From an uncultured Acidobacteriota bacterium (GTDB lineage: Bacteria; Acidobacteriota; Terriglobia; Terriglobales; Acidobacteriaceae): a DNA stretch of 64,000 bases. Position numbers and translations under genes: made by a program. A model generated the notes under the pieces. It saw only the letters and a list, made by a program, of their open reading frames with translations. It was not told where the DNA came from and ran no database searches. Below are positions 1-64,000 of the stretch, piece after piece; the first letter of the stretch is position 1, and each line of letters starts with the position of its first letter. Where the stretch lies: contig CAILAC010000017.1 in NCBI GenBank assembly GCA_903832055.1, forward strand, positions 124,001 to 188,000. The letters run 5' to 3'.

Positions 1-570
1 CTGCCCCAGATTTGCCGACGGCGTCTGAATTGTCCGGCAGGGCACAGAATGCGCCGTAAACAACACCGGCGCAGCCTTGCCCGTCTCTGCAATCAGCTGC
101 CCCTGCGTCACCCGCAACCGGTCCGCAAAGGCCTCCGCCAGCAGCGGCTCATGCGCCCAGCCTTCAATGAAGTCCACCTTCATCCCCGACGCCTCCGCCA
201 GCGCTGCCCGCCTGTACAACCCCACCGACGTCCGCGAATTCTGCGGAGCCAGGCAGATCGCCGCCACCTCGTCCACCCCATTGGCCCGCATCTGCCGCAC
301 TACGTCCGCAATGTATGGCCGCCAGTTGCGCATGCCTACATACACCGGCTCACCCAAAGCAGCCGCCAGCAGCTCCGCCTGCACCATCGTCAGGTCAGTC
401 AGCGGCGAGTGGCCCTTCGGCTCACCAATCAGCGAGTACCGATGCTGAATCTCCTCCACCACATGTTGCGGCATCGGCCTGCCGCTCACCACATTCTTCA
501 GATACTCAGGAATCTCATCAACCGTGTTCGGCGTCCCATGCGCCAACAGCAAAACCGCCCGCTTACCCAT
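1..570 (-). CDS. hemH: Ferrochelatase, partial (runs off window start)
   Basis: Reverse-strand reading from ATG at 570 gives MGKRAVLLLAHGTPNTVDEIPEYLKNVVSGRPMPQHVVEEIQHRYSLIGE..., ferrochelatase N-terminus; sits beside hemE; open at window edge. Confidence 0.85.
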   Translation of the reverse strand, partial: MGKRAVLLLAHGTPNTVDEIPEYLKNVVSGRPMPQHVVEEIQHRYSLIGEPKGHSPLTDLTMVQAELLAAALGEPVYVGMRNWRPYIADVVRQMRANGVDEVAAICLAPQNSRTSVGLYRRAALAEASGMKVDFIEGWAHEPLLAEAFADRLRVTQGQLIAETGKAAPVLFTAHSVPCRTIQTPSANLGQ

Positions 571-615
571 GAACTGCCTCCATACAGGTTTGACTCAATC
601 TCGATTTCAGGAAGG

Positions 616-668
616 GTACGGGCTTCAGCCCGTACATCATTCCAACAGATGGGAATGGGCTTCAGCCC
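616..668. repeat. Two intergenic GGGCTTCAGCCC palindromes (GTACGGGCTTCAGCCCGTAC at 616-635; GGGCTTCAGCCC at 657-668)
   Basis: Near-perfect short palindromes in the hemH-hemE gap; the same core recurs at 2221, 18283 and 18432. Confidence 0.75.
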
Positions 669-697
669 CTGAGGGACTCTCCCTCAGCCAACTCCGC

Positions 698-1834
698 TTA
701 CCCTCGCGGAATCTCCCCACCGCCCACCACCGGCAGCTTCTGCGCATACAACGGCGAAAATGCCTTCACCATCTTCACCACCGCCTGCACGTTCTCCACC
801 GGAGTCCCCGGCACAATTCCATGCCCCAGGTTGAAGATGTGCCCAGCCCGCCCAGCCGCCTGCGCCAGCACCTGCTTGACCCGCGTTTCGAGAATCGGCT
901 CCGGCGCAAACAGCGTAATCGGGTCCAGATTTCCCTGCACAGCGCAACTGTACCCCAGCGACTTCCACCCCTCGTCCAGCGGTGTCCGCCAATCCAGCCC
1001 CACCACATCGGCGCCCGTCTCACGCATCGCCGGCAGCAAACTCGCCGTATCCACGCCAAAATAGATCACCGGCACGCCCAGCTCCTGCACCGCCCGTACC
1101 AGCCGCGTCGTCACCGGCAGGCAGTAGTCGCGGTAGTCCTCCACCGAGAGCGAACCCACCCAGCTATCAAATATCTGGATTACGTCCGCGCCCGCATCCA
1201 CCTGCTGCTTGCAGTACGCCACCAGCACCGTCACCAGCTTGTCCAGCAACTTCTGCCAAGCCGCCGGCTCTGAATACATCATCTGCTTGGTAAAGATGTA
1301 GTTCCGCGAACTCCCGCCCTCAATCATGTAGCTCGCCAGCGTAAACGGAGCGCCGCAAAACCCGATCATCCCCATTTGGTCGCCAAAGTGCCCGGCGACT
1401 TTCTCAATCGCCTTCGCAACGTACTCCAGCTCCCCGGCCCGGTCCGTCCGCAGCCGGTCAATCTGCTCCACCGTCCGCAGCGGGTGGTGCACCATCGGCC
1501 CCTCGCCCGCCACAAACTCAAAGTCCAGCCCCATCGGCTCCAGCGGCAGCAGCAGATCGGCAAAGATGATCGCCGCGTCCACGCCCAGCTTTTCGGCGGC
1601 GGTAATCGTCACCTCGGCGGCAATCTCCGGTCGCTTGCAGATTTCCACCAGCGTGTGATGCTTCCGCACCTCGCGATACTCCGCCATATACCGCCCGGCC
1701 TGTCGCAAAAACCACACCGGAGGCCGGTCCACAGGCCGCTTCAAGCAAGCCCGCACAAACCGCGTTCCACCACTCATGCCCACAGCCCCAATCGGCTCCG
1801 GCAATATGCCATCATTCCCAATCAATGAACTCAT
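698..1834 (-). CDS. hemE: Uroporphyrinogen decarboxylase
   Basis: RPPVWFLRQAGRYMAEYREVR, IIFADLLLPLEPMG, GFCGAPFTLASYMIEGG, LGHGIVPGTPVENV motifs; start chosen at MSSLIGNDG (ORF extends to 1870). Confidence 0.95.
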   Translation of the reverse strand: MSSLIGNDGILPEPIGAVGMSGGTRFVRACLKRPVDRPPVWFLRQAGRYMAEYREVRKHHTLVEICKRPEIAAEVTITAAEKLGVDAAIIFADLLLPLEPMGLDFEFVAGEGPMVHHPLRTVEQIDRLRTDRAGELEYVAKAIEKVAGHFGDQMGMIGFCGAPFTLASYMIEGGSSRNYIFTKQMMYSEPAAWQKLLDKLVTVLVAYCKQQVDAGADVIQIFDSWVGSLSVEDYRDYCLPVTTRLVRAVQELGVPVIYFGVDTASLLPAMRETGADVVGLDWRTPLDEGWKSLGYSCAVQGNLDPITLFAPEPILETRVKQVLAQAAGRAGHIFNLGHGIVPGTPVENVQAVVKMVKAFSPLYAQKLPVVGGGEIPRG

Positions 1835-1942
1835 ATGCAACGATTCTAGCGGCTCCCCACCCCCAAACACCCGTGAGCCACGTCACCGCTTTCATTTCAC
1901 ACAGCCAGCCGTGCCTCGCCCATCTCTTTGCCCTTGCTTTTC

Positions 1943-2140
1943 TGTCCGTCATTGCCGAAGAGAATCTGCCGTTGCCCTTGTTTTCTGGTTACCATTCCCG
2001 ACGAGAACCTGCTTGAGCCGTTGCCCTTCTTGCTGTCATTCCCGACTGGAATCTGCTGTTGCTTTTTGGCTGTCATTCCCGACGGGAATCTGCTGTTGCT
2101 GTTGCTTTTTGGCTGTCATTCTCAAAGGGAATCTGCTGTC
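1943..2140. repeat. Tandem degenerate array, about 5 units, core TGTCATTCCCGACGGGAATCTGCTGTTGC
   Basis: Read directly: cattgccgaagagaatctgcc / cattcccgacgagaacctgc / cattcccgactggaatctgctgttgc / cattcccgacgggaatctgctgttgc / cattctcaaagggaatctgctg; best core ATTCCCG-a-CGGGAAT is palindromic. Confidence 0.85.
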
Positions 2141-2152
2141 CGGAAGCCTTCA

Positions 2153-2233
2153 GCGCCAAAGGCGCACACCATACCAGCCCAGGGCATCGCCCTGGGTCAC
2201 GTCGCCCCATTCCAAACCAAGGGCTGAAAGCCC
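2153..2233. repeat. Composite three-hairpin intergenic repeat, copy 1
   Basis: GCGCCAAAGGCGC - 12 nt - CCCAGGGCATCGCCCTGGG - 24 nt - GGGCTGAAAGCCC; same order and nearly the same spacing as 18216-18295. Confidence 0.8.
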
Positions 2234-2386
2234 GATCTATCCCTCTCCGGCGCAAACCAATCAAACACCCATCAGCCACGTCACCGGCATACCCGCCAGC
2301 TTTCATCGCGGCCCATCCGTGCCATCGTGAATATCTCAGTATGAACTGGGAAATGAATGTAAGATGGCTCTTTTACGAGGTGGGGC

Positions 2387-3790
2387 ATAGCGACAAAGAG
2401 TGAACCTATACCCTTAGAATCCGAGCGATTGCTCTTCGGCCATCCCAAAGGGCTTTTCTTCCTCGCCTTTACAGAAGCCTGGGAGCGCTTTTCCTTCTAC
2501 GGCATGACGGCGCTGCTCGTTCTCTACATGGTCAACCATTTGTTGCTGCCTGGGCATGTCGAGAACATTGCCGGTTTTGCCGCCTTCCGCCGCGCCCTCG
2601 AGTCCCTCACGGGCCAGTTCTCGCCCGTCGCGCTCTCTTCGTTGATCTTCGGGCTCTACTCGGGCTTCGTCTACTTCACGCCGGTGTTCGGCGGCCTCAT
2701 TGCTGACCGCTGGATAGGACAGCGCATCGCGGTCGTCATAGGCGCACTGTCGATGAGCGCCGGCCACATCGCAATGGCTTTCGAACGGACGTTCCTGCTG
2801 GCCTTGTTGCTGCTCGTGATCGGCTCGGGCTTCCTGAAGGGCAATATTTCTACCCAGGTTGGCGCCTTGTATCAGGACGATTCCAAGCGAACCGCCGGTT
2901 TTGCCATCTTCAGCGCGAGTATCAATTTTGGCGCCGTCTTCGGGCCGTTGGTGTGCGGTTTTCTAGCTCGGTATTACGGTTGGGACTATGGCTTTGGCGT
3001 GGCCGCGATCCTGATGCTCGCCGGACTTGCCACCTACCTCTGCGGTTATCGATATCTGCCTGCAAGAGTTGGTCGGCGCAGCCCAACCAGCGAACGCCTC
3101 ACCCGCGCCGACTGGCGCGTTATCGGTGCGCTCATCGCCGTCGTCCTGATCGCTGTTTTCCAGTCCATCAGCTACTACCAGCTTTACAACGTGTTTAAGA
3201 TCTGGATTCAGGAATACGTCGATCTCAGGGTTGGTGGCTTTGATATCCCAGTGCCCTGGTTTCAGTCGATTGACGCGCTGGTGGCCATTCTCGCTGTACC
3301 AGTGCTTTTCTGGTTGTGGCGACTGCAGGCTTCGCGGCGCGGCGAACCCGGAGAGATCGCCAAAATCGGCATCGGCGCATGGATCGCGGCTGCCAGCCAT
3401 CTGATGCTGGCAGCCGTCATCGTTTCCACTCACGGCGCACGCATTCATCCAATTTGGCCGGCACTTTGCGCCACAGGGATGGGAGTGGCCTTCCTGTACT
3501 ACTGGCCCACCTTGCTGGCGCTGGTCTCCCGGGCTGCTCCAGCCCGCGTCAACGCAACCATGATGGGCATCGCCTTCCTGTCTTTGTTTCTGGCAAACAA
3601 CATCCTGGGTTGGATTGGAGGGTTCTACGAGAGAATGGGCCCTGCCTCGTTCTGGCTGCTCCATGCAGCCATCGCCTCAGTGGGCGGCTTCCTGGTCTTG
3701 ATCTTCGGACGCAGGCTCGCCCGGGTGCTTGACACAAGTGCGCCCCAGCCTATGCGCCCATCGGCGATGACGCTTGAGGTCGAGAGTTGA
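2387..3790 (+). CDS. POT/PTR2-family proton-dependent peptide MFS transporter
   Basis: LFGHPKGLFFLAFTEAWERFSFYGMTALLVLYMV, GGLIADRWIGQR, GSGFLKGNISTQVGALY; N-terminal part only reachable from an ATA codon at 2387 (TTG at 2429 is the tool-called start). Confidence 0.9.
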   Translation: MATKSEPIPLESERLLFGHPKGLFFLAFTEAWERFSFYGMTALLVLYMVNHLLLPGHVENIAGFAAFRRALESLTGQFSPVALSSLIFGLYSGFVYFTPVFGGLIADRWIGQRIAVVIGALSMSAGHIAMAFERTFLLALLLLVIGSGFLKGNISTQVGALYQDDSKRTAGFAIFSASINFGAVFGPLVCGFLARYYGWDYGFGVAAILMLAGLATYLCGYRYLPARVGRRSPTSERLTRADWRVIGALIAVVLIAVFQSISYYQLYNVFKIWIQEYVDLRVGGFDIPVPWFQSIDALVAILAVPVLFWLWRLQASRRGEPGEIAKIGIGAWIAAASHLMLAAVIVSTHGARIHPIWPALCATGMGVAFLYYWPTLLALVSRAAPARVNATMMGIAFLSLFLANNILGWIGGFYERMGPASFWLLHAAIASVGGFLVLIFGRRLARVLDTSAPQPMRPSAMTLEVES

Positions 3791-3887
3791 TCGCAAGCGC
3801 CAGTTCTGCAGCACTCATATCTCTCGCGGCGTAACCGATAGATTAGCCCACACAGGATTCCCGCCGTGGCGAGTCGGCGTAGGCGAA

Positions 3888-4373
3888 CTAGTAGTGTTCC
3901 CACACGATCCGCCAGCTTTCGTCAGGGCGCGAAGAGATCAGGACAAGCTGCTTGCCCGAAAACGTGTAGATGCGCGTAAGGTCCGTACCAATGAGCGAGC
4001 GCACCAGAGCACCCTGGACGTGATGCGTAACCGAGTGCGCGGCTTCGTTCACGTCGTAGGTGCCAAAGTAGCTTTCGTACCCATTGGCGCTGTATTTCAC
4101 AGGTCCACCATCGCGCGAGGCGCTCGGGTTCTTGTCCGATAACTTGTCCATGATCTGCACAGACATGTGGCCATCGCTCGTGTAGGTGAGAATGCCGGTC
4201 TGATCCTGCTTTGTCAGCTTCCCGTTCACCATTTCTTCATTTGAAACCAGCTGCCACGCGCCAATCAGTTGCTGGCGCACAGAACCCTCGGCCAGGCCCG
4301 ATGGGATTGATCGGTTACTTGCCAGGATGAGCAAGCCAAATGCTACCAGCACTGCAACGCGCGTTACTCGCAT
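3888..4373 (-). CDS. Lipocalin-like domain protein, secreted
   Basis: Hydrophobic N-terminal segment followed by LIGAWQLVSNEEMVNGK...GILTYTSDGHMSVQIM; typical lipocalin-like pattern. Confidence 0.7.
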   Translation of the reverse strand: MRVTRVAVLVAFGLLILASNRSIPSGLAEGSVRQQLIGAWQLVSNEEMVNGKLTKQDQTGILTYTSDGHMSVQIMDKLSDKNPSASRDGGPVKYSANGYESYFGTYDVNEAAHSVTHHVQGALVRSLIGTDLTRIYTFSGKQLVLISSRPDESWRIVWEHY

Positions 4374-4823
4374 CTGACCACCACCTGATTTCAAGTCAAC
4401 CTCGATTCGCACTTCTCAGCTTTGCTATGGCAGCGCAATTCTCTCACAATGCAAAGCAGTCGAATCGCTTTCCTGACGGCACAATCCACGCCTGCATCCC
4501 GACGATTCCGGGTGCCGCGAATACCCCTCGGCAGTTGCCCCAGGTCTCGCCTCCAAGACCTGGTCCGAACCCACCCGCAGCACGAACCCGCCCGCCCCAC
4601 CTTCGCCACGCCTCTGCGGTGGCGGCAGAGGTCGAATACTTTGGACCTAAAGGCATTTATCGCTCTTTGCTTTTGACGGCCCACAGCACTCGCTCCAACC
4701 CAACCACCTCAATCGCATCCCTAGCCCCCTCCAAAGCAAATCTTTACGTCCCCAGATTCACCACAAACACCTCGACTCCCTTAAGTATGGAACCCCACCC
4801 ATACTTCCACCGTACTCCAGTAG

Positions 4824-5795
4824 ATGCTCCGAACTCCCGGCCTAAATTCCGTGATCCACTTCACGTTTGCCTCTGCCGCCCTGCTATGCGCGGTGCTTCC
4901 TCACTCCGGAGCCGCGCAGGACATCCCCGTCTTCAAATCCGAAACCCGCCTCATCGACTCCACCATCAGCGTCCATGACCCCAGCGGCGGCCTTGTCCTC
5001 GACCTGACCAAAGACGACTTCGCCATCCTCGAAGACGGCATCCCGCAATCCATCCGCTACTTCTCACGCGCCGAAGATCTCCCGCTCAGCATCGGGCTCA
5101 TCGTTGACGTCAGCGGCAGCCAGGAAAAATTCCCCAAAGAACACGAACGCGACATCGCCGACTTCCTCCACCAGACCCTTGAGCCCAGGGACAGCGCTTT
5201 CGCCCTCTGCTTCGGCAACCATCTCCGCCTGGTTTCAGATTGGAGCAGCGATCAGCCAGCCATCCTCGCCGCCCTGCGCAGCTTCGACAAAGGTCAGCGC
5301 GACTTCCCCCAGATCGGTCCAAAAGAAGGGCGCGACCTCGGCACAGCCCTCAACGATGCGGTCTACTTCGCCACAACTGAGAAAATGACCGGTATTCAGC
5401 ACCGCCGCAAGGTACTCGTTGTCTTCAGCGACGGCCAGGAAAACTCCAGCGAGCACGACCTCATCGACACCATCGAAGCCGCCCAGAACAACGACGTCCT
5501 CGTGTACGCCATCCGCTACACCGAACTGGACCACGGCAAAATGAACGCCCGCGACCGCTACGGCATGCGCGAACTCGATCACCTCACTGCACAGACCGGC
5601 GGCAAGTCCTACGACTCGCACGCCATGAAAGTCAACCAGGCCTTCACAGAAATCTCCGGCGAACTGCGCTCACTCTATGCAGTCGGCTATCACTCCACCA
5701 ACCTGACCAACGACGGCGAATTCCGAAAGGTTGTCATCCAGACACATCGAAAAGGCATCGTTCTCCGAGCTCGTGCCGGCTACTACGCCCGGTAA
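4824..5795 (+). CDS. VWA domain protein, VWFA-related Acidobacteria type
   Basis: Signal peptide, LDLTKDDFAILEDGIPQSIRYFSRAEDLPLSIGLIVDVSGSQ (MIDAS DxSxS), C-terminal LRSLYAVGYHS...VRARAGYYAR-like end. Confidence 0.85.
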   Translation: MLRTPGLNSVIHFTFASAALLCAVLPHSGAAQDIPVFKSETRLIDSTISVHDPSGGLVLDLTKDDFAILEDGIPQSIRYFSRAEDLPLSIGLIVDVSGSQEKFPKEHERDIADFLHQTLEPRDSAFALCFGNHLRLVSDWSSDQPAILAALRSFDKGQRDFPQIGPKEGRDLGTALNDAVYFATTEKMTGIQHRRKVLVVFSDGQENSSEHDLIDTIEAAQNNDVLVYAIRYTELDHGKMNARDRYGMRELDHLTAQTGGKSYDSHAMKVNQAFTEISGELRSLYAVGYHSTNLTNDGEFRKVVIQTHRKGIVLRARAGYYAR

Positions 5796-5829
5796 GGCTG
5801 GCATATACCCATCTCCTTTTCGTGGAGGG

Positions 5830-6672
5830 CTAGTCCTCCACCTCAATTACCGCCCCCGCCCGCGAAGCATATTCCGCCCACGACCCGTCATACAGCCGCA
5901 CATCGCTCGCCCCGGCCAGCTCCAGCCCCAGCGAAACCACCGCAGCCGTCACCCCTGACCCGCACGAAGTCACAAGCGGCTTCTCCATATCCACGCCCTT
6001 CGCCGCAAAATATGCCCGCAGCTCCTCCGGCGACTTCATCCGGCCATCCGCCGCCAGCTCCACAAACGGCACGCTCGTCGCCCCCGGCATATGCCCCGAC
6101 CGCAAACCCGCCCGCGGCTCCGGCAGCGTCCCGGCAAACCGCCCAGCCGACCGCGCATCCAATATCTGCTCGTGACCGGCAATCGCCCGCTCAATCCCCG
6201 CAAAGTCCTCGACCGCGCCAGCCTTCAGCCGCGCCGCAAACGGCACCCGCGCCCGCCGCACCGCCCCCGACTCCGTCGGCAAACCGGCAGCCACCCACGC
6301 CTGCAACCCGCCATCCAGCAGATACACGCGCTCCACCCCAAACGTCCGCAGCATCCACCATGCCCTCGGTGCCGAATACACCCCCGCCTGCTCATACACC
6401 ACAATCGTCATCTGGTCGCCCACCCCCAGCGCCGCCATACCCTCCGCAAAGTCCTCCGCCGTCGGCAGCGAATGCGGCAGCCCCGTCGAGTGGTCAGAAA
6501 ACTCCTCGATATCAAAGAAAACCGCCCCCGGGATATGCCGCTCCAGATAGCAGGCACGGCAATCCACCGGAGGCGTCACACCTACCGGGGGCATCGTCGC
6601 ATCCACCACTACAACGGTTGCATCGTCAAGTTGCTGCGCCAGCCAGTCTGCTGAAACAAGAGGTGTGCTCAT
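5830..6672 (-). CDS. sseA: Rhodanese-domain sulfurtransferase (thiosulfate / 3-mercaptopyruvate sulfurtransferase family)
   Basis: MSTPLVSADWLAQQL...ARSAGRFAGTLPEPRAGLRSGHMPGATSVPF...TSCGSGVTAAV; CGSGVTA active-site loop. Confidence 0.85.
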   Translation of the reverse strand: MSTPLVSADWLAQQLDDATVVVVDATMPPVGVTPPVDCRACYLERHIPGAVFFDIEEFSDHSTGLPHSLPTAEDFAEGMAALGVGDQMTIVVYEQAGVYSAPRAWWMLRTFGVERVYLLDGGLQAWVAAGLPTESGAVRRARVPFAARLKAGAVEDFAGIERAIAGHEQILDARSAGRFAGTLPEPRAGLRSGHMPGATSVPFVELAADGRMKSPEELRAYFAAKGVDMEKPLVTSCGSGVTAAVVSLGLELAGASDVRLYDGSWAEYASRAGAVIEVED

Positions 6673-6881
6673 TCGTTCATCTCCAAAATCTCTGCTTTCC
6701 ATCTTCCCACGCCACCCCTGGTCATGCCGCCCTCTTCTCTCTCAACCCGGCACGGCGAATGCGATCAACATCAGCAATGTAATTAACATCCGGATGTCGC
6801 TCCCCGGAACTTTTCCATCCGCTGCAGCGCAACATCCATAACAATTGGGTGGCGACGTCCCTCGTTGGTATTGCCTACCCG

Positions 6882-6910
6882 TAACACAATCAAGACAGTC
6901 AATTGTGTTA
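6882..6910. promoter_or_regulatory. Perfect inverted repeat TAACACAAT-N11-ATTGTGTTA abutting a TTGACA (-35-like) hexamer
   Basis: 9-bp arms read directly; TTGACA at 6911-6916; lies upstream of GT61 gene; -10 element is poor. Confidence 0.5.
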
Positions 6911-6958
6911 TTGACATACCGCCTGACTTGGCATGAACCTTGATAGACAAGGTGCTCG

Positions 6959-8089
6959 TTGTACCCCGAAAAACTGGACATTCCATTGGTTCCAGTTAGA
7001 ATGACTCAAGATTTTTCACTCACAAGCTTTCGAGAAGAGAACACTGTGAACCTGACACCTCTCAAAAGTAGAGTCCTTCGCTCCATAACACGCTCCAAAG
7101 CTCACTTGCGCGATGTCAGCGAAAAGAGCTGGAATCTCCACGACGCAGAAACCTATACATCTCCCCGTGCCATCTTTCTCGACGGAGACACCGACAAAAT
7201 AACGGCTTTCATACCCGATACAACTCCAGAACTCGAGAAAGAGCGAATGCTGGGCGGTGTTCGCGAACATGCCGCAACAATCGTCCATCAAGTCACGCAT
7301 GTCGAATACGTTAATGGCTCCCTCTACAAGAATTCCGTGCGCCACCGCCTCCTGCCCGGTCCGGAAAAGCTCATCGGTAGAGGCACTCCCGAACACATCG
7401 CCCAGGGTGCAATGGCCTGCAGCCTCTACGGGTCCACCTTCTTCGCCCACTGGATTGGCGACGACATGACCGCCGCTCTGGCCCTTGAGGGCATGGGTAC
7501 CCCGGTCACGCCGCGCCGCAAGCCCTACCACCACGAACCCGGCTACACCAAAATCCTCGGGATCAAGCGGCACGAGATCACCCGCGCTCATTTCGACAAA
7601 TTCGTCTGGCTAGACGATTTCGGGCAAAACAGCTTCAAACGCAAGCGTTACGCCACCATCATGCACCGCCTGCGCGCCGCCGCACCCGGCACCACCAACG
7701 AGCGCGTTTTTATCCGCCGCGGCAGCAGCGGAGCAGCGCGCTCCCTCATCAACGCTGCCGAAGTCGAGGCATGCCTCGTCTCCCAGGGATTTGCAATCGT
7801 CGAACCCGAGCACCTGACGGCCGAGGAAATCGTCCGGCAAACCTCAGGCGCAAGCATCGTCATGGGCGTCGAAGGCAGCCAAATGGTTCATGGCATGTTC
7901 AACATGTCGCCCACCGGCACTGTCTGCATCCTGCAACCGCCCTTCCGCTTCACCAATCTTCACAAAGACTTCACCGATTGCATGGGCATGCCGTACGGAT
8001 TCCTCACCGGCGTTGCCGCCGAAGGCGGATTCACGATCAGCATCGAGGAACTCAAACGATTCCTTCAAAAAGTGGAAGCCGCCGCTTGA
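6959..8089 (+). CDS. Glycosyltransferase family 61 (DUF563)-like protein
   Basis: C-terminal region LTAEEIVRQTSGASIVMGVEGSQMVHGMFNMSPTGTVCILQPPFRF resembles DUF563/GT61; start could be TTG 6959 or ATG 7001. Confidence 0.7.
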   Translation: MYPEKLDIPLVPVRMTQDFSLTSFREENTVNLTPLKSRVLRSITRSKAHLRDVSEKSWNLHDAETYTSPRAIFLDGDTDKITAFIPDTTPELEKERMLGGVREHAATIVHQVTHVEYVNGSLYKNSVRHRLLPGPEKLIGRGTPEHIAQGAMACSLYGSTFFAHWIGDDMTAALALEGMGTPVTPRRKPYHHEPGYTKILGIKRHEITRAHFDKFVWLDDFGQNSFKRKRYATIMHRLRAAAPGTTNERVFIRRGSSGAARSLINAAEVEACLVSQGFAIVEPEHLTAEEIVRQTSGASIVMGVEGSQMVHGMFNMSPTGTVCILQPPFRFTNLHKDFTDCMGMPYGFLTGVAAEGGFTISIEELKRFLQKVEAAA

Positions 8090-8260
8090 ACTCACCGAGT
8101 CCGGAACTGTAAGAATTCCGTAGGCATCGGATAACCCGATCGTCCCCCATACCCCTTCGCTCCATTCCCCAAGCCTGAACGCGGCAAAGCCCCGGCTGCA
8201 CGATGTGGCCAGGGCTCTTGCCAAAAAACATACCTCTTCCGCCGCAGACTACCTCAAAAG

Positions 8261-8431
8261 CTAATCGGTCATCCGCATTTCGGGGCGCTCGTGCTCCAGA
8301 ATCGCACTTGAAACCCGGCCACTCGTCTTGGGTGCATGGCTCTGCCGAGTCTTCTGCTGTTGATGTTGTTGATGTTGTTGACCATGATCTTTCTGGTCCT
8401 GCTTGCTGACGCGAACTTTCGAATTTTTCAT
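8261..8431 (-). CDS. 56-aa Gln/His-rich small protein, unknown
   Basis: MKNSKVRVSKQDQKDHGQQHQQHQQQKTRQSHAPKTSGRVSSAILEHERPEMRMTD; strong RBS GGAAGGAG just upstream of ATG at 8431; inverted repeat further upstream. Confidence 0.55.
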   Translation of the reverse strand: MKNSKVRVSKQDQKDHGQQHQQHQQQKTRQSHAPKTSGRVSSAILEHERPEMRMTD

Positions 8432-8477
8432 AGGTGGTACTCCTTCCGAAAAAGAATATACTCCACACAAATCACAA

Positions 8478-8497
8478 ACGTCTACCGCAATAGACGT
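8478..8497. promoter_or_regulatory. Inverted repeat ACGTCTA-N6-TAGACGT in AT-rich leader of the small Q/H-rich ORF
   Basis: Read directly (acgtctaccgcaatagacgt), 47 bp upstream of ATG at 8431. Confidence 0.5.
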
Positions 8498-8560
8498 AAA
8501 GAATCAATAAGTATTTGAAAATAATTCCTTATACGAAGCATTATTTACCCTCTATACCTC

Positions 8561-9310
8561 TCAACTGCGCGCAGAAAACGCAGTCTCCCCTCTCTCCGTG
8601 TCCGCCGGGAACACTCGGTACTCAAGGCTCATCCGATTGCGGCTCATCTCCGGCCGCTCGTGGGTCCGGTGCAGCACGCTGTTCAAGAAGATCAATCCGT
8701 CGCCCAACTCCAGCTCTGGCACCCAAAACTGCCTCGCAGAAAAGCGCTGGCGCAGCGCCGCATCTTCAAGTTCGGTGAAATGCAAAAGCCCCGGCTGGCG
8801 GCCGAGGATGAATTCCAAACCCGGGCTGTCGACGCCGCAGGCCGCAAGCGGAATCCAGCAGGTCACTAGCTCGGTCATGGCAACATTCGCTACCGGTTCC
8901 AGCGGAAACCGCACCCCCAGCGCGCCATCCTGATGCCAGTTTTGTCGCCGGCTACCGGTCCCCGCCGTATGGCATGGCGCAAACTTCTTCCGCACCCACG
9001 ATTGCTCTGGATTGCATTGCCACCCGCCACCCAGCGCTTCGGTGAACAGATCGCCCAGCCCCGGCAACTTCACAGGCGCAAGCAGGTCGTCCAGGCTTCC
9101 TAAGCCAAAATCCGTCAGCGCCCTGAGAAGAACGGAGTGAGAATAAACGTTGAACCTGTATCCCTCGGGAAGCGCAGCCCCAGCCGCAACTGCCTCAAAG
9201 CACCGGTCCGCAGCGGCATGCAGCGAAGCAAGGGCCTCCACAGGGAAGTATCCACGCAAAAGCGCGATGCCGGTCTCCCGCAATTGCGCCGCCGCATGCC
9301 CAGTCGCCAT
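8561..9310 (-). CDS. Phytanoyl-CoA dioxygenase (PhyH)-like Fe(II)/2OG oxygenase
   Basis: GIALLRGYFPVEALASLHAAADRCF..., NWHQDGA (HxD), LHRTHERPEMSRNRMSLEYRVFP (distal His/Arg). Confidence 0.75.
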   Translation of the reverse strand: MATGHAAAQLRETGIALLRGYFPVEALASLHAAADRCFEAVAAGAALPEGYRFNVYSHSVLLRALTDFGLGSLDDLLAPVKLPGLGDLFTEALGGGWQCNPEQSWVRKKFAPCHTAGTGSRRQNWHQDGALGVRFPLEPVANVAMTELVTCWIPLAACGVDSPGLEFILGRQPGLLHFTELEDAALRQRFSARQFWVPELELGDGLIFLNSVLHRTHERPEMSRNRMSLEYRVFPADTERGETAFSARS

Positions 9311-9347
9311 GCCGAACCTCCTGAACAGAACGGTCCGAAGGTCCTGG

Positions 9348-10427
9348 TTACCGTGCCCCGTAGTTCGTATCCATCCACTTCAGATACTCGCCCGACGTCA
9401 CTTCCTGCACCCATGCCTGGTTGTCCAGATACCAGCGCACCGTCTTGCGCAGGCCCGTCGCAAACGTCTCTTTCGGCTTCCAGCCCAGCTCCCGCTCCGC
9501 CTTCGTCGCATTAATGGCATAGCGCCTGTCATGACCCGGCCGGTCGGTCACATACGTCAGCAGCTGCGCATGCGGCCGGTGCGGCGAATCCGGCAAAAAC
9601 TCGTCCAGCAGCGCGCACAGCATTTGCACCGTGTCCAGATTCGCCTGCTCGTTCCAGCCGCCAATATTGTAGGTCTGCCCCGGAACACCCTTTTCCAGTG
9701 CCACCCGCAGCGCCGCCGCATGGTCGCCCACATACAGCCAGTCACGCACCTGCATTCCGTCGCCATAGATCGGCAGCGGCTTGCCGTGCAGCGCCCGGTC
9801 CAGCACCAGTGGCAACAGCTTCTCAGGGAACTGCAACGGCCCATAGTTATTCGAGCAGTTCGTCACAATCGCTGGAAACCCATAGCTCTTGCCCCACGCC
9901 CGTACCAGCAGATCACTCGAAGCCTTCGATGCCGCATAGGGCGAATTCGGCTTGAACGCAAAATGCTCCTCAAACGGAGCGTCGCCCGGCTTCAGCGAGC
10001 CAAATACCTCGTCCGTCGAAACATGCAGAAAACGGAACCTGGCCCGGTCCTCGGCATCCAGTTTGTCCAGATAGGCACGCGCCGCTTCAAGCAACACAAA
10101 CGTGCCATTGATGTTGGTCGCCAAAAAGTCGCCCGGCCCCACCAGCGAACGGTCCACGTGGCTCTCGGCAGCCAGGTGCACAATCGCGCGCGGAGAGAAC
10201 TCCGCCAGCAGCTTGTCCACCAGTGCCCGGTCCTGAATGTCGCCGCGCACAAAGTGGTAGCCAGGGTTGTCGGCAATCGGCTGCAGATTGCGCAGGTTTC
10301 CTGCGTAGGTGAGCTTGTCAAGGTTGACCAGCGGCGTACCGACCTCAGCAAACCAGTCGAGCACAAAGTGCGACCCGATAAATCCGGCGCCGCCCGTCAC
10401 GAGAATGGGGGATTCGTTCGTAAGCAT
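9348..10427 (-). CDS. rfbB: dTDP-glucose 4,6-dehydratase
   Basis: ILVTGGAGFIGSHFV, HLAAESHVDRS, STDEVFGSL, PNSPYAASKASSDLLVRAWGKSYGFP, NCSNNYGP. Confidence 0.95.
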   Translation of the reverse strand: MLTNESPILVTGGAGFIGSHFVLDWFAEVGTPLVNLDKLTYAGNLRNLQPIADNPGYHFVRGDIQDRALVDKLLAEFSPRAIVHLAAESHVDRSLVGPGDFLATNINGTFVLLEAARAYLDKLDAEDRARFRFLHVSTDEVFGSLKPGDAPFEEHFAFKPNSPYAASKASSDLLVRAWGKSYGFPAIVTNCSNNYGPLQFPEKLLPLVLDRALHGKPLPIYGDGMQVRDWLYVGDHAAALRVALEKGVPGQTYNIGGWNEQANLDTVQMLCALLDEFLPDSPHRPHAQLLTYVTDRPGHDRRYAINATKAERELGWKPKETFATGLRKTVRWYLDNQAWVQEVTSGEYLKWMDTNYGAR

Positions 10428-10557
10428 CGACCCCAGTGTAATGCCCTAAGCCGTCAGAGGCGATACCCGTTTTGGGTAACTGCCTGACTCCATCCGCAGC
10501 TTTGCCTTTTGCTGTCATTCCCCGAAACATCCGTCCCGCCCCCGGCTGAGGCCTTGC

Positions 10558-10587
10558 TTTTCACACTCACACTCCACACTCACACTA
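10558..10587. repeat. TTTTCACACTCACACTCCACACTCACACT intergenic repeat, copy 1
   Basis: Shares TTTCACACTCACAC with 16896-16919 and 19277-19298. Confidence 0.6.
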
Positions 10588-10603
10588 GCTCCAAACAAAA
10601 AAG

Positions 10604-10626
10604 GGCCCCCGACCGTGTCGGGGGCC
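10604..10626 (-). terminator. Rho-independent terminator
   Basis: GGCCCCCGAC-cgt-GTCGGGGGCC with A-run on + strand (T-run on - strand); downstream of the OmpA-like gene. Confidence 0.8.
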
Positions 10627-10725
10627 AAGTTGCCTTGGTTCTCTCGTGTTGCGAGAGCTTGGTTGGCGGCCTACAGCCGGGGGGCCGGTCGGCGCGGGAA
10701 TAGCCTCGGGGGAGTGGCTGCGACT

Positions 10726-11622
10726 TTACGGCCGCTCCGCACCAGACTGGGATGGGGATAACCGGGGGGTGCTCCCATCCTGTGCCGCCAAACTGTTTTC
10801 CATCAACCGTAGTTCTACGTAGCTGGTCCGAACCGGCTTGGCTTTCACATCGCCAGTGGTTTCGGTTGCCGGGACATTGTTTGCCACATTGCCCAGCGCT
10901 ACGGAGTGCATACGGTAGACGGGAATCTCATGTTGGGTTACGAGGTAGCGCTTCACCGCTTCCGCCAGCTTGCCTGAGTTCTGAATGCCAACGCTGCCCG
11001 CTCCCGGTGCGTGTGCCTCAACCTCAAGCAGATAGCCCTGGTGACCAGTCAGCTTGGTCGCCAGATCGTCCAGTTGCTCCTTCGCGGCGGCTGAAAGAAC
11101 CAGCGAACCGTTTTTGAAGGCGATTGAAACCGTGTTCTTCTCGGCATACTTGTCGAGTCCGTTGACCGTGCCATTCAACTGGTCAACTTTGCCAGTCGCC
11201 TGCACCGCGATGGTGCCTGCCTTGCCAGCCTGTTCACCGGCAGCCGTCGCAACCTGGTTCGCCTGGTCTGCGGTCGTCTGCGCCTTGTTGATGCCGACCT
11301 GGGCGCGGCTATCAACATCCTTGATGTCGCGGCTGTTCTTGGCCGTAACTTCGTCCAACTCATTCAACTGACCCTTGATCGGGTCCAGCCGTCTGTTCAC
11401 CCACTTCTTGCGTGCAAAGGGGTTGACCTTGCCCCAGAACCCTTCCTTCGGCGGCGCGCTCAGACTAGTCTGAGGTGCGGGGGAGGGCTGCGTCACCGAA
11501 GGAGTGGGGTTGCTGGTTCCATCCGCAGTCTGTGCGACCGCAGAAATTGAGAGTGCAGATGCCAGCGCTAAAAGTGCGCATAGGCTTGGGGAAGTTCTGC
11601 GAATTGTTGCGTAAACAGTCAT
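10726..11622 (-). CDS. OmpA-family outer membrane protein
   Basis: Signal peptide; VSIAFKNGSLVLSAAAKEQLDDLATKLTGHQGYLLEVEAHAPGAGS...KLAEAVKRYLVTQHEIPVYRMHSVALG; GGAG upstream of ATG at 11622. Confidence 0.75.
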   Translation of the reverse strand: MTVYATIRRTSPSLCALLALASALSISAVAQTADGTSNPTPSVTQPSPAPQTSLSAPPKEGFWGKVNPFARKKWVNRRLDPIKGQLNELDEVTAKNSRDIKDVDSRAQVGINKAQTTADQANQVATAAGEQAGKAGTIAVQATGKVDQLNGTVNGLDKYAEKNTVSIAFKNGSLVLSAAAKEQLDDLATKLTGHQGYLLEVEAHAPGAGSVGIQNSGKLAEAVKRYLVTQHEIPVYRMHSVALGNVANNVPATETTGDVKAKPVRTSYVELRLMENSLAAQDGSTPRLSPSQSGAERP

Positions 11623-11911
11623 AAGATGACTCCAGATTCTTTTCATCTTTGAGGGACTCAATTGTCCTGGCAAAGTGAAGTGGGTCGTGCCCGCTTGCCC
11701 TCCTATATTGCAATGGCCATGCCAAACCGTGTGACAGCGCCATGAATTCATCATGACCAATGAAATCAACACTTTGCACATGTTTTCAGCGATTGGGAGT
11801 GGAGTTGGAAACCGATTTGGCCCACGGGAGGGGTGTAGTTTTTGCCAAAGCGTGTAATTCTTACCGAGTAAATGCGGCTAGCCTCGCGGGGAGCCCCGTC
11901 GAGAAGAAGAT

Positions 11912-12451
11912 TTACTTCGATTCAACCCGCAAGACGCGGATCTCCGGCATCGCCCCGGCCCAGTCTGCGGAGACCGAATCGAAGATCAGGCGGAAGTCCT
12001 GCTCGCCACCCGGCTTCAGCGGCGCCACCGAAACCGGCTCCGTATCTATATAGGGGTCGCGCGTGCGAATCAGCGTAAGCGGCATGGTCTCGTTCTGCGC
12101 CACCTTCTGCGCATAATCGTGAAACAGCACCTGCACGGTAATCCCCGTAACCGTCCGTGGCCCCGCATTGGCAATGTGCCCATCAATATACATAACCTTG
12201 CCGCCGGCTAGATTGGTCGATTCGCTCATGGCGATGTTTGAGAGCGTAAGACTGCTCGCATACGGGTCAACCGGCGCGTTGATTGGCGTCACGGCAGCAG
12301 CGCCCCCGGCTGGCTTGGGACGACCCCCAACCAGCAAGCCCACGGCAACCACAACAATCACCAGTCCGGCAGCAACGGCCAGCGGCAGCCAGTTGCGCTC
12401 GGCAGCGGGTTCAGTACCGGATGGGACTTCAGGCGTAGGGTCAGCGCTCAC
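11912..12451 (-). CDS. DUF2393-like membrane-anchored protein
   Basis: Single N-terminal TM then LTLSNIAMSESTNLAGGKVMYIDGHIANAGPRTVTGITVQVLF. Confidence 0.6.
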   Translation of the reverse strand: MSADPTPEVPSGTEPAAERNWLPLAVAAGLVIVVVAVGLLVGGRPKPAGGAAAVTPINAPVDPYASSLTLSNIAMSESTNLAGGKVMYIDGHIANAGPRTVTGITVQVLFHDYAQKVAQNETMPLTLIRTRDPYIDTEPVSVAPLKPGGEQDFRLIFDSVSADWAGAMPEIRVLRVESK

Positions 12452-12550
12452 ATCGCAAATTCTACACCGTTACCTGCGGGCATTTTGAATTGAAAAATTC
12501 CCCGCCCCACAGTCATTCCTGCTCATGATTCAAATGCAATCCGGCGATAG

Positions 12551-12569
12551 CTTGAGTACGTACCTCAAG
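12551..12569. promoter_or_regulatory. Inverted repeat CTTGAGTACGTACCTCAAG
   Basis: CTTGAG/CTCAAG arms around a palindromic centre, in the divergent intergenic region 12452-12724. Confidence 0.35.
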
Positions 12570-12724
12570 TGAACTCAACGCGGGCTTCGCCCCATCGCTT
12601 TACCCACAGAACATCTACGCAATCAATCAACAAATTCGACGCCACAAAGAGACCACTAGTTGGAACTGCCCCGCCGCCGTAAGCGTACCAATCACTGATG
12701 GACTTGCCAGAAAGGAACCAAGAG

Positions 12725-12910
12725 ATGCCCGCCACACATTGCACAGCATCGCCCTGCATGGAGATTCCAGATCAGGCAATCTCGGCCATCACCTCAGCTG
12801 CAGCTTCACCTGCGATAGGCGAAGCAGAGCAACAGATCGGGCATTTGTTTTATCAAGTGGCAGTCGTCGTGGCCGTGCTGCTCTTCCTCATCAGCTTCTG
12901 GTCTTGCTGA
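12725..12910 (+). CDS. Small single-pass membrane protein, unknown
   Basis: MPATHCTASPCMEIPDQAISAITSAAASPAIGEAEQQIGHLFYQVAVVVAVLLFLISFWSC; AAAGGA upstream of ATG; clear C-terminal TM. Confidence 0.45.
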   Translation: MPATHCTASPCMEIPDQAISAITSAAASPAIGEAEQQIGHLFYQVAVVVAVLLFLISFWSC

Positions 12911-12918
12911 ACCACGTC

Positions 12919-13680
12919 TCACCCAAACCGCGCGCGCCCGGCTCCCTGGCGAAAATCCCCACCCGTCATCTCTACCCGAACACACATTTCCGTCAGGCGC
13001 GAACGCATTCGTTCGCCAATGCGGTCTCCGAGAGTCTCTTCGCGAGCGGCGCGCTGGGCCGGCGCCAGGCCGGTTCCGGCTGGCGGCAGGTCAGGATAAT
13101 TTGTCGTAATGATCGTCGTCCGCTTGTCGTTGTAACGGGTGTTCAAAATAAGCGCAACCGTATCCCACACCCAGTCCGTCGGCTTTTGCGCTCCCAGCTC
13201 ATCGAGGACGAGTACTTCCGCCTCAAATACCGGCTTCAACACATCCAGCTCCGTTGAATGTACTGATGGGTTATAGCTGTGTTGAATCTGCTTCAGAAGC
13301 TCTCGGTAATCAACAAACAGCCCCTGCGCGCCCCGCTCATCAACCAGCGCCATCAGCAGGCCCACCGCCAGATGCGTCTTGCCTACCCCGATTGACCCCG
13401 TCAGCAGCAGGCCGCGCCCATCCGTTTCGACCGGATAAGCATCCACAAACCGCCGCGCCGTCATATGCGCCTGGCGCATCGATGCGTCGGCCCCGCGAAA
13501 GCCCGTCTCGTAGCTGTCCAGCGTGCAGTGCTCATAGCGCTTGGGAATGCGCGAGGCCACAATGCGGTGGCTGCTCCGTGCCGCCTGCTGGCAATCGCAC
13601 ATTCGCGCCGCCCGCCGCCCGGCCGCATCGACTGTCAGCACCATCCCCGTCCCATCGCATTTGACGCAAACATCATTCAT
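12919..13680 (-). CDS. DnaC/IstB-like ATP-binding protein (putative helicase loader)
   Basis: N-terminal CxxC...CxC zinc motif (CVKCDGTG...MCDCQQ), GSIGVGKTHLAVGLL Walker A, VLVLDELG Walker B, TTNYPDL. Confidence 0.85.
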   Translation of the reverse strand: MNDVCVKCDGTGMVLTVDAAGRRAARMCDCQQAARSSHRIVASRIPKRYEHCTLDSYETGFRGADASMRQAHMTARRFVDAYPVETDGRGLLLTGSIGVGKTHLAVGLLMALVDERGAQGLFVDYRELLKQIQHSYNPSVHSTELDVLKPVFEAEVLVLDELGAQKPTDWVWDTVALILNTRYNDKRTTIITTNYPDLPPAGTGLAPAQRAAREETLGDRIGERMRSRLTEMCVRVEMTGGDFRQGAGRARFG

Positions 13681-13743
13681 CGCTCTACCAGCCTAGCGCA
13701 GAACGCCCGCCGCCGTCGTTTACGTCAATTCGTTTACGTCGCT

Positions 13744-14169
13744 TCAGTACGGTGGCGCAATCGGATTCGGCGGCATATAGCCAGCAACGCCCTTGGGATT
13801 GGGCCCATACTCGTTCGTCCCTGGTTCGCTATCGAGCAGATGAAACACGAGGAGAATGATTCCGCCAAAAAACGGAACCAGCCCGATCAAAAGCCACCAG
13901 CCGCTGCGGCCCGTATCATGCAGTCGGCGTATACCTACCGCCAGCGATGGCACCAGTACTCCGAGCCAATAGAGCCCGAAAACTCCAGTAAACAAAATAA
14001 TGAATAAGTGACGCAGCGCTGACGGAAGCACCGCCCCGACAATGCCAACGACAGTAAAAAACACAAATCCAATCAGCGCATTGAACAATGCAAAAAACCA
14101 GTACTCTTTGCGCCGCGCTCGACCTTGAAAATCCGAATACTTGCGAATTACTTCGAAATACCATTCCAT
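13744..14169 (-). CDS. DUF805 membrane protein
   Basis: MEWYFEVIRKYSDFQGRARRKEYWFFALFNALI...VGIRRLHDTGRSGWWLLIGLVPFFGGI. Confidence 0.85.
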   Translation of the reverse strand: MEWYFEVIRKYSDFQGRARRKEYWFFALFNALIGFVFFTVVGIVGAVLPSALRHLFIILFTGVFGLYWLGVLVPSLAVGIRRLHDTGRSGWWLLIGLVPFFGGIILLVFHLLDSEPGTNEYGPNPKGVAGYMPPNPIAPPY

Positions 14170-14395
14170 GGGCATTCTCCTTGCGAAGCCGCACTGATGA
14201 GCGCAGCGGTAAGTTTTCATGTTTTGGGGCGCAGCAAGGCTAGCACAGACGTGAAAGAACTTCCGAGAAAAATTTCAGCGTTCCCGCTGCCTACACGAGA
14301 TCAGTTACCGGCAATTTCTCCGGGGCGGGTGAATCACAAAAGTTTGCACCAAAATTCCCGCCCGGGCCCTGGCCCACTCCGCTATAAATATCGGA

Positions 14396-16458
14396 TGTCC
14401 CGCCCGGCCTCAATGCGGCTCCTCTTTGCTGCCGCCATCTTTCTCGCCGCCTTCCTGCTCTTTCTCCTCGAGCCGATGGCCGCCAAGCAGTTGCTGCCCA
14501 TCTTTGGCGGCTCCTCTGCCGTGTGGATCACCTGTCTCGTCTTCTTTCAATCCGCCCTGCTCGCCGGCTACGCTTATGCTCACTGGCAGACGCAGCGCTC
14601 CGGGCCGACCAGCCGCCGTATGCACCTCGGGCTGCTGGCCGCCGCCACCACTGTCGCCGGAGTTTTCGCCTTTCACCACCCCGCCCCCGGCGCCACAACC
14701 ACAGATCCGGCCCTCGCCATCTTCGCCGCGCTCGGACTCTTCATCGGCCTGCCATTTCTCGCGCTCAGCTCCTCCACCCCGCTCCTGCAATTCTGGCTCG
14801 CATGCGTCGACGCCGGTCGCGTTCCCTATTGGCTCTTCGCCCTCTCAAATTTCGCCTCCCTGCTCGCTCTCGGACTCTATCCCACGCTCATTGAGCCTTA
14901 TCTGTCGCTTCAGCAGCAGCGCATCGGCTGGGCCCTCGGCTTCGCAGTCTTCGCTCTGCTCTTTGCCTTTCTCACCTGGAAAACTCGCGGCGCGACTCTG
15001 CCCTCCTCCTCCCCCGCACGCGATGAATCCGGCCTGCCTCCAACCCCACTCAGCCATAAGCTCCTCTGGCTGCTCCTGCCCATGGGCGCTGCCATGCAAC
15101 TCAGCGCCGTCACCAGCTACCTCACCGCCAACATTGCCGCAATCCCCCTGCTCTGGATTCTGCCCCTCGCCGTCTACCTCATCACCCTCATTCTCGCCTT
15201 CCAGTTCCCTCAACTCGCCCACCGCTGGCTCGTGATGCGCCTCATGGCCGTCATGCTGGCCTGCCTTGGATATGTGCTTACCAAAGTTGACCAGTCGCTG
15301 CCCGTCCGCAACGGCATCCTCTTTTTCCTCCTTGAACTCTTCATCGCATGCCTCTTCTGCCACACAGAGGCCTACGACCTGCGCCCCAAACGCCCCTCCG
15401 AGAGCACCCTCTTCTACCTCCTTTTCGCCGCCGGCGGAGCCCTCGGCTCCTTCTTCATCGGAATTGCTGCGCCCATGCTCTTCCGCTTCAACTACGACCT
15501 CGCGCTCGCATTCCTGGTCACCGCCCTGCTCGCCTTGGCCGTGGCCTGGCCCAGCGGCTGGGGACCACGCCTGCTCTGGGTCACCGCCAGCGGCGGTATG
15601 CTCGTTCTTGTGGCCTTCATGCAAATCGCCTATCAGCGCGACACTCCCGTAGCGGTCAGGAATTTCTACGGCAGCCTCCGCGTCAAGCAGTCCCTCGGCT
15701 ATCCCGGAGCCGTCATCCGCACCCTCAGCAATGGCAACATCCAGCACGGCACACAAATCTTTTCCACCGAACTCGCCCACACCCCCACCACCTACTACGC
15801 CCCCGATTCCGGCGTCGGCCTTGCTCTCAACCAATGCTGTACCGGCCCCGAATCTGTCCCCCGGCCCCGCCACGTCGGCGTCATCGGACTCGGCGCCGGC
15901 ACCCTGGCCGCCTACGCCCGGGCGGGTGATCAGTTGCGCTTCTACGAAATCAACCCCGCCGTCGCCCCCATCGCCCACAATCTCTTCACGTACATGCGCG
16001 ACGCCACCCAGGCCGGCGCATCGATCTCCGTCGTCGAGGGCGATGCCCGCACCTCCCTCGCCACCGAACCGCCCCAGAACTTCGACATCCTCGTCGTCGA
16101 CGCCTTCTCCGGCGACGCCATCCCCCTGCACCTGCTCACCGCCGAGGCCCTCGAAATCTACAAGAAGCACCTCGCCCCCGCAGGCATCCTCGCCATCCAC
16201 ATCTCCAACCAGCACGTCGACCTCGAACCCGTCGTCACCCGCCTCGCCGACTCTGCCGGAATGCAGGCCATGCGCGTCTCCAGCCCCATCAACGAGAGCC
16301 GCGGCGAGTTCTCCGCCACCTGGATGCTCCTCAGCGCCGACAACCGCTTCTTCACCATCCCCGAAGTCTTCAACCACGCCAGCAAGCCGCGCCGCAACGA
16401 CGCCCTCCGCCTGTGGACCGACGACTACTCAAGCCTCATGCCCGTCATACGCTGGTAA
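14396..16458 (+). CDS. Fused MFS/spermidine synthase-like protein
   Basis: N-terminal multi-TM (LLFLLEPMAAKQLLPIFGGSSAVWITCLVFFQ), C-terminal Rossmann VGVIGLGAGTLAAYA...FYEINP...SVVEGDARTSL...FDILVVDAFSGDAIPLHLLT. Confidence 0.85.
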
Positions 16459-16535
16459 AAGCCTCTTGCATCCAATTGCCTTTCAGCTGAATCCAAGGTA
16501 GACTAAGACGATTGCAGGAAAGGTACTTCCAAGTC

Positions 16536-16760
16536 ATGCCGAAGCCAGGAATTCACCCCGCGTACGCCGCCGTTCAGGTCCACTGCTCATGCGGCAACAC
16601 GTTCGAGACGCGTTCGACCCACAAGGGAAAGATCAGCATCGAAATTTGCTCCAACTGCCACCCCTTCTTCACCGGCAAGCAGCGCCTCGTTGACACCGCA
16701 GGCCGTGTCGAGCGCTTCCGCCGCAAGTACGCTGAAAAGGCCGTTCCGGCAGCGAAATAA
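16536..16760 (+). CDS. rpmE: 50S ribosomal protein L31
   Basis: [65 protein letters not shown]. Confidence 0.97.
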
Positions 16761-16782
16761 CTGCCAGCAGTCAGGCACCACC

Positions 16783-16810
16783 AAAGGCCTCCGCTGCGGC
16801 GGGGGCCTTT
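16783..16810 (+). terminator. Rho-independent terminator after rpmE
   Basis: AAAGGCCTCCGC-tgc-GGCGGGGGCCTTTT. Confidence 0.75.
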
Positions 16811-16867
16811 TCGCGCTACCAATCTGCAATCGATTGGAGTCCCAACGATTGCAGTTTTCCAGCGATT

Positions 16868-16919
16868 GTCATCCTGAGCAAAGCGAAGGATCCGCTTTTC
16901 ACACTCACACCTCACACCA
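16868..16919. repeat. TCATCCTGAGCAAAGCGAAGGATC repeat followed by TTTTCACACTCACACCTCACACC
   Basis: TTTCACACTCACAC shared with 10558 and 19277. Confidence 0.6.
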
Positions 16920-16928
16920 GGTTTTCCA

Positions 16929-18161
16929 ATGGCCGGCAAAGGCTTCACCATGAAAAAGGACTGGGACAACCCCCGCGAGCACGTCATGCCCGCCGAGGCC
17001 CGCGTTCCCGCGTCCTTTTCCATCGGCGGCGTTCCCGTCGTCCCCGCCACCGTCCTTGCCCCCATGGTCGGCGTCACCGACACCGTCTTTCGCCGCTTCA
17101 TCCGCAACGCCAGCCAGTTCACCACCAGCTCCGCTGACCCCGCTAGCCCCGCTTCGGTCGAAGACACCGTCACCAACCAACAATCCGGCTGCGGACTGCT
17201 GATGACCGAATTCACCTCCGCCGACGGCCTCTCCCGCATGCGCGAATCCAAGCGCAAGCGCTACCTCACCTTCTACGACGACGAATACCCCATCGGCGCC
17301 CAGCTCTTCGGCTCCAATCACGAGACCCTCGCCGACGCCGCCCGCATCGTTCAGGACACCGGCTTTGACACCGTAGACCTCAACCTCGGCTGCCCGGCCA
17401 AGCGCGTCGTTGGCTGCAACGGCGGCTCCGGCCTCCTCCGCGACCTGCCCAAAATCGGCGAAATCTTCCGCGAAATCCGCAAAGCCGTCACCATCCCCTT
17501 CACCGTCAAGTTCCGCCTCGGCTGGAACGACTCCAGCATCGTCTGCGTCGAGCTCGCCCGCATGGCCCAGGAAGAAGGCCTCTGCGCCGTCGCCCTCCAC
17601 GCCCGGACGCGAGAGCAAGGTTATACCGGCCAGGCCCGCTGGGAGTGGATCCAAGCCGTAAAACAGGCCGTCAAAATCCCCGTAATCGGCAACGGCGACA
17701 TCCGCACCCCCGAAGACGCTGCCGCCATGGTCGCCAAGACCGGCTGCGACGCCGTCATGATTGGACGCGCTGCCCCCTCCAACCCCTGGATCTTCCGCCA
17801 GATCGCCGAATACACCGCCACCGGCCAGTACACCAAACCCACCGAGCAGGACCGCTACCGCATGATCCGGACCTACTTCCAAATGCTCCTCGACGAGGCC
17901 GAAGCCACTCGCGACCTGCCGCGCGCCGCCCAACTCGGCGAAACAGCAGGCAAGATGAAGCAGTTCGCCGCCTGGTTCACCCACGGCGTCCCCGGCGGCA
18001 GCAAACTCCGCCAGCAAATCTTCATCTCCAAAACCGGCCCAGCCGTCCTCGCAGCAGTAGACCAATTCTTCGAAACCCGCATGAACAGCACCACAACAGA
18101 ATCGCCAGAACCAGAAGACTCCACGCTCTACCCCGAAGAAGCCCTCACCTGCACCGACTAG
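16929..18161 (+). CDS. dusB: tRNA-dihydrouridine synthase
   Basis: VLAPMVGVTDTVFRRFIR, AQLFGSNHETLADAARIVQDTGFDTVDLNLGCPAKRVVGCNGGSGLL, ALHARTREQGYTG, PVIGNGDIRTPEDAAAM, MIGRAAPSNPWIF. Confidence 0.93.
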   Translation: MAGKGFTMKKDWDNPREHVMPAEARVPASFSIGGVPVVPATVLAPMVGVTDTVFRRFIRNASQFTTSSADPASPASVEDTVTNQQSGCGLLMTEFTSADGLSRMRESKRKRYLTFYDDEYPIGAQLFGSNHETLADAARIVQDTGFDTVDLNLGCPAKRVVGCNGGSGLLRDLPKIGEIFREIRKAVTIPFTVKFRLGWNDSSIVCVELARMAQEEGLCAVALHARTREQGYTGQARWEWIQAVKQAVKIPVIGNGDIRTPEDAAAMVAKTGCDAVMIGRAAPSNPWIFRQIAEYTATGQYTKPTEQDRYRMIRTYFQMLLDEAEATRDLPRAAQLGETAGKMKQFAAWFTHGVPGGSKLRQQIFISKTGPAVLAAVDQFFETRMNSTTTESPEPEDSTLYPEEALTCTD

Positions 18162-18215
18162 CTCCAGCCTTGAGAAATCAACTCAACAGGTGCCGCGACC
18201 GCAGCAAGCGAATCA

Positions 18216-18295
18216 GGGCCAAAGGCCCACTCCATACTAGCCTGGGGCAACGCCCCAGGTATGTAGGCCAAGGAAGGGTAGAGGGCTGAAAGCCC
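18216..18295. repeat. Composite three-hairpin intergenic repeat, copy 2
   Basis: GGGCCAAAGGCCC - 12 nt - CCTGGGGCAACGCCCCAGG - 23 nt - GGGCTGAAAGCCC. Confidence 0.8.
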
Positions 18296-18390
18296 GCCCT
18301 ATCACCCGCTATTCCGGCAATGCTTGGTGATCCACTTTCCGCCCCTGAGATGTGGGACCAAATTTGTGCAAAGCACGAACCCGGAGGGAG

Positions 18391-18445
18391 CAGTGGCCTT
18401 CAGGCCACTGAATCCGACGCCCAAACAAACCGGGCTTCAGCCCCG
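18391..18445. repeat. CAGTGGCCTTCAGGCCACTG and CGGGCTTCAGCCCCG palindromes
   Basis: Short palindromes adjacent to composite repeat copy 2. Confidence 0.7.
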
Positions 18446-18451
18446 GGCCTT

Positions 18452-19165
18452 TCACGCCGTCTTAGGCGCAAACTTCCTCTCGTAATACCGCGTCCAAACC
18501 GCAATCGCCGGCACCCCCAAAATCGTAGGCCAAAGCCAGACCCACCAGGCCGCCCCAAACCAGTGCCCCAGGTTCACCGCCGAAAACGCCGTCATCGCCG
18601 CAATATAGCTCGCAATCATCCCCTGCATGTGGTCAAACCACCAGAACATCTTGTGCTTGGGCTTCTTCACAAAGCTCGCCACCGACCGCCACCCCAGCCG
18701 CACCCCCACAAACCCAAACACCACCGAAACAATACTCACTGGATGCCCAGCCACGGTGATCACCCCCACCCGCATCAGCTCTGGCCGCAACACCCCCATC
18801 ACCATCAGCAGCAGGCTTGATGCCACCGTAATCCCCGCCGCCAGCCAATCCACAAACCTGGCCCGCCCACCCTTGTACATATCTTTCAGATACAGCACCC
18901 GGTACCCCGAAAACGAAGCATAAAAACTGAACACCGCCACCATCGCCAGAAACCAGATCGGCAGCAGAAACGACAGCGACAGCGCCGTAACCGCAACCCC
19001 CGCCATAGCCCAGAAATAAATCTTCCCCCAAAGCCGGTGCGTCTTACCGCCCTTCACTGTGGCCAGCGCCACCGGCGCGCAAACAAACCCCACCACCCCG
19101 CAAGCAATGTGCAGCGTCAACAATACCTGCAAATAAACCGCCCAATGCGGATGCAATCCCATCAA
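18452..19165 (-). CDS. DUF2306-like multi-pass membrane protein
   Basis: LQVLLTLHIACGVVGFVCAPVALATVKGGKTHRLWGKIYFWAMAGVAVTAL. Confidence 0.7.
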   Translation of the reverse strand: MMGLHPHWAVYLQVLLTLHIACGVVGFVCAPVALATVKGGKTHRLWGKIYFWAMAGVAVTALSLSFLLPIWFLAMVAVFSFYASFSGYRVLYLKDMYKGGRARFVDWLAAGITVASSLLLMVMGVLRPELMRVGVITVAGHPVSIVSVVFGFVGVRLGWRSVASFVKKPKHKMFWWFDHMQGMIASYIAAMTAFSAVNLGHWFGAAWWVWLWPTILGVPAIAVWTRYYERKFAPKTA

Positions 19166-19276
19166 ATCACCCCTTATGCAATAGCTGCACTATACAGCAC
19201 TCGTATTTTGCTCTTGTCTTCCCCGTCTATCGTTTCTGTCAGTCCTCAAGTGAGCGAGTCTGCTGTTGCCTTTGCC

Positions 19277-19298
19277 TTTCACACTCACACTCACACTT
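19277..19298. repeat. TTTCACACTCACACTCACACTT intergenic repeat, copy 3
   Basis: Shares TTTCACACTCACAC with copies at 10558 and 16896. Confidence 0.6.
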
Positions 19299-19350
19299 GC
19301 TTGTCCCTCCTTCCACTTCCCCGCCCGATTCTGTGCTAACCTCCGAAATT

Positions 19351-20490
19351 ATGCGGCCTCACTCCATCGGAATTCGTCTGCTGCTTCTAGCACTCGCCTG
19401 CGCGTCCATCGCTCGCGCCGCAACCCATCCCGACGTAGCCACCAAGCCCGCCCAAACCTGGGACAAAGCCGCAGCCGCCCGCTACCTAGACAGCCGCCAA
19501 GTCTGGTGGCAGGAGTGGCCTCACGCCCAGAAAGATCACGGCACCGTCTGCGTCTCCTGCCACACCCAGGTCCCCTACGCCCTGGCCCGGCCGCTCCTCC
19601 GCAAACCCCTCGGCGAAGCAAAGATTTCTGACCCCGAGCAGGCCATGCTTGCCAGCATTCTCACCCGCGTCAAACTCGGCAACCAGGCCGAAACCTTCTA
19701 CAGCGATGCAGTCCACGGCCCCGGCAAGACCCAGGAAGCCCGCAACGCCGAGGCCGTCAACAATGCGCTCATTCTGGCCAGCTACGACGCAGCTGCGGGC
19801 CATCTCACCGAACCCACCCGGCAGGCCCTCACCGCCATGTGGGCATTGCAGGAGCAGTCAGGCGAAAAGGCCGGCGCCTGGCTCTGGCAGAACTTCCATT
19901 TCTCCCCCTGGGAAGCCCCCGAGAGCGAATACATGGGCGCTGCCCAGGCAGCCATCGCCGTCGCCACTGCCCCTGAAAACTACGCGGCCGACCCAAAGAT
20001 TCAGCCCAACCTCACCCTGCTCCGCGCCTACCTCCGCCGCGAAGCCCCCGCCCAGCCCCTCATCAACCGCGTTTACCTGCTCTGGGCCTCGGCAAAACTC
20101 ACCAGCCTGATGACCGAGCCGGAAAAGAAAGCACTCGCCGCCGACATTTTCAAAAAGCAGCAGCCGGACGGAGGCTGGTGCCTTACCGATCTCGGCCTCA
20201 ACCAGCAGGGCGAAACCGCCTGGAAGCGCCACGACAAAACCGCCTTCGAGACCCGCAGCGACGGCTACGCCACCGGACTGGTCGTGCTCGCCCTCGAAGA
20301 AAACGGCATGGGCAAAATTGCCGAGGCGCAGCGCGGCGTCAGCTGGCTCATCGCGAATCAGAACAGGGCCGGGGGCGAATGGCCTGCGCGCTCGGTGAAC
20401 CTCCAGCGCGACCCGGCTACCGGCGTCGGTAAATTCATGAGCGACGCAGCAACGGGTTTTGCGGTTCTGGCGCTCGAGCACAGCAAATAG
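19351..20490 (+). CDS. Secreted alpha-toroid (prenyltransferase/squalene oxidase repeat-like) protein with CXXCH motif
   Basis: Signal peptide; GTVCVSCHTQVPYALARP; toroid-type repeats KQQPDGGWCLTDLG and NQNRAGGEWPARSVN. Confidence 0.7.
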   Translation: MRPHSIGIRLLLLALACASIARAATHPDVATKPAQTWDKAAAARYLDSRQVWWQEWPHAQKDHGTVCVSCHTQVPYALARPLLRKPLGEAKISDPEQAMLASILTRVKLGNQAETFYSDAVHGPGKTQEARNAEAVNNALILASYDAAAGHLTEPTRQALTAMWALQEQSGEKAGAWLWQNFHFSPWEAPESEYMGAAQAAIAVATAPENYAADPKIQPNLTLLRAYLRREAPAQPLINRVYLLWASAKLTSLMTEPEKKALAADIFKKQQPDGGWCLTDLGLNQQGETAWKRHDKTAFETRSDGYATGLVVLALEENGMGKIAEAQRGVSWLIANQNRAGGEWPARSVNLQRDPATGVGKFMSDAATGFAVLALEHSK

Positions 20491-20491
20491 C

Positions 20492-22180
20492 CTATCCGCC
20501 GCGCTTGCGAAAAACTACCCTCAGTTCCCTTCGCCACTGCTCGCTCATCGCCACCAGTTCCCACTCCACCTGGGGCGAAAAATAACGCAGCACAACCTCG
20601 TTTGACGGATGAATGCGCAGCGACGGGGCCACCAGCAGCAGCTTTGGAAGGCGCTCAGACAACTCCACTCCGGCAAAGTATCCCTGTCGCTCAAACGCGC
20701 CAACGCTCTTGCTTTGAATCACTTGCCGGTCAGCGTTCAGCGCCCGCACGCGAATCCAGTAGTCCAGCCCCTGCAACGGCAGGTGCATGTCTTCGCCCGC
20801 CTTGACCTCCAGAATCACCAGCCGCCCGGTCTGATCCACCGTCAAAAGATCCAGCATTCCACGCTCGCCAGCCCCGATGGCCGGCACCTGTGTGTATAGA
20901 AACTCCCCGCGAAGCGCCGGAAAGAGCTCAGCAACATCAATCCGGATGCGCGACTCAAGCCATCGCTCCGGCTGCAGTCGAAACAGCGGATCGGTGTGGA
21001 TTCCGTCTGGATGACGGCTTGCAAACAAACGGCTTAGCAGCTCCCTGCAGAGCTGCTCGTTTTCTTCCGTAAGCGTCGTTTCGTTAGCTCCGGCACCAAA
21101 AGTGATCTCCTGCTGCTGGTAAAAAGAGCTGGCAGAGGCCGTCTGGCGCACCCGCGCAAACTCCAGACCATGCAGCAAGAGTCCGACCTCCGCGGCCGAA
21201 CTTGCGCGCAATTCAACACGCGGCCATGCATCTGCCGGAATCAATGCGCGCATCCTCGCTACGCCTGCACGTGCCCGCTCCAAAGCCGCCACGACGTCAA
21301 AAGCGTGGACCAGACGCGACTCCAGATTACCGGTATCGTGAATGTCGATTTCGGTCAGGGCCTCAGTGCGTTCGTCGAGAGTCAAGAGCTGAAAACTGGC
21401 CAGAGCCGGATTGAGCCACGCCATGCGCTCGGCTGTCGTGCGCCATGCGCCCTCGGGGACGATGACCTTGAGACCACCAAAGTGCTGGGGGCCGCCGGAT
21501 TTCCTGCCCGCCGCATGCTCCCGGCAGTGATCCAGCCACAGCAACCCGAGCGTCAGAACGCCGTCGACCATTGCGCTGGATTCGTCCGCACCGACCCCGA
21601 TGACAGCCTCAGCGATCATGCCTTTTGACCCTCGCAGCAGCCGTCCGCGCACGTACGCTGGGCCAAAGCTGTGTTCGAGGTCAATGGCTGAGCGCAGTCC
21701 ATCGGGCTTGTGGTCGGGGAATGCCCGCGCCAGAACCCGCTCAAGCAGCCGCAGATACTGCCGCCGGGCAGCTTCGCGAGAATTCGGGGTGCGGCGGTCG
21801 CGGGTTGGCACCAGTTCCAGCGCAACCGGCTTGGATGCGCCCATGCGCTGGGTCATCAGCCGCAGATTCCCAGAGCGCATCTCAGCGGAGACAACGGTGC
21901 GCACCATGTTTCGCTCTTCGCTCCACAGTTGCAGCACACAGCGACCATGATTCGAGGCTGCGGAATACCGTGCCAGACGCATGTCAAAGATCACCTGGCC
22001 ATCTTCAAGCACTGCGGCTGCCGGATTTTGAGCGAGATAGCCCTCAATCGCTGCGGCAATTTCCGATGGAGAAGCTGTTTCCGCACCGCCATGAGCGGCT
22101 CGCTTTGCCACGGAGCGGATTACCAGCTCATCCTGCGGCGAAGGTTGACTATGTGAGCCGTGTGATGGCGACTGTGCCAA
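20492..22180 (-). CDS. Uncharacterised 562-aa protein with C-terminal PD-(D/E)XK nuclease-like motif
   Basis: C-terminal GERGMLDLLTVDQTGRLVILEVKAGEDMHLPLQGLDYWIRVR fits D-x(n)-ExK followed by a Q/Y-containing helix. Confidence 0.65.
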   Translation of the reverse strand: MAQSPSHGSHSQPSPQDELVIRSVAKRAAHGGAETASPSEIAAAIEGYLAQNPAAAVLEDGQVIFDMRLARYSAASNHGRCVLQLWSEERNMVRTVVSAEMRSGNLRLMTQRMGASKPVALELVPTRDRRTPNSREAARRQYLRLLERVLARAFPDHKPDGLRSAIDLEHSFGPAYVRGRLLRGSKGMIAEAVIGVGADESSAMVDGVLTLGLLWLDHCREHAAGRKSGGPQHFGGLKVIVPEGAWRTTAERMAWLNPALASFQLLTLDERTEALTEIDIHDTGNLESRLVHAFDVVAALERARAGVARMRALIPADAWPRVELRASSAAEVGLLLHGLEFARVRQTASASSFYQQQEITFGAGANETTLTEENEQLCRELLSRLFASRHPDGIHTDPLFRLQPERWLESRIRIDVAELFPALRGEFLYTQVPAIGAGERGMLDLLTVDQTGRLVILEVKAGEDMHLPLQGLDYWIRVRALNADRQVIQSKSVGAFERQGYFAGVELSERLPKLLLVAPSLRIHPSNEVVLRYFSPQVEWELVAMSEQWRRELRVVFRKRGG

Positions 22181-22653
22181 TCATAGAGAGCGATCACTTC
22201 AGCGAGACTTTGCCGGCCCAAAACGGGGTGGACGTACCCCTGCGCAAACTCCTCTTCCGAGAGTGAATCAAGCAGTGTGACCCAGCGAAAATGCAGGGTC
22301 GCCAACAGATCAAGCGAATGCTTCACCGGCAACAGGCGGGCGTCAGCCAGCTCTGCCCAGGCTGCCTCGTTGTACGGCTTGATGGTCGGCCAGTCTTCGG
22401 TGAGCGCTAACCGGGTGCGGATATAGGCGTTGGCGTGGCTATCGGCCACATGATGGACAACCTGACGCACAGTCCAGCCACCCTCACGATAGGGAGTGTC
22501 GAGCTGCGCATCGCTCAATCCTTCCACTGCAGCGGTGAGACGCTCTGGCAGCATACGCAGAGTCTGAATGTGGGCCGCCCGGATACCGGCCATACTGCTG
22601 GCTGGGCGGCTGAAATGGCCAATTGGATAGCGCAGATCGCTCACTTCAATCAT
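22120..22653 (-). CDS. YfiT/DinB-family putative bacillithiol transferase / metal-dependent protein
   Basis: LPERLTAAVEGLSDAQLDTPYREGGWTVRQVVHHVADSHANAYIRTRLALTEDWPTIKPYNEAAWAEL...YDWHSRHHTAHI. Confidence 0.9.
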   Translation of the reverse strand: MIEVSDLRYPIGHFSRPASSMAGIRAAHIQTLRMLPERLTAAVEGLSDAQLDTPYREGGWTVRQVVHHVADSHANAYIRTRLALTEDWPTIKPYNEAAWAELADARLLPVKHSLDLLATLHFRWVTLLDSLSEEEFAQGYVHPVLGRQSLAEVIALYDWHSRHHTAHIVNLRRRMSW

Positions 22654-22931
22654 CGTTCAAACCTCGAACACCCAGTGTACAAGTCGCTCTAGAGATTCAA
22701 CCGGCATATTCATCATTGGCAAGGTCGGCTGCGCCCGGTTTGGGAAATCTGCTCAAGCGAGTGAAGGCATGGGTAGTCTCAGCAGCAGATACAGTGCGGG
22801 AAGGAGCGGCGGTGTGGGCTGGCTTCATGGTCGTTCACGGCTTGTGTGAGGTGGATCAGGAAACTGACCGTGCTGACCGTCTTGCTTGATTCTTTAATGT
22901 GGCGATGCGCCTGGGTGCAACGCAAAACGGG

Positions 22932-22976
22932 CCCCGGCTCCGATTGAGCGGGAATCTGGAGCCGGGGTGGTTTTTT
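22932..22976. terminator. Strong GC hairpin with T-run on + strand
   Basis: CCCCGGCTCC-N16-GGAGCCGGGG then TGGTTTTTT; immediately downstream of the - strand micropeptide stop. Confidence 0.7.
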
Positions 22977-23093
22977 CTAGGCGTGGCGGTGATGGTGCAT
23001 CGCACGGTGGGGGTGATGGTGATGCTTGCGGGCGGCGAAAGCGGGGCTTGCGCAAACCAGCAAAAGGAGAGTGGCGGCCAATAGCTTCTTCAT
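22977..23093 (-). CDS. 38-aa secreted His-rich micropeptide
   Basis: MKKLLAATLLLLVCASPAFAARKHHHHPHRAMHHHRHA: Sec signal peptide (AFA) plus His-rich tail; weak RBS. Confidence 0.5.
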   Translation of the reverse strand: MKKLLAATLLLLVCASPAFAARKHHHHPHRAMHHHRHA

Positions 23094-23256
23094 GTCAGGA
23101 AGCGTAGCACGATTTGCAGCCGCTGATGTTGTGCCGGCCGCAGCAGGAATCAAGACCGCTACGGGCGCTGGGCAGCCCGTTCCAACTTGACTCCTCGGCA
23201 TGCCGCAGCGCCCATCCGATGGCAAAGGCTCATTCCGCGTACACTAGAGAGTAACC

Positions 23257-24723
23257 ATGAGTGCTGCCCACGCCCACCCCATTCCGGCTTCCGCTTACAG
23301 TCACAAGCGGTATTTTTTTGAGAAATTTGGTATCACGGAGCGCCTGCTTGAGCGCTGCCTGGGCGAGGCCCTTGCGGCAGGCGGCGACTATGCCGACCTC
23401 TACTTTGAATCCGTGACCGCGACCGCCCTCGGCGTAGACGAGCAAATCGTCAAGTCGGCCAGTTGCGGCACCAGCGCAGGATGCGGGATTCGCGTGCTCT
23501 CGGGCGAGCGCACCGGCTACGCCTACACGGACAATCTCAGCCCGGAGCGCCTGCTGCATGCCGCCAAGACCGCCGCGCTGATCGCCTCCGGCCCGGCAAA
23601 GCACCCCATTCAGGGCTTTCAGGATGCGCCGGTCGCCGACCTCTACCCGGTTCCCCTGGGCGGGTTTGACCTCGACCTCGCCGCGCGACTCGACCTCATT
23701 CAACGCGCCGACCGTGCCGCCCGCGCCTTCAGTCCGCACGTAATTCAGGTGCGGTCGAGCTATTCAGAAGAGTTGCGCCGAATTCTCATCGCAGCCTCTG
23801 ACGGCGCCTTTGCCTCTGACACCCAGCCTCTCTGCCGCCTCAACGTCTTTGTCATTGCCAAGGACGACCAGAACACCACCCGCGGCTCCTCAGGCTGCGG
23901 CGGGCGCGGCGGGTTGGAGATCTTCGTCGGTTCCAAGAGCCCTGAAAACCTGGCCCGCGAGGCCGCCCGCGGAGCGATCCTGCAGCTTGGCGCAGTCCCC
24001 GCCCCGGCCGGCGAAATGGAAGTCGTACTCGGCCCCGGCTGGCCCGGCATCCTCCTCCACGAAGCAGTCGGCCACGGCCTCGAAGCTGATTTCAATCGCA
24101 AAAAGACCTCGGCCTTTGCCGGATTGATCGGCCAGTCTGTCGCCAGCAGCAAGGTTTCGGTCGTCGATAACGGCACCATGACCGGGCGGCGCGGCTCGCT
24201 CAACGTGGACGACGAAGGCTCCCCAACCCAGGAGACCGTCCTCATTGAGAACGGCATCCTCAAGGGCTACCTCACTGACAAGCTGTCGTCGCGGCTCACC
24301 GGCGCGGCCAATACCGGCTCGGGCCGCCGCGAAAGCTACCAGTGCATCCCCATGCCGCGCATGACCAACACCTACATGCTGGCCGGCGATGATGAGCCCG
24401 AAGACATCATCCGCAGCGTCAAGCGCGGCCTCTATGCAGTGAACTTTGGCGGCGGCCAGGTCGACATCACCAACGGCAAGTTTGTCTTCTCCGCGTCAGA
24501 AGCCTACCTCATCGAAGACGGCCACATTACCGCTCCGGTCAAAGACGCCACCCTGATCGGCAACGGCCCTGAAGCACTGAAATATGTATCCATGGTCGGC
24601 CATGACCTCAAGCTCGATGAAGGCATCGGGACTTGCGGCAAGGCTGGTCAAAGCGTGCCCGTAGGTGTAGGCATGCCCACTATCAAACTAGACAAAATGA
24701 CCGTCGGCGGCACCGGACGTTAA
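23257..24723 (+). CDS. tldD: TldD metalloprotease
   Basis: HEAVGHGLEAD metal site, YADLYFESVTATALGVDEQIVKSASCGTSAGCGIRVLSGERTGYAYTDNLS. Confidence 0.93.
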   Translation: MSAAHAHPIPASAYSHKRYFFEKFGITERLLERCLGEALAAGGDYADLYFESVTATALGVDEQIVKSASCGTSAGCGIRVLSGERTGYAYTDNLSPERLLHAAKTAALIASGPAKHPIQGFQDAPVADLYPVPLGGFDLDLAARLDLIQRADRAARAFSPHVIQVRSSYSEELRRILIAASDGAFASDTQPLCRLNVFVIAKDDQNTTRGSSGCGGRGGLEIFVGSKSPENLAREAARGAILQLGAVPAPAGEMEVVLGPGWPGILLHEAVGHGLEADFNRKKTSAFAGLIGQSVASSKVSVVDNGTMTGRRGSLNVDDEGSPTQETVLIENGILKGYLTDKLSSRLTGAANTGSGRRESYQCIPMPRMTNTYMLAGDDEPEDIIRSVKRGLYAVNFGGGQVDITNGKFVFSASEAYLIEDGHITAPVKDATLIGNGPEALKYVSMVGHDLKLDEGIGTCGKAGQSVPVGVGMPTIKLDKMTVGGTGR

Positions 24724-24739
24724 TTCAAGGGAGTATGTT

Positions 24740-25015
24740 TTGACTCAGAGAATCGAAGCAGTAGAAGTGAAGCGATGGCATGGCACAACCGATAATCGCG
24801 TTTTTGGCTGGCACACAATGTCCGTGACCGATGCCCTGCGCCTGCAGGACGAAACCTTCCGCTGCCCGGAATGCCTCGGCCGCGTCAAACTGCGCCAGGC
24901 CTCGGCAGAAAAAGAACTCGCAGCCCACGGCACCCACTACAGCAAGAATCCAGGATGCAGCCTGGGCGACTGTTTTGACGGCGAAAAACGCGCCCACATC
25001 AAGCCGGTGAACTAG
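24740..25015 (+). CDS. Small putative zinc-binding protein, unknown
   Basis: FRCPECLGRVKLRQ...HGTHYSKNPGCSLGDCF; 17 bp after tldD; TTG start. Confidence 0.5.
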   Translation: MTQRIEAVEVKRWHGTTDNRVFGWHTMSVTDALRLQDETFRCPECLGRVKLRQASAEKELAAHGTHYSKNPGCSLGDCFDGEKRAHIKPVN

Positions 25016-25084
25016 GCCCGTAGCTTGCGGGCAGCCCACCCAAGCTCTTGCTTTTCCCCTCCCAACCATCCCTCTGGGTGCCCT

Positions 25085-25109
25085 ACCCTACCCTGCTGTT
25101 GGGTAGGGT
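25085..25109. repeat. Hairpin ACCCTACCC-tgctgtt-GGGTAGGGT
   Basis: 9-bp perfect arms in the 25016-25521 intergenic region. Confidence 0.55.
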
Positions 25110-25521
25110 TCGGGGCGCAGCCGGCGTGGCCTGCGCCGACGACGGCGACGTCGAATTGCTCAGTAAAGCTCATTGCTTTTTATTCTACGGATTTGCCGGT
25201 TTTTGCGCTGAAGCTTGCTTTGAGATACAGGAAAATCGCGTCCACTCCAAAGTCGCGAAAAGGGCGTTCAATCCGAAAAGGGGGGGGTGGGGTGTTTTTG
25301 CGATAAATTCACCGTAAACCACTTTTAATGAATGGCTTACGAGGTGGTTACCAGGCGAATTTTGTGCGTTTTTTGTCGTCTTTTCTGAGCTCGACAGGTA
25401 CACGGGCGGTGGAAGCGGGGTGTAAAAGAGATGGGTTTGACCCACCTTTTTCAGTGTATGCCGGGGGTGCGTAATTATCGGCAAATGAGTTGCCTGAGCC
25501 AAAGAAGCTACGCTTCGACAT

Positions 25522-25770
25522 TTACTTCCATGCGCCCAGGAATTGCCGCACCAGCACCAATTGGCCCACGTGATAGGCGTTGTGGTCGGCGATGAGCAGG
25601 GCCTCGCGCAAAATGGTCTGGCCGGAGCCGTGCGGGATGGGGGCGAAGAGGTCTGTTGATTCGTGCATGACCAGGGCGCACATCTCCTTCAGGTCCTGGC
25701 GGCAGGCGGTGAGGCTGTCTTCCCAAGCGGCTTCACTGGGGGGAGCGGTTGGGCGGGTGGCGAAGGTCTG
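25522..25770 (-). pseudogene. C-terminal fragment of a DinB-superfamily protein
   Basis: Reverse reading gives ...[72 protein letters not shown]; the N-terminal DinB part is absent upstream. Confidence 0.7.
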
Positions 25771-26123
25771 AAAAGTAACTACACAGGGTGCCCCACATCT
25801 ATCGGCATCCAGACCAACCCAGCCGACCCTCCCCGCAGCCAGTGGAACATCACAAAAATATGATGGGCAGAATCCGTCGGTCGCCGATGCACAAAACTAC
25901 TGAATTCCCCGCAAACTCAACCCCAACAAACAAAACCACTTCCAACAAATCCGCTTGACAATTTTCGCGGCTCCACCACACCCCAAATTGTTCCACACGT
26001 AACAATCGCGAAGCGCACAGCGCCCTCCAACCACACATGGCCCATCCTTGCTTTCGTCCTCAACCCGCTCGGCGCGGGGCGAAGTTGTCCGTTTTCCCTT
26101 GCCGGGAGCTATAATCGGCGGCG

Positions 26124-26846
26124 ATGTTCCCATACGACGCACAACTGCTCGCTGTGCTTTTAACGCCGCCCGCAACGGTTGCCGACGTACTCGCAACCAT
26201 GCAGTCAATTGACGCGCTCACTGCGGATGGCGACGGGCTGAAGTGGTTCAACTGGCTCTACATGCAGGTCACCGAGCAGGTTGAGACGCAGGTCAGCTCT
26301 GAGGGATTGGCCAGCTCTGCCTTCCTGGCCGAGTTGGACGTGCAGTTTGCCCAGCTCTACTTCAATGCGCTGAAGAGTTTCCTCTCCGACGGCCAACTGC
26401 CGGAGTGCTGGAGGATTTTGTTTGCGCGCCGCAATCAGGCTGCGCTGGCGCGGATTCAATGTGCGCTGGCAGGGATCAACGCGCACATCAACCATGACTT
26501 GCCGGAAGCGATTGTGGCAACCTGCCGGATGCAGGGCTTCGCGCCCAAACACGGCGCATCGGCCTACGCTGACTACACTTCGCTGAACAGTACGCTCGAC
26601 GGCCTGATTGAAGAAGCCAAGCAGACCCTGCATGTGCGCCTGCTGGGAGACGTGCTGCCGGCCGCCGCTCATCTGGAGGACGCGCTGGCCGCGTGGAGCG
26701 TAAGCGCGGCGCGCGAAGCAGCCTGGAACAATGCCGAACTGCTGTGGCATCTGCGCGGCGAGGCGCTGCTCTCCACAGCTTTCCTCGACACCCTGGATGG
26801 CCTCACCAGCGTCGTCGGCCAGGGATTGCTGATTCCCATTTTGTGA
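26124..26846 (+). CDS. DUF5995-like protein
   Basis: SIDALTADGDGLKWFNWLYMQVTEQV...AELDVQFAQLYFNAL...ALAGINAHINHDLPEAIV. Confidence 0.7.
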   Translation: MFPYDAQLLAVLLTPPATVADVLATMQSIDALTADGDGLKWFNWLYMQVTEQVETQVSSEGLASSAFLAELDVQFAQLYFNALKSFLSDGQLPECWRILFARRNQAALARIQCALAGINAHINHDLPEAIVATCRMQGFAPKHGASAYADYTSLNSTLDGLIEEAKQTLHVRLLGDVLPAAAHLEDALAAWSVSAAREAAWNNAELLWHLRGEALLSTAFLDTLDGLTSVVGQGLLIPIL

Positions 26847-26913
26847 GGTGCCGTGCCTTCCGCTTTTATGCGGACCAAGGCTAAAAGCACGCTGAATTTG
26901 ATAGCTTCAATCT

Positions 26914-28320
26914 ATGGCTGACGTTTCTGCATCACCGACTTTTGAAACCACTTCATCCCTCAACCTGCGTTCTCTGGCGGCGGAAGTCGTCGAGCGTGCT
27001 GTCAAGGCTGGAGCCACCGACGCGGAAGTCGTGGTGCGCGAGGGCGACGAGTTTTCAGTTTCAGTGCGCATGGGCCAGGTGGAAACCTTGCAGGAGTCAG
27101 GCTCGCGCGGGCTGGGACTGCGCGTGCTGGTGGGGCAGCGGTCGGCCTCTTCCTCAACCAGCGACCTGACGCCGGACGGCATAGCGCAGGTGGTTGCAAG
27201 CGCGCTGGCGTTGGCCCAGGTTACGGAAGAAGACGCGTTTGCGGGGTTGCCAGACGCTGCCGACATGGGGCAGTTGCCGGGCGATCTGCACCTTTACTTT
27301 GACGATGTCTATTCGCTTCCCCCGGCTGAGCGCATTGATCGCGCCCGCCGCGCCGAGGCTGCTGCACTGGCCGCTGACCCGCGCATCACCAATTCGCAGG
27401 GCGGGGACTTTGACGCGGCAACCGGGCGCAAGGTATTTGCCAACTCGCGGGGATTTATCGGCGAATACCAGACGAGCTACTGCGGCATTTCAGCCGCTCC
27501 GCTGGCGATGGACGCGAACGGCGCCATGCAGCGGGATTTCTGGTCATCGAGCGCGCGCCGCATTGCCGACCTCGAATCACCGGAGTCGATTGGCCAGGAG
27601 GCGGCCAGGCGCGCCCTGCGCCGCCTCGGAGCCCGCCGCGTGCCGACGCAGCAGGTGCCAATCGTCTTTGCCCCTGAGGTCGCGAGGTCGCTGCTCGGAC
27701 ACTTGTTTGAAGCGGCTTCGGGAGACTCCATCTGGCGCTCGGCGTCTTTTCTGGTGGGGGAACTGGGCAAGACTATCGCCGCCCCTGGCGTCACGCTGGT
27801 CGATGATCACACCATGATTCTGCCCAACGGCGTGGGCGGCTTTGGCACCTCAGCCTTTGATGGCGAGGGCTTGCCATGCCGCCGCACCGTGGTTGTTCAA
27901 GACGGAGTGCTTGAGACTTACCTGCTCAACACCTATGCGGCGCGCAAGCTCAACATGCGCTCGACGGGCAACGCTTCGCGCGGATTGGCGGGAGCGCCCG
28001 GCATTGGCGCTGGCAACCTGTACCTGCTACCGGGAAAGCAAACGCCCGAGGAGCTGATTGCGGCGATTCCGGCGGGATTTTATGTGACCAGCCTGATGGG
28101 TTTTGGCGCCAACATGGTCACCGGCGACTATTCGCGCGGCGCTTCTGGATTGTGGATAGAAAACGGCGAGCTTACCTTTGCGGTGGAAGAGGTGACGATC
28201 GCCGGCAACCTGCGCGACATGTTCAAAAACATCACCGCCATCGCCAATGACCTGGTCTTTCGCGGGTCAGTGACTGCGCCGACTCTGCGCGTGGACGGCA
28301 TGACGGTCGCAGGCGCGTAG
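26914..28320 (+). CDS. pmbA: TldE/PmbA-family protein
   Basis: AVKAGATDAEVVVREGDEFSVSVRMGQVETLQESGSRGLGLRVLVGQR, TGNASRGLAGAPGIGAGNLYLLPGKQ, TGDYSRGASGLWIENGE. Confidence 0.9.
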   Translation: MADVSASPTFETTSSLNLRSLAAEVVERAVKAGATDAEVVVREGDEFSVSVRMGQVETLQESGSRGLGLRVLVGQRSASSSTSDLTPDGIAQVVASALALAQVTEEDAFAGLPDAADMGQLPGDLHLYFDDVYSLPPAERIDRARRAEAAALAADPRITNSQGGDFDAATGRKVFANSRGFIGEYQTSYCGISAAPLAMDANGAMQRDFWSSSARRIADLESPESIGQEAARRALRRLGARRVPTQQVPIVFAPEVARSLLGHLFEAASGDSIWRSASFLVGELGKTIAAPGVTLVDDHTMILPNGVGGFGTSAFDGEGLPCRRTVVVQDGVLETYLLNTYAARKLNMRSTGNASRGLAGAPGIGAGNLYLLPGKQTPEELIAAIPAGFYVTSLMGFGANMVTGDYSRGASGLWIENGELTFAVEEVTIAGNLRDMFKNITAIANDLVFRGSVTAPTLRVDGMTVAGA

Positions 28321-28330
28321 AATCCTGGTG

Positions 28331-29632
28331 ATGCTGAACGAGAGCCAGCTATTCGACCCGCTTGACGCTGAGGCAGCGCTGCGGCGGCTGCCTTCGCGGC
28401 CTGCGGTGTTTGCGCTCTATGGAGAAAACGAGGCGGCCGAACCGTACATTGGCGTCACGCCAGACCTGCGCCGCCGCCTTGAACGCCTGCTGCGCCCGGC
28501 CAAGGGACAGACCAAGCGGCTGCAACTGGTCTCTCGCGTGCGCCGCATTGCGTGGCAGGCTACGGGCTCAGAGTTTGAATCGCTGCTGGTGCAGTTTGCG
28601 CTGCTGGAGGCGCATTACGGAGCGAAAGCTCTGGAGCGGATGAAGCTGCGGTCTTCGTCTTTTGTTCGCTTTCATGGCAGCAATCAGTTCCCTCGTCTCA
28701 CGGTGACCAACCGGCCCAGCCTGAAAGAGAGCCAGTGGGCTTTCGGGCCATTCCCTTCGCGCGCTGCCGCTGAGCGCTATGAGGAGGAGATGCTCAAGCT
28801 CTTTTTGCTGCGGCGCTGCGAAGAGAATCTTGCACCCCATCCCGGCCATCCCGGCTGCGTCTACTCTGAGATGAAGATGTGCCTGGCCCCCTGCTACCAG
28901 GGCTGCAGCGATGCGCGATACGCCGACGAGGCTGAGGCGGTGCGCAGCTTTTTGGCGACGCGGGGCGAGAGCAGGCTGGCGCAGATTCGCACTGAGCGCG
29001 ACGCGGCCTCTGAGCAGTTGGAGTTTGAAGCGGCGGCGGCGCTTCACGCGCAGTTTCAAAAGGTCGAGGCGGTGCGGGCGCTGGCTCCGGAGCTGGTGCG
29101 CCCACTCAGCGAACTGCGCGCCTGCCTGCTGCAGGCCTCGGCCCATCCCGACGAGGTTGCGGTCTTTGTGTATCAGGATGGCCGGTGGCGGGGTCCGGCG
29201 GCGTTTAGCACGCTGGGGATGCGAATACAGAACGAGCAGGGCGGGTCGAGTTCCCTGTTTGCGCAGCCGATGGCGATCCAGCCCGTTCCCGAAGCCGAGA
29301 GCGCACCAGAGGGCGCAGCGCCGGGTAAAGTGGCCCCCCGCCCCAGGGCTGACGTGCTTGAGGCACGGATGGAGGCCGCGCTGGCGACGCTGGCTATACA
29401 TTCCACCGACGCAGCCGCGCTCGGCCCAACCAGCCGCCAGGGGCATCTGGCGCTGCTGACCCGCTGGTACTACCGGCCGCAGCAAAAGCGCGTGGGCGAG
29501 GTTTTCTTTCCGGATGGAGGCGGGCGCTGGCCCATCAAAGCGCTGCTGCGTGGCGTGGGCAGAGTCGCCGGATCGACCATCCAAAGCGGCACCCCCAGCT
29601 CAAAAGCTTTGAAATTTCCCAGCCTCCAATAG
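28331..29632 (+). CDS. Short UvrC-like protein (GIY-YIG-like N-terminus plus Cys motif and UVR-like region; no RNase H-like C-terminus)
   Basis: PAVFALYGENEAAEPYIGVTPDLRRRL, FESLLVQFALLEAHY, PRLTVTNRPSLKESQWAFGPFPSRAAAERYEEEMLKLFLLRRC...CLAPCYQGC, EQLEFEAAAALHAQFQKVEAV. Confidence 0.75.
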   Translation: MLNESQLFDPLDAEAALRRLPSRPAVFALYGENEAAEPYIGVTPDLRRRLERLLRPAKGQTKRLQLVSRVRRIAWQATGSEFESLLVQFALLEAHYGAKALERMKLRSSSFVRFHGSNQFPRLTVTNRPSLKESQWAFGPFPSRAAAERYEEEMLKLFLLRRCEENLAPHPGHPGCVYSEMKMCLAPCYQGCSDARYADEAEAVRSFLATRGESRLAQIRTERDAASEQLEFEAAAALHAQFQKVEAVRALAPELVRPLSELRACLLQASAHPDEVAVFVYQDGRWRGPAAFSTLGMRIQNEQGGSSSLFAQPMAIQPVPEAESAPEGAAPGKVAPRPRADVLEARMEAALATLAIHSTDAAALGPTSRQGHLALLTRWYYRPQQKRVGEVFFPDGGGRWPIKALLRGVGRVAGSTIQSGTPSSKALKFPSLQ

Positions 29633-29658
29633 GGAGCGTTTATGCTACCATTGAGCCG

Positions 29659-29994
29659 ATGATCAGCCTCCGGGAATATCTCGGAAAAGACGGGCGAAGC
29701 TACTTTGGTCGATGGTTCGACAAGCTCAACGCCGAAGCAGCGCGGCGAGTAACAACCGCTCTCTACCGGCTGGCCTTGGGCAATTTTTCGAGCGTCAAAG
29801 GAGTGGGCAGCGGAGTCTTTGAATACCGGATAGATTTCGGACCGGGCTACCGCATCTACTTCGGCAAAGAGGGCGAAGAAATTGTCATCCTGCTCTGCGC
29901 CGGCACCAAGACCCGCCAACAGGACGATATTCAGCTCGCACAGGAGTGTTGGCAGGATTACAAGAAGCAGAAACGGAGCGAACCATGGTATTGA
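29659..29994 (+). CDS. RelE/HigB-like addiction-module toxin
   Basis: GRSYFGRWFDKLNAEAARRVTTALYRLALGNFSSVKGVGSGVFEYRIDFGPGYRIYFGKEGEEIVILLCAGTKTRQQDDI. Confidence 0.85.
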   Translation: MISLREYLGKDGRSYFGRWFDKLNAEAARRVTTALYRLALGNFSSVKGVGSGVFEYRIDFGPGYRIYFGKEGEEIVILLCAGTKTRQQDDIQLAQECWQDYKKQKRSEPWY

Positions 29995-30311
29995 CGAGAG
30001 ACTTCAGAGAGACCGTGCAGGCAAGAATCCGCAAAGACCCTGAATTTCGTCGAGGATTGCTCCGCGACGCCATCGAAGCCCTGCTGGCCGACGAGGCAGA
30101 CCTGGGCAAGGAGCTGCTCCGCGACTTCATCAACGCCACCCTTGGCTTTCCCGCCCTTGCTGAAAAAACCAGCATCCACGCCAAGACTCTGCACAAAATG
30201 CTCGGGCCCAAAGGAAATCCCACCGCTGCAAACCTGTTTCGCATCCTGGCCTGCCTGCAAGAGCAGGAGGGAATTCGGCTTCAGGTGCGGGCCGCCCGGG
30301 CTGTCGCGTAG
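29985..30311 (+). CDS. HigA-like antitoxin / DNA-binding protein
   Basis: MVLTRDFRETVQARIRKDPEFRRGLLRDAIEALL...HAKTLHKMLGPKGNPTAANLFRILACL; overlaps toxin stop by 10 bp. Confidence 0.8.
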   Translation: MVLTRDFRETVQARIRKDPEFRRGLLRDAIEALLADEADLGKELLRDFINATLGFPALAEKTSIHAKTLHKMLGPKGNPTAANLFRILACLQEQEGIRLQVRAARAVA

Positions 30312-30312
30312 G

Positions 30313-30435
30313 CTACTCGCTCACAATCAGCAGCGTGGCGCCATGCTTGGGCAGGGTTTCCTTATAGACTCCGGCGCGGTGGCCGAGGTCCCTTTGCTTC
30401 CAGACATCGCGCACGTTGCCGCCCCTCTTGAAGCC
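30313..30435 (-). pseudogene. 3' terminal remnant of a second GH27 alpha-galactosidase gene
   Basis: Reverse reading GFKRGGNVRDVWKQRDLGHRAGVYKETLPKHGATLLIVSE* vs intact gene GFKSGGNIRDVWKQKDLGHRTGVYKETLPKHGASLLIVGR*. Confidence 0.85.
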
Positions 30436-30526
30436 GGTCTGGCCGCGTCACCGCCGGTAGCCCACGATCAGCACCTTGCAATGATGCCGTGAAATGCTTT
30501 TGGACCGACCGTCCGCAGAAGAATGG

Positions 30527-31132
30527 CTAAAGCCGTGTCTGTCCCGACTGCCAAAGCAGCTTCTTCGCGCGATTTCTCTTGAGTTCGACGATGAGCACGA
30601 CAATCACAACTCCGCCAAAGCCCCCGAAGAGGGATGCAAGTGATGCGATCACCGTTTGAAAAATGCGCTCGCTGACGCCGGAACCGACCGCGACAACAAC
30701 TTCTGGTCCCTTAACGTTTTTTTCGTAGCCGCAAGCGAAGAGGTATTGACCACTTTGCTGAATGGAGAACTCGAGAACAGAATGGCCTGATCTTCCTTCG
30801 AGATTGTAAGAGGTGCTGGTGCCGGCATTCTTGATTGCGATGGAAGAGTCATTCTGAACGGAGTTGACTCGACAGGTCAGCCCACCGACTGACTGCGTCG
30901 TAGAGTAGACCTTGCCATCCACCACAGATTGCTCTTCCAGGAACACCGAATATCGTCCCTGCTGAAGGCTCAGTTCCTTGCTTCCGGGAACCACAATTTG
31001 CGTGAGGGAATCAGTGATGTGCGTGAGTCCATGAAAAAGCGTGTAAGCAAAAAGCCCCCCTCCAATCAAGGCAAAGGGTAGTCCCCAAAGACAAGTCCAG
31101 CGGCTAGGTCGTATTCGTATCGACTGATCCAT
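30527..31132 (-). CDS. Uncharacterised two-TM protein
   Basis: N-terminal TM LWGLPFALIGGGLFAYTLFHGL and C-terminal TM ASLFGGFGGVVIVVLIVELKRN around an extracytoplasmic beta-rich region. Confidence 0.6.
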   Translation of the reverse strand: MDQSIRIRPSRWTCLWGLPFALIGGGLFAYTLFHGLTHITDSLTQIVVPGSKELSLQQGRYSVFLEEQSVVDGKVYSTTQSVGGLTCRVNSVQNDSSIAIKNAGTSTSYNLEGRSGHSVLEFSIQQSGQYLFACGYEKNVKGPEVVVAVGSGVSERIFQTVIASLASLFGGFGGVVIVVLIVELKRNRAKKLLWQSGQTRL

Positions 31133-31141
31133 TTCTTGTGA

Positions 31142-32347
31142 CTACCTTCCCACAATCAGCAACGAAGCCCCATGCTTGGGAAGAGTCTCCTTATAGACTC
31201 CGGTGCGATGGCCAAGGTCCTTCTGCTTCCAGACATCGCGGATGTTGCCGCCGCTCTTGAAGCCTATTTCGGCGAGATCGACCGAAACATCGCGCAGAGA
31301 CCAACTGCGGTTAAAGAGGCCGACGGCGACGCGGCCACCGCTGAGGGGCTTGGTCCAGACCTCGAGGTCGCCGCTCTCGTAGAGACGGTCGCCCTGCCTG
31401 CCGAGTGAATCCTGGTCGATGGCAATCGCTTCCTTGTTCATCAGCAGGCTCTTGTCTTCGTCAGTCATCTTGCTCAGGTCGTTGCCGGCCAGCAGCGGCG
31501 AAGCGAGCAGGACCCACAGGCTCATGTGGGTGCGGTATTCGTCGGCGGTCATCTTGCCGTTGCCGACTTCGAGCATGTCGGGGTCGTTCCAGTGGCCGGG
31601 CCCGGCAAACTTGCTCAGCCCCGCCTGGCTGAAGCCAATGGCTATCATCCGCCCGTAGGAGTCATCGATGTCGTCGGTCGTGCGCCACATCGAAGCGCCG
31701 ACCTCTGGCCCCCACTTCCACGGCTGGTCCACTCCGTACTGGCAGAGGCTGTAGACGATTGCGCGGCCGGTCTGCTTTGAAGCTGCCTTGAGCGCGTCGC
31801 CCATTTTGCGGTAGGCGGCGATCATCAGGTTCTTTTTGGCGTCGGGATCGTTGGGATGATCGGCCTTGGCCTGGAGCAGGTTGTCTTCAAAGGAGCAGAG
31901 ATCGTATTTGAGAAAGTCCACGCCCCAGGCGGCATACATCTGCGCGTCCTGCGCTTCGTGGCCGAGGCTGCCCTCGTAGCCGCCGCAGGTCTTGGCGCCG
32001 GGCGAGGAGTAGATGCCGAATTTGAGGCCCTTGGAGTGGATGTAGTCTCCGAGCGCCTTCATGTCAGGGAAGCGGTCGTTGGTGTGGAGCAGGCCCTGGG
32101 CGTCGCGCTTGCCCTGCCAGGTGTCATCGACATTGACGTAGACGTAGCCGGCGTCGCGCATGCCGGTGGAGACGAGCATGTCGGCTGCGGAACGCACGTC
32201 GGCGTCGGTGACGTGCTCGGCAAAGTGGTTCCAACTGTTCCAGCCCATGGGCGGGGTCATTGCGACGGCAGCGGCGGGGTTTCCCTGGGCGAAGGATGGA
32301 ACGGCAAGAAAAAGCAGAGTGGAGAACAGGGCGGCGGGTACGCGCAT
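31142..32347 (-). CDS. GH27 alpha-galactosidase
   Basis: Signal peptide; MTPPMGWNSWNHF, VNVDDTWQGKRDAQG, GIYSSPGAKTCGGYEGSLGHE, DFLKYDLC, WRTTDDIDD, GPGHWNDPDMLEVGNG. Confidence 0.95.
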   Translation of the reverse strand: MRVPAALFSTLLFLAVPSFAQGNPAAAVAMTPPMGWNSWNHFAEHVTDADVRSAADMLVSTGMRDAGYVYVNVDDTWQGKRDAQGLLHTNDRFPDMKALGDYIHSKGLKFGIYSSPGAKTCGGYEGSLGHEAQDAQMYAAWGVDFLKYDLCSFEDNLLQAKADHPNDPDAKKNLMIAAYRKMGDALKAASKQTGRAIVYSLCQYGVDQPWKWGPEVGASMWRTTDDIDDSYGRMIAIGFSQAGLSKFAGPGHWNDPDMLEVGNGKMTADEYRTHMSLWVLLASPLLAGNDLSKMTDEDKSLLMNKEAIAIDQDSLGRQGDRLYESGDLEVWTKPLSGGRVAVGLFNRSWSLRDVSVDLAEIGFKSGGNIRDVWKQKDLGHRTGVYKETLPKHGASLLIVGR

Positions 32348-32509
32348 GGGCAGAGGCACCTCGGAAATTTGCAAGCAGGACGCGACCCAGCATAGCGCGG
32401 CTGACCTGCGGGCGTCGATTCTCTGGCGTGACGCAGCAGGCTTATCCTTGTGGCTGGTACACTTGAGGCTTCCGGAAGCATCGCAGGGCACCGCTCAAAG
32501 GCACATATT

Positions 32510-33184
32510 ATGGTTGAATTGCTCCCATCCATTCTCTCGGCAGATTTTGCCAACCTGGCGCGCGACGTTGCGGCTGCCGAGCGCGGCGGCGGCACGGTGA
32601 TCCATGTTGACGTGATGGACGGCCATTTTGTGCCGAACATTACCCTGGGCCCGCCGGTGGTCAAGAGCCTGCGCAAGGTGACCAGCCTGCCGCTGGACTG
32701 CCATTTGATGATTCAAAATCCCAATGACTACATCCCTGCCTTTGCGGACGCGGGGGCGGATTGGGTCAGTGTTCACTATGAGGCCTGCCCGCATCTGCAC
32801 CGCACGCTTGAGCTGATTCAAAGCCATGGCATGAAGGCCGGTGTGGTCCTGAACCCGGCGACGCGCGTGAATTTCATCCGCGACATACTGCCGATGCTGC
32901 ATCATGTGCTGATCATGAGCGTCAATCCGGGCTTTGGCGGGCAGAAATTTATCCCTTTCTCGCTTGAAAAGATTGGACAGCTCGTTACGCTCCGCAAGGA
33001 ACTGGGGCTGGCATTTAGAATTGAAGTGGATGGCGGCGTGGCTCACGATACCATTGCTCAGGTCGTCAAAGCAGGAGCAGACCTGCTGGTAGCAGGTAAC
33101 GCAGTCTTTGGCGGCGGCAGCGCCGAGGTCAACGCGCGAGAATTACTGGCCGCAGCCAGACAAGCAGCAGGCGAAGCGGCCTGA
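32510..33184 (+). CDS. rpe: Ribulose-phosphate 3-epimerase
   Basis: LLPSILSADFANLARDV, VIHVDVMDGHFVPNITLGPPVVKSLR, DCHLMI, MSVNPGFGGQKFIP, EVDGGV. Confidence 0.97.
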   Translation: MVELLPSILSADFANLARDVAAAERGGGTVIHVDVMDGHFVPNITLGPPVVKSLRKVTSLPLDCHLMIQNPNDYIPAFADAGADWVSVHYEACPHLHRTLELIQSHGMKAGVVLNPATRVNFIRDILPMLHHVLIMSVNPGFGGQKFIPFSLEKIGQLVTLRKELGLAFRIEVDGGVAHDTIAQVVKAGADLLVAGNAVFGGGSAEVNARELLAAARQAAGEAA

Positions 33185-33201
33185 AACACAATCGAGGTGG
33201 T

Positions 33202-34779
33202 ATGAAGCTTTACACACGTGCACAAGCAGGAAAGCAGGCAGGTGCCTCCGCAGGCCGCATCGCAGCGACCGTTGGCATTCTGGCGCTTTCCCTGGCCCTG
33301 ATTCCCGCTGAGGCCAAGACCAAGGTTCCCAAAACAAAGAAGAATGTCGATCTGAGCGCCAATCCCCTTGCCAATGTGGCGAGCCGCCAGCCCGACAAGG
33401 AACTCTTTGACAAGTCGATGACTGCGCTCAAAAAGGGCCGTTACGACGTTGCCCGCCTCGACTTGCAGACGCTGCTCAATACCTATCCGAACTCTGAATA
33501 TCAGATGCGCGCCAAACTTGCTGTGGGCGACAGCTGGTTCAAGGAGGGCGGCACGGCGGCCCTGACCCAAGCCGAGGCTGAGTACAAGGACTTCATCACC
33601 TTCTTCCCGCAAGCTCCGGAAGCTGCCGAGGCGCAGATGAAGGTGGCTGACATCTACTTCATGCAAATGGAAAAGCCCGATCGGGACTTTAACAACGCGG
33701 TGCGCGCGGAGCAGGAATACCGGGCGATGATCGACCAGTTTCCTGACTCGTCGCTGGTGCCGCGCGCCAAGCAGAAGCTGCGCGAAACTCAGGAAGTGCT
33801 GGCCGAGCGCGAGTTCCTCATTGGCTCCTACTACGCCAGCCGTGAAAACCCCGCAGGTGCCATTGCGCGGTTGCAGACTGTCGCGGATACCTATCCCCTG
33901 TTTAGCAAGAGCGACCAGTTGTGGCTGACCATCGGCGATGCCTATGCGGGTGAAGCGCGGAGCGTTCAGATGGCCAAAGGGCTACCCGGAGCGATTCGCG
34001 AGCGCCTGCAGCAGGTCTACCTCGACAAGGCTGCTGCCGCCTATGCCAAGGTCATCACGCGCTATCCGATGGCCCCGCGTGTTGAAGATGCACGTGACCG
34101 CCTCGTTGCCATGAACCGGCCAGTTCCCGAGCCGACCCAGGAAGCCATCGCCGAGAGCGACGCGGAAGAACGCAGCCGCCAGCCCATGCGCTTTACCGAC
34201 AAGACCCTGGGCATGATCAAGCATGGCCCGACGGTGGTGGAAGCGGCCCACGTGGGTGACCCGACGATGACCGCGGCAAAGCGGACCATTGCTCCCTCTG
34301 TCACCAAGGAAAACCAGGCCATTTTCGCTGCAGCTATCAAAGCTGTGCAGCCCGGCGCGCCTGCCGAGGAAGCGAAGACCGCGCAGCCAACCGGCGTCAA
34401 CGAGCCACCGCGCTCTGACCAGCCGCAAGCGCCGCTCCAGTTTGAGAATGTTCCCACGGCAGGCGAAAGCGGCACAGGGATTTCGGCCTCAATCGTAAGC
34501 GCGCCCAACGCTGCACCGGCTCCCGCACAGCCAGAGGAGGACCCGAACGCAGTTGTCAAGGCGGTCAAGACCTCTGAGGTAAAGCTGCCCGCTGCTGAAG
34601 CTCCGGCTGCCGCGCCCGATCAGGTGAACGACATCAAGCCGGGTTCAGTGCCTGCGCAGAACACGGCCGCTGATGCCAATGCCAAGAACAAGGCGAAGAA
34701 GCCGAAGCTCGACCAGAGCGACGAATCGTCAAGCAAGAAGAAAAAGAAGAAGGGCCTCAACAAGCTCAACCCCTTCTAG
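33202..34779 (+). CDS. bamD: BamD-like outer membrane assembly lipoprotein with extended low-complexity tail
   Basis: YDVARLDLQTLLNTYPNSEYQMRAKLAVGDSWFKEGG...DFITFFPQAPEAAEAQMKVADIYF; long A/P/K-rich C-terminus. Confidence 0.85.
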   Translation: MKLYTRAQAGKQAGASAGRIAATVGILALSLALIPAEAKTKVPKTKKNVDLSANPLANVASRQPDKELFDKSMTALKKGRYDVARLDLQTLLNTYPNSEYQMRAKLAVGDSWFKEGGTAALTQAEAEYKDFITFFPQAPEAAEAQMKVADIYFMQMEKPDRDFNNAVRAEQEYRAMIDQFPDSSLVPRAKQKLRETQEVLAEREFLIGSYYASRENPAGAIARLQTVADTYPLFSKSDQLWLTIGDAYAGEARSVQMAKGLPGAIRERLQQVYLDKAAAAYAKVITRYPMAPRVEDARDRLVAMNRPVPEPTQEAIAESDAEERSRQPMRFTDKTLGMIKHGPTVVEAAHVGDPTMTAAKRTIAPSVTKENQAIFAAAIKAVQPGAPAEEAKTAQPTGVNEPPRSDQPQAPLQFENVPTAGESGTGISASIVSAPNAAPAPAQPEEDPNAVVKAVKTSEVKLPAAEAPAAAPDQVNDIKPGSVPAQNTAADANAKNKAKKPKLDQSDESSSKKKKKKGLNKLNPF

Positions 34780-34804
34780 CATTGGCACTTTCAGTCATCA
34801 CAGC

Positions 34805-34839
34805 AAAAGAGGCCACTCCTGATCGGAGTGGCCTCTTTT
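34805..34839. terminator. Bidirectional Rho-independent terminator between convergent bamD and ppc
   Basis: AAAAGAGGCCACTCC-tgatc-GGAGTGGCCTCTTTT, 15-bp perfect arms. Confidence 0.9.
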
Positions 34840-34869
34840 CTTTGCCCTCAAGCTTCCCGGTTCCGCATA

Positions 34870-37716
34870 TCAACCGGTATTGCGCAGGCCGGCCGAGATG
34901 CCGCTGATGGTGGCGGAAATTGCGCGATTCACCTCTGGGGTGTCTTCCCCGGCGCGCTTGCGGCGGAGCAGGTCTACCTGGATGAGGTGCATGGGGTCTA
35001 CATACGGGTTGCGCAGTTTGATGGACCGCGCCAGGACGGGGTTGGTCTGAAGCAGCTCAGACTGCCGCGTTATGGCAAGAACTGCCTTCACCGTGCGGTG
35101 ATATTCGGCTTCAAACCGGTCGTAGATGCGGTTGCGCAGCGTGGTGTCCTCGACCAGGGTGGAGTACAGGCGCGCCGTGCCGAGATCGACCTTGCCCAGC
35201 GCCATTTCAACATTGCGCACCAGGTCGATGAAGAGAGGAAACTCCTTTGCCATCGTCTTGAGCGTGGCGATGTCGCCGCCTTCGGCCAGGTACTTCTCTA
35301 CTGCTGTGCCGACGCCAAACCAGGCGGGGATGAGCAACCGGGACTGCGTCCATCCAAATACCCAGGGAATGGCGCGCAGTGTTTCCAGGCTCAGGGAGCC
35401 TTTGCGCTTTGAGGGCCGCGAACCAATCTTCGCATGCTCCAGCTCACCCATGGGCGTTGATTGCTCAAAGTAATCAAGCAATCCGGGGTCGTCAAGGATG
35501 TGCTCTTTGTAGTACTCGTATGCCAGTTCTGAGAGCCGGTCGAGTGCCTTCTCCCATTCCGGCAGTAGAATGCCGGTGAAGTGCCCCTCGGGGTCGCGGG
35601 CGTTGGGCCGCGCCAGAGCGTCAAGCGAAGCAGCAATCATCAGTTCAAGATTGCGCTCGGCCAGCACGACATCGGCGTACTTGAAATTCAGCACTTCGCC
35701 CTGCTCGGTAATGCGGAACTGGCCCTCAAAGGAATCCAGAGGCTGGGCGAAAATTGCCCGATGCGTCGGGCCGCCGCCGCGTCCGACGGTGCCGCCGCGG
35801 CCATGGAAGAGCCGCAGGTGCACGCCTGCTTCCCGCGCCACCACATGCAGAGCGCGATGAGCGCGGAAAATCTCCCAGGTGCTGGTCAGCATGCCGCCAT
35901 CTTTATTGGAGTCGGAGTAGCCCAGCATCACTTCCTGGGTGTTGCCCCAGCTCTTGAGTAGTGCCTTGTAGTCGGGACGGGCCCAGAGTTCGCGGCAGAT
36001 CTCCGGCGCGTTCTGCAGGTCAGTAATCGATTCAAAAAGCGGAACCGGCATCAGGCCCGGATCGCAATACTGCCCAGGGCCTTCGCCCTCAAGCTTGACT
36101 CCAGCCAGCCTGCCCAGCCGGACAACGGCAAGCACGTCATCGACGCAGGTAGCGCCGCTGATGACGTAGTGGCGAATCGCCTCGGGCGTGCAGCCGGCCT
36201 TGACCTCGGCGATGACCCGAAACGTCTCCAGGATATTTGCCGTATCCGCAGACAAAACTCCGGGCAGCTCAGGGGCCAGCGTGTCGGCAATGGACTCTTT
36301 GAGCGCCACCGCATGCAGGCGCGCATGCTGGCGAATATCCAATGTGTGCAGATGCAAACCGAATGTACGCACGAGCAGCAGCAGCGGATCGATGAGATTG
36401 CGCGCAATGCGCAGGCCGCGATGGGCCGCCAGCGAATCGCGCAGGATGCGCAGATCGTCGGCAAACTCTTCGGCGGAACGGTAGCCGGGCAGTACCTGCG
36501 CCAGCATCTCCTGCGACTCTGCCATGGGCGAGGGTCTGGTGACGGATGTGGCTGCTGAACCACCCCAGTGCAGCGTGCGCCGGGCTCGTGCACGCACGCA
36601 GATCAGGTAGCGCCGATACAGTTCAAACTCAAAGTGCTGCCCGTAAGTTTCAGACTCGGCAGTACGGATACGCGATTCATACTCGCCCAGCCGCAGGCGC
36701 AGCGCTTCGGTCACAGGGATCTGCTGCGCCGAGGTGCTGAGCAGATCGATGACGGTCTGAAGTTCGCCGTCGTAGAAATGCAGCAGATGCTCGCGGGCCA
36801 GTTGGATTGCGTTTCGCGTCACATCGGGGGTTACAAACGGGTTGCCGTCGCGGTCGCCGCCAATCCATGAGCCGAATGAGAGTACCTGCGGCAGCTCATG
36901 GGTTTCGATGGTCAGGTCGTAGGCGAGGTTCAAAGCTTCCGAAATTTCACGATACAGGCTGGGGAGTGTGGCAAAGATTGAGACGTCGTAGTAGTCCAGC
37001 CCCATCTTGATTTCGTCGTAAACGGTGGGCCGGCGGCTGCGCACTTCATCGGTCTGCCACAGAGAAGTGATCTCTGAAAGTACCTGGTCCTGCAACCGTG
37101 CAATGTCCTCGGTGGGCAGCGGAATCCGGTCGAGCTCCTCAAGCAGCTCGCCAATGCGCCGCCGCTTGAACATGACCGAGCGCCGCGCCACCTCAGTGGG
37201 ATGGGCCGTGAAGACGGGTACCACCAGCACCTTGCGCAGCCAGTCGAGCGCCTCATCGGCGGTGATGCCGACCCGCTCCATGGCACGCAATGTGCCCGCG
37301 AGGCTGCCGCGCTGTTTGCCCGCATCGCCGGTCAATTGCAGCGCCAGCCGTCGCCGCTTGCGATGGTTGGTTTCGGCCAGATTGATCAGTTCAAAGTAAA
37401 AGCCAAAGGCCCGCGTCAGCAGCAGGGCCCGCTCAACCGGCAGCTTATGCACCAGTTCCATGGCGTGCGCCGCATGATCGGCGGCTGCAACTACCGCACC
37501 TTGATCCTCAGCCTCGCGCCGACGGATGGTGCCCTGGCGCAACTCTTCGACCTGCGAGAAGACTTCGTCTCCCGCCTGCTCCCGCAGGACGTCGCCCAGC
37601 AATGTGCCCAGCGAACGCACATCGCGACGCAGCGGTGCTTCTTTCAGCTCACCAGAAGTCGCCTGCAACTCTGCCAGTCGCTGCGACCAGCTCTCAGGAT
37701 TCCATAAAAGTGCCAT
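34870..37716 (-). CDS. ppc: Phosphoenolpyruvate carboxylase
   Basis: VFTAHPTEVARRSV, GSWIGGDRDGNPFVT, MLGYSDSNKDGGMLTS, LRLFHGRGGTVGRGGGPTHRAI, C-terminal ISAGLRNTG. Confidence 0.95.
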   Translation of the reverse strand: MALLWNPESWSQRLAELQATSGELKEAPLRRDVRSLGTLLGDVLREQAGDEVFSQVEELRQGTIRRREAEDQGAVVAAADHAAHAMELVHKLPVERALLLTRAFGFYFELINLAETNHRKRRRLALQLTGDAGKQRGSLAGTLRAMERVGITADEALDWLRKVLVVPVFTAHPTEVARRSVMFKRRRIGELLEELDRIPLPTEDIARLQDQVLSEITSLWQTDEVRSRRPTVYDEIKMGLDYYDVSIFATLPSLYREISEALNLAYDLTIETHELPQVLSFGSWIGGDRDGNPFVTPDVTRNAIQLAREHLLHFYDGELQTVIDLLSTSAQQIPVTEALRLRLGEYESRIRTAESETYGQHFEFELYRRYLICVRARARRTLHWGGSAATSVTRPSPMAESQEMLAQVLPGYRSAEEFADDLRILRDSLAAHRGLRIARNLIDPLLLLVRTFGLHLHTLDIRQHARLHAVALKESIADTLAPELPGVLSADTANILETFRVIAEVKAGCTPEAIRHYVISGATCVDDVLAVVRLGRLAGVKLEGEGPGQYCDPGLMPVPLFESITDLQNAPEICRELWARPDYKALLKSWGNTQEVMLGYSDSNKDGGMLTSTWEIFRAHRALHVVAREAGVHLRLFHGRGGTVGRGGGPTHRAIFAQPLDSFEGQFRITEQGEVLNFKYADVVLAERNLELMIAASLDALARPNARDPEGHFTGILLPEWEKALDRLSELAYEYYKEHILDDPGLLDYFEQSTPMGELEHAKIGSRPSKRKGSLSLETLRAIPWVFGWTQSRLLIPAWFGVGTAVEKYLAEGGDIATLKTMAKEFPLFIDLVRNVEMALGKVDLGTARLYSTLVEDTTLRNRIYDRFEAEYHRTVKAVLAITRQSELLQTNPVLARSIKLRNPYVDPMHLIQVDLLRRKRAGEDTPEVNRAISATISGISAGLRNTG

Positions 37717-37754
37717 CGTCTTTTGATTATGCCTCAACCGATCTAAGCAACTCG

Positions 37755-39722
37755 TCAGGAATGAGCCGATTGCTCTTCCAACTGCATCATCAAGTCTTCC
37801 CATTCATCGGTAAAAGCGCTGAGTTGGCCCCGCAAGTCTTCCAGCAGCCGCGACTGGCGTTCCGTCTCAGCGACCGAAACGAAATTCCCCAGCGCGCTCT
37901 CGGTGTGCATGATGGAGGCCTCGATGCGGGGCACTTCTTCCTCGAGAAAGGCGCAGCGCTCTTCCATCTGCTTGAGCTTGATGGGGTTCAGCTTTTTGAC
38001 GCGGTCTTTGCCGAGGCCGTCGTCCTGGGTGGCGGCTTCTGCTTTTGCCGGAGCACTGGCGGCGCTGTTGAGGGCGGCGACGGGCGGCTTTTCGCTGACG
38101 ACGGGCTTTCCAGCGGCAGCCTCCTCCTGGTCGCGCACGTACTCGGCAAAGGTGCTGGGATAGACGATCACGCTGCCATCCTTGACCTCGAGCACCTTGG
38201 TTGCCAGCCGGTCGAGGAAGTAGCGGTCGTGCGAGACAAAAATTACTGTCCCCGAAAAGGACTCAATGGCCTCAAGCAGCACGTCTTTGGCGCGCATGTC
38301 GAGATGGTTGGTGGGCTCGTCGAGCAGTAGGAAATTCGACGGTGAAACCAGAATCCGGGCCAGCGCAAAGCGGTTGCGTTCGCCGCCCGAGAGCACTCCC
38401 AGCGGCTTGAAAACGTCGTCGCCTGAGAAGAGGAAGCAACCGAGCAGCGACCGGAGCGCAAGCTCGGGCACCTTGATGGCCGCGCGGCTGATGTCGTCGA
38501 GCATGCGGGCCTCGGGGTCGAGTACCTTGTACTGGTCCTGCGCAAAATACTCCGCGAGCACGTTGTGGCCGAGTTGAACCGAGCCGGAGGTCTGCGCCTC
38601 CACGCCGGTGAGCAGGCGAATCAGAGTTGATTTGCCAGCGCCATTCTGACCGACAAGGGCCACGCGGTCGCCGCGGTCGATGGTGAAATTGACATTCCTG
38701 AGCACCTGTTTTTCGCCATAGCTCTTCGAAAGATTCTGCGCGGTGACGACCGTCTTGCCTGAGGGAGGCGGCTGGGGAAAGCTGAAGTGGATGACCGGCT
38801 CTTCTTCGGGAATCTCGATGCGCTCAATCTTTTCGAGCTCCTTGATGCGGCTCTGGACCTGCTTGGCCTTGGTTGCCTGGGCGCGGAAGCGGGTGATGAA
38901 GGCCTCTAGATGCTCAATCTGTTCGCGCTGATTCTTGTAGGCGGCCACCAACTGCGCGCGGCGGTCTTCTTTTTGTTTCAAATATTTGGTGTAGTTGCCC
39001 GCGTAAATCTGCAAGCGCTTGTTCCAGATTTCGACGGTGCGGTCTACTGTCACATCGAGGAAGTACCGGTCGTGCGAAATGAGAATGTAGCCAAAGGGAT
39101 ACTGGCGCAGATAGCTCTCAAGCCAGTTGCGGGTTTCGAGATCGAGATGGTTGGTTGGCTCGTCGAGGAGCAGAAGATTGGGCCGGGCCAGCAGCAGTTT
39201 GGCGAGGGCGATGCGCATCTGCCAGCCGCCACTGAACTCCTCTGTGCGGCGCGCCCAGTCAGTTTTTGAAAAGCCCAATCCACCAAGGACCGCGCCCACC
39301 TGTGCATCGAGCGCGTACCCGTCGAGCGCATGAAAGCGCCCCTGCAGCATTGAATAACGCTCTGCAGCGGCGGTGTACTGCGAGCTGGCGTGATCCAGGG
39401 TGGCCAGTTCCCCGGCCAGGCGCTCAATTTCCACTTCCATTTCGCGGAGCTCGTCGAAGACCGACAGGCACTCGTCAAAGACTGACCGTCCGCTGAGCCG
39501 CAGCCCCTCCTGGGGCAGGTAGCCAATCGACATCCCCCGCGTCAGTTGCATCGAGCCGTAGTCCAACTGCTCGAGGCCGGCAAGCACCTTCATGAGTGTG
39601 GACTTGCCCGTGCCATTTGCCCCGACCAGCGCCGTCTTCTCTTGCGAAGTGATCAGCCAGTTCGCATCTTGAAAGAGAATCCGCGGCCCAAACCGCTTAC
39701 CCGCATTGTGTAGTGAAAGCAT
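37755..39722 (-). CDS. ABC-F family ATPase
   Basis: Two Walker A (GANGTGKST, GQNGAGKST), two signatures (FSGGWQMRIALAK, LSGGERNRFALAR), LLLDEPTNHLD twice, ABC-F linker. Confidence 0.93.
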   Translation of the reverse strand: MLSLHNAGKRFGPRILFQDANWLITSQEKTALVGANGTGKSTLMKVLAGLEQLDYGSMQLTRGMSIGYLPQEGLRLSGRSVFDECLSVFDELREMEVEIERLAGELATLDHASSQYTAAAERYSMLQGRFHALDGYALDAQVGAVLGGLGFSKTDWARRTEEFSGGWQMRIALAKLLLARPNLLLLDEPTNHLDLETRNWLESYLRQYPFGYILISHDRYFLDVTVDRTVEIWNKRLQIYAGNYTKYLKQKEDRRAQLVAAYKNQREQIEHLEAFITRFRAQATKAKQVQSRIKELEKIERIEIPEEEPVIHFSFPQPPPSGKTVVTAQNLSKSYGEKQVLRNVNFTIDRGDRVALVGQNGAGKSTLIRLLTGVEAQTSGSVQLGHNVLAEYFAQDQYKVLDPEARMLDDISRAAIKVPELALRSLLGCFLFSGDDVFKPLGVLSGGERNRFALARILVSPSNFLLLDEPTNHLDMRAKDVLLEAIESFSGTVIFVSHDRYFLDRLATKVLEVKDGSVIVYPSTFAEYVRDQEEAAAGKPVVSEKPPVAALNSAASAPAKAEAATQDDGLGKDRVKKLNPIKLKQMEERCAFLEEEVPRIEASIMHTESALGNFVSVAETERQSRLLEDLRGQLSAFTDEWEDLMMQLEEQSAHS

Positions 39723-39996
39723 TCCTTTTCAGGGTATCCTCTTTGGCCGCCAAACGCATCGATGCCCCTCAGCCGGTATCCCAACGCCGCATTCTGCCGA
39801 TACAAAGGACATGGAATCTCCCCTCGCAATGGTTAACAATTCCGCAGAATGGCCCGAAGGTCGCAGAGCAAGTGACGCGAATATTGCACTGACTTCACCT
39901 CATTGGCCTGAACAACACTGCTATGATGGTTCAGATTTTGGATTCGTCTCCAGCGTCAACTCAAATAAAATCAGTCGTCTGGCCAGGGAGAAGGCG

Positions 39997-40650
39997 ATGA
40001 ATCTGCCCAACTACTACGAGTTCCTACAAATCAGTCCCAATGCGGAGCCAGAGACGATCCACCGCGTCTATCGATTTCTTGCGGTCCGATACCATCCTGA
40101 TAACCCGGAAACCGGCGATACGGACAAGTTCGTACTGCTGAAGGAGGCATACGAGCGTCTGTCGAATCCTGCCCTGCGTGAGGAATATGATCTGGCATGC
40201 AAGGAAGGAGACTCGGATTCGGCTCCCATGTCTGCTGCGGTTGACTTTATGGACAGCGTGGCCGGCGAAATGAACCGCCGCCTCGCCGTTTTGGCATTGC
40301 TGTATATCCAGCGCCGCTCTTCGCCCGACAAACCGGAAGTGACCCTGCCTGAAGTGGAAAAGCGCATGGGTTTCCCGAGGGATTATCTCGAATTCACCCT
40401 CTGGTATCTCCTTAAAAAGGGCTACATTAGTCGCGCCGACAACGCTTCGTTCACCCTTATGGCCGACGGCGTTGACTTTGTTGAAACCCAACGTATCAGC
40501 ATTCCAATTCTCAATAAGCTATTGACAAGCGGGGGAATTGTTGTGAATTCACCCGGGCAGGCAAATCAGCAGGACACAGATGGTGCTCCCAATTTCACCA
40601 TCCCGGAAGTCGACCGGCGGGTTAAAAGAGAACGACGACGACGGGGATAA
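39997..40650 (+). CDS. DnaJ-domain protein
   Basis: MNLPNYYEFLQISPNAEPETIHRVYRFLAVRYHPDNPETGDTDKFVLLKEAYERLSNPALREEYD with HPD motif. Confidence 0.85.
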   Translation: MNLPNYYEFLQISPNAEPETIHRVYRFLAVRYHPDNPETGDTDKFVLLKEAYERLSNPALREEYDLACKEGDSDSAPMSAAVDFMDSVAGEMNRRLAVLALLYIQRRSSPDKPEVTLPEVEKRMGFPRDYLEFTLWYLLKKGYISRADNASFTLMADGVDFVETQRISIPILNKLLTSGGIVVNSPGQANQQDTDGAPNFTIPEVDRRVKRERRRRG

Positions 40651-40702
40651 GCGGTGCGCCCTGTTTTAGCTTGCTGATGGGCCGTTGAGCGAGAATAGAG
40701 CA

Positions 40703-41116
40703 ATGGAAATGAGAGCGACAGCGAACCCGCGCGACGAACGCCAGACGGTTCGAATCGACAAATGGCTCTGGGCTGCTCGCTTCTTCAAAACGCGCGCCCT
40801 GGCCTCAAAGGCCTGCGACCTGAACCGCATCCTGTCGAACGAAATCACGGCCAAACCGGCCCGCGACGTGCGCGTCGGCGACATGCTGCGCATTCGCAAT
40901 GAGGCCGGCGAATTTCACGTGGAGGTGCTCGTCCTGAGCGAAATGCGCGGGCCTGCTGCCGTGGCGCAAAAGCTCTATCGCGAGACGGAACTAAGCCGCG
41001 AAACTCGCCTGCGCCTCGCTGCTGAGCAAAAGGCCCTGCAAGCCATCGAAGGGCTGCCCGCCGCAAAACCCTCCAAACGCGACCGCCGCCAGATTAACCG
41101 CTTCCGCGGGCGCTAG
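40703..41116 (+). CDS. S4-domain RNA-binding heat-shock protein (Hsp15/HslR-like)
   Basis: TVRIDKWLWAARFFKTRALASKACDLNRILSNEITAKPARDVRVGDMLRIR. Confidence 0.88.
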   Translation: MEMRATANPRDERQTVRIDKWLWAARFFKTRALASKACDLNRILSNEITAKPARDVRVGDMLRIRNEAGEFHVEVLVLSEMRGPAAVAQKLYRETELSRETRLRLAAEQKALQAIEGLPAAKPSKRDRRQINRFRGR

Positions 41117-41200
41117 CTCACTGCCTAAAACGACGAAGGCGCAAGCGTGGCGTACACTGACCCTGTCAGCCCATCTCAACCCATCCGAGCGTGCCCTCCC

Positions 41201-42724
41201 ATGCAGCGTTGCTTTCAGGCTCTCACTCGCATTTTGCCCCTGGCCCTTATTTCCGCCGTGCTCACCCTGCACGCTCAGGCCCCCAAAGAAGCCGAGGCCC
41301 ACACCGAAGCTCAGAAAGACTCCCGCGCCGAAGCTCTCCGCGTTGCCGACGCCTGGCTGGGCAGCGTCCAGGCCTACGACCGCATCCCGGCCATCTCTGC
41401 CGGGGTCGTCTCCGGCGACCGCCTGCTGTGGGCCAAAGGCTATGGAACGATCGACGCCGCCCACTCTGTTCCCGCTACGCCGCAGACCCTCTACTCGATC
41501 TGCTCCATTTCGAAGCTATTCACCTCAGTCGCCCTCATGCAGCTCTACGATGGCGGCCTCGTCCGTCTCGACGAACCGATCACCACCTACCTGCCCTGGG
41601 CCACCTTCCAGCCCGCGCCCGAAGCCGACAGCGTCCCCATTACCCTCCGCGGACTGCTCTCCCACTCGGCCGGCCTGCCTCGCGAATCCGAGTTTCCCTA
41701 CTGGTCCGGCCCCGACTTCCCCTTCCCTTCGCAGCAGCAGGTCCGCGACGAACTCCCCAAACAAGCCCTGCTCTACCCGGCTGAACGCTACTTCCAGTAC
41801 AGCAATCTCGGCCTTACCCTGGTCGGCGAAACTGTCGAGGCCGTCGCTCACGACCCCTACGCCCACTACGCCCAGACCCACGTCCTTGACCCGCTCGGCC
41901 TGCACGACACGCACCCCTTCATGCCCATGGACCAGTACGGCAAGCGCCTGGCCGTCGGCTATGGAGCCATCGAGCGGGACGGGAGCCGCGCTCTGCTCAA
42001 GCCCTTCAACGCCAACGGCATCACGCCCGCAGCCGGCTACACTTCCACCGTCGAGGACCTTGCCAAATTCGCTTCCTGGCAGTTCCGACTGCTGCGCGCG
42101 GGAAATGACAAGACGGGCAAGCCGGAGGTCCTCAAGGCCTCTACCCTGCGCGAAATGCAGCGAGTGCAGTTCGTCGACCCCGGCTGGAAGACTACCCGGG
42201 GATTGGGCTTCTCTATCCAGCGCCGGGATAACCACACCTACGTCGGCCACTCCGGCGACTGCCCCGGATACCAGACCACCCTGGAGCTCCGACCGGAGGA
42301 CGAAACCGCCGTCATCGTGATGGATAATGCCGCCGAGCGCACCCCGGCCTGGGTCGAGGGAGTCTTCAGCATCCTCGACAAGCGCAAAGGTTTCTCCTTC
42401 AAAGCGCCCGCCCCCGCCACGGCCGATCTCGAAGCCTACGCTGGCCACTACTCCGCCGCGCCCTGGCACGCCGAGACCCTGTTCCTTCCGTGGGCCGGCG
42501 GCCTGGTGATGCTGCCCCTGCCGATCGCCAATCCAGCTGAAGGCATGGTCTTCCTCAAGCCAAAGGGAAATGACAGCTTCCGCCGTGTCCGCGAAGACGG
42601 CAGCGAGGCGGAGGAAATCCTCTTCCTCCGCGATGCCAACGGGAAGGTTACCGGCTACACGCAGTTCAGCAACCCCCGACCCCGGTTGTCCATCCCGACT
42701 GAGCCGTCAATACCCGCGATCTGA
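41201..42724 (+). CDS. Beta-lactamase-family serine hydrolase, secreted
   Basis: SICSISKLFTSVALMQL (SxxK), YFQYSNLGLTLVG (YSN), VGHSGDCPGYQT. Confidence 0.88.
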   Translation: MQRCFQALTRILPLALISAVLTLHAQAPKEAEAHTEAQKDSRAEALRVADAWLGSVQAYDRIPAISAGVVSGDRLLWAKGYGTIDAAHSVPATPQTLYSICSISKLFTSVALMQLYDGGLVRLDEPITTYLPWATFQPAPEADSVPITLRGLLSHSAGLPRESEFPYWSGPDFPFPSQQQVRDELPKQALLYPAERYFQYSNLGLTLVGETVEAVAHDPYAHYAQTHVLDPLGLHDTHPFMPMDQYGKRLAVGYGAIERDGSRALLKPFNANGITPAAGYTSTVEDLAKFASWQFRLLRAGNDKTGKPEVLKASTLREMQRVQFVDPGWKTTRGLGFSIQRRDNHTYVGHSGDCPGYQTTLELRPEDETAVIVMDNAAERTPAWVEGVFSILDKRKGFSFKAPAPATADLEAYAGHYSAAPWHAETLFLPWAGGLVMLPLPIANPAEGMVFLKPKGNDSFRRVREDGSEAEEILFLRDANGKVTGYTQFSNPRPRLSIPTEPSIPAI

Positions 42725-42870
42725 ACCGATTCCAATTCAACGAATTCGCCGCCAGAGCAACCGCTCCTCCGGCCGCAACTTCGTTGCTCTGAATCGAGCA
42801 CGGCAGGCAGCAAATCTGTTTGCCGATGTATCCTGTTCACGACTAAAACTCTTGGCTTTTGAGGTAGCAC

Positions 42871-43647
42871 GTGACTCCATCACTCTTTGATCTCTCAGGA
42901 AAAGTCGCCGTCGTCATCGGCGGCACCACCGGCATCGGCCACGCCCTTTCGCTCGGTCTCGCCGACGCCGGAGCCGACGTCGTCGCCTCCTCTCGCCGCG
43001 CTGAAGAGGTGGAGAAGACCGCCGCCGAGTTGGAAGCTAAAGGCCGCCGGACGCTGCGCCTGCCCTCGAACGTGAAAGACCGCGCCTCGCTGGTCGCCCT
43101 GCGCGACGGCGTTCTCGCAGAATTCGGCAAGGTCGATATCCTCATCAACTGCGCCGGCACCACCAAGCGTGGCGCGACGCTGACCTTCAGCGAAGAAGAC
43201 TGGAACAACATCCTCGAAACCAACCTCACCGGCACCCTGCGCGGCTGCCAGGTTTTTGGCGAAGCCATGCTCGCCGCCGGCTACGGGCGCATTGTCAACA
43301 TCGCTTCCCTTTCCACATTTGTCGCGCTCAACGAAGTGGCCGCCTACGCCGCCAGCAAGGCTGCGGTCGGCTCGCTGACCAAATCTCTCGCCGTCGAATG
43401 GTCAAAGCACGGCGTCAACGTCAACGCCATCGCCCCCGGCGTCTTCCGCACGGCGCTGAACTCGCAACTGCTCGACTCGACCCCGCGCGGGCAGGAGTTC
43501 CTCACCCGCACGCCCATGGCCCGATTCGGCAAGACGGAAGAGCTGGTCGGCGCGGCAATCTATCTCGCCAGTGACGCGGCCTCATTCGTCGCCGGCGAAA
43601 TCATCACTGTCGATGGCGGCTTCCTCGCCAGCGGCGTCAACCAGTAG
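42871..43647 (+). CDS. SDR-family oxidoreductase (gluconate/2-deoxygluconate dehydrogenase-like)
   Basis: GKVAVVIGGTTGIGHALSLGLADAGADVV, NCAGTTKRG, YAASKAAVGSLTKSLAVEW, VDGGFLASG; GTG start. Confidence 0.88.
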   Translation: MTPSLFDLSGKVAVVIGGTTGIGHALSLGLADAGADVVASSRRAEEVEKTAAELEAKGRRTLRLPSNVKDRASLVALRDGVLAEFGKVDILINCAGTTKRGATLTFSEEDWNNILETNLTGTLRGCQVFGEAMLAAGYGRIVNIASLSTFVALNEVAAYAASKAAVGSLTKSLAVEWSKHGVNVNAIAPGVFRTALNSQLLDSTPRGQEFLTRTPMARFGKTEELVGAAIYLASDAASFVAGEIITVDGGFLASGVNQ

Positions 43648-43657
43648 GAGCATCGCG

Positions 43658-44764
43658 TTGAGTCTATCGCTAAAGCCCGCAAAATCAACCAAGTGGGACC
43701 TCGTCTCGCTCGGCGAAGTCATGCTCCGCCTCGACCCTGGCGTGGGACGCGTCGCTACCACCCGCACCTTCCAGGCCTGGGAGGGCGGCGGCGAATACAA
43801 CGTTGCCCGCGGCCTCAAGCGCTGCTTTGGCCTGCGCAGCTCGATTGTCACCGCGCTTGCCGACAATCCCGTTGGGCGCCTTGTCGAAGACCTGATGTAC
43901 CAGGGCGGCGTTGACCAGTCGCACGTCCGCTGGGTGAAGTACGACGGCGTGGGACGCACTGTACGCAACGGCCTCAACTTTACCGAGCGCGGCTTCGGTG
44001 TGCGCGCGGCTCTGGGCTGTTCGGATCGAGGCAACACCGCCGTCAGCCAGCTCAAGCCGGGTGAGATCGACTGGGACGAGATATTCGTGAAGGAAGGGAC
44101 GCGCTGGTTCCACACTGGAGGCATCTTTGCCGCGCTGTCGGAATCGACCCCGCTCGTTGCGAAAGAAGCCATTGAAGCGGCCCACCGCAATGGCGTCATC
44201 GTCAGCTACGACCTGAACTATCGCGATAGCTTGTGGAAGTCGATCGGCGGCAAGGCCCGCGCCCTTGAGGTGAACAGCGAACTCGCACCGCTCATCGACG
44301 TGATGCTGGGCAATGAAGAGGACTTCACCGCCTCGCTCGGATTTGAAGTCGAAGGCCTGGGCGACGTAGACGCCCACGTGGGCGAGCTTGACACCAGCAA
44401 ATTCCGGCGCATGATCGAGCAGGCTGTCGCCAAATATCCCAACTTCAAGGTCGTCGCCACCACGCTGCGCACCGCCCACACAGCCACCGTCAACGACTGG
44501 GGCGCGGTTTGCTACTACGACGGCAACTTTTACGAAGCGCGCCCCATGCCGGGCCTCGAAATCCTCGACCGCGTGGGCGGCGGCGACTCGTTTGCCTCCG
44601 GCCTCATCTACGGTTTTCTCGCCGAAAAAGGCGCGGAATACGCGGTCAACTGCGGCTGCGCCCACGGAGCACTTGCCATGACCACCCCCGGCGACACCAC
44701 CATGGTGACCCTGCCTGAAGTCGAACGCGTCATGAAAGGCGGCGCAGCCCGCGTCCTGAGATAA
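43658..44764 (+). CDS. PfkB-family sugar kinase (2-keto-3-deoxygluconate kinase-like)
   Basis: WDLVSLGEVMLRLDPG, YDLNYRDSLWKS, RVGGGDSFASGLIYGFL; TTG start with TAGGAG RBS. Confidence 0.85.
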   Translation: MSLSLKPAKSTKWDLVSLGEVMLRLDPGVGRVATTRTFQAWEGGGEYNVARGLKRCFGLRSSIVTALADNPVGRLVEDLMYQGGVDQSHVRWVKYDGVGRTVRNGLNFTERGFGVRAALGCSDRGNTAVSQLKPGEIDWDEIFVKEGTRWFHTGGIFAALSESTPLVAKEAIEAAHRNGVIVSYDLNYRDSLWKSIGGKARALEVNSELAPLIDVMLGNEEDFTASLGFEVEGLGDVDAHVGELDTSKFRRMIEQAVAKYPNFKVVATTLRTAHTATVNDWGAVCYYDGNFYEARPMPGLEILDRVGGGDSFASGLIYGFLAEKGAEYAVNCGCAHGALAMTTPGDTTMVTLPEVERVMKGGAARVLR

Positions 44765-44773
44765 GAGGTAAAA

Positions 44774-45421
44774 ATGCACAAATCTGAAGTTTTGCAGAAA
44801 ATCCGCCAGGTCGGCCTCGTCCCCGTCCTCCGCGCCGACAGCGAAGAAGAAGCCCTCGGCATCGCCTACGCGCTCGAAGCCGGCGGCGTCACGGTCCTTG
44901 AAGTCACGATGACCGTCCCCGGCGCGGTCGATGTCATCCGCCGATTGGCAAAAGAGGCTGGCGACCGCATTCTCATCGGCGCAGGCACTGTGCTTGACCC
45001 GGAAAGCGCCCGCGCATGCATGCTCGCCGGTGCGGAATTCATCGTCAGCCCGGCGCTCAATGTCCGTACCATCGAGCTCTGCCGACGCTACAACGTCGCT
45101 GTCTTTCCCGGTGGCCTTACCCCGACTGAGGTCGTCACCGCGTGGGAAGCAGGCGCGGATGCGGTCAAAGTCTTCCCTTGCAGCGCGATGGGCGGGGCCA
45201 GCTACCTCAAGGCTCTCAAAGCTCCGCTGCCGCAGATTGAACTCATCCCTACGGGCGGCGTTTCGCTGGCTACGGCCGCCGACTTTCTGAAAGCCGGAGC
45301 GTTTGCCCTCGGCGTCGGCGGCGACCTTGTCGATAACAAGGCCTTTCGCGCGGGCAAATCTGAAGTCATCACCGAGAGTGCTCGCAAGTATCTGGAAATC
45401 GTCGCCACGCACCGCAACTAA
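44774..45421 (+). CDS. kdgA: KDPG/KHG aldolase
   Basis: GLVPVLRADSEEEALGIAYALEAGGVTVLEVTMTVPGAV, IGAGTVLDPESARACMLAGAEFIVSP, FPGGLTPTEVVTAWEAGADAVKVFPCSAMGG, PTGGVS. Confidence 0.93.
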   Translation: MHKSEVLQKIRQVGLVPVLRADSEEEALGIAYALEAGGVTVLEVTMTVPGAVDVIRRLAKEAGDRILIGAGTVLDPESARACMLAGAEFIVSPALNVRTIELCRRYNVAVFPGGLTPTEVVTAWEAGADAVKVFPCSAMGGASYLKALKAPLPQIELIPTGGVSLATAADFLKAGAFALGVGGDLVDNKAFRAGKSEVITESARKYLEIVATHRN

Positions 45422-45445
45422 GCCCCTTTGGGAGAGGCTCGCGCC

Positions 45446-46459
45446 ATGAAAGCACTGGTACTGCAACAGCCCGGCGAAGCCGCCGTTGAGACGGTCGCGG
45501 ATGTTGCCCACATGGAAGGAAATGTGCTGCTGAAAGTCCGTCGCGTCGGCCTCTGCGGCAGCGACCTCAACTCCTTTCGCGGCAAAAACCCCATGGTCAC
45601 CTTCCCCCGCATCCCGGGGCATGAAGTTGCCGCTACCGTCGTCGAATCGAGCCGCACCCATCCTCAGTTCGCCGCCGGGGTCAACGTAACGCTGTCGCCC
45701 TACACGCAGTGTGGCAAATGCCCCTCCTGCCTGCGCGGCCGCCCGAACGCTTGCCAGTTCAACGAAACTCTCGGCGTGCAGCGCGACGGCGCGCTCGCCG
45801 AATACATCTCTGTGCCGCCGGAAAAGCTGTACCTCGCCAACCTCAATCTCAAGGAACTGTGCATTGTCGAGCCGCTCACCGTAGGCTTCCACGCCGTGGC
45901 TCGTGGCCGTGTGACAGGGGAGGATGTTGTGGCTATCATCGGGTGCGGCGGCGTGGGCCTGGGAGCCGTAGCAGCCTCAGGCTTCCGCAAAGCACGCACG
46001 ATTGCCATCGATGTAGACGAAACCAAGCTCGCCCTGGCATTAAAATCCGGGGCCACCGACACCATCAACACTACCCGCGAGGACCTGCACGAGAGGCTAC
46101 AAGAGCTTACCGGCGGCCGCGGTCCCGACGTCATCATCGAAGCCATCGGGCTGCCCCAGACCTTTCGCGCGGCCGTCGAAGAGGTCGCCTTCACCGGCCG
46201 TGTTGTGTACATCGGCTACGCCAAAGAGCCCGTTGCGTATGAAACCCGGCTCTTCGTTCAGAAAGAGTTGGACATTCTTGGCTCGCGGAACGCCCTCCCC
46301 GGAGACTTCCGCGAAGTCATCCGCATGCTTGAAGAGGGTCGCTTCCCGGTCGACCAGGCCGTCAGCAACATCGCCTCCCTCGACGAAGCGCCCGCGCTGC
46401 TCAAAGCCTGGAGCCAGAACCCCGCCGCCTTCACCAAGATCATGATTGCGCTGGACTAA
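45446..46459 (+). CDS. Zinc-dependent alcohol dehydrogenase (MDR family)
   Basis: CGSDLNSFRGKNPMVTFPRIPGHEVAATVV, CGKCPSCLRGRPNACQ, VAIIGCGGVGLGAVAAS. Confidence 0.9.
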   Translation: MKALVLQQPGEAAVETVADVAHMEGNVLLKVRRVGLCGSDLNSFRGKNPMVTFPRIPGHEVAATVVESSRTHPQFAAGVNVTLSPYTQCGKCPSCLRGRPNACQFNETLGVQRDGALAEYISVPPEKLYLANLNLKELCIVEPLTVGFHAVARGRVTGEDVVAIIGCGGVGLGAVAASGFRKARTIAIDVDETKLALALKSGATDTINTTREDLHERLQELTGGRGPDVIIEAIGLPQTFRAAVEEVAFTGRVVYIGYAKEPVAYETRLFVQKELDILGSRNALPGDFREVIRMLEEGRFPVDQAVSNIASLDEAPALLKAWSQNPAAFTKIMIALD

Positions 46460-47097
46460 CGCCGGAGTGGCTCATCCTGAGCATTCAGACCCGACCCTGC
46501 ACAAAGGTGGAATAGGCATGCCACGCCGGTCACCACACTTCATCTGAAGTACTATTCCCCACACGTTACTTCAGGGTGGATGCTCAATGAATCAAGTGAG
46601 CGCCTATTACCGGTGCTGGGAGTGTCTAAAGTCATGCGTGAGCTGATCACCGTCCTGCTGTTTGCAGTCTTCCTGTTATCACCCTCTGCCATTGCGTCGT
46701 TCTGCGCCAGTGAGCGAAGACTCTTCCGTTCCCGCGCCAACAACAACTGCCCGGCCATTGACCGCCGCGACCCGCGTTGAGCGCCAGATGTCTGCCTGAA
46801 GAATGACGCAACAAGAGACACCCCACGAGGTGATGAACCTTGTGGTGTTCCAGTTTTTGAACCAATCCGTCAACCGGCGACGTTTGCGTGCAGCTTTGGC
46901 ATAAAGTCCGTTGCTTGTCTCCTCACCGGTGAAATTCCCGCGTTGTCCAAGCCCGGCATTGTAAAACTGAAAGAAGTGGCACGACGCGCGGGTGATGGAG
47001 CGGAAGAACTGCGCCGGGCTCCCTCAGCGGATTGCTGACGGAACCCAGGGTGAAATGCTGCAGTTCCACTGGAAAGAATTTCTTGAAGGAAGACTCG

Positions 47098-47952
47098 ATG
47101 CATCTATTGGTTTTTGAGAAGCGTATCTGTTCGATTCTGGTTGGAGTCGTGGCTCTGTTGACCATCTCGGCGCAGGCCCACTGCGCTGATTTCAAGGACG
47201 TTCCCTATCGCACCGTTGATGGTGTGACGCTGACTCTGGACGCACATATCCCGGACGGAAAAGGGCCTTTTGCCGCCGCCATTCTGGTGCATGGCGGGGG
47301 TTGGGTGGCGGGGGACAAGCAGGAGTACATCAACTTTCTCTTTGAGCCGCTTGCCGATGCCGGCTTTGCCTGGTTCAGCATCAATTACCGGCTGGCTCCG
47401 AAGTACACGTTTCCAGCGGACGCCGAGGATGTGCGAGCCGCTGTTGTGTGGGTCAAGGCGCATGCGGCCGAGTACTCGGTGGATGCGAAGCGTGTTGCGC
47501 TGATTGGCGAGTCCGCAGGAGGGCACCTGGTATCTCTGGTGGGTGCTGAGCCCAGCGAGGCTACGCGGGTGGCGGCGGTGGTCTCAATGTATGGCGTGCA
47601 TGACTTTGTTGCTGCAGCGGTGGAGTGGAAGCCTCTTCCGGAGGAGCTGTACCAGCTGTTTGGCATCAAGGCAGTGGATGCACGGACCATGCCACTGCTG
47701 GCCAAGGCCTCACCCGTGCTGCTGGTACGCAAAGACATGCCACCCTACCTGCTGATGCATGGCACGAAGGACGAAGATGTGCCGTACGAGCAGTCCGTCG
47801 AGATGTGTTCAGCGATGAAAGATGCCGGGGCGCACTGCGAACTGATCTCGCTGGAGGGCGCGCCGCATGGCATGGACCATTGGGAGCCACGGCCTGAACT
47901 CCACTGGTATAAGAAAGCCCTTACGGACTGGCTCCGCAAGACTCTCCAATAG
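47098..47952 (+). CDS. Secreted alpha/beta hydrolase (esterase/lipase family)
   Basis: Signal peptide; AAILVHGGGWVAGD (HGGGW), VALIGESAGGHLVSLVG (GESAGG), HGTKDEDVPYEQ. Confidence 0.9.
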   Translation: MHLLVFEKRICSILVGVVALLTISAQAHCADFKDVPYRTVDGVTLTLDAHIPDGKGPFAAAILVHGGGWVAGDKQEYINFLFEPLADAGFAWFSINYRLAPKYTFPADAEDVRAAVVWVKAHAAEYSVDAKRVALIGESAGGHLVSLVGAEPSEATRVAAVVSMYGVHDFVAAAVEWKPLPEELYQLFGIKAVDARTMPLLAKASPVLLVRKDMPPYLLMHGTKDEDVPYEQSVEMCSAMKDAGAHCELISLEGAPHGMDHWEPRPELHWYKKALTDWLRKTLQ

Positions 47953-47955
47953 CAA

Positions 47956-49296
47956 CTACTGCGGCAATCCGTTCGCCTCCACGGTTACCCGCAGTGACAC
48001 GCTGCCGAGCGACGATCCGTCGCCCTCAGCCTTCCACTCCAGCGTCTGCCAGCTTTCCTTTGCCAGACCCGTCGGCGGTGTCAGAGTTAGCTGAATTGGC
48101 CATGCATCGTGGGCCGGCACCGTCAGCGTCGTTACCTCCGGCTTCTCGGACCAGCCCTCAGGCAGCGCAGCATGCAACGTAAACTGCCGGGGTTTGTCGG
48201 AGTCATTCCGCAAGACGAGCGGTACCCAAAGCGTCTCGCCGGGTGCCACCTGAGCCTGCGGCGGGAAGAGCGCTGCCAGTGGCGCTAGTCCATGCGCAGG
48301 CCAGAAGGCGCGGTAGAACGCCCATGGCCCGCCGAGTTCCAGCTGGACATCTGGTGTGGGCGGCTCGTAGCCGCGTGGTTTGGCATAGGCGACAGCCCCA
48401 TCCGTGATGCCTTCGAATACATCTCCGGTGACCGACGCCGGCACCAGCGACTTGCCAAAGATCAATTGCACGGGAGTTTCAGTGAATTGCTTCAGAGTGG
48501 CCTCGGTAAAGTCGTCTTGTGTCTTGTAGAACCGCCAGGAGGTTGCCGCGACCGCAGCAAAGGAAACTCCGCGCGAGGGAGAGATGGCATTCGACGGATA
48601 CTCCGGCCCTTTGCCCCTGGCAAACTCCAGATGGGTCGCATCAGAGAAGAAGTAGATCTTTTTGGGCTGCCACGGACGAAGACCTTCGCCGTAGTTGTTG
48701 ATGCTGACCCGATTGCGCGGAGCCTCAAGCTGTTCAGGGAAGGCGAGGCGGTCAGCGGCCAGATCAAAGGCCTCGTTGGCCAGTACAGAAGCACCCTGGT
48801 GATCTTCGTGGTTTTCTCCCACAACGTAGTCGGGTAGCCAGGTGAGCACGACTTCGGGCCGGGTGAGGCGCACGATGCGCACCACCTGCTCCAGCGCTTC
48901 CCCGTGGCCCCATGCCTCCAGCGAACGCAGCACATCCGCGCCGGGCGTATCCGAGCCGGGCAGCAGCCACACGTTCTCTACCCCATAGGAACCCAGAGCC
49001 TTGCGGGCCTCGATCTCTCGCACCTGCTTGAGCACGCGCGACTGCTCCAGGCCGATGGCGTTGCCGCCAGAGTTGCCATGCGTCATGTAAACCACGGCTA
49101 CGCGCTTGTGCTCAAGTTCAATGGCGCGAGCCAGGTAGGAGGCGACTTCAATGTCGTCATCCGGATGGCCCACGACAAGCAGAATGTCCGCTTTGTAGCG
49201 GGGGTCAGGCTCGGGGAGGGTTATGGTTTGCCCTGGCGCGCACACAGCCAGGCCAGTACAGGCCCACAGAGCCAGGACTCTGACGAAATTCTTCAT
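47956..49296 (-). CDS. PIG-L family deacetylase, secreted
   Basis: DILLVVGHPDDDIEVASYLARAIELEHKRVAVVYMTHGNSGGN; PDYVVGENHEDH. Confidence 0.88.
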   Translation of the reverse strand: MKNFVRVLALWACTGLAVCAPGQTITLPEPDPRYKADILLVVGHPDDDIEVASYLARAIELEHKRVAVVYMTHGNSGGNAIGLEQSRVLKQVREIEARKALGSYGVENVWLLPGSDTPGADVLRSLEAWGHGEALEQVVRIVRLTRPEVVLTWLPDYVVGENHEDHQGASVLANEAFDLAADRLAFPEQLEAPRNRVSINNYGEGLRPWQPKKIYFFSDATHLEFARGKGPEYPSNAISPSRGVSFAAVAATSWRFYKTQDDFTEATLKQFTETPVQLIFGKSLVPASVTGDVFEGITDGAVAYAKPRGYEPPTPDVQLELGGPWAFYRAFWPAHGLAPLAALFPPQAQVAPGETLWVPLVLRNDSDKPRQFTLHAALPEGWSEKPEVTTLTVPAHDAWPIQLTLTPPTGLAKESWQTLEWKAEGDGSSLGSVSLRVTVEANGLPQ

Positions 49297-49314
49297 GACT
49301 TTCCTGCTTTCCAT

Positions 49315-52300
49315 CTAGAAGCGCAGGTGCAGGCCAAACTGCATCTGCCGCATGGGGTCCGCCGTTGAGGTAATCTGCCCGGCGCCGGACTGATCCACAA
49401 CGTTACCGGGCTGGCCGAGATTGACGTGGTTGAAGACGTTGAAGTTTTCCCAGTGGAACTCCAGCGTTTTGCCTTCGACAATCGTAAACGTCTTGGCAAG
49501 CGACAGGTTGAAAACCACCTCGGCTGGTCCCCGCAGGCTGTTGCGACGGACGGTGCCATCGCGATAAGGCTGCTGCGGCGCAGTATAAGCCGCAGGATTA
49601 AACCACAGGTCCCGGTTGGGATGCGACACGTGAGGGCTGCCGACCTGGTCAGGACGCACATTGTTGAAATCAGCATTCACGCTGGAGGTGTTCGAGACGT
49701 TTACCGTAAACGGCCGACCGGAAGCGAGGTTGGTGATGCCGTTGAAGACCCAGTCACCCACCAGCAGATTCAGCGGGCGGCTGGCATGGCTCAGGATGCG
49801 ATGTCCGGAGCCGATAGGCAGTTGCCACACGTTCGAGATGGCCAGGGAGTGTGTGCGGTCAAAATTTGCCGAACCGTGATCGGCGCGGAAGTTCAGGTTG
49901 TTGTCGTAGACGCTGCCGTACTCCGTGTTGTCCAGCGCATGGCCATAGGAATAGGCGACGAGCAGGTCCAGCCCATGACTGGCCTTCTTTTGCAACTTGA
50001 CCTGCAATCCGTTGTAGCTTGAGTTGTCACAGTTGCAGGTTGAGTACAAGCCCTGGGTGAGGCTGAACTTCTGATAGTAGAGGCGGCGTGAGTTGAAGTC
50101 TCCCGCCCCTGGCGCAGCCTGGTTCACATTCGCATTCACATAGAGGTGGCGACCGCCGTTGCCCACGTACGAGGCCTCCAGCGACAGGGTTGAGCTGAAC
50201 TCGTGCTGAACGGCGAGGTTCCAGAACTCGACCAGCGGCACGCGGTAGGAACTCGGCGGATTGAAGAAGAAGTACACCTGCAAGCCATCCGGCAGCGGAT
50301 AGCGACCGCTGGAGGGAATTGGCAGTGAAGCCGGCAGCGGTGGCCCATCAAAGAGATTGAAGACCGATGCGTACGAGCTGTCGGGGTTGATCTGCTGCGG
50401 AATGGTGATGGGAGCGTCGTACTCCGGCGACTGGCCGAAGACAGCTCCCAATCCTGATGGAGTAAAGCTGCGCCCATACCCGGCGCGAATTACGGTGTTG
50501 GCACGGAGCTGGTAAGCGATGCCGATGCGCGGAGCAAAGCCGATGTTGTACGGCTTAACGCCCATGTTTGATGCGACAGTGCCGATGCCTGCGGCCAGCA
50601 GATCGCCGGTGTTGGGGTCAAAACTGCCGGCTCCGCCCGGGCTGGCCGCCGTCTGGGGAAGGTAGTTCTCGTAGCGCACTCCATAGTTCACTGTCAGTTT
50701 CGGTGTTGCACGCCAGGAGTCCTGCACAAAGGAGAAGAGCCGCGTCTGGCGTAGTCCCGCATGGTAGTGGGCCCCGGTAAAGTAGCGTACAAACTGGTTG
50801 GGCACACCCAGCAGAAAGGAACCAAGCGCTGCACCCGTGGCTGCGCCGGAGTTGACGCCCAAAGCGTCGACATCCGCGTTACCCGTGCCTGAATCGACGA
50901 ATGTGATCTCGCCGGCGCGATGACTGTCACTGGGGATGCGCTGCTGCTGCAACCGGCGCAGATCCACGCCCCAGACAATCGTGTGATTACCGGCGGTCTT
51001 GGTCCAGTTGCTGACAAACTGGAAGTGGTTCTCCGTTTCCTTCAGCGGGCAATTGCACTGGTTCACGCCGTTGGCATAGCCAAAGTTGAAGCCGCCGTTG
51101 CCATTGATGTAGAAAGCCGGCATGCCACTTGTCTCCTGGGTGCCGAGATTCAGTCCGGGGATACCAGAGTCGGTGGCCGGCGTAGTGCCCAATGCGTTCG
51201 GCTGGGTGCGGATACGGTAGCGATAGAAGCCGAGCCGTGTTTCAGCCACCAGGGACGGCGAGAAAACATAGGAGTGGCCGATAGCCACACTCTGGTTTCG
51301 GGCATTGGAGGCGCCGGAAAAGGCTGAACCGTTCAGAGCGGGGCCACCGGCGAGGTCACCGTAAGCTCCGGGAGCCTGCTTGGTAAAGTCGCTGATTGTG
51401 TAGCGGCCAAACAGATGTGAACGGTTTGAAATCGTCGCATCTACCCGGATATCGCCCTGGTCGTTGTTGAATGAATCGATCCCTTTGCCCAGGTAGTTGT
51501 TGGCGATCGAGCCGGGGTCGCCGTAGTTGGCGGCCGGAATGTACTGGAGCAGCTTGGTGATGGGTTGCGGGACGGAGGGCAAGATATTCGGCTGGCCGGC
51601 GCTCGTAATGGCAAGCCTGCCGGTACCGTCGGGGTTGCCAGTGGTCGGGTCAAAAATCATGCCAGTCTGCGCTGGAATGCTGGAACCTTCCGTGGTGTTG
51701 ACGAGCAGCGCGTTTCCGCACGTCGTTGACGAGGTAGTACCGTCTGCGCAGAAGTAGTCGCCCAGGAGCGCCTGCAAGTTGCCCGAGTGCTCCGCCTCGG
51801 TCGGTACCGTGGTGACAACCGGCGCGCCAGTGTGACGGCGCGTACCCTGATAGTCGGCAAAGGCAAACAATCTGTCCTTGCGAATCGGGGCACCCAGTGA
51901 GCCGCCAAACTCATTCCAATGAAGCGGAAGGGTGCCGGCAAAAGGATCGCTGGCATCAAACTGACCGTTGCGCAGATATTCAAAGAGCGTACCGTGCCAT
52001 TGGTTGGTGCCGGAGCGCGTTGTTGCCTGCATCAGCGCGCCTGCTACGGAACCAAACTCAGCGTCATAATTGCTGGTTGTTACCTTGAATTCTTCCAGCG
52101 AGTCAATGTTGGGGTTGATTACGGCGATTCCCAAGCCTGAACTGTTGTTTTCCGTGCCATCCAGCAGGAAGCCGTTGTGAGTGAACTGCTGGCCATTGGC
52201 CGAGAACTGGATTCCACCCTGCGGGTTCTCTGCCGAAGAATGCTGCCAGTCGTTCATCTGCGTGCCGGGAATGGTGAGAGTCAGTTGCGTAACGTTGCGG

Positions 52301-52746
52301 TCCAGAATTGGCAGGCTCTGCAACTCTGTGCGGCTGAGGATGGTGCTCACATCGGCACGATCCGTCTTCAGCAGGGGCACCTCGTCGGTCACCGTTACCA
52401 CCGTCTCTGCCTTGCCCACCTTGAGAGAGGCGTTTACCTCGGTGGACGCGTCAACATGGACATCCACAGTGGTTTCAAAGCTGGAAAAACCCTCAGCCTC
52501 GATGCGCACTCGATATCGGCCAGCCAGCAAGCGGCCCTCGAGGAAGTTGCCGAAGTCGTTGCTCCGCGATGTACTCACCGTTCCTCGGTCAAGGTCAGTG
52601 ACACTCACCAGCACGTTCGCCAGAGATGCTCCGTTCGGGTCGCTGACATGCCCAAGAATCTTTCCGGACACAGCCTGCGCCAATGCGCCCAGTGGTGCAG
52701 CGAGTGCCAGAGAGAGGAGAATTACGAATCTGGAAAACTTCTTCAA
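49315..52746 (-). CDS. TonB-dependent receptor, Oar-like with carboxypeptidase regulatory-like N-terminus
   Basis: GKILGHVSDPNGASLANVLVSVTDLDRGT...; plug-like LSRTELQSLPILDRNVTQL; C-terminal LHLRF; AAGGAG upstream of TTG at 52746. Confidence 0.9.
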   Translation of the reverse strand: MKKFSRFVILLSLALAAPLGALAQAVSGKILGHVSDPNGASLANVLVSVTDLDRGTVSTSRSNDFGNFLEGRLLAGRYRVRIEAEGFSSFETTVDVHVDASTEVNASLKVGKAETVVTVTDEVPLLKTDRADVSTILSRTELQSLPILDRNVTQLTLTIPGTQMNDWQHSSAENPQGGIQFSANGQQFTHNGFLLDGTENNSSGLGIAVINPNIDSLEEFKVTTSNYDAEFGSVAGALMQATTRSGTNQWHGTLFEYLRNGQFDASDPFAGTLPLHWNEFGGSLGAPIRKDRLFAFADYQGTRRHTGAPVVTTVPTEAEHSGNLQALLGDYFCADGTTSSTTCGNALLVNTTEGSSIPAQTGMIFDPTTGNPDGTGRLAITSAGQPNILPSVPQPITKLLQYIPAANYGDPGSIANNYLGKGIDSFNNDQGDIRVDATISNRSHLFGRYTISDFTKQAPGAYGDLAGGPALNGSAFSGASNARNQSVAIGHSYVFSPSLVAETRLGFYRYRIRTQPNALGTTPATDSGIPGLNLGTQETSGMPAFYINGNGGFNFGYANGVNQCNCPLKETENHFQFVSNWTKTAGNHTIVWGVDLRRLQQQRIPSDSHRAGEITFVDSGTGNADVDALGVNSGAATGAALGSFLLGVPNQFVRYFTGAHYHAGLRQTRLFSFVQDSWRATPKLTVNYGVRYENYLPQTAASPGGAGSFDPNTGDLLAAGIGTVASNMGVKPYNIGFAPRIGIAYQLRANTVIRAGYGRSFTPSGLGAVFGQSPEYDAPITIPQQINPDSSYASVFNLFDGPPLPASLPIPSSGRYPLPDGLQVYFFFNPPSSYRVPLVEFWNLAVQHEFSSTLSLEASYVGNGGRHLYVNANVNQAAPGAGDFNSRRLYYQKFSLTQGLYSTCNCDNSSYNGLQVKLQKKASHGLDLLVAYSYGHALDNTEYGSVYDNNLNFRADHGSANFDRTHSLAISNVWQLPIGSGHRILSHASRPLNLLVGDWVFNGITNLASGRPFTVNVSNTSSVNADFNNVRPDQVGSPHVSHPNRDLWFNPAAYTAPQQPYRDGTVRRNSLRGPAEVVFNLSLAKTFTIVEGKTLEFHWENFNVFNHVNLGQPGNVVDQSGAGQITSTADPMRQMQFGLHLRF

Positions 52747-52937
52747 CTTTGCGCTCCTTACATGGCCTCCCAACGGATTGGGATATGCCTACGCTGGTAT
52801 GGCGGATCCGCGAGATCGAGAGACCTTCTGGGGTCCGGCGATTCAGTGACTAACAAAAGAGTTGGGAGGTTGCCCCATGAGCCAGGGACTCTGGACTCAT
52901 CCGAAAAAGCAGGTGGAGTGAACCACTGTCCTGGAAG

Positions 52938-52965
52938 ATTGTAGAGTCTATCTTGCCACCTCCAA
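52938..52965 (-). promoter_or_regulatory. Candidate sigma70-like promoter for the TonB receptor (TTGGAG-N16-TACAAT)
   Basis: Read on reverse strand about 200 bp upstream of the start. Confidence 0.35.
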
Positions 52966-53459
52966 AGAGACATCTGCGTGGGCTGTTGTCGGGGGAATAC
53001 AAACCCGGTCGCGAAGTGCGCGGAAGCTCAGGACGGAAAACAGATCAATCGCTCCACCTCACACACAACACGACCCGCTTACGCGGGCTGCGAAGCGGGC
53101 CTGTTTGGAAGGGATTCAATCGAACCCAGGGAACCTGAGAGAGATTCGATACAACAGGCTAGATTCGCATGCTGACTACACAATTGCGACAACAACGCTT
53201 GTTGGGGTTGGACTTCATAAACTCTAAATTATCCACAATTGCATTCCTTGTCAATTGCCTGATCTCAGTGCATGGGAGGCTTCAGCGGTTTCGCACAGAT
53301 GCCGACAGATCGATGTGGAGGTATCTGCGGTTGGTCTTTCGGCTGCAACTGGATGCTCTTTGCCTGCCCCTCTCAACCACCAGCGGATTGTGCATGATGG
53401 GAGAGCGACGCAGCGCCGAATACCGCCATTTCCAATTCACCTGGCACGGCAAAAGCGAC

Positions 53460-53470
53460 TTGTATACAAT
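53460..53470. promoter_or_regulatory. Palindromic TTGTATACAA(T) motif, site 1
   Basis: Perfect 10-bp palindrome upstream of TPR gene; 10-mer TGTATACAAT repeated at 59081. Confidence 0.4.
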
Positions 53471-53674
53471 TTGGTCTCTGGCAGGCGCGTTTGTCCCACT
53501 TTTATGGTGCGCATTTGGAGTTGCTGTATGCCAACATGTACCTGGAAGTGACCACTGCATTGCGCCGGATGGACGGAGGCCTGCATTTCTTCTTTTGAAC
53601 AAGTCCTCCGCCCTGGGAATCCCTGAGAATCACGGAACTGTAGCACCTTGATGAGGGTCCGGAACTCCGTCGTC

Positions 53675-54829
53675 ATGACCACTGATCGCAAACCCGCTGC
53701 ATGCCTGGATAGCTATCGGAATCGGAGCTGCTGGCCATGGCTGTCTTGTTTGTTGGGTCTTATCGCACTTCAACCCATCCATGCGCAGAGCGAGAAGGCA
53801 TCGATTCGCGCCGGCATGCCTCAAGATCAGGGAACTGGTCAGGTATTCGCAGTCTCTACCGAAACAAGAGCGGAGTTGCGGGCAGGTACGGAACTCACCC
53901 GTCAGGGATCTTTTCAGCAAGCGATTCCGCATTTGCTCGCGGCGCAGAGTGGCGGATCAGACACGTATGCGACCGGTGTGAATCTGGGAATCTGTTACCT
54001 GGGGTTGATGCAATACAAAGAGGCGATCAACGCGCTCAATGGCGCTCATTCGGCAGGATTCAATACCGCCGCAGTGAATAATCTGCTGGCCCAGGCATAT
54101 CTCGGGGATGGTCAGTTGAAGTTGGCTTTGACTGCCTTTCAGGCTGCTGCAACGCTGACTCCGAAAGACGAAAAGCTTTACGACTTCATCGCGGATGCGA
54201 GTACCGACCATCAGGACTACGCCTTTGGGCTGCAAGTTACAGAGGCTGGGCTGCGGCAGCTTCCGGACTCGGCGCGCCTTCACTATGAGCGTGCCGTGTT
54301 TCTTGCGCGTCTTGACCGGATGGAGGAGGCAAAGCCAGAGTTCGACAAGGCAGCACAGTTGGCTCCTGGAAGTTATATCGCCAGTCTCGCATTGGTTCAA
54401 AGGCAGATGTATGACGATGATTTTGCGGCGGCCACCAGTCTCCTGCGCGATCTGGTCCGTGCGGGGCATCGAGACTATCAAACGCTCTCTCTGTTGGGTA
54501 CCGTTCTCATGCAAATGGGCGCTTTGCCCGGTGAGCCAGAATTTCTCGAGGCCCAATCGGTGCTGGAGGAATCGGCAAACGATCATCCCAATTACTCAGC
54601 CACACAGATTGCGCTCGGCAAACTATACGAGATGGAACGCCATTTCCCGGAAGCGAGAGATCATCTGGAGCTTGGCCGACGCCTGGAGCCCGCCAACCCC
54701 GCCGTGTATTCGCATCTCGCAAATGTATATCGCAAATTGGGTGACCAGAACAGGGCTCGCGCCATGGTGGAGCAGCTGGGAAGGCTCCTTCTCGAGAAAA
54801 AGTCGTCTTTGTCCGTCTCAGATCGATAA
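53675..54829 (+). CDS. Secreted/periplasmic TPR-repeat protein
   Basis: Signal-like N-terminus; TPR pattern GTELTRQGSFQQAIPHLLAAQ..., NLGICYLGLMQYKEAINAL, ALGKLYEMERHFPEARDHLELGRRLEPANPAVYSHLANVYRKLGDQNRA. Confidence 0.8.
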   Translation: MTTDRKPAACLDSYRNRSCWPWLSCLLGLIALQPIHAQSEKASIRAGMPQDQGTGQVFAVSTETRAELRAGTELTRQGSFQQAIPHLLAAQSGGSDTYATGVNLGICYLGLMQYKEAINALNGAHSAGFNTAAVNNLLAQAYLGDGQLKLALTAFQAAATLTPKDEKLYDFIADASTDHQDYAFGLQVTEAGLRQLPDSARLHYERAVFLARLDRMEEAKPEFDKAAQLAPGSYIASLALVQRQMYDDDFAAATSLLRDLVRAGHRDYQTLSLLGTVLMQMGALPGEPEFLEAQSVLEESANDHPNYSATQIALGKLYEMERHFPEARDHLELGRRLEPANPAVYSHLANVYRKLGDQNRARAMVEQLGRLLLEKKSSLSVSDR

Positions 54830-54933
54830 AAGCGCCCTTGAATCGGAAACATTTGGTGCACGTTGAGACAATTGACTTGAACGTATGCAAAACGATGCAA
54901 GGAATTCATCAGATTTCATGGGACTAATTTTTC

Positions 54934-54962
54934 TTGACAAGAAATACAATTTCGAATACATA
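54934..54962 (+). promoter_or_regulatory. Strong sigma70-like promoter TTGACA-N17-TACATA
   Basis: Consensus -35, 17-nt spacer, good -10, in AT-rich DNA upstream of the TonB receptor at 55146. Confidence 0.65.
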
Positions 54963-55145
54963 TTTAAGCACTGCAATGCCTCAGGCGGGCAGACAGGCAG
55001 GCAGACGAGCCACTAGAAGGACAGTCAACTCAACTTCCTTTTGTTCCCCACAGTCTCCCTCTACTTCTGCATTGGCCCATGTTTCTGGAAATTCGACGGC
55101 GAGAACCACGAGTTAAGAAATCGTTTCAATTTTTGGAGGAATTCT

Positions 55146-58100
55146 ATGTTGACCGGTCGCGTCCGACCTTTTCTCTTGCTTGCTCTTAGTCTCTGCTCTG
55201 TCATCTTGCTCAGCAGGATACCTGCGCTGGCGCAGAGCGGATCGCAGGGAACCATCGTCGTCAGTGTTGATGACCCATCAGGAGCCCTCGTTCCTGATGC
55301 GACTTTGACCCTGATCGCACTGCGCACAAACGACCTGCGCACGGCGCGAACAACGGGCAGCGGGACCTACACCTTTGTGAATCTCGCGATCGGCGAGTAC
55401 AAATTGTCCATTACCAAGTCGGGATACGCCACCAGGGTGTACGACTCGGTATCAGTGGAAGCATCACAGACGACCACCCTCAAGGCGGAGCTGAGTGTCG
55501 GAAGCGCCTCTGATACAGTGCGCGTGGAAGCGGAAAGTTCTCCGGTGATCGAGACCAGTTCCAACCAGATTGGCACCGTTGTCGACATGAAGCAGATCGA
55601 AGATCTTCCTTTGAATGGCCGCGATCTGACAGCCTTTGCCGCGCTGGTTCCGGGCTACAACGGGACGTATAACGGACTGCCTTCCAACGATCAGGGAAGC
55701 AATATCGACGGCGTGATTGGCAACTCAAGCCGCATGAAGTTCACCGGAAATACTGAGCCTGCAGTCTCACCTCGACTGGAAGACATTGAGCAAATGACGG
55801 TGCAGACCGACCAGCTTGATCTGAACTCTGGATTCGGTCAGTCCAGCACCCAGGTCAACTTTGTCTCTCGCCGCGGTGGTAACCAGTTCCACGGTCGAGG
55901 GTACGAGGATTTCCGCAACTCGGGACTGAACGCCAACAGCTGGCAAAACGATGTGAACAAGCTGCGCAAGAACAAGCTTATCTTGAATGATTTTGGCGCA
56001 AGCGTGGGCGGTCCAATCCTGCATGACAAGCTGTTTTTCTTCGGAACGTTTGCCATGCGCAAGGTGCCGGGCAGTTTCACCGCCACCAATGACATCTTCA
56101 CCAGCGCAGCGCAGGCCGGCGACTTCACCTATAAAGACACGAATGGCATGACGCGGACTGTGAACCTGTTGCAGCTCGCGGCGCAGAGCAATCCGAGCCT
56201 GCCCAACACCGTCAATGCTGAGATTGCCAAGCAGTTCAGCACCATCAATGCAGCGGCATCGAGCGGCTCGATTACCCCAACGTCCAATGCCAACTTCAAT
56301 CAGATTGCCTGGACCCAGAGTTCGGCGACGACGTATTACTATCCTGCGGCGCGGGTTGACTACAACCTTTCGCAGAAGGCCCGGATGTACCTGGCGTGGC
56401 TGATGACCAAGCAGTCCCAGCCGGCAAACACGGCGGGAGACTTTCCAGGGTCAGGATTTGCCAACCAGATCGCAGGCAACCAGACGAAGAACTATACGTC
56501 TTCCTATGGCTTCGACTTCATCTTTACCCCGCAGTTGATCAACCAGTTCAAAGCGGGCTTTCTTTACAACGCCACGTTTTATGGATACAACGCAGCTCCC
56601 CTTTACACAACCCAGCCGACGGTGGCCTGGAACTATCCAGGGGCAAGCGGCCAGATGTCTGGTCAACAATACAACGAGCCAGTCAGCACGTATTACCCCA
56701 TTTTCAATCTCTCGGATTCCATGACCTGGCAGCACAGCCGGCATACGATTCAGTATGGCGTTTCGTGGTATCGCGAACAGGATCACTATTGGAATCCGCC
56801 TGCGGGCTTCAATAACTACAGTCTGGGATTGGCAGCAGGAGATCCAGCACTGAATGTCTTCACCAACTCGGGTTCAAATGCCACTCTGCCGAACGCAAGC
56901 AGCGCCAACCTCAATGAGGCGCAGCAACTCTACGCGATCATTACCGGGCGCATCAATTCAGTTTCGGGTGAGTCTCCTTACAACATCAAGACGAAGCAAT
57001 ACAACACTCCGGGACAGACCGGCGAATATCCTCTGGACGAAGTCTCATCAGCATTTGGCTTGTTTGCTGAAGACTCGTGGAAAGTGACGCAAAACCTTAC
57101 TCTGAACTACGGTTTGCGTTGGGACTTCACGGGCGCGCAGCATGATCTGACAGGCTTCTATCATTCCGCATCGCCCTCTGCGATCTATGGTCCATCGGGA
57201 ATCGGAAATCTTTTCAATCCGGGCTCGCTCAAGGGGGATATGAATCCCGCACTGACCACGTCCACTTACCCCTACAATCCGTGGAAAATCACGCCCCAGC
57301 CGGCCTTTGGCTTTGCCTGGAACCCCAAGCCCTCGGACGGCGTGCTGAAGAAGTTATTCGGCGGAGATGGAACCGTCATTCGCGGCGGATTTGCTCTGCG
57401 CCGCTTTACCGAGCCGTATCAGTATTTCTGGGACTACGCGACGGACTATGGTTCGTTCTACTACCAGTACTTCTACCTGAACGCGAACAACACCGGCCAA
57501 ACGGGAACTTTTGCTCCTGGCAGCTTGTCGCTGGGAAGCTCTCTGCCCACCTTTGGCCTGTCGCCAACGGCATACGAGGCAACGGCTCCTGAATCCGAGT
57601 TCACTTTTCAGAATGCGACCGGCGTCAACGGACTTGATAAGAACATCAAGCAGCCTTACTCCGAATCGTGGAACTTTGGCATTCAGCGTTCGCTGGGACA
57701 CTCGCTCGCGCTCGAGGTTCGCTATAACGGAAATCGCACCATTCACCAGTGGATCGGGATCAATCCCAACGAAGTGAATGTCTTTGAAAACGGCTTCCTG
57801 GCCGAGTTCAAAAATGCGCAGGCCAACCTTGCCGCCGGAGAGGGGAATTCGTTCTCCAGCAGCAACGGCCACAGCACGCCGATCTTCGACGCAGCCTTCG
57901 GTGGAGCAGGTGCTTCAGACTACTCGAACCCTTCTTACATCAACTATCTGAACACCGGTCAGGTGGGCAGAATGGCGAGCATCCTGTCTGGCATTGCCGG
58001 ATCGGTGCCCTACTTCTGCAACCTGGTTGGATCAGGTTTCAGCCCCTGTGCTACCAACGCTGGTTACACCGGCGGGGGAGCTGGATATCCTATCAACTTC

Positions 58101-58979
58101 TTCCAGTCCAACCCCTACGCGGCAGGCAGCGCTACGGGACAACTGGTGTCTTCGGGCTACTCCAACTACAACGCCCTGCAGATCGACCTGCGGCAGGGTA
58201 ACTGGCATGGACTGCAGTATGACGCCAACTACACGTGGAGCCACAGCCTTGGTGTCGCCTCTAACAACCAATGGACGGGCGCTTTCAATGCGTTCACGTT
58301 GCGCAATCTTGCCAAGAGCTATGGCCCAACGCTGTTTGACTTGCGCCATGTTGTCCACGCCAACGGAACCTACGATCTGCCGTTGGGACGCGGCCGACAA
58401 TTCCTGAACCACAATGGTTTGCTTGACAAGACAGTCGGCGGTTGGACGGTTGGTTCGATCATGACCTACCAGACCGGTGAACCGGCGCAGTTGGCTGGCC
58501 AATATGGCACCTACAACGACTATGCTGACGGCGGAGTCACCCTGCATGACGTGACAGCGTCGCAACTGCAGAAATCTGTCGGCGTCTATCGTGTGCCAGG
58601 TCAGACCTTTGCCAACCTTATCAACCCTAAGTACCTCGCCAGCACGACCGGGGGCGGAGCGAATTCGCATTACATCTCTCCCAACACCACGCCCGGCACC
58701 ATTGGTCAGGTTCTCTATCTCCACGGTCCACATCAGTTCTACCAGGACATATCGCTGACCAAGGCAGTGCCGATTCACGACTCGCTGAAGTTCCGACTGC
58801 AGGCGGCCTTCCTGAATGCATGGAACCATCCTGTGTTTGGTGACGCCAATGGCTATGGTTTCGTGGACGGCGGTGTGCAGGACTACGGGTTTGGACTTGG
58901 TGGAGTAACGAACGAATCATCCGGTGAGACACCTGGGTTCGGTCGAACCATTGAGATTCGCGCCAATATTGACTTTTAA
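55146..58979 (+). CDS. TonB-dependent receptor, Oar-like with carboxypeptidase regulatory-like N-terminus
   Basis: Signal peptide; GTIVVSVDDPSGALVPDATLTLIALRTNDLRTARTTGSGTYTFVNLAIGEYKLSITKSGYAT; plug-like MKQIEDLPLNGRDLTAFAALVPG; C-terminal IEIRANIDF; GGAGGA RBS. Confidence 0.92.
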   Translation: MLTGRVRPFLLLALSLCSVILLSRIPALAQSGSQGTIVVSVDDPSGALVPDATLTLIALRTNDLRTARTTGSGTYTFVNLAIGEYKLSITKSGYATRVYDSVSVEASQTTTLKAELSVGSASDTVRVEAESSPVIETSSNQIGTVVDMKQIEDLPLNGRDLTAFAALVPGYNGTYNGLPSNDQGSNIDGVIGNSSRMKFTGNTEPAVSPRLEDIEQMTVQTDQLDLNSGFGQSSTQVNFVSRRGGNQFHGRGYEDFRNSGLNANSWQNDVNKLRKNKLILNDFGASVGGPILHDKLFFFGTFAMRKVPGSFTATNDIFTSAAQAGDFTYKDTNGMTRTVNLLQLAAQSNPSLPNTVNAEIAKQFSTINAAASSGSITPTSNANFNQIAWTQSSATTYYYPAARVDYNLSQKARMYLAWLMTKQSQPANTAGDFPGSGFANQIAGNQTKNYTSSYGFDFIFTPQLINQFKAGFLYNATFYGYNAAPLYTTQPTVAWNYPGASGQMSGQQYNEPVSTYYPIFNLSDSMTWQHSRHTIQYGVSWYREQDHYWNPPAGFNNYSLGLAAGDPALNVFTNSGSNATLPNASSANLNEAQQLYAIITGRINSVSGESPYNIKTKQYNTPGQTGEYPLDEVSSAFGLFAEDSWKVTQNLTLNYGLRWDFTGAQHDLTGFYHSASPSAIYGPSGIGNLFNPGSLKGDMNPALTTSTYPYNPWKITPQPAFGFAWNPKPSDGVLKKLFGGDGTVIRGGFALRRFTEPYQYFWDYATDYGSFYYQYFYLNANNTGQTGTFAPGSLSLGSSLPTFGLSPTAYEATAPESEFTFQNATGVNGLDKNIKQPYSESWNFGIQRSLGHSLALEVRYNGNRTIHQWIGINPNEVNVFENGFLAEFKNAQANLAAGEGNSFSSSNGHSTPIFDAAFGGAGASDYSNPSYINYLNTGQVGRMASILSGIAGSVPYFCNLVGSGFSPCATNAGYTGGGAGYPINFFQSNPYAAGSATGQLVSSGYSNYNALQIDLRQGNWHGLQYDANYTWSHSLGVASNNQWTGAFNAFTLRNLAKSYGPTLFDLRHVVHANGTYDLPLGRGRQFLNHNGLLDKTVGGWTVGSIMTYQTGEPAQLAGQYGTYNDYADGGVTLHDVTASQLQKSVGVYRVPGQTFANLINPKYLASTTGGGANSHYISPNTTPGTIGQVLYLHGPHQFYQDISLTKAVPIHDSLKFRLQAAFLNAWNHPVFGDANGYGFVDGGVQDYGFGLGGVTNESSGETPGFGRTIEIRANIDF

Positions 58980-58997
58980 CTCTCGTGAAGTCTCTCC

Positions 58998-59030
58998 AGC
59001 TGGGCGCTTTGTTCAAGCGCCCAGCTTTTT
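58998..59030 (+). terminator. Rho-independent terminator after TonB receptor
   Basis: AGCTGGGCGCTT-tgttc-AAGCGCCCAGCT-TTTT. Confidence 0.9.
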
Positions 59031-59080
59031 CTTTCTGCAGCAGCGCGGTGTGGAAGGCGATTTCGATGAACATTCTGAAC

Positions 59081-59090
59081 TGTATACAAT
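59081..59090. promoter_or_regulatory. TGTATACAAT motif, site 2 (also a possible -10 TACAAT)
   Basis: Same 10-mer as at 53461, 25 bp upstream of ATG 59116. Confidence 0.4.
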
Positions 59091-59115
59091 TAGCTAGTTG
59101 ATGCATGAGGTTGCC

Positions 59116-60087
59116 ATGATTTTCCGGCTGCATTCAAAACGTCTCGTGACCCTTGGCAGCATGATTCTCGTCAGTACTTTTCATGCATTGCAGACCAGTG
59201 CGCAGACGGTCAAACAGGCGTCGGCACCATCGGTCGAACAGGGCATCAAACTGGTGGAGAGTGGTCGCTGTGCAGAGGCATTGCCATTGCTGAAGCGAAC
59301 TCTCTCTCAGACTTCAGAGAAGTCCCAGCGATATCGCGTGGAGATGGCGACGGTACGCTGCGCAATGGCACTGGATCAGGAACAGACAGCCGTTGACGCA
59401 CTACTCTCGCTCAAGAGGGAGTCGCCCGGCGATCCCGAAGTGCTCTATATCTCGACCCACTACTTCTCTGAACTGGGTATGCGCGCAGCACAGCAGTTGC
59501 AGTCAATCGCGCCGGACTCATACCAGCAGCACAGGCTCGAGGCAGAGACGCTGGAGTCTCAGGGCAAGAACACTGAAGCTGCTGCGATTTATACCAGGAT
59601 TCTGGAGTCCAATCCTCGCACTCCTGGCATTCATTATCGCCTCGGGCAAATTGCTCTTGATCAGGCCGGACCCGACGGGTCTACGGATGCAGCGAAGCAG
59701 GAATTCCTGAAGGAGCTCGACGTTGACCCTTCCAATGCTTCCGCGGAATTCATCCTTGGAGAGCTGGCCCGCCGTGCGGCCCAATGGGATACAGCGATTG
59801 CACACTTTTCGCACGCGGTGAAACTCGATGCCGGCTTTACTGAAGCTCAGCTGGCACTGGGTATGTCCCTGGCGGCCTCAGGCAAGTTCTCTGATGCAAT
59901 TTCTCCGCTTGAACGCTACGTCAAGATGCAACCTGAAGATCCTGCCGGACACTATCAACTTGCGCTGGCATACTCCCGCACGGGCAACAAGGACGGTGCA
60001 ACCCGCGAGATGGCATTGCAGGCGCAGGCGGCAAGTCGGTCAAAGACCACAACCGACACAGCCGAAGGACACTCTGTACATCCGTGA
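59116..60087 (+). CDS. TPR-repeat protein, secreted
   Basis: Signal peptide ending LQTSAQ; TPR-like repeats GIKLVESGRCAEALPLLKRTL..., FTEAQLALGMSLAASGKFSDAISPLERYVKMQPEDPAGHYQLALAYSRTGN. Confidence 0.8.
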   Translation: MIFRLHSKRLVTLGSMILVSTFHALQTSAQTVKQASAPSVEQGIKLVESGRCAEALPLLKRTLSQTSEKSQRYRVEMATVRCAMALDQEQTAVDALLSLKRESPGDPEVLYISTHYFSELGMRAAQQLQSIAPDSYQQHRLEAETLESQGKNTEAAAIYTRILESNPRTPGIHYRLGQIALDQAGPDGSTDAAKQEFLKELDVDPSNASAEFILGELARRAAQWDTAIAHFSHAVKLDAGFTEAQLALGMSLAASGKFSDAISPLERYVKMQPEDPAGHYQLALAYSRTGNKDGATREMALQAQAASRSKTTTDTAEGHSVHP

Positions 60088-60151
60088 GTGGATCGCAGCG
60101 AATTGAGCAGATAGAACTTCCACGCACATATCTTGCGAAAGGGACTTCGAC

Positions 60152-61903
60152 GTGAGCGCGCGCATCGACGATAACTTCTGCAGTCCACTCTCACGCAGGG
60201 CATTTCTCCGCACCATCGGCTCATTGGCGCTTGCCTCTGGTTTCGATTCACGCTCACTGGATGCGCTGACTCTTTCAGCAGCACCAGCATCTCAGCCAGA
60301 GGTCAAGCCGCTTTTCGCAGAGATTGCGTCTTCGAGCAGTGGCATCACGTGGTCCCATACTGCGGGTCTCTCTGCGGATATGTATCTCCCCGAAACCGTC
60401 GGTGCAGGCTGTGCCTTTCTTGATTTTGATAATGACGGGTGGATGGATATCTACCTCGTGAACAGCGGGCCGTGCGACTTCTACAAGCCATCAACACCCC
60501 TGCGCAATGCACTCTACAAGAACAATCGCGACGGCACATTTACTGACGTGACGGCAAAAGCCGGCGTATCCGGCAATGCGTATGGAATGGGTGTCGCTGT
60601 CGGCGACTACGACGGAGACGGCCTGCCTGACATGTTTGTATCGCAGTATCCGAACAGCATTCTGTATCACAACAATGGAGACGGAACCTTTACTGACGTC
60701 ACATTGAAAGCCGGTGTGAGCGCTGCTGGATGGGCTACAAGTGCCGTATGGTTTGACTACGATAACGATGGGAAGCTTGATCTCTTCGTTTGCCGCTTCG
60801 CTGACTTCAACAAATCTAAAAATGTCTTTTGTGGGGGTCACGGAGCAGGCGAGCGCTATTACTGCAAGCCAAACGTATTTGACGCGATGCCAAGCTGGCT
60901 ATTCCACAACAACGGCGATGGTACCTTCACCGATGTGAGCCGCGAATCGGGAATAGCGCATACGCTCGGAAAAGCGTGGGGCGTGGTTGCAGCAGACGTC
61001 AACAACGATGGCTTGCTCGATCTCTTTGTCGCCAGCGATACCGCGCCGAACGCGTTGTTTCTGAACCGGGGCAAGGGCGTATTCGAAGAGGCCGGGCTTC
61101 TGGCAGGAGTCGCCTTCAATCCCTTTGGCGTCGCGCGCTCTGGAATGGGAGTGGATGCGACGGATTACAACCAGGATGGGTCAATGGACCTATTTGTTGC
61201 CAACGTTGACCACGAAATGTACTCACTTTATCGCAACGCTAAAAACGGCACCTTTGATGATGTCGCGGCCCAGAACGCCATCGGCGCAACCACGCGCATG
61301 ATGAGCGGCTGGGGGCTCAAATTCTTTGACTATGACAACGATGGGGATATGGATCTCCTGATCGCCAACGGTCATCCGGACCTTACCGTGGAAGCACATC
61401 ACCCGGATTTGCAATATCAGGAAGCTACTTTGCTCTTCAAAGGCAGCGGCGAATCTTGGACGAACGTGAGCGCACAGGCAGGGCCCGCCTTCGCAAAAAA
61501 GATCGCAGGTCGAGGCCTTGCGCTGGGCGATTTTGACAACGATGGCGCAGTGGATGCCCTCATCTCGGTCAACAATGGTCCCCCCATGCTTCTCAAAAAT
61601 CAATCGGCACCGCAGAACCACTGGCTTGGTGTGAAGCTTGTGGGAACCGTATCGAATATCGATGCCATTGGTGCGCAGATCACTTATCAGAGCGGCGAGT
61701 TGAAACGGACCCGGACGAAAGTCGGAGGAGGCAGCTATCTGTCGTCGCATGACCCGCGGATGGTTCTTGGAATAGGTTCCAGAACAAAGATAGACTCGCT
61801 CGAAGTTCGATGGCCTAAGCCAGGCGGTACAACACAGCGGTTCACGGGTCTGCCGATTGATCGGTACATCACGATTGTTGAAGGAAAAGAAGGATGGCGC
61901 TGA
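60152..61903 (+). CDS. CRTAC1-type FG-GAP/VCBS repeat protein with ASPIC/UnbV C-terminus and Tat-type signal
   Basis: SRRAFLRTIG twin-arginine motif; seven DxDxDG-type repeats (DFDNDGWMD, DYDGDGLPD, DYDNDGKLD, DVNNDGLLD, DYNQDGSMD, DYDNDGDMD, DFDNDGAVD); C-terminal LGVKLVGTVSNIDAIGAQITYQ...SLEVRWPKPGG. Confidence 0.88.
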   Translation: MSARIDDNFCSPLSRRAFLRTIGSLALASGFDSRSLDALTLSAAPASQPEVKPLFAEIASSSSGITWSHTAGLSADMYLPETVGAGCAFLDFDNDGWMDIYLVNSGPCDFYKPSTPLRNALYKNNRDGTFTDVTAKAGVSGNAYGMGVAVGDYDGDGLPDMFVSQYPNSILYHNNGDGTFTDVTLKAGVSAAGWATSAVWFDYDNDGKLDLFVCRFADFNKSKNVFCGGHGAGERYYCKPNVFDAMPSWLFHNNGDGTFTDVSRESGIAHTLGKAWGVVAADVNNDGLLDLFVASDTAPNALFLNRGKGVFEEAGLLAGVAFNPFGVARSGMGVDATDYNQDGSMDLFVANVDHEMYSLYRNAKNGTFDDVAAQNAIGATTRMMSGWGLKFFDYDNDGDMDLLIANGHPDLTVEAHHPDLQYQEATLLFKGSGESWTNVSAQAGPAFAKKIAGRGLALGDFDNDGAVDALISVNNGPPMLLKNQSAPQNHWLGVKLVGTVSNIDAIGAQITYQSGELKRTRTKVGGGSYLSSHDPRMVLGIGSRTKIDSLEVRWPKPGGTTQRFTGLPIDRYITIVEGKEGWR

Positions 61904-62369
61904 GCAAGATCAGAATGGTGATCTGCCTGGCTCTTCGCACAGTCCCGCACGAACGAGGGTATCTCGCAATTGCCAACGAATACCGGCCAGCAAGCCACGA
62001 AGAACTTCTTTGCAGCGACTGAGTATCGGTTACTTCCCATGCTCACCAGAGTGATTCGTGAAGTGACTGCATCATGACTCCCGCTGCGTCGACATAACGT
62101 TCGCCGCTCAGCTTCTGACTGGACACTTCTGTATCCAATCTTGTACTTTTACAGCAACGCATTGCGGCTCAACCCCAAAGACCGATTCCGCAAGGGCGAT
62201 AACTGATGGCACAGGAAGCAGTTTTCACGTCGTGCCACGATGGATTCCCTATTCCTGAAATACTTTGGCAATCCGGAATTTCGCTGGAGTACGTGTGCGG
62301 ATCACCCGCGGAGATGGAAAGAAGAAGAACTAGCCGCTGGCCGCACGCGAGGCATCGGCTATTGCGACA

Positions 62370-63896
62370 ATGACGGTGGAGGCATCCATGGCGACACAAC
62401 CCGAATCGGCAGCGACTGCGAACGATCTTTCTCTGCAGCCTCCAGAAGAATTCAAGAAAGCACTCGGGCTTTTTGATTCCATCATGATCGTAGCGGGCAT
62501 CATGGTGGGCTCGGGCATCTTCATTGTCAGCGCGGAGATTACGCGGCAGGTGGGCGCTGCGGGCTGGCTGCTGGTGGTCTGGGCTATCACCGGAGTACTC
62601 ACGCTTGCCGCGGCGCTCAGCTACGGTGAACTCGCCGCGATGATGCCCGAGGCGGGCGGTATGTACGTCTACCTGCGCGAGGCCTTTTCTCCGCTGATCG
62701 GATTCCTGTACGGATGGACTCTGCTGACAGTCATCCAGACCGGGACAATTGCAGCGGTTGCCATCGCGTTTGCGCGCTTCAGTGGAGTTGCCTTCCCGCA
62801 AATCAGCGAAAGTAACTACCTCATCGCTCCCATTCGTCTTCTGCCTGGGTATGCCATCTCGCTTTCAACGGCACAGGTACTTGCGCTTGGAGTCATTCTG
62901 CTGATCACGATCGTCAATTGCCTTGGTGTCCATTGGGGCAAGTGGATCCAGAACATCTTCACGATGGCCAAGCTTACCGGGATGGTGGCGCTGTTGCTTC
63001 TGGGCGTAGTGGCCTGGATACTGCATCCGCAGGTGCTTGCTGCCAACTTTCACCAGGCGTGGCAACCCCAGGATGTGGTCGGCATCAGCGGCGTAAGCGC
63101 ACTCACAGCCTTCGGGATGCTGGTCGCACTTTGCGTCTCCCAGACCGGCTCATTGTTTTCTGCGGACTCATGGCATGACATCACCTTTGTGGCCGGGGAG
63201 GTCCGCAACCCCAAGCGCAATCTGCCGCTCGCCCTGGGGCTGGGAACCGGACTTGTCATTGCGCTCTATATGCTCTGCAATCTCTGCTACCTGGCGGTGG
63301 TTCCGCTGCATGCAATTCAAACCGCGCCCAATGACCGCGTAGCCACCCTGGTGGTTGATACCGTGCTGCCAAGCTTTGGCAAGCTGGCCATGGGAATTCT
63401 GATCATGGTATCGACCTTCGGCACCGTGAATGCACTTACTTTGGCTGGGGGGCGGGCCTGCTACGCCATGGCTCAGGATGGGCTGTTCTTCCGCCGTGCC
63501 GGCCGACTGAACCGGGCGCAAGTTCCGGGTTGGGCGCTGGCGCTGCAGTGCGTCTGGTCACTCGTTCTGGTGTTGCCGCGCACCTATGACGCGGCTACCG
63601 GGCAGTATGGGAATCTCTACAGCAATCTGCTGGACTATGTGATCTCCGCAGCGCTGCTGTTCTACATTCTCACCGTGTTTGCGCTGTTCCGGCTGCGGCG
63701 CACCCGCCCGGACGCACCGCGACCCTATCGGGCATGGGGATACCCGTGGCTGCCCGTCCTCTACATTGCCGGAGCAGGGATTGTGCTGGCAGTATTGTTC
63801 TGTTTCCGCACTGCGACTACTTGGCCGGGGTTGCTGATCATTGCGAGCGGCATTCCGGTGTACTTCTGGCTACGCAAGCAGTCGCGTTCGTTGTAG
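62370..63896 (+). CDS. APC-family amino acid permease
   Basis: GLFDSIMIVAGIMVGSGIFIVSAEI, YGELAAMMPEAGGMYVYLREAFSPLIGFLYGW, about 12 TM segments. Confidence 0.9.
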   Translation: MTVEASMATQPESAATANDLSLQPPEEFKKALGLFDSIMIVAGIMVGSGIFIVSAEITRQVGAAGWLLVVWAITGVLTLAAALSYGELAAMMPEAGGMYVYLREAFSPLIGFLYGWTLLTVIQTGTIAAVAIAFARFSGVAFPQISESNYLIAPIRLLPGYAISLSTAQVLALGVILLITIVNCLGVHWGKWIQNIFTMAKLTGMVALLLLGVVAWILHPQVLAANFHQAWQPQDVVGISGVSALTAFGMLVALCVSQTGSLFSADSWHDITFVAGEVRNPKRNLPLALGLGTGLVIALYMLCNLCYLAVVPLHAIQTAPNDRVATLVVDTVLPSFGKLAMGILIMVSTFGTVNALTLAGGRACYAMAQDGLFFRRAGRLNRAQVPGWALALQCVWSLVLVLPRTYDAATGQYGNLYSNLLDYVISAALLFYILTVFALFRLRRTRPDAPRPYRAWGYPWLPVLYIAGAGIVLAVLFCFRTATTWPGLLIIASGIPVYFWLRKQSRSL

Positions 63897-64000
63897 GTTC
63901 TTCTGCAGCATCGGCATCGGAAAGATGTCATTCCGATTGTGCCGGATTACCAGTCATATACAGCTATGCCGGGCTTTGAGGCCTGGATTTCTGTAAGTCT

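Follow-up and report, generated by a model that had tools for sequence, protein, structure and literature searches.

Introduction

The described partnerships between Y1 transposases and DNA hairpins provide a framework for reading the element presented here. A guide sequence at the hairpin foot is established for IS608 and ISDra2, as is the GTAG of REP sequences, and both are summarised by Quentin et al. 2018 (PMC6006769). The same survey, which searched for GTRG-tagged hairpins, defines a TnpA_Y1 subclass 1.2 by the motifs DH[IV]H, WQ and Y---Q--HH and a length of about 148 aa (its Table 1), describes it as having neither REP sequences nor IS200-type ends and as 'not an IS', reports a mean of 1.7 copies at 36% identity, and places no TIRYT within it. 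In the open-licence literature on RAYT and REP after 2018 we found no paper linking subclass 1.2 with repeats. A further described family that bears on this locus is the Acido-Lenti-1 motif (Rfam RF01687), which Weinberg et al. 2010 listed as probably RNA and not cis-regulatory (PMC2864571); a 2026 paper regards its function as little known and speculates on regulation of protease genes (PMC13298647).

Here we analyse a three-hairpin intergenic element that occurs twice in a 64,000-nt stretch of DNA from an uncultured Acidobacteriaceae bacterium (contig CAILAC010000017.1), referred to throughout as the window. Our reading, to which we assign a probability of roughly 0.8, is that we are dealing with a non-autonomous, REP-like repeat of single-stranded DNA, which belongs to a TnpA_Y1 subclass 1.2 (HUH-tyrosine) transposase, and not with an RNA.

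Results

Architecture of the element in the window and its genome

The element consists of a small hairpin (hp1), about 12 nt, a big hairpin (hp2) with [C/T]AG directly ahead of it, about 23 nt, and a second small hairpin (hp3), an order abbreviated below as S-B-S. Copy 1 (2151..2241, plus strand, including a conserved CAG at its start and a GATCTATC tail) comprises hp1, GCGCC-AAA-GGCGC (2153..2165), a CAG foot (2175..2177) immediately 5' of hp2, CCCAGGGC-ATC-GCCCTGGG (2178..2196), and hp3, GGGCT-GAA-AGCCC (2221..2233), which has seven perfect matches in the genome against none for a reversed control. Copy 2 (18214..18303, plus strand) comprises hp1, GGGCC-AAA-GGCCC (18216..18228), a TAG foot (18238..18240), hp2, CCTGGGGC-AAC-GCCCCAGG (18241..18259), and hp3, GGGCT-GAA-AGCCC (18283..18295). 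Re-reading the letters bore out the sequence-only reading, which had placed the copies at 2153-2233 and 18216-18295 in the same three-hairpin order, with spacers of 12 and 12 nt between hp1 and hp2 and of 24 and 23 nt between hp2 and hp3, and with three compensatory pair changes from copy 1 to copy 2 (C-G to G-C in hp1; C-G to T-A and A-T to G-C in hp2). The conserved region is slightly wider than those coordinates, taking in the CAG ahead of hp1 and a GATCTATC-like tail past hp3.

Folded as single-stranded DNA, copy 1 forms exactly these three hairpins (z = -4.2; 0 of 200 shuffles equal it), and the fold of copy 2 has a z of -3.2. A structural descriptor of a 5-bp small hairpin, a big hairpin of at least 7 bp and a second 5-bp small hairpin, with fixed spacing ranges and any sequence, finds two sites within the window when applied strictly, copies 1 and 2; 965 kb of Markov-shuffled sequence yields no site. 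Its relaxed form permits one failed pair in a small stem. Copy 1 lies between divergent genes for a uroporphyrinogen decarboxylase (URO-D; minus strand) and an MFS/POT transporter (plus strand), and copy 2 lies 55 nt downstream of a dihydrouridine synthase gene. The two copies share no neighbour and no T-run follows the element, which makes it unlikely to serve as a terminator or leader.

BLAST of the window's own genome (4.57 Mb) locates the element at 18 places, and a covariance model, the means of collection that the sequence-only reading had proposed, recovers 19-20 copies. The three-part order expected of these further copies is aligned over at 15 of the 18 BLAST places. The family also includes truncated and decayed copies, and copies whose big hairpin is interrupted. 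Across an alignment of 15 copies, 95.9% of stem pairs are standard, against at most 51% with partners slid, and six pairs are altered on both sides; the covariation proposed from two copies is upheld in this larger set, with a score of 0.265 against 0.112 for shuffles, 0 of 500 of which reach the observed value. The spacer between hp2 and hp3 keeps its length (23-25 nt) and not its sequence, and the conserved single-stranded parts are CATACCAG ahead of hp2 and the tail past hp3. The element carries neither a GTAG nor a CGTC tag.

Other repeats occur nearby. Tandem REP-like units of 37-44 nt (TGTCATTCCCGNNGGGAATCTGCTGTTGC...) immediately adjoin copy 1 at 1930-2139; such units are abundant in the genus and also adjoin several other copies of the element (L002, L008, L010, L014, L060). 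At about 615-670 the window holds a repeat of two hairpins (GTACGGGCTGAAGCCCGTAC with GGGGCTGAAGCCC), like those on the flanks of the class 2 Y1 gene G000:C10:103065 (L039). Another dispersed repeat, the third, is found at about 18357-18455 (AGTGGCCTTCAGGCCACTG ... CCGGGCTTCAGCCCCGG) and has many copies in the genome and in congeners.

A subclass 1.2 transposase between inverted copies

The genome contains seven Y1_Tnp (PF01797) genes, two of which, C10:193210-193653 (minus strand) and C13:141945-142403 (plus strand), each lie between two inverted copies of the element, with hp3 pointing to the transposase gene on both sides at both loci. The two proteins are 74% identical, are 148-152 aa long and carry DHVH, WQ and YIDAQEEHH or YIDSQEDHH (YID[AS]QE[ED]HH), which agrees with subclass 1.2 in motifs and length. 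The HUH motif and the tyrosine are present, TnpA scores above the NCBIfam IS200 cut-off, and an AlphaFold model (pLDDT 90) has its best matches in the TnpA-DNA complexes of IS608 and ISDra2 (E ~1e-7), with a weaker match to TnpA_REP (E 1e-4). The suggestion that a RAYT (TnpA_REP) transposase might accompany the repeat was half right: a Y1 gene does lie between inverted copies, and it belongs to subclass 1.2, not to the expected class 2. A class 2 RAYT was rejected as partner, no strict S-B-S being present at the five other Y1 loci of the genome, and the class 2 Y1 loci examined closely (L035, L037, L039) have two-hairpin repeats of their own, built as pairs of a big hairpin, 20 nt and a small hairpin. 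The downstream copy at the C10 transposase (L057; G000:C10:193070-193196) has about 40 nt inserted in its big hairpin, and lengthened big-hairpin loops also occur in copies of genomes G001 and G051.

The association extends well beyond this genome. The strict descriptor was applied to subclass 1.2 genes of relatives and to 80 loci from a species-genome collection that covers Verrucomicrobiota, Kiritimatiellota, Lentisphaerae, Planctomycetota, Acidobacteriota, Armatimonadota, Bacteroidota, deltaproteobacteria, Nitrotoga and others. In this subclass, described as having no REP sequences, 65 of the 117 genes had S-B-S no farther than 300 bp away (82 of 117 when relaxed). Near class 2 genes the counts were 1 of 23 and 3 of 23, and shuffled sequence gave 0. 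An independent second set of subclass 1.2 genes had the strict unit at 12 of 20, and for some 30-45% of subclass 1.2 genes no S-B-S was detectable nearby. The arrangement around the gene is symmetrical: by the strict descriptor, the closest copy to the left is in plus orientation 36 times and in minus orientation 8 times, to the right minus prevails by 44 to 4, and an inward-facing copy lies within 120 bp of 65 of 115 non-redundant subclass 1.2 genes, on both sides in 35.

The stems beside these genes differ considerably in sequence across phyla, with 22, 28 and 22 different sequences of hp1, hp2 and hp3 at 65 loci. Of 34 stem letters, 3.3 differ between the two copies that flank one gene, whereas copies from different loci differ at 13.2. 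Stem sequence can thus vary freely, yet it does so in step with the transposase. The correlation of TnpA distance with stem distance (Mantel r 0.38; 0 of 5000 permutations), partly a product of the shared ancestry of homologous loci, shows co-inheritance and is compatible with specificity without proving it. Among 61 relatives, element and transposase occur together in 12, one without the other in 5 and 7, and neither in 37 (p 9e-5). Two genomes, G010 and G011, have 29 and 12 copies of the element, and the subclass 1.2 transposase was not found in either; the former is fragmented and the latter 99% complete.

Foot, loops and strand preference

Immediately 5' of the big hairpin, whose stem starts with CC, the three positions of [CT]AG are kept in 59, 60 (A) and 62 (G) of 64 transposase-flanking copies. 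This trinucleotide is placed like the guide of IS608 and ISDra2 and the GTAG of REP sequences, and by that analogy it may act as a guide. The small-hairpin loops are GNA in 76 of 116 cases and the complement TNC in 3 of 116, a disparity which indicates that one strand is favoured. A GNA loop closed by C-G is, on the opposite strand, the C(UNCG)G RNA tetraloop, so such cases are silent on DNA versus RNA. Small hairpins closed by T-A, for which UNCG is impossible on the other strand, have GNA in 30 of 32 cases; the second set, a small one, offers three such hairpins, of which 2 have it. GNA triloops are unusually stable in DNA. The T-A-closed hairpins point to the strand described here, and they fit a stable DNA GNA triloop.

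Correspondence with Acido-Lenti-1

Both copies in the window are minus-strand matches to RF01687 in a permissive Rfam search, at 2152..2196 (32.7 bits) and 18215..18259 (32.1 bits), below the gathering score of 37. The family has ten places in this genome, eight of them clear, and the clear copies score 27-33 bits, again below gathering. Its consensus of a big hairpin, CUA, 12 nt and a small hairpin corresponds to hp2 and hp1 read backwards, two thirds of the element, and RF01687 likely represents the S-B-S element in part, on the opposite strand. Scores above gathering occur beside several subclass 1.2 genes, at some of them on both sides. Of 119 genomes examined in the phylum, 24 have a score above gathering. 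RF01687 itself is present in 30 of the 119 and the transposase in 28; both are found in 23, one only in 7 and 5, and neither in 84 (odds ratio 55; p 6e-14, a nominal value, as the genomes are related). The full three-hairpin unit is found at 13 of 30 RF01687 loci by the strict and at 16 by the relaxed descriptor, a few loci being off the tested position. No other Rfam family was found near class 2 Y1 genes.

Indirect signs of mobility

Genome G058 contains near-identical multicopy elements with sharp ends, the approximate termini being the foot of hp1 on the left and about 8 nt past hp3 on the right. Inverted doublets of the element occur without the transposase gene, and a tandem S-B array ahead of a subclass 1.2 gene (L111 1249-1483, G058:C5) has a period of 74 nt, closes in a small hairpin, and uses the hp3 of one unit as the hp1 of the next. 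Copy number among congeners ranges from 0 to 29. In the nearest relative (G002) only hp1 is left of the orthologue of copy 1, the rest having decayed, and the site orthologous to copy 2 holds an S-B-S with different stems. The decay of copy 1 indicates that no strong selection holds copies in place, as expected for a mobile repeat, and the two sites in this relative together speak against a conserved in-place RNA function. A search for a clean empty site with exact junctions found none. Copies nested in larger repeats were seen in G193 (L400-L408), G051 (L132-L139) and G151 (L418, L419). The outer arms of these repeats are GTGTCTGTGTCATAGC / AGTCTGTGTGACAACT or GTATCTTCTCAATAAATCGG, and S-B-S looks like the cargo of another element; the ends of S-B-S cannot be fixed there, these copies lying inside the larger repeats.

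Discussion

The architecture, covariation and dispersal of the element, its inverted pairing around a gene, its specificity for subclass 1.2 and the joint divergence of stems and protein provide a basis for proposing how it may function. From these we infer binding by TnpA, a position of cleavage, movement and a role for single-stranded DNA, in the following sequence. The strand shown would become single-stranded, for example as lagging-strand template, and fold into three hairpins at fixed spacing: a small one with a GNA-type triloop, a big one whose 5' foot, [CT]AG, stays unpaired, and another small one. TnpA would recognise the S-B-S hairpins, cut beside them via a 5'-phosphotyrosine and rejoin the ends. 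Such cutting and rejoining could spread the element and, between an inverted pair, the gene of TnpA itself.

The sequence-only reading had offered a REP/BIME-like or non-autonomous repeat and a structured RNA side by side. The first is strongly supported by the Y1 gene between inverted copies. The second, a structured small RNA made from the opposite strand and acting as RNA, is known as Acido-Lenti-1, and the minus-strand matches of both window copies, the listing by Weinberg et al. 2010 as probably RNA (PMC2864571) and the equivalence of C(GNA)G to the stable C(UNCG)G loop of RNA all speak for it. It nevertheless appears improbable to us, since it fits less well with the symmetrical flanking of the gene, where two inverted copies would be transcribed in opposite senses, and with the strand asymmetry of the loops, where GNA persists at T-A closing pairs that exclude UNCG. 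The third hairpin, moreover, is an equal part of the unit yet lies outside the Rfam model, and the orthologue of copy 1 is decayed in the nearest relative.

That a classical IS200/IS605 insertion sequence ends in these hairpins, with the solitary copies as its relics, would agree with a protein that is a Y1 TnpA scoring above the IS200 cut-off. We consider it very unlikely, because real IS200/IS605 ends are unlike left and right hairpins and not an inverted pair of one three-hairpin unit, the two subclass 1.2 genes of this genome are merely 74% identical, and the subclass averages 1.7 copies at 36% identity (PMC6006769). Ordinary transcription terminators or cis-regulatory hairpins, alike by accident, would account for the intergenic position and for copy 2 shortly past the dihydrouridine synthase gene, but no T-run follows hp3, copy 1 sits between divergent genes, and the fixed three-part order and tie to one transposase subclass, seen in the counts near subclass 1.2 and class 2 genes, largely refute them; little credence is left for this explanation. 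Chance palindromes, conceivable where the genome is GC-rich and stems are short, are refuted by the 19-20 genome copies, the covariation beyond all shuffles and the empty search of shuffled DNA; with the fold scores, these confirm the earlier claim that the palindromes exceed chance.

Our preferred reading of a REP-like DNA repeat carries a wider proposition, which we regard as probable: that subclass 1.2 TnpA and S-B-S form a separate REP-like system of single-strand DNA that spans phyla, has a guide foot of its own and a recognition unit of two plus one hairpins, and that Acido-Lenti-1 is a DNA element, which would make its annotation as ncRNA in Bacteroidota, Acidobacteriota and the PVC phyla an error. 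A subclass of transposases that has been described as repeat-less and 'not an IS' would thereby gain a cognate repeat, and a concrete explanation is at hand for a candidate RNA family that was published in 2010 and has had no assigned function since. The equivalence of GNA triloop and UNCG tetraloop also illustrates how a DNA hairpin family can resemble structured RNA in covariation pipelines.

The closest known systems share some features with the element and lack others. RF01687 shares the B-12-S part, the spacing and CUA (the complement of TAG) and matches the window copies and the flanks of subclass 1.2 genes, but its model, an RNA read from the opposite strand, leaves out the third hairpin and has no transposase link. 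IS200/IS605 elements such as IS608 and ISDra2 have a Y1 TnpA of the same fold and hairpin recognition with a 5'-foot guide (established for IS608), whereas the system here has inverted symmetric flanks, both ends being the same S-B-S unit in place of distinct left and right ends, a diverged low-copy transposase and many solo repeats. TIRYT and TIRtrons (Di Nocera 2013) likewise have a Y1 gene with terminal inverted repeats, Acidobacteria included, but their proteins are class 2 (mostly subclass 2.1) and their repeats GGGGWSAS. The class 2 REP/RAYT REPtrons also have much in common with it: dispersed multicopy palindromes, a Y1 gene between inverted copies, inverted doublets, an unpaired conserved foot 5' of the hairpin and a stem set particular to each transposase are features of both. 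They differ in the transposase (subclass 1.2 with Y---Q--HH here, Y---NP in RAYT, and strict S-B-S at only 1 of 23 class 2 genes), in architecture (three hairpins in fixed order over about 90 nt against one palindrome of 20-40 nt) and in the foot, which here is [CT]AG with its first base free in place of the GTRG (GT[AG]G) or CGTC at the end of a single palindrome. Because it lacks these two defining features, the tag and the Y---NP transposase, the element stands outside the GTAG-REP/class 2 RAYT family; S-B-S and subclass 1.2 TnpA would work like a REP/RAYT pair, and the element is a REP-like repeat of new architecture.
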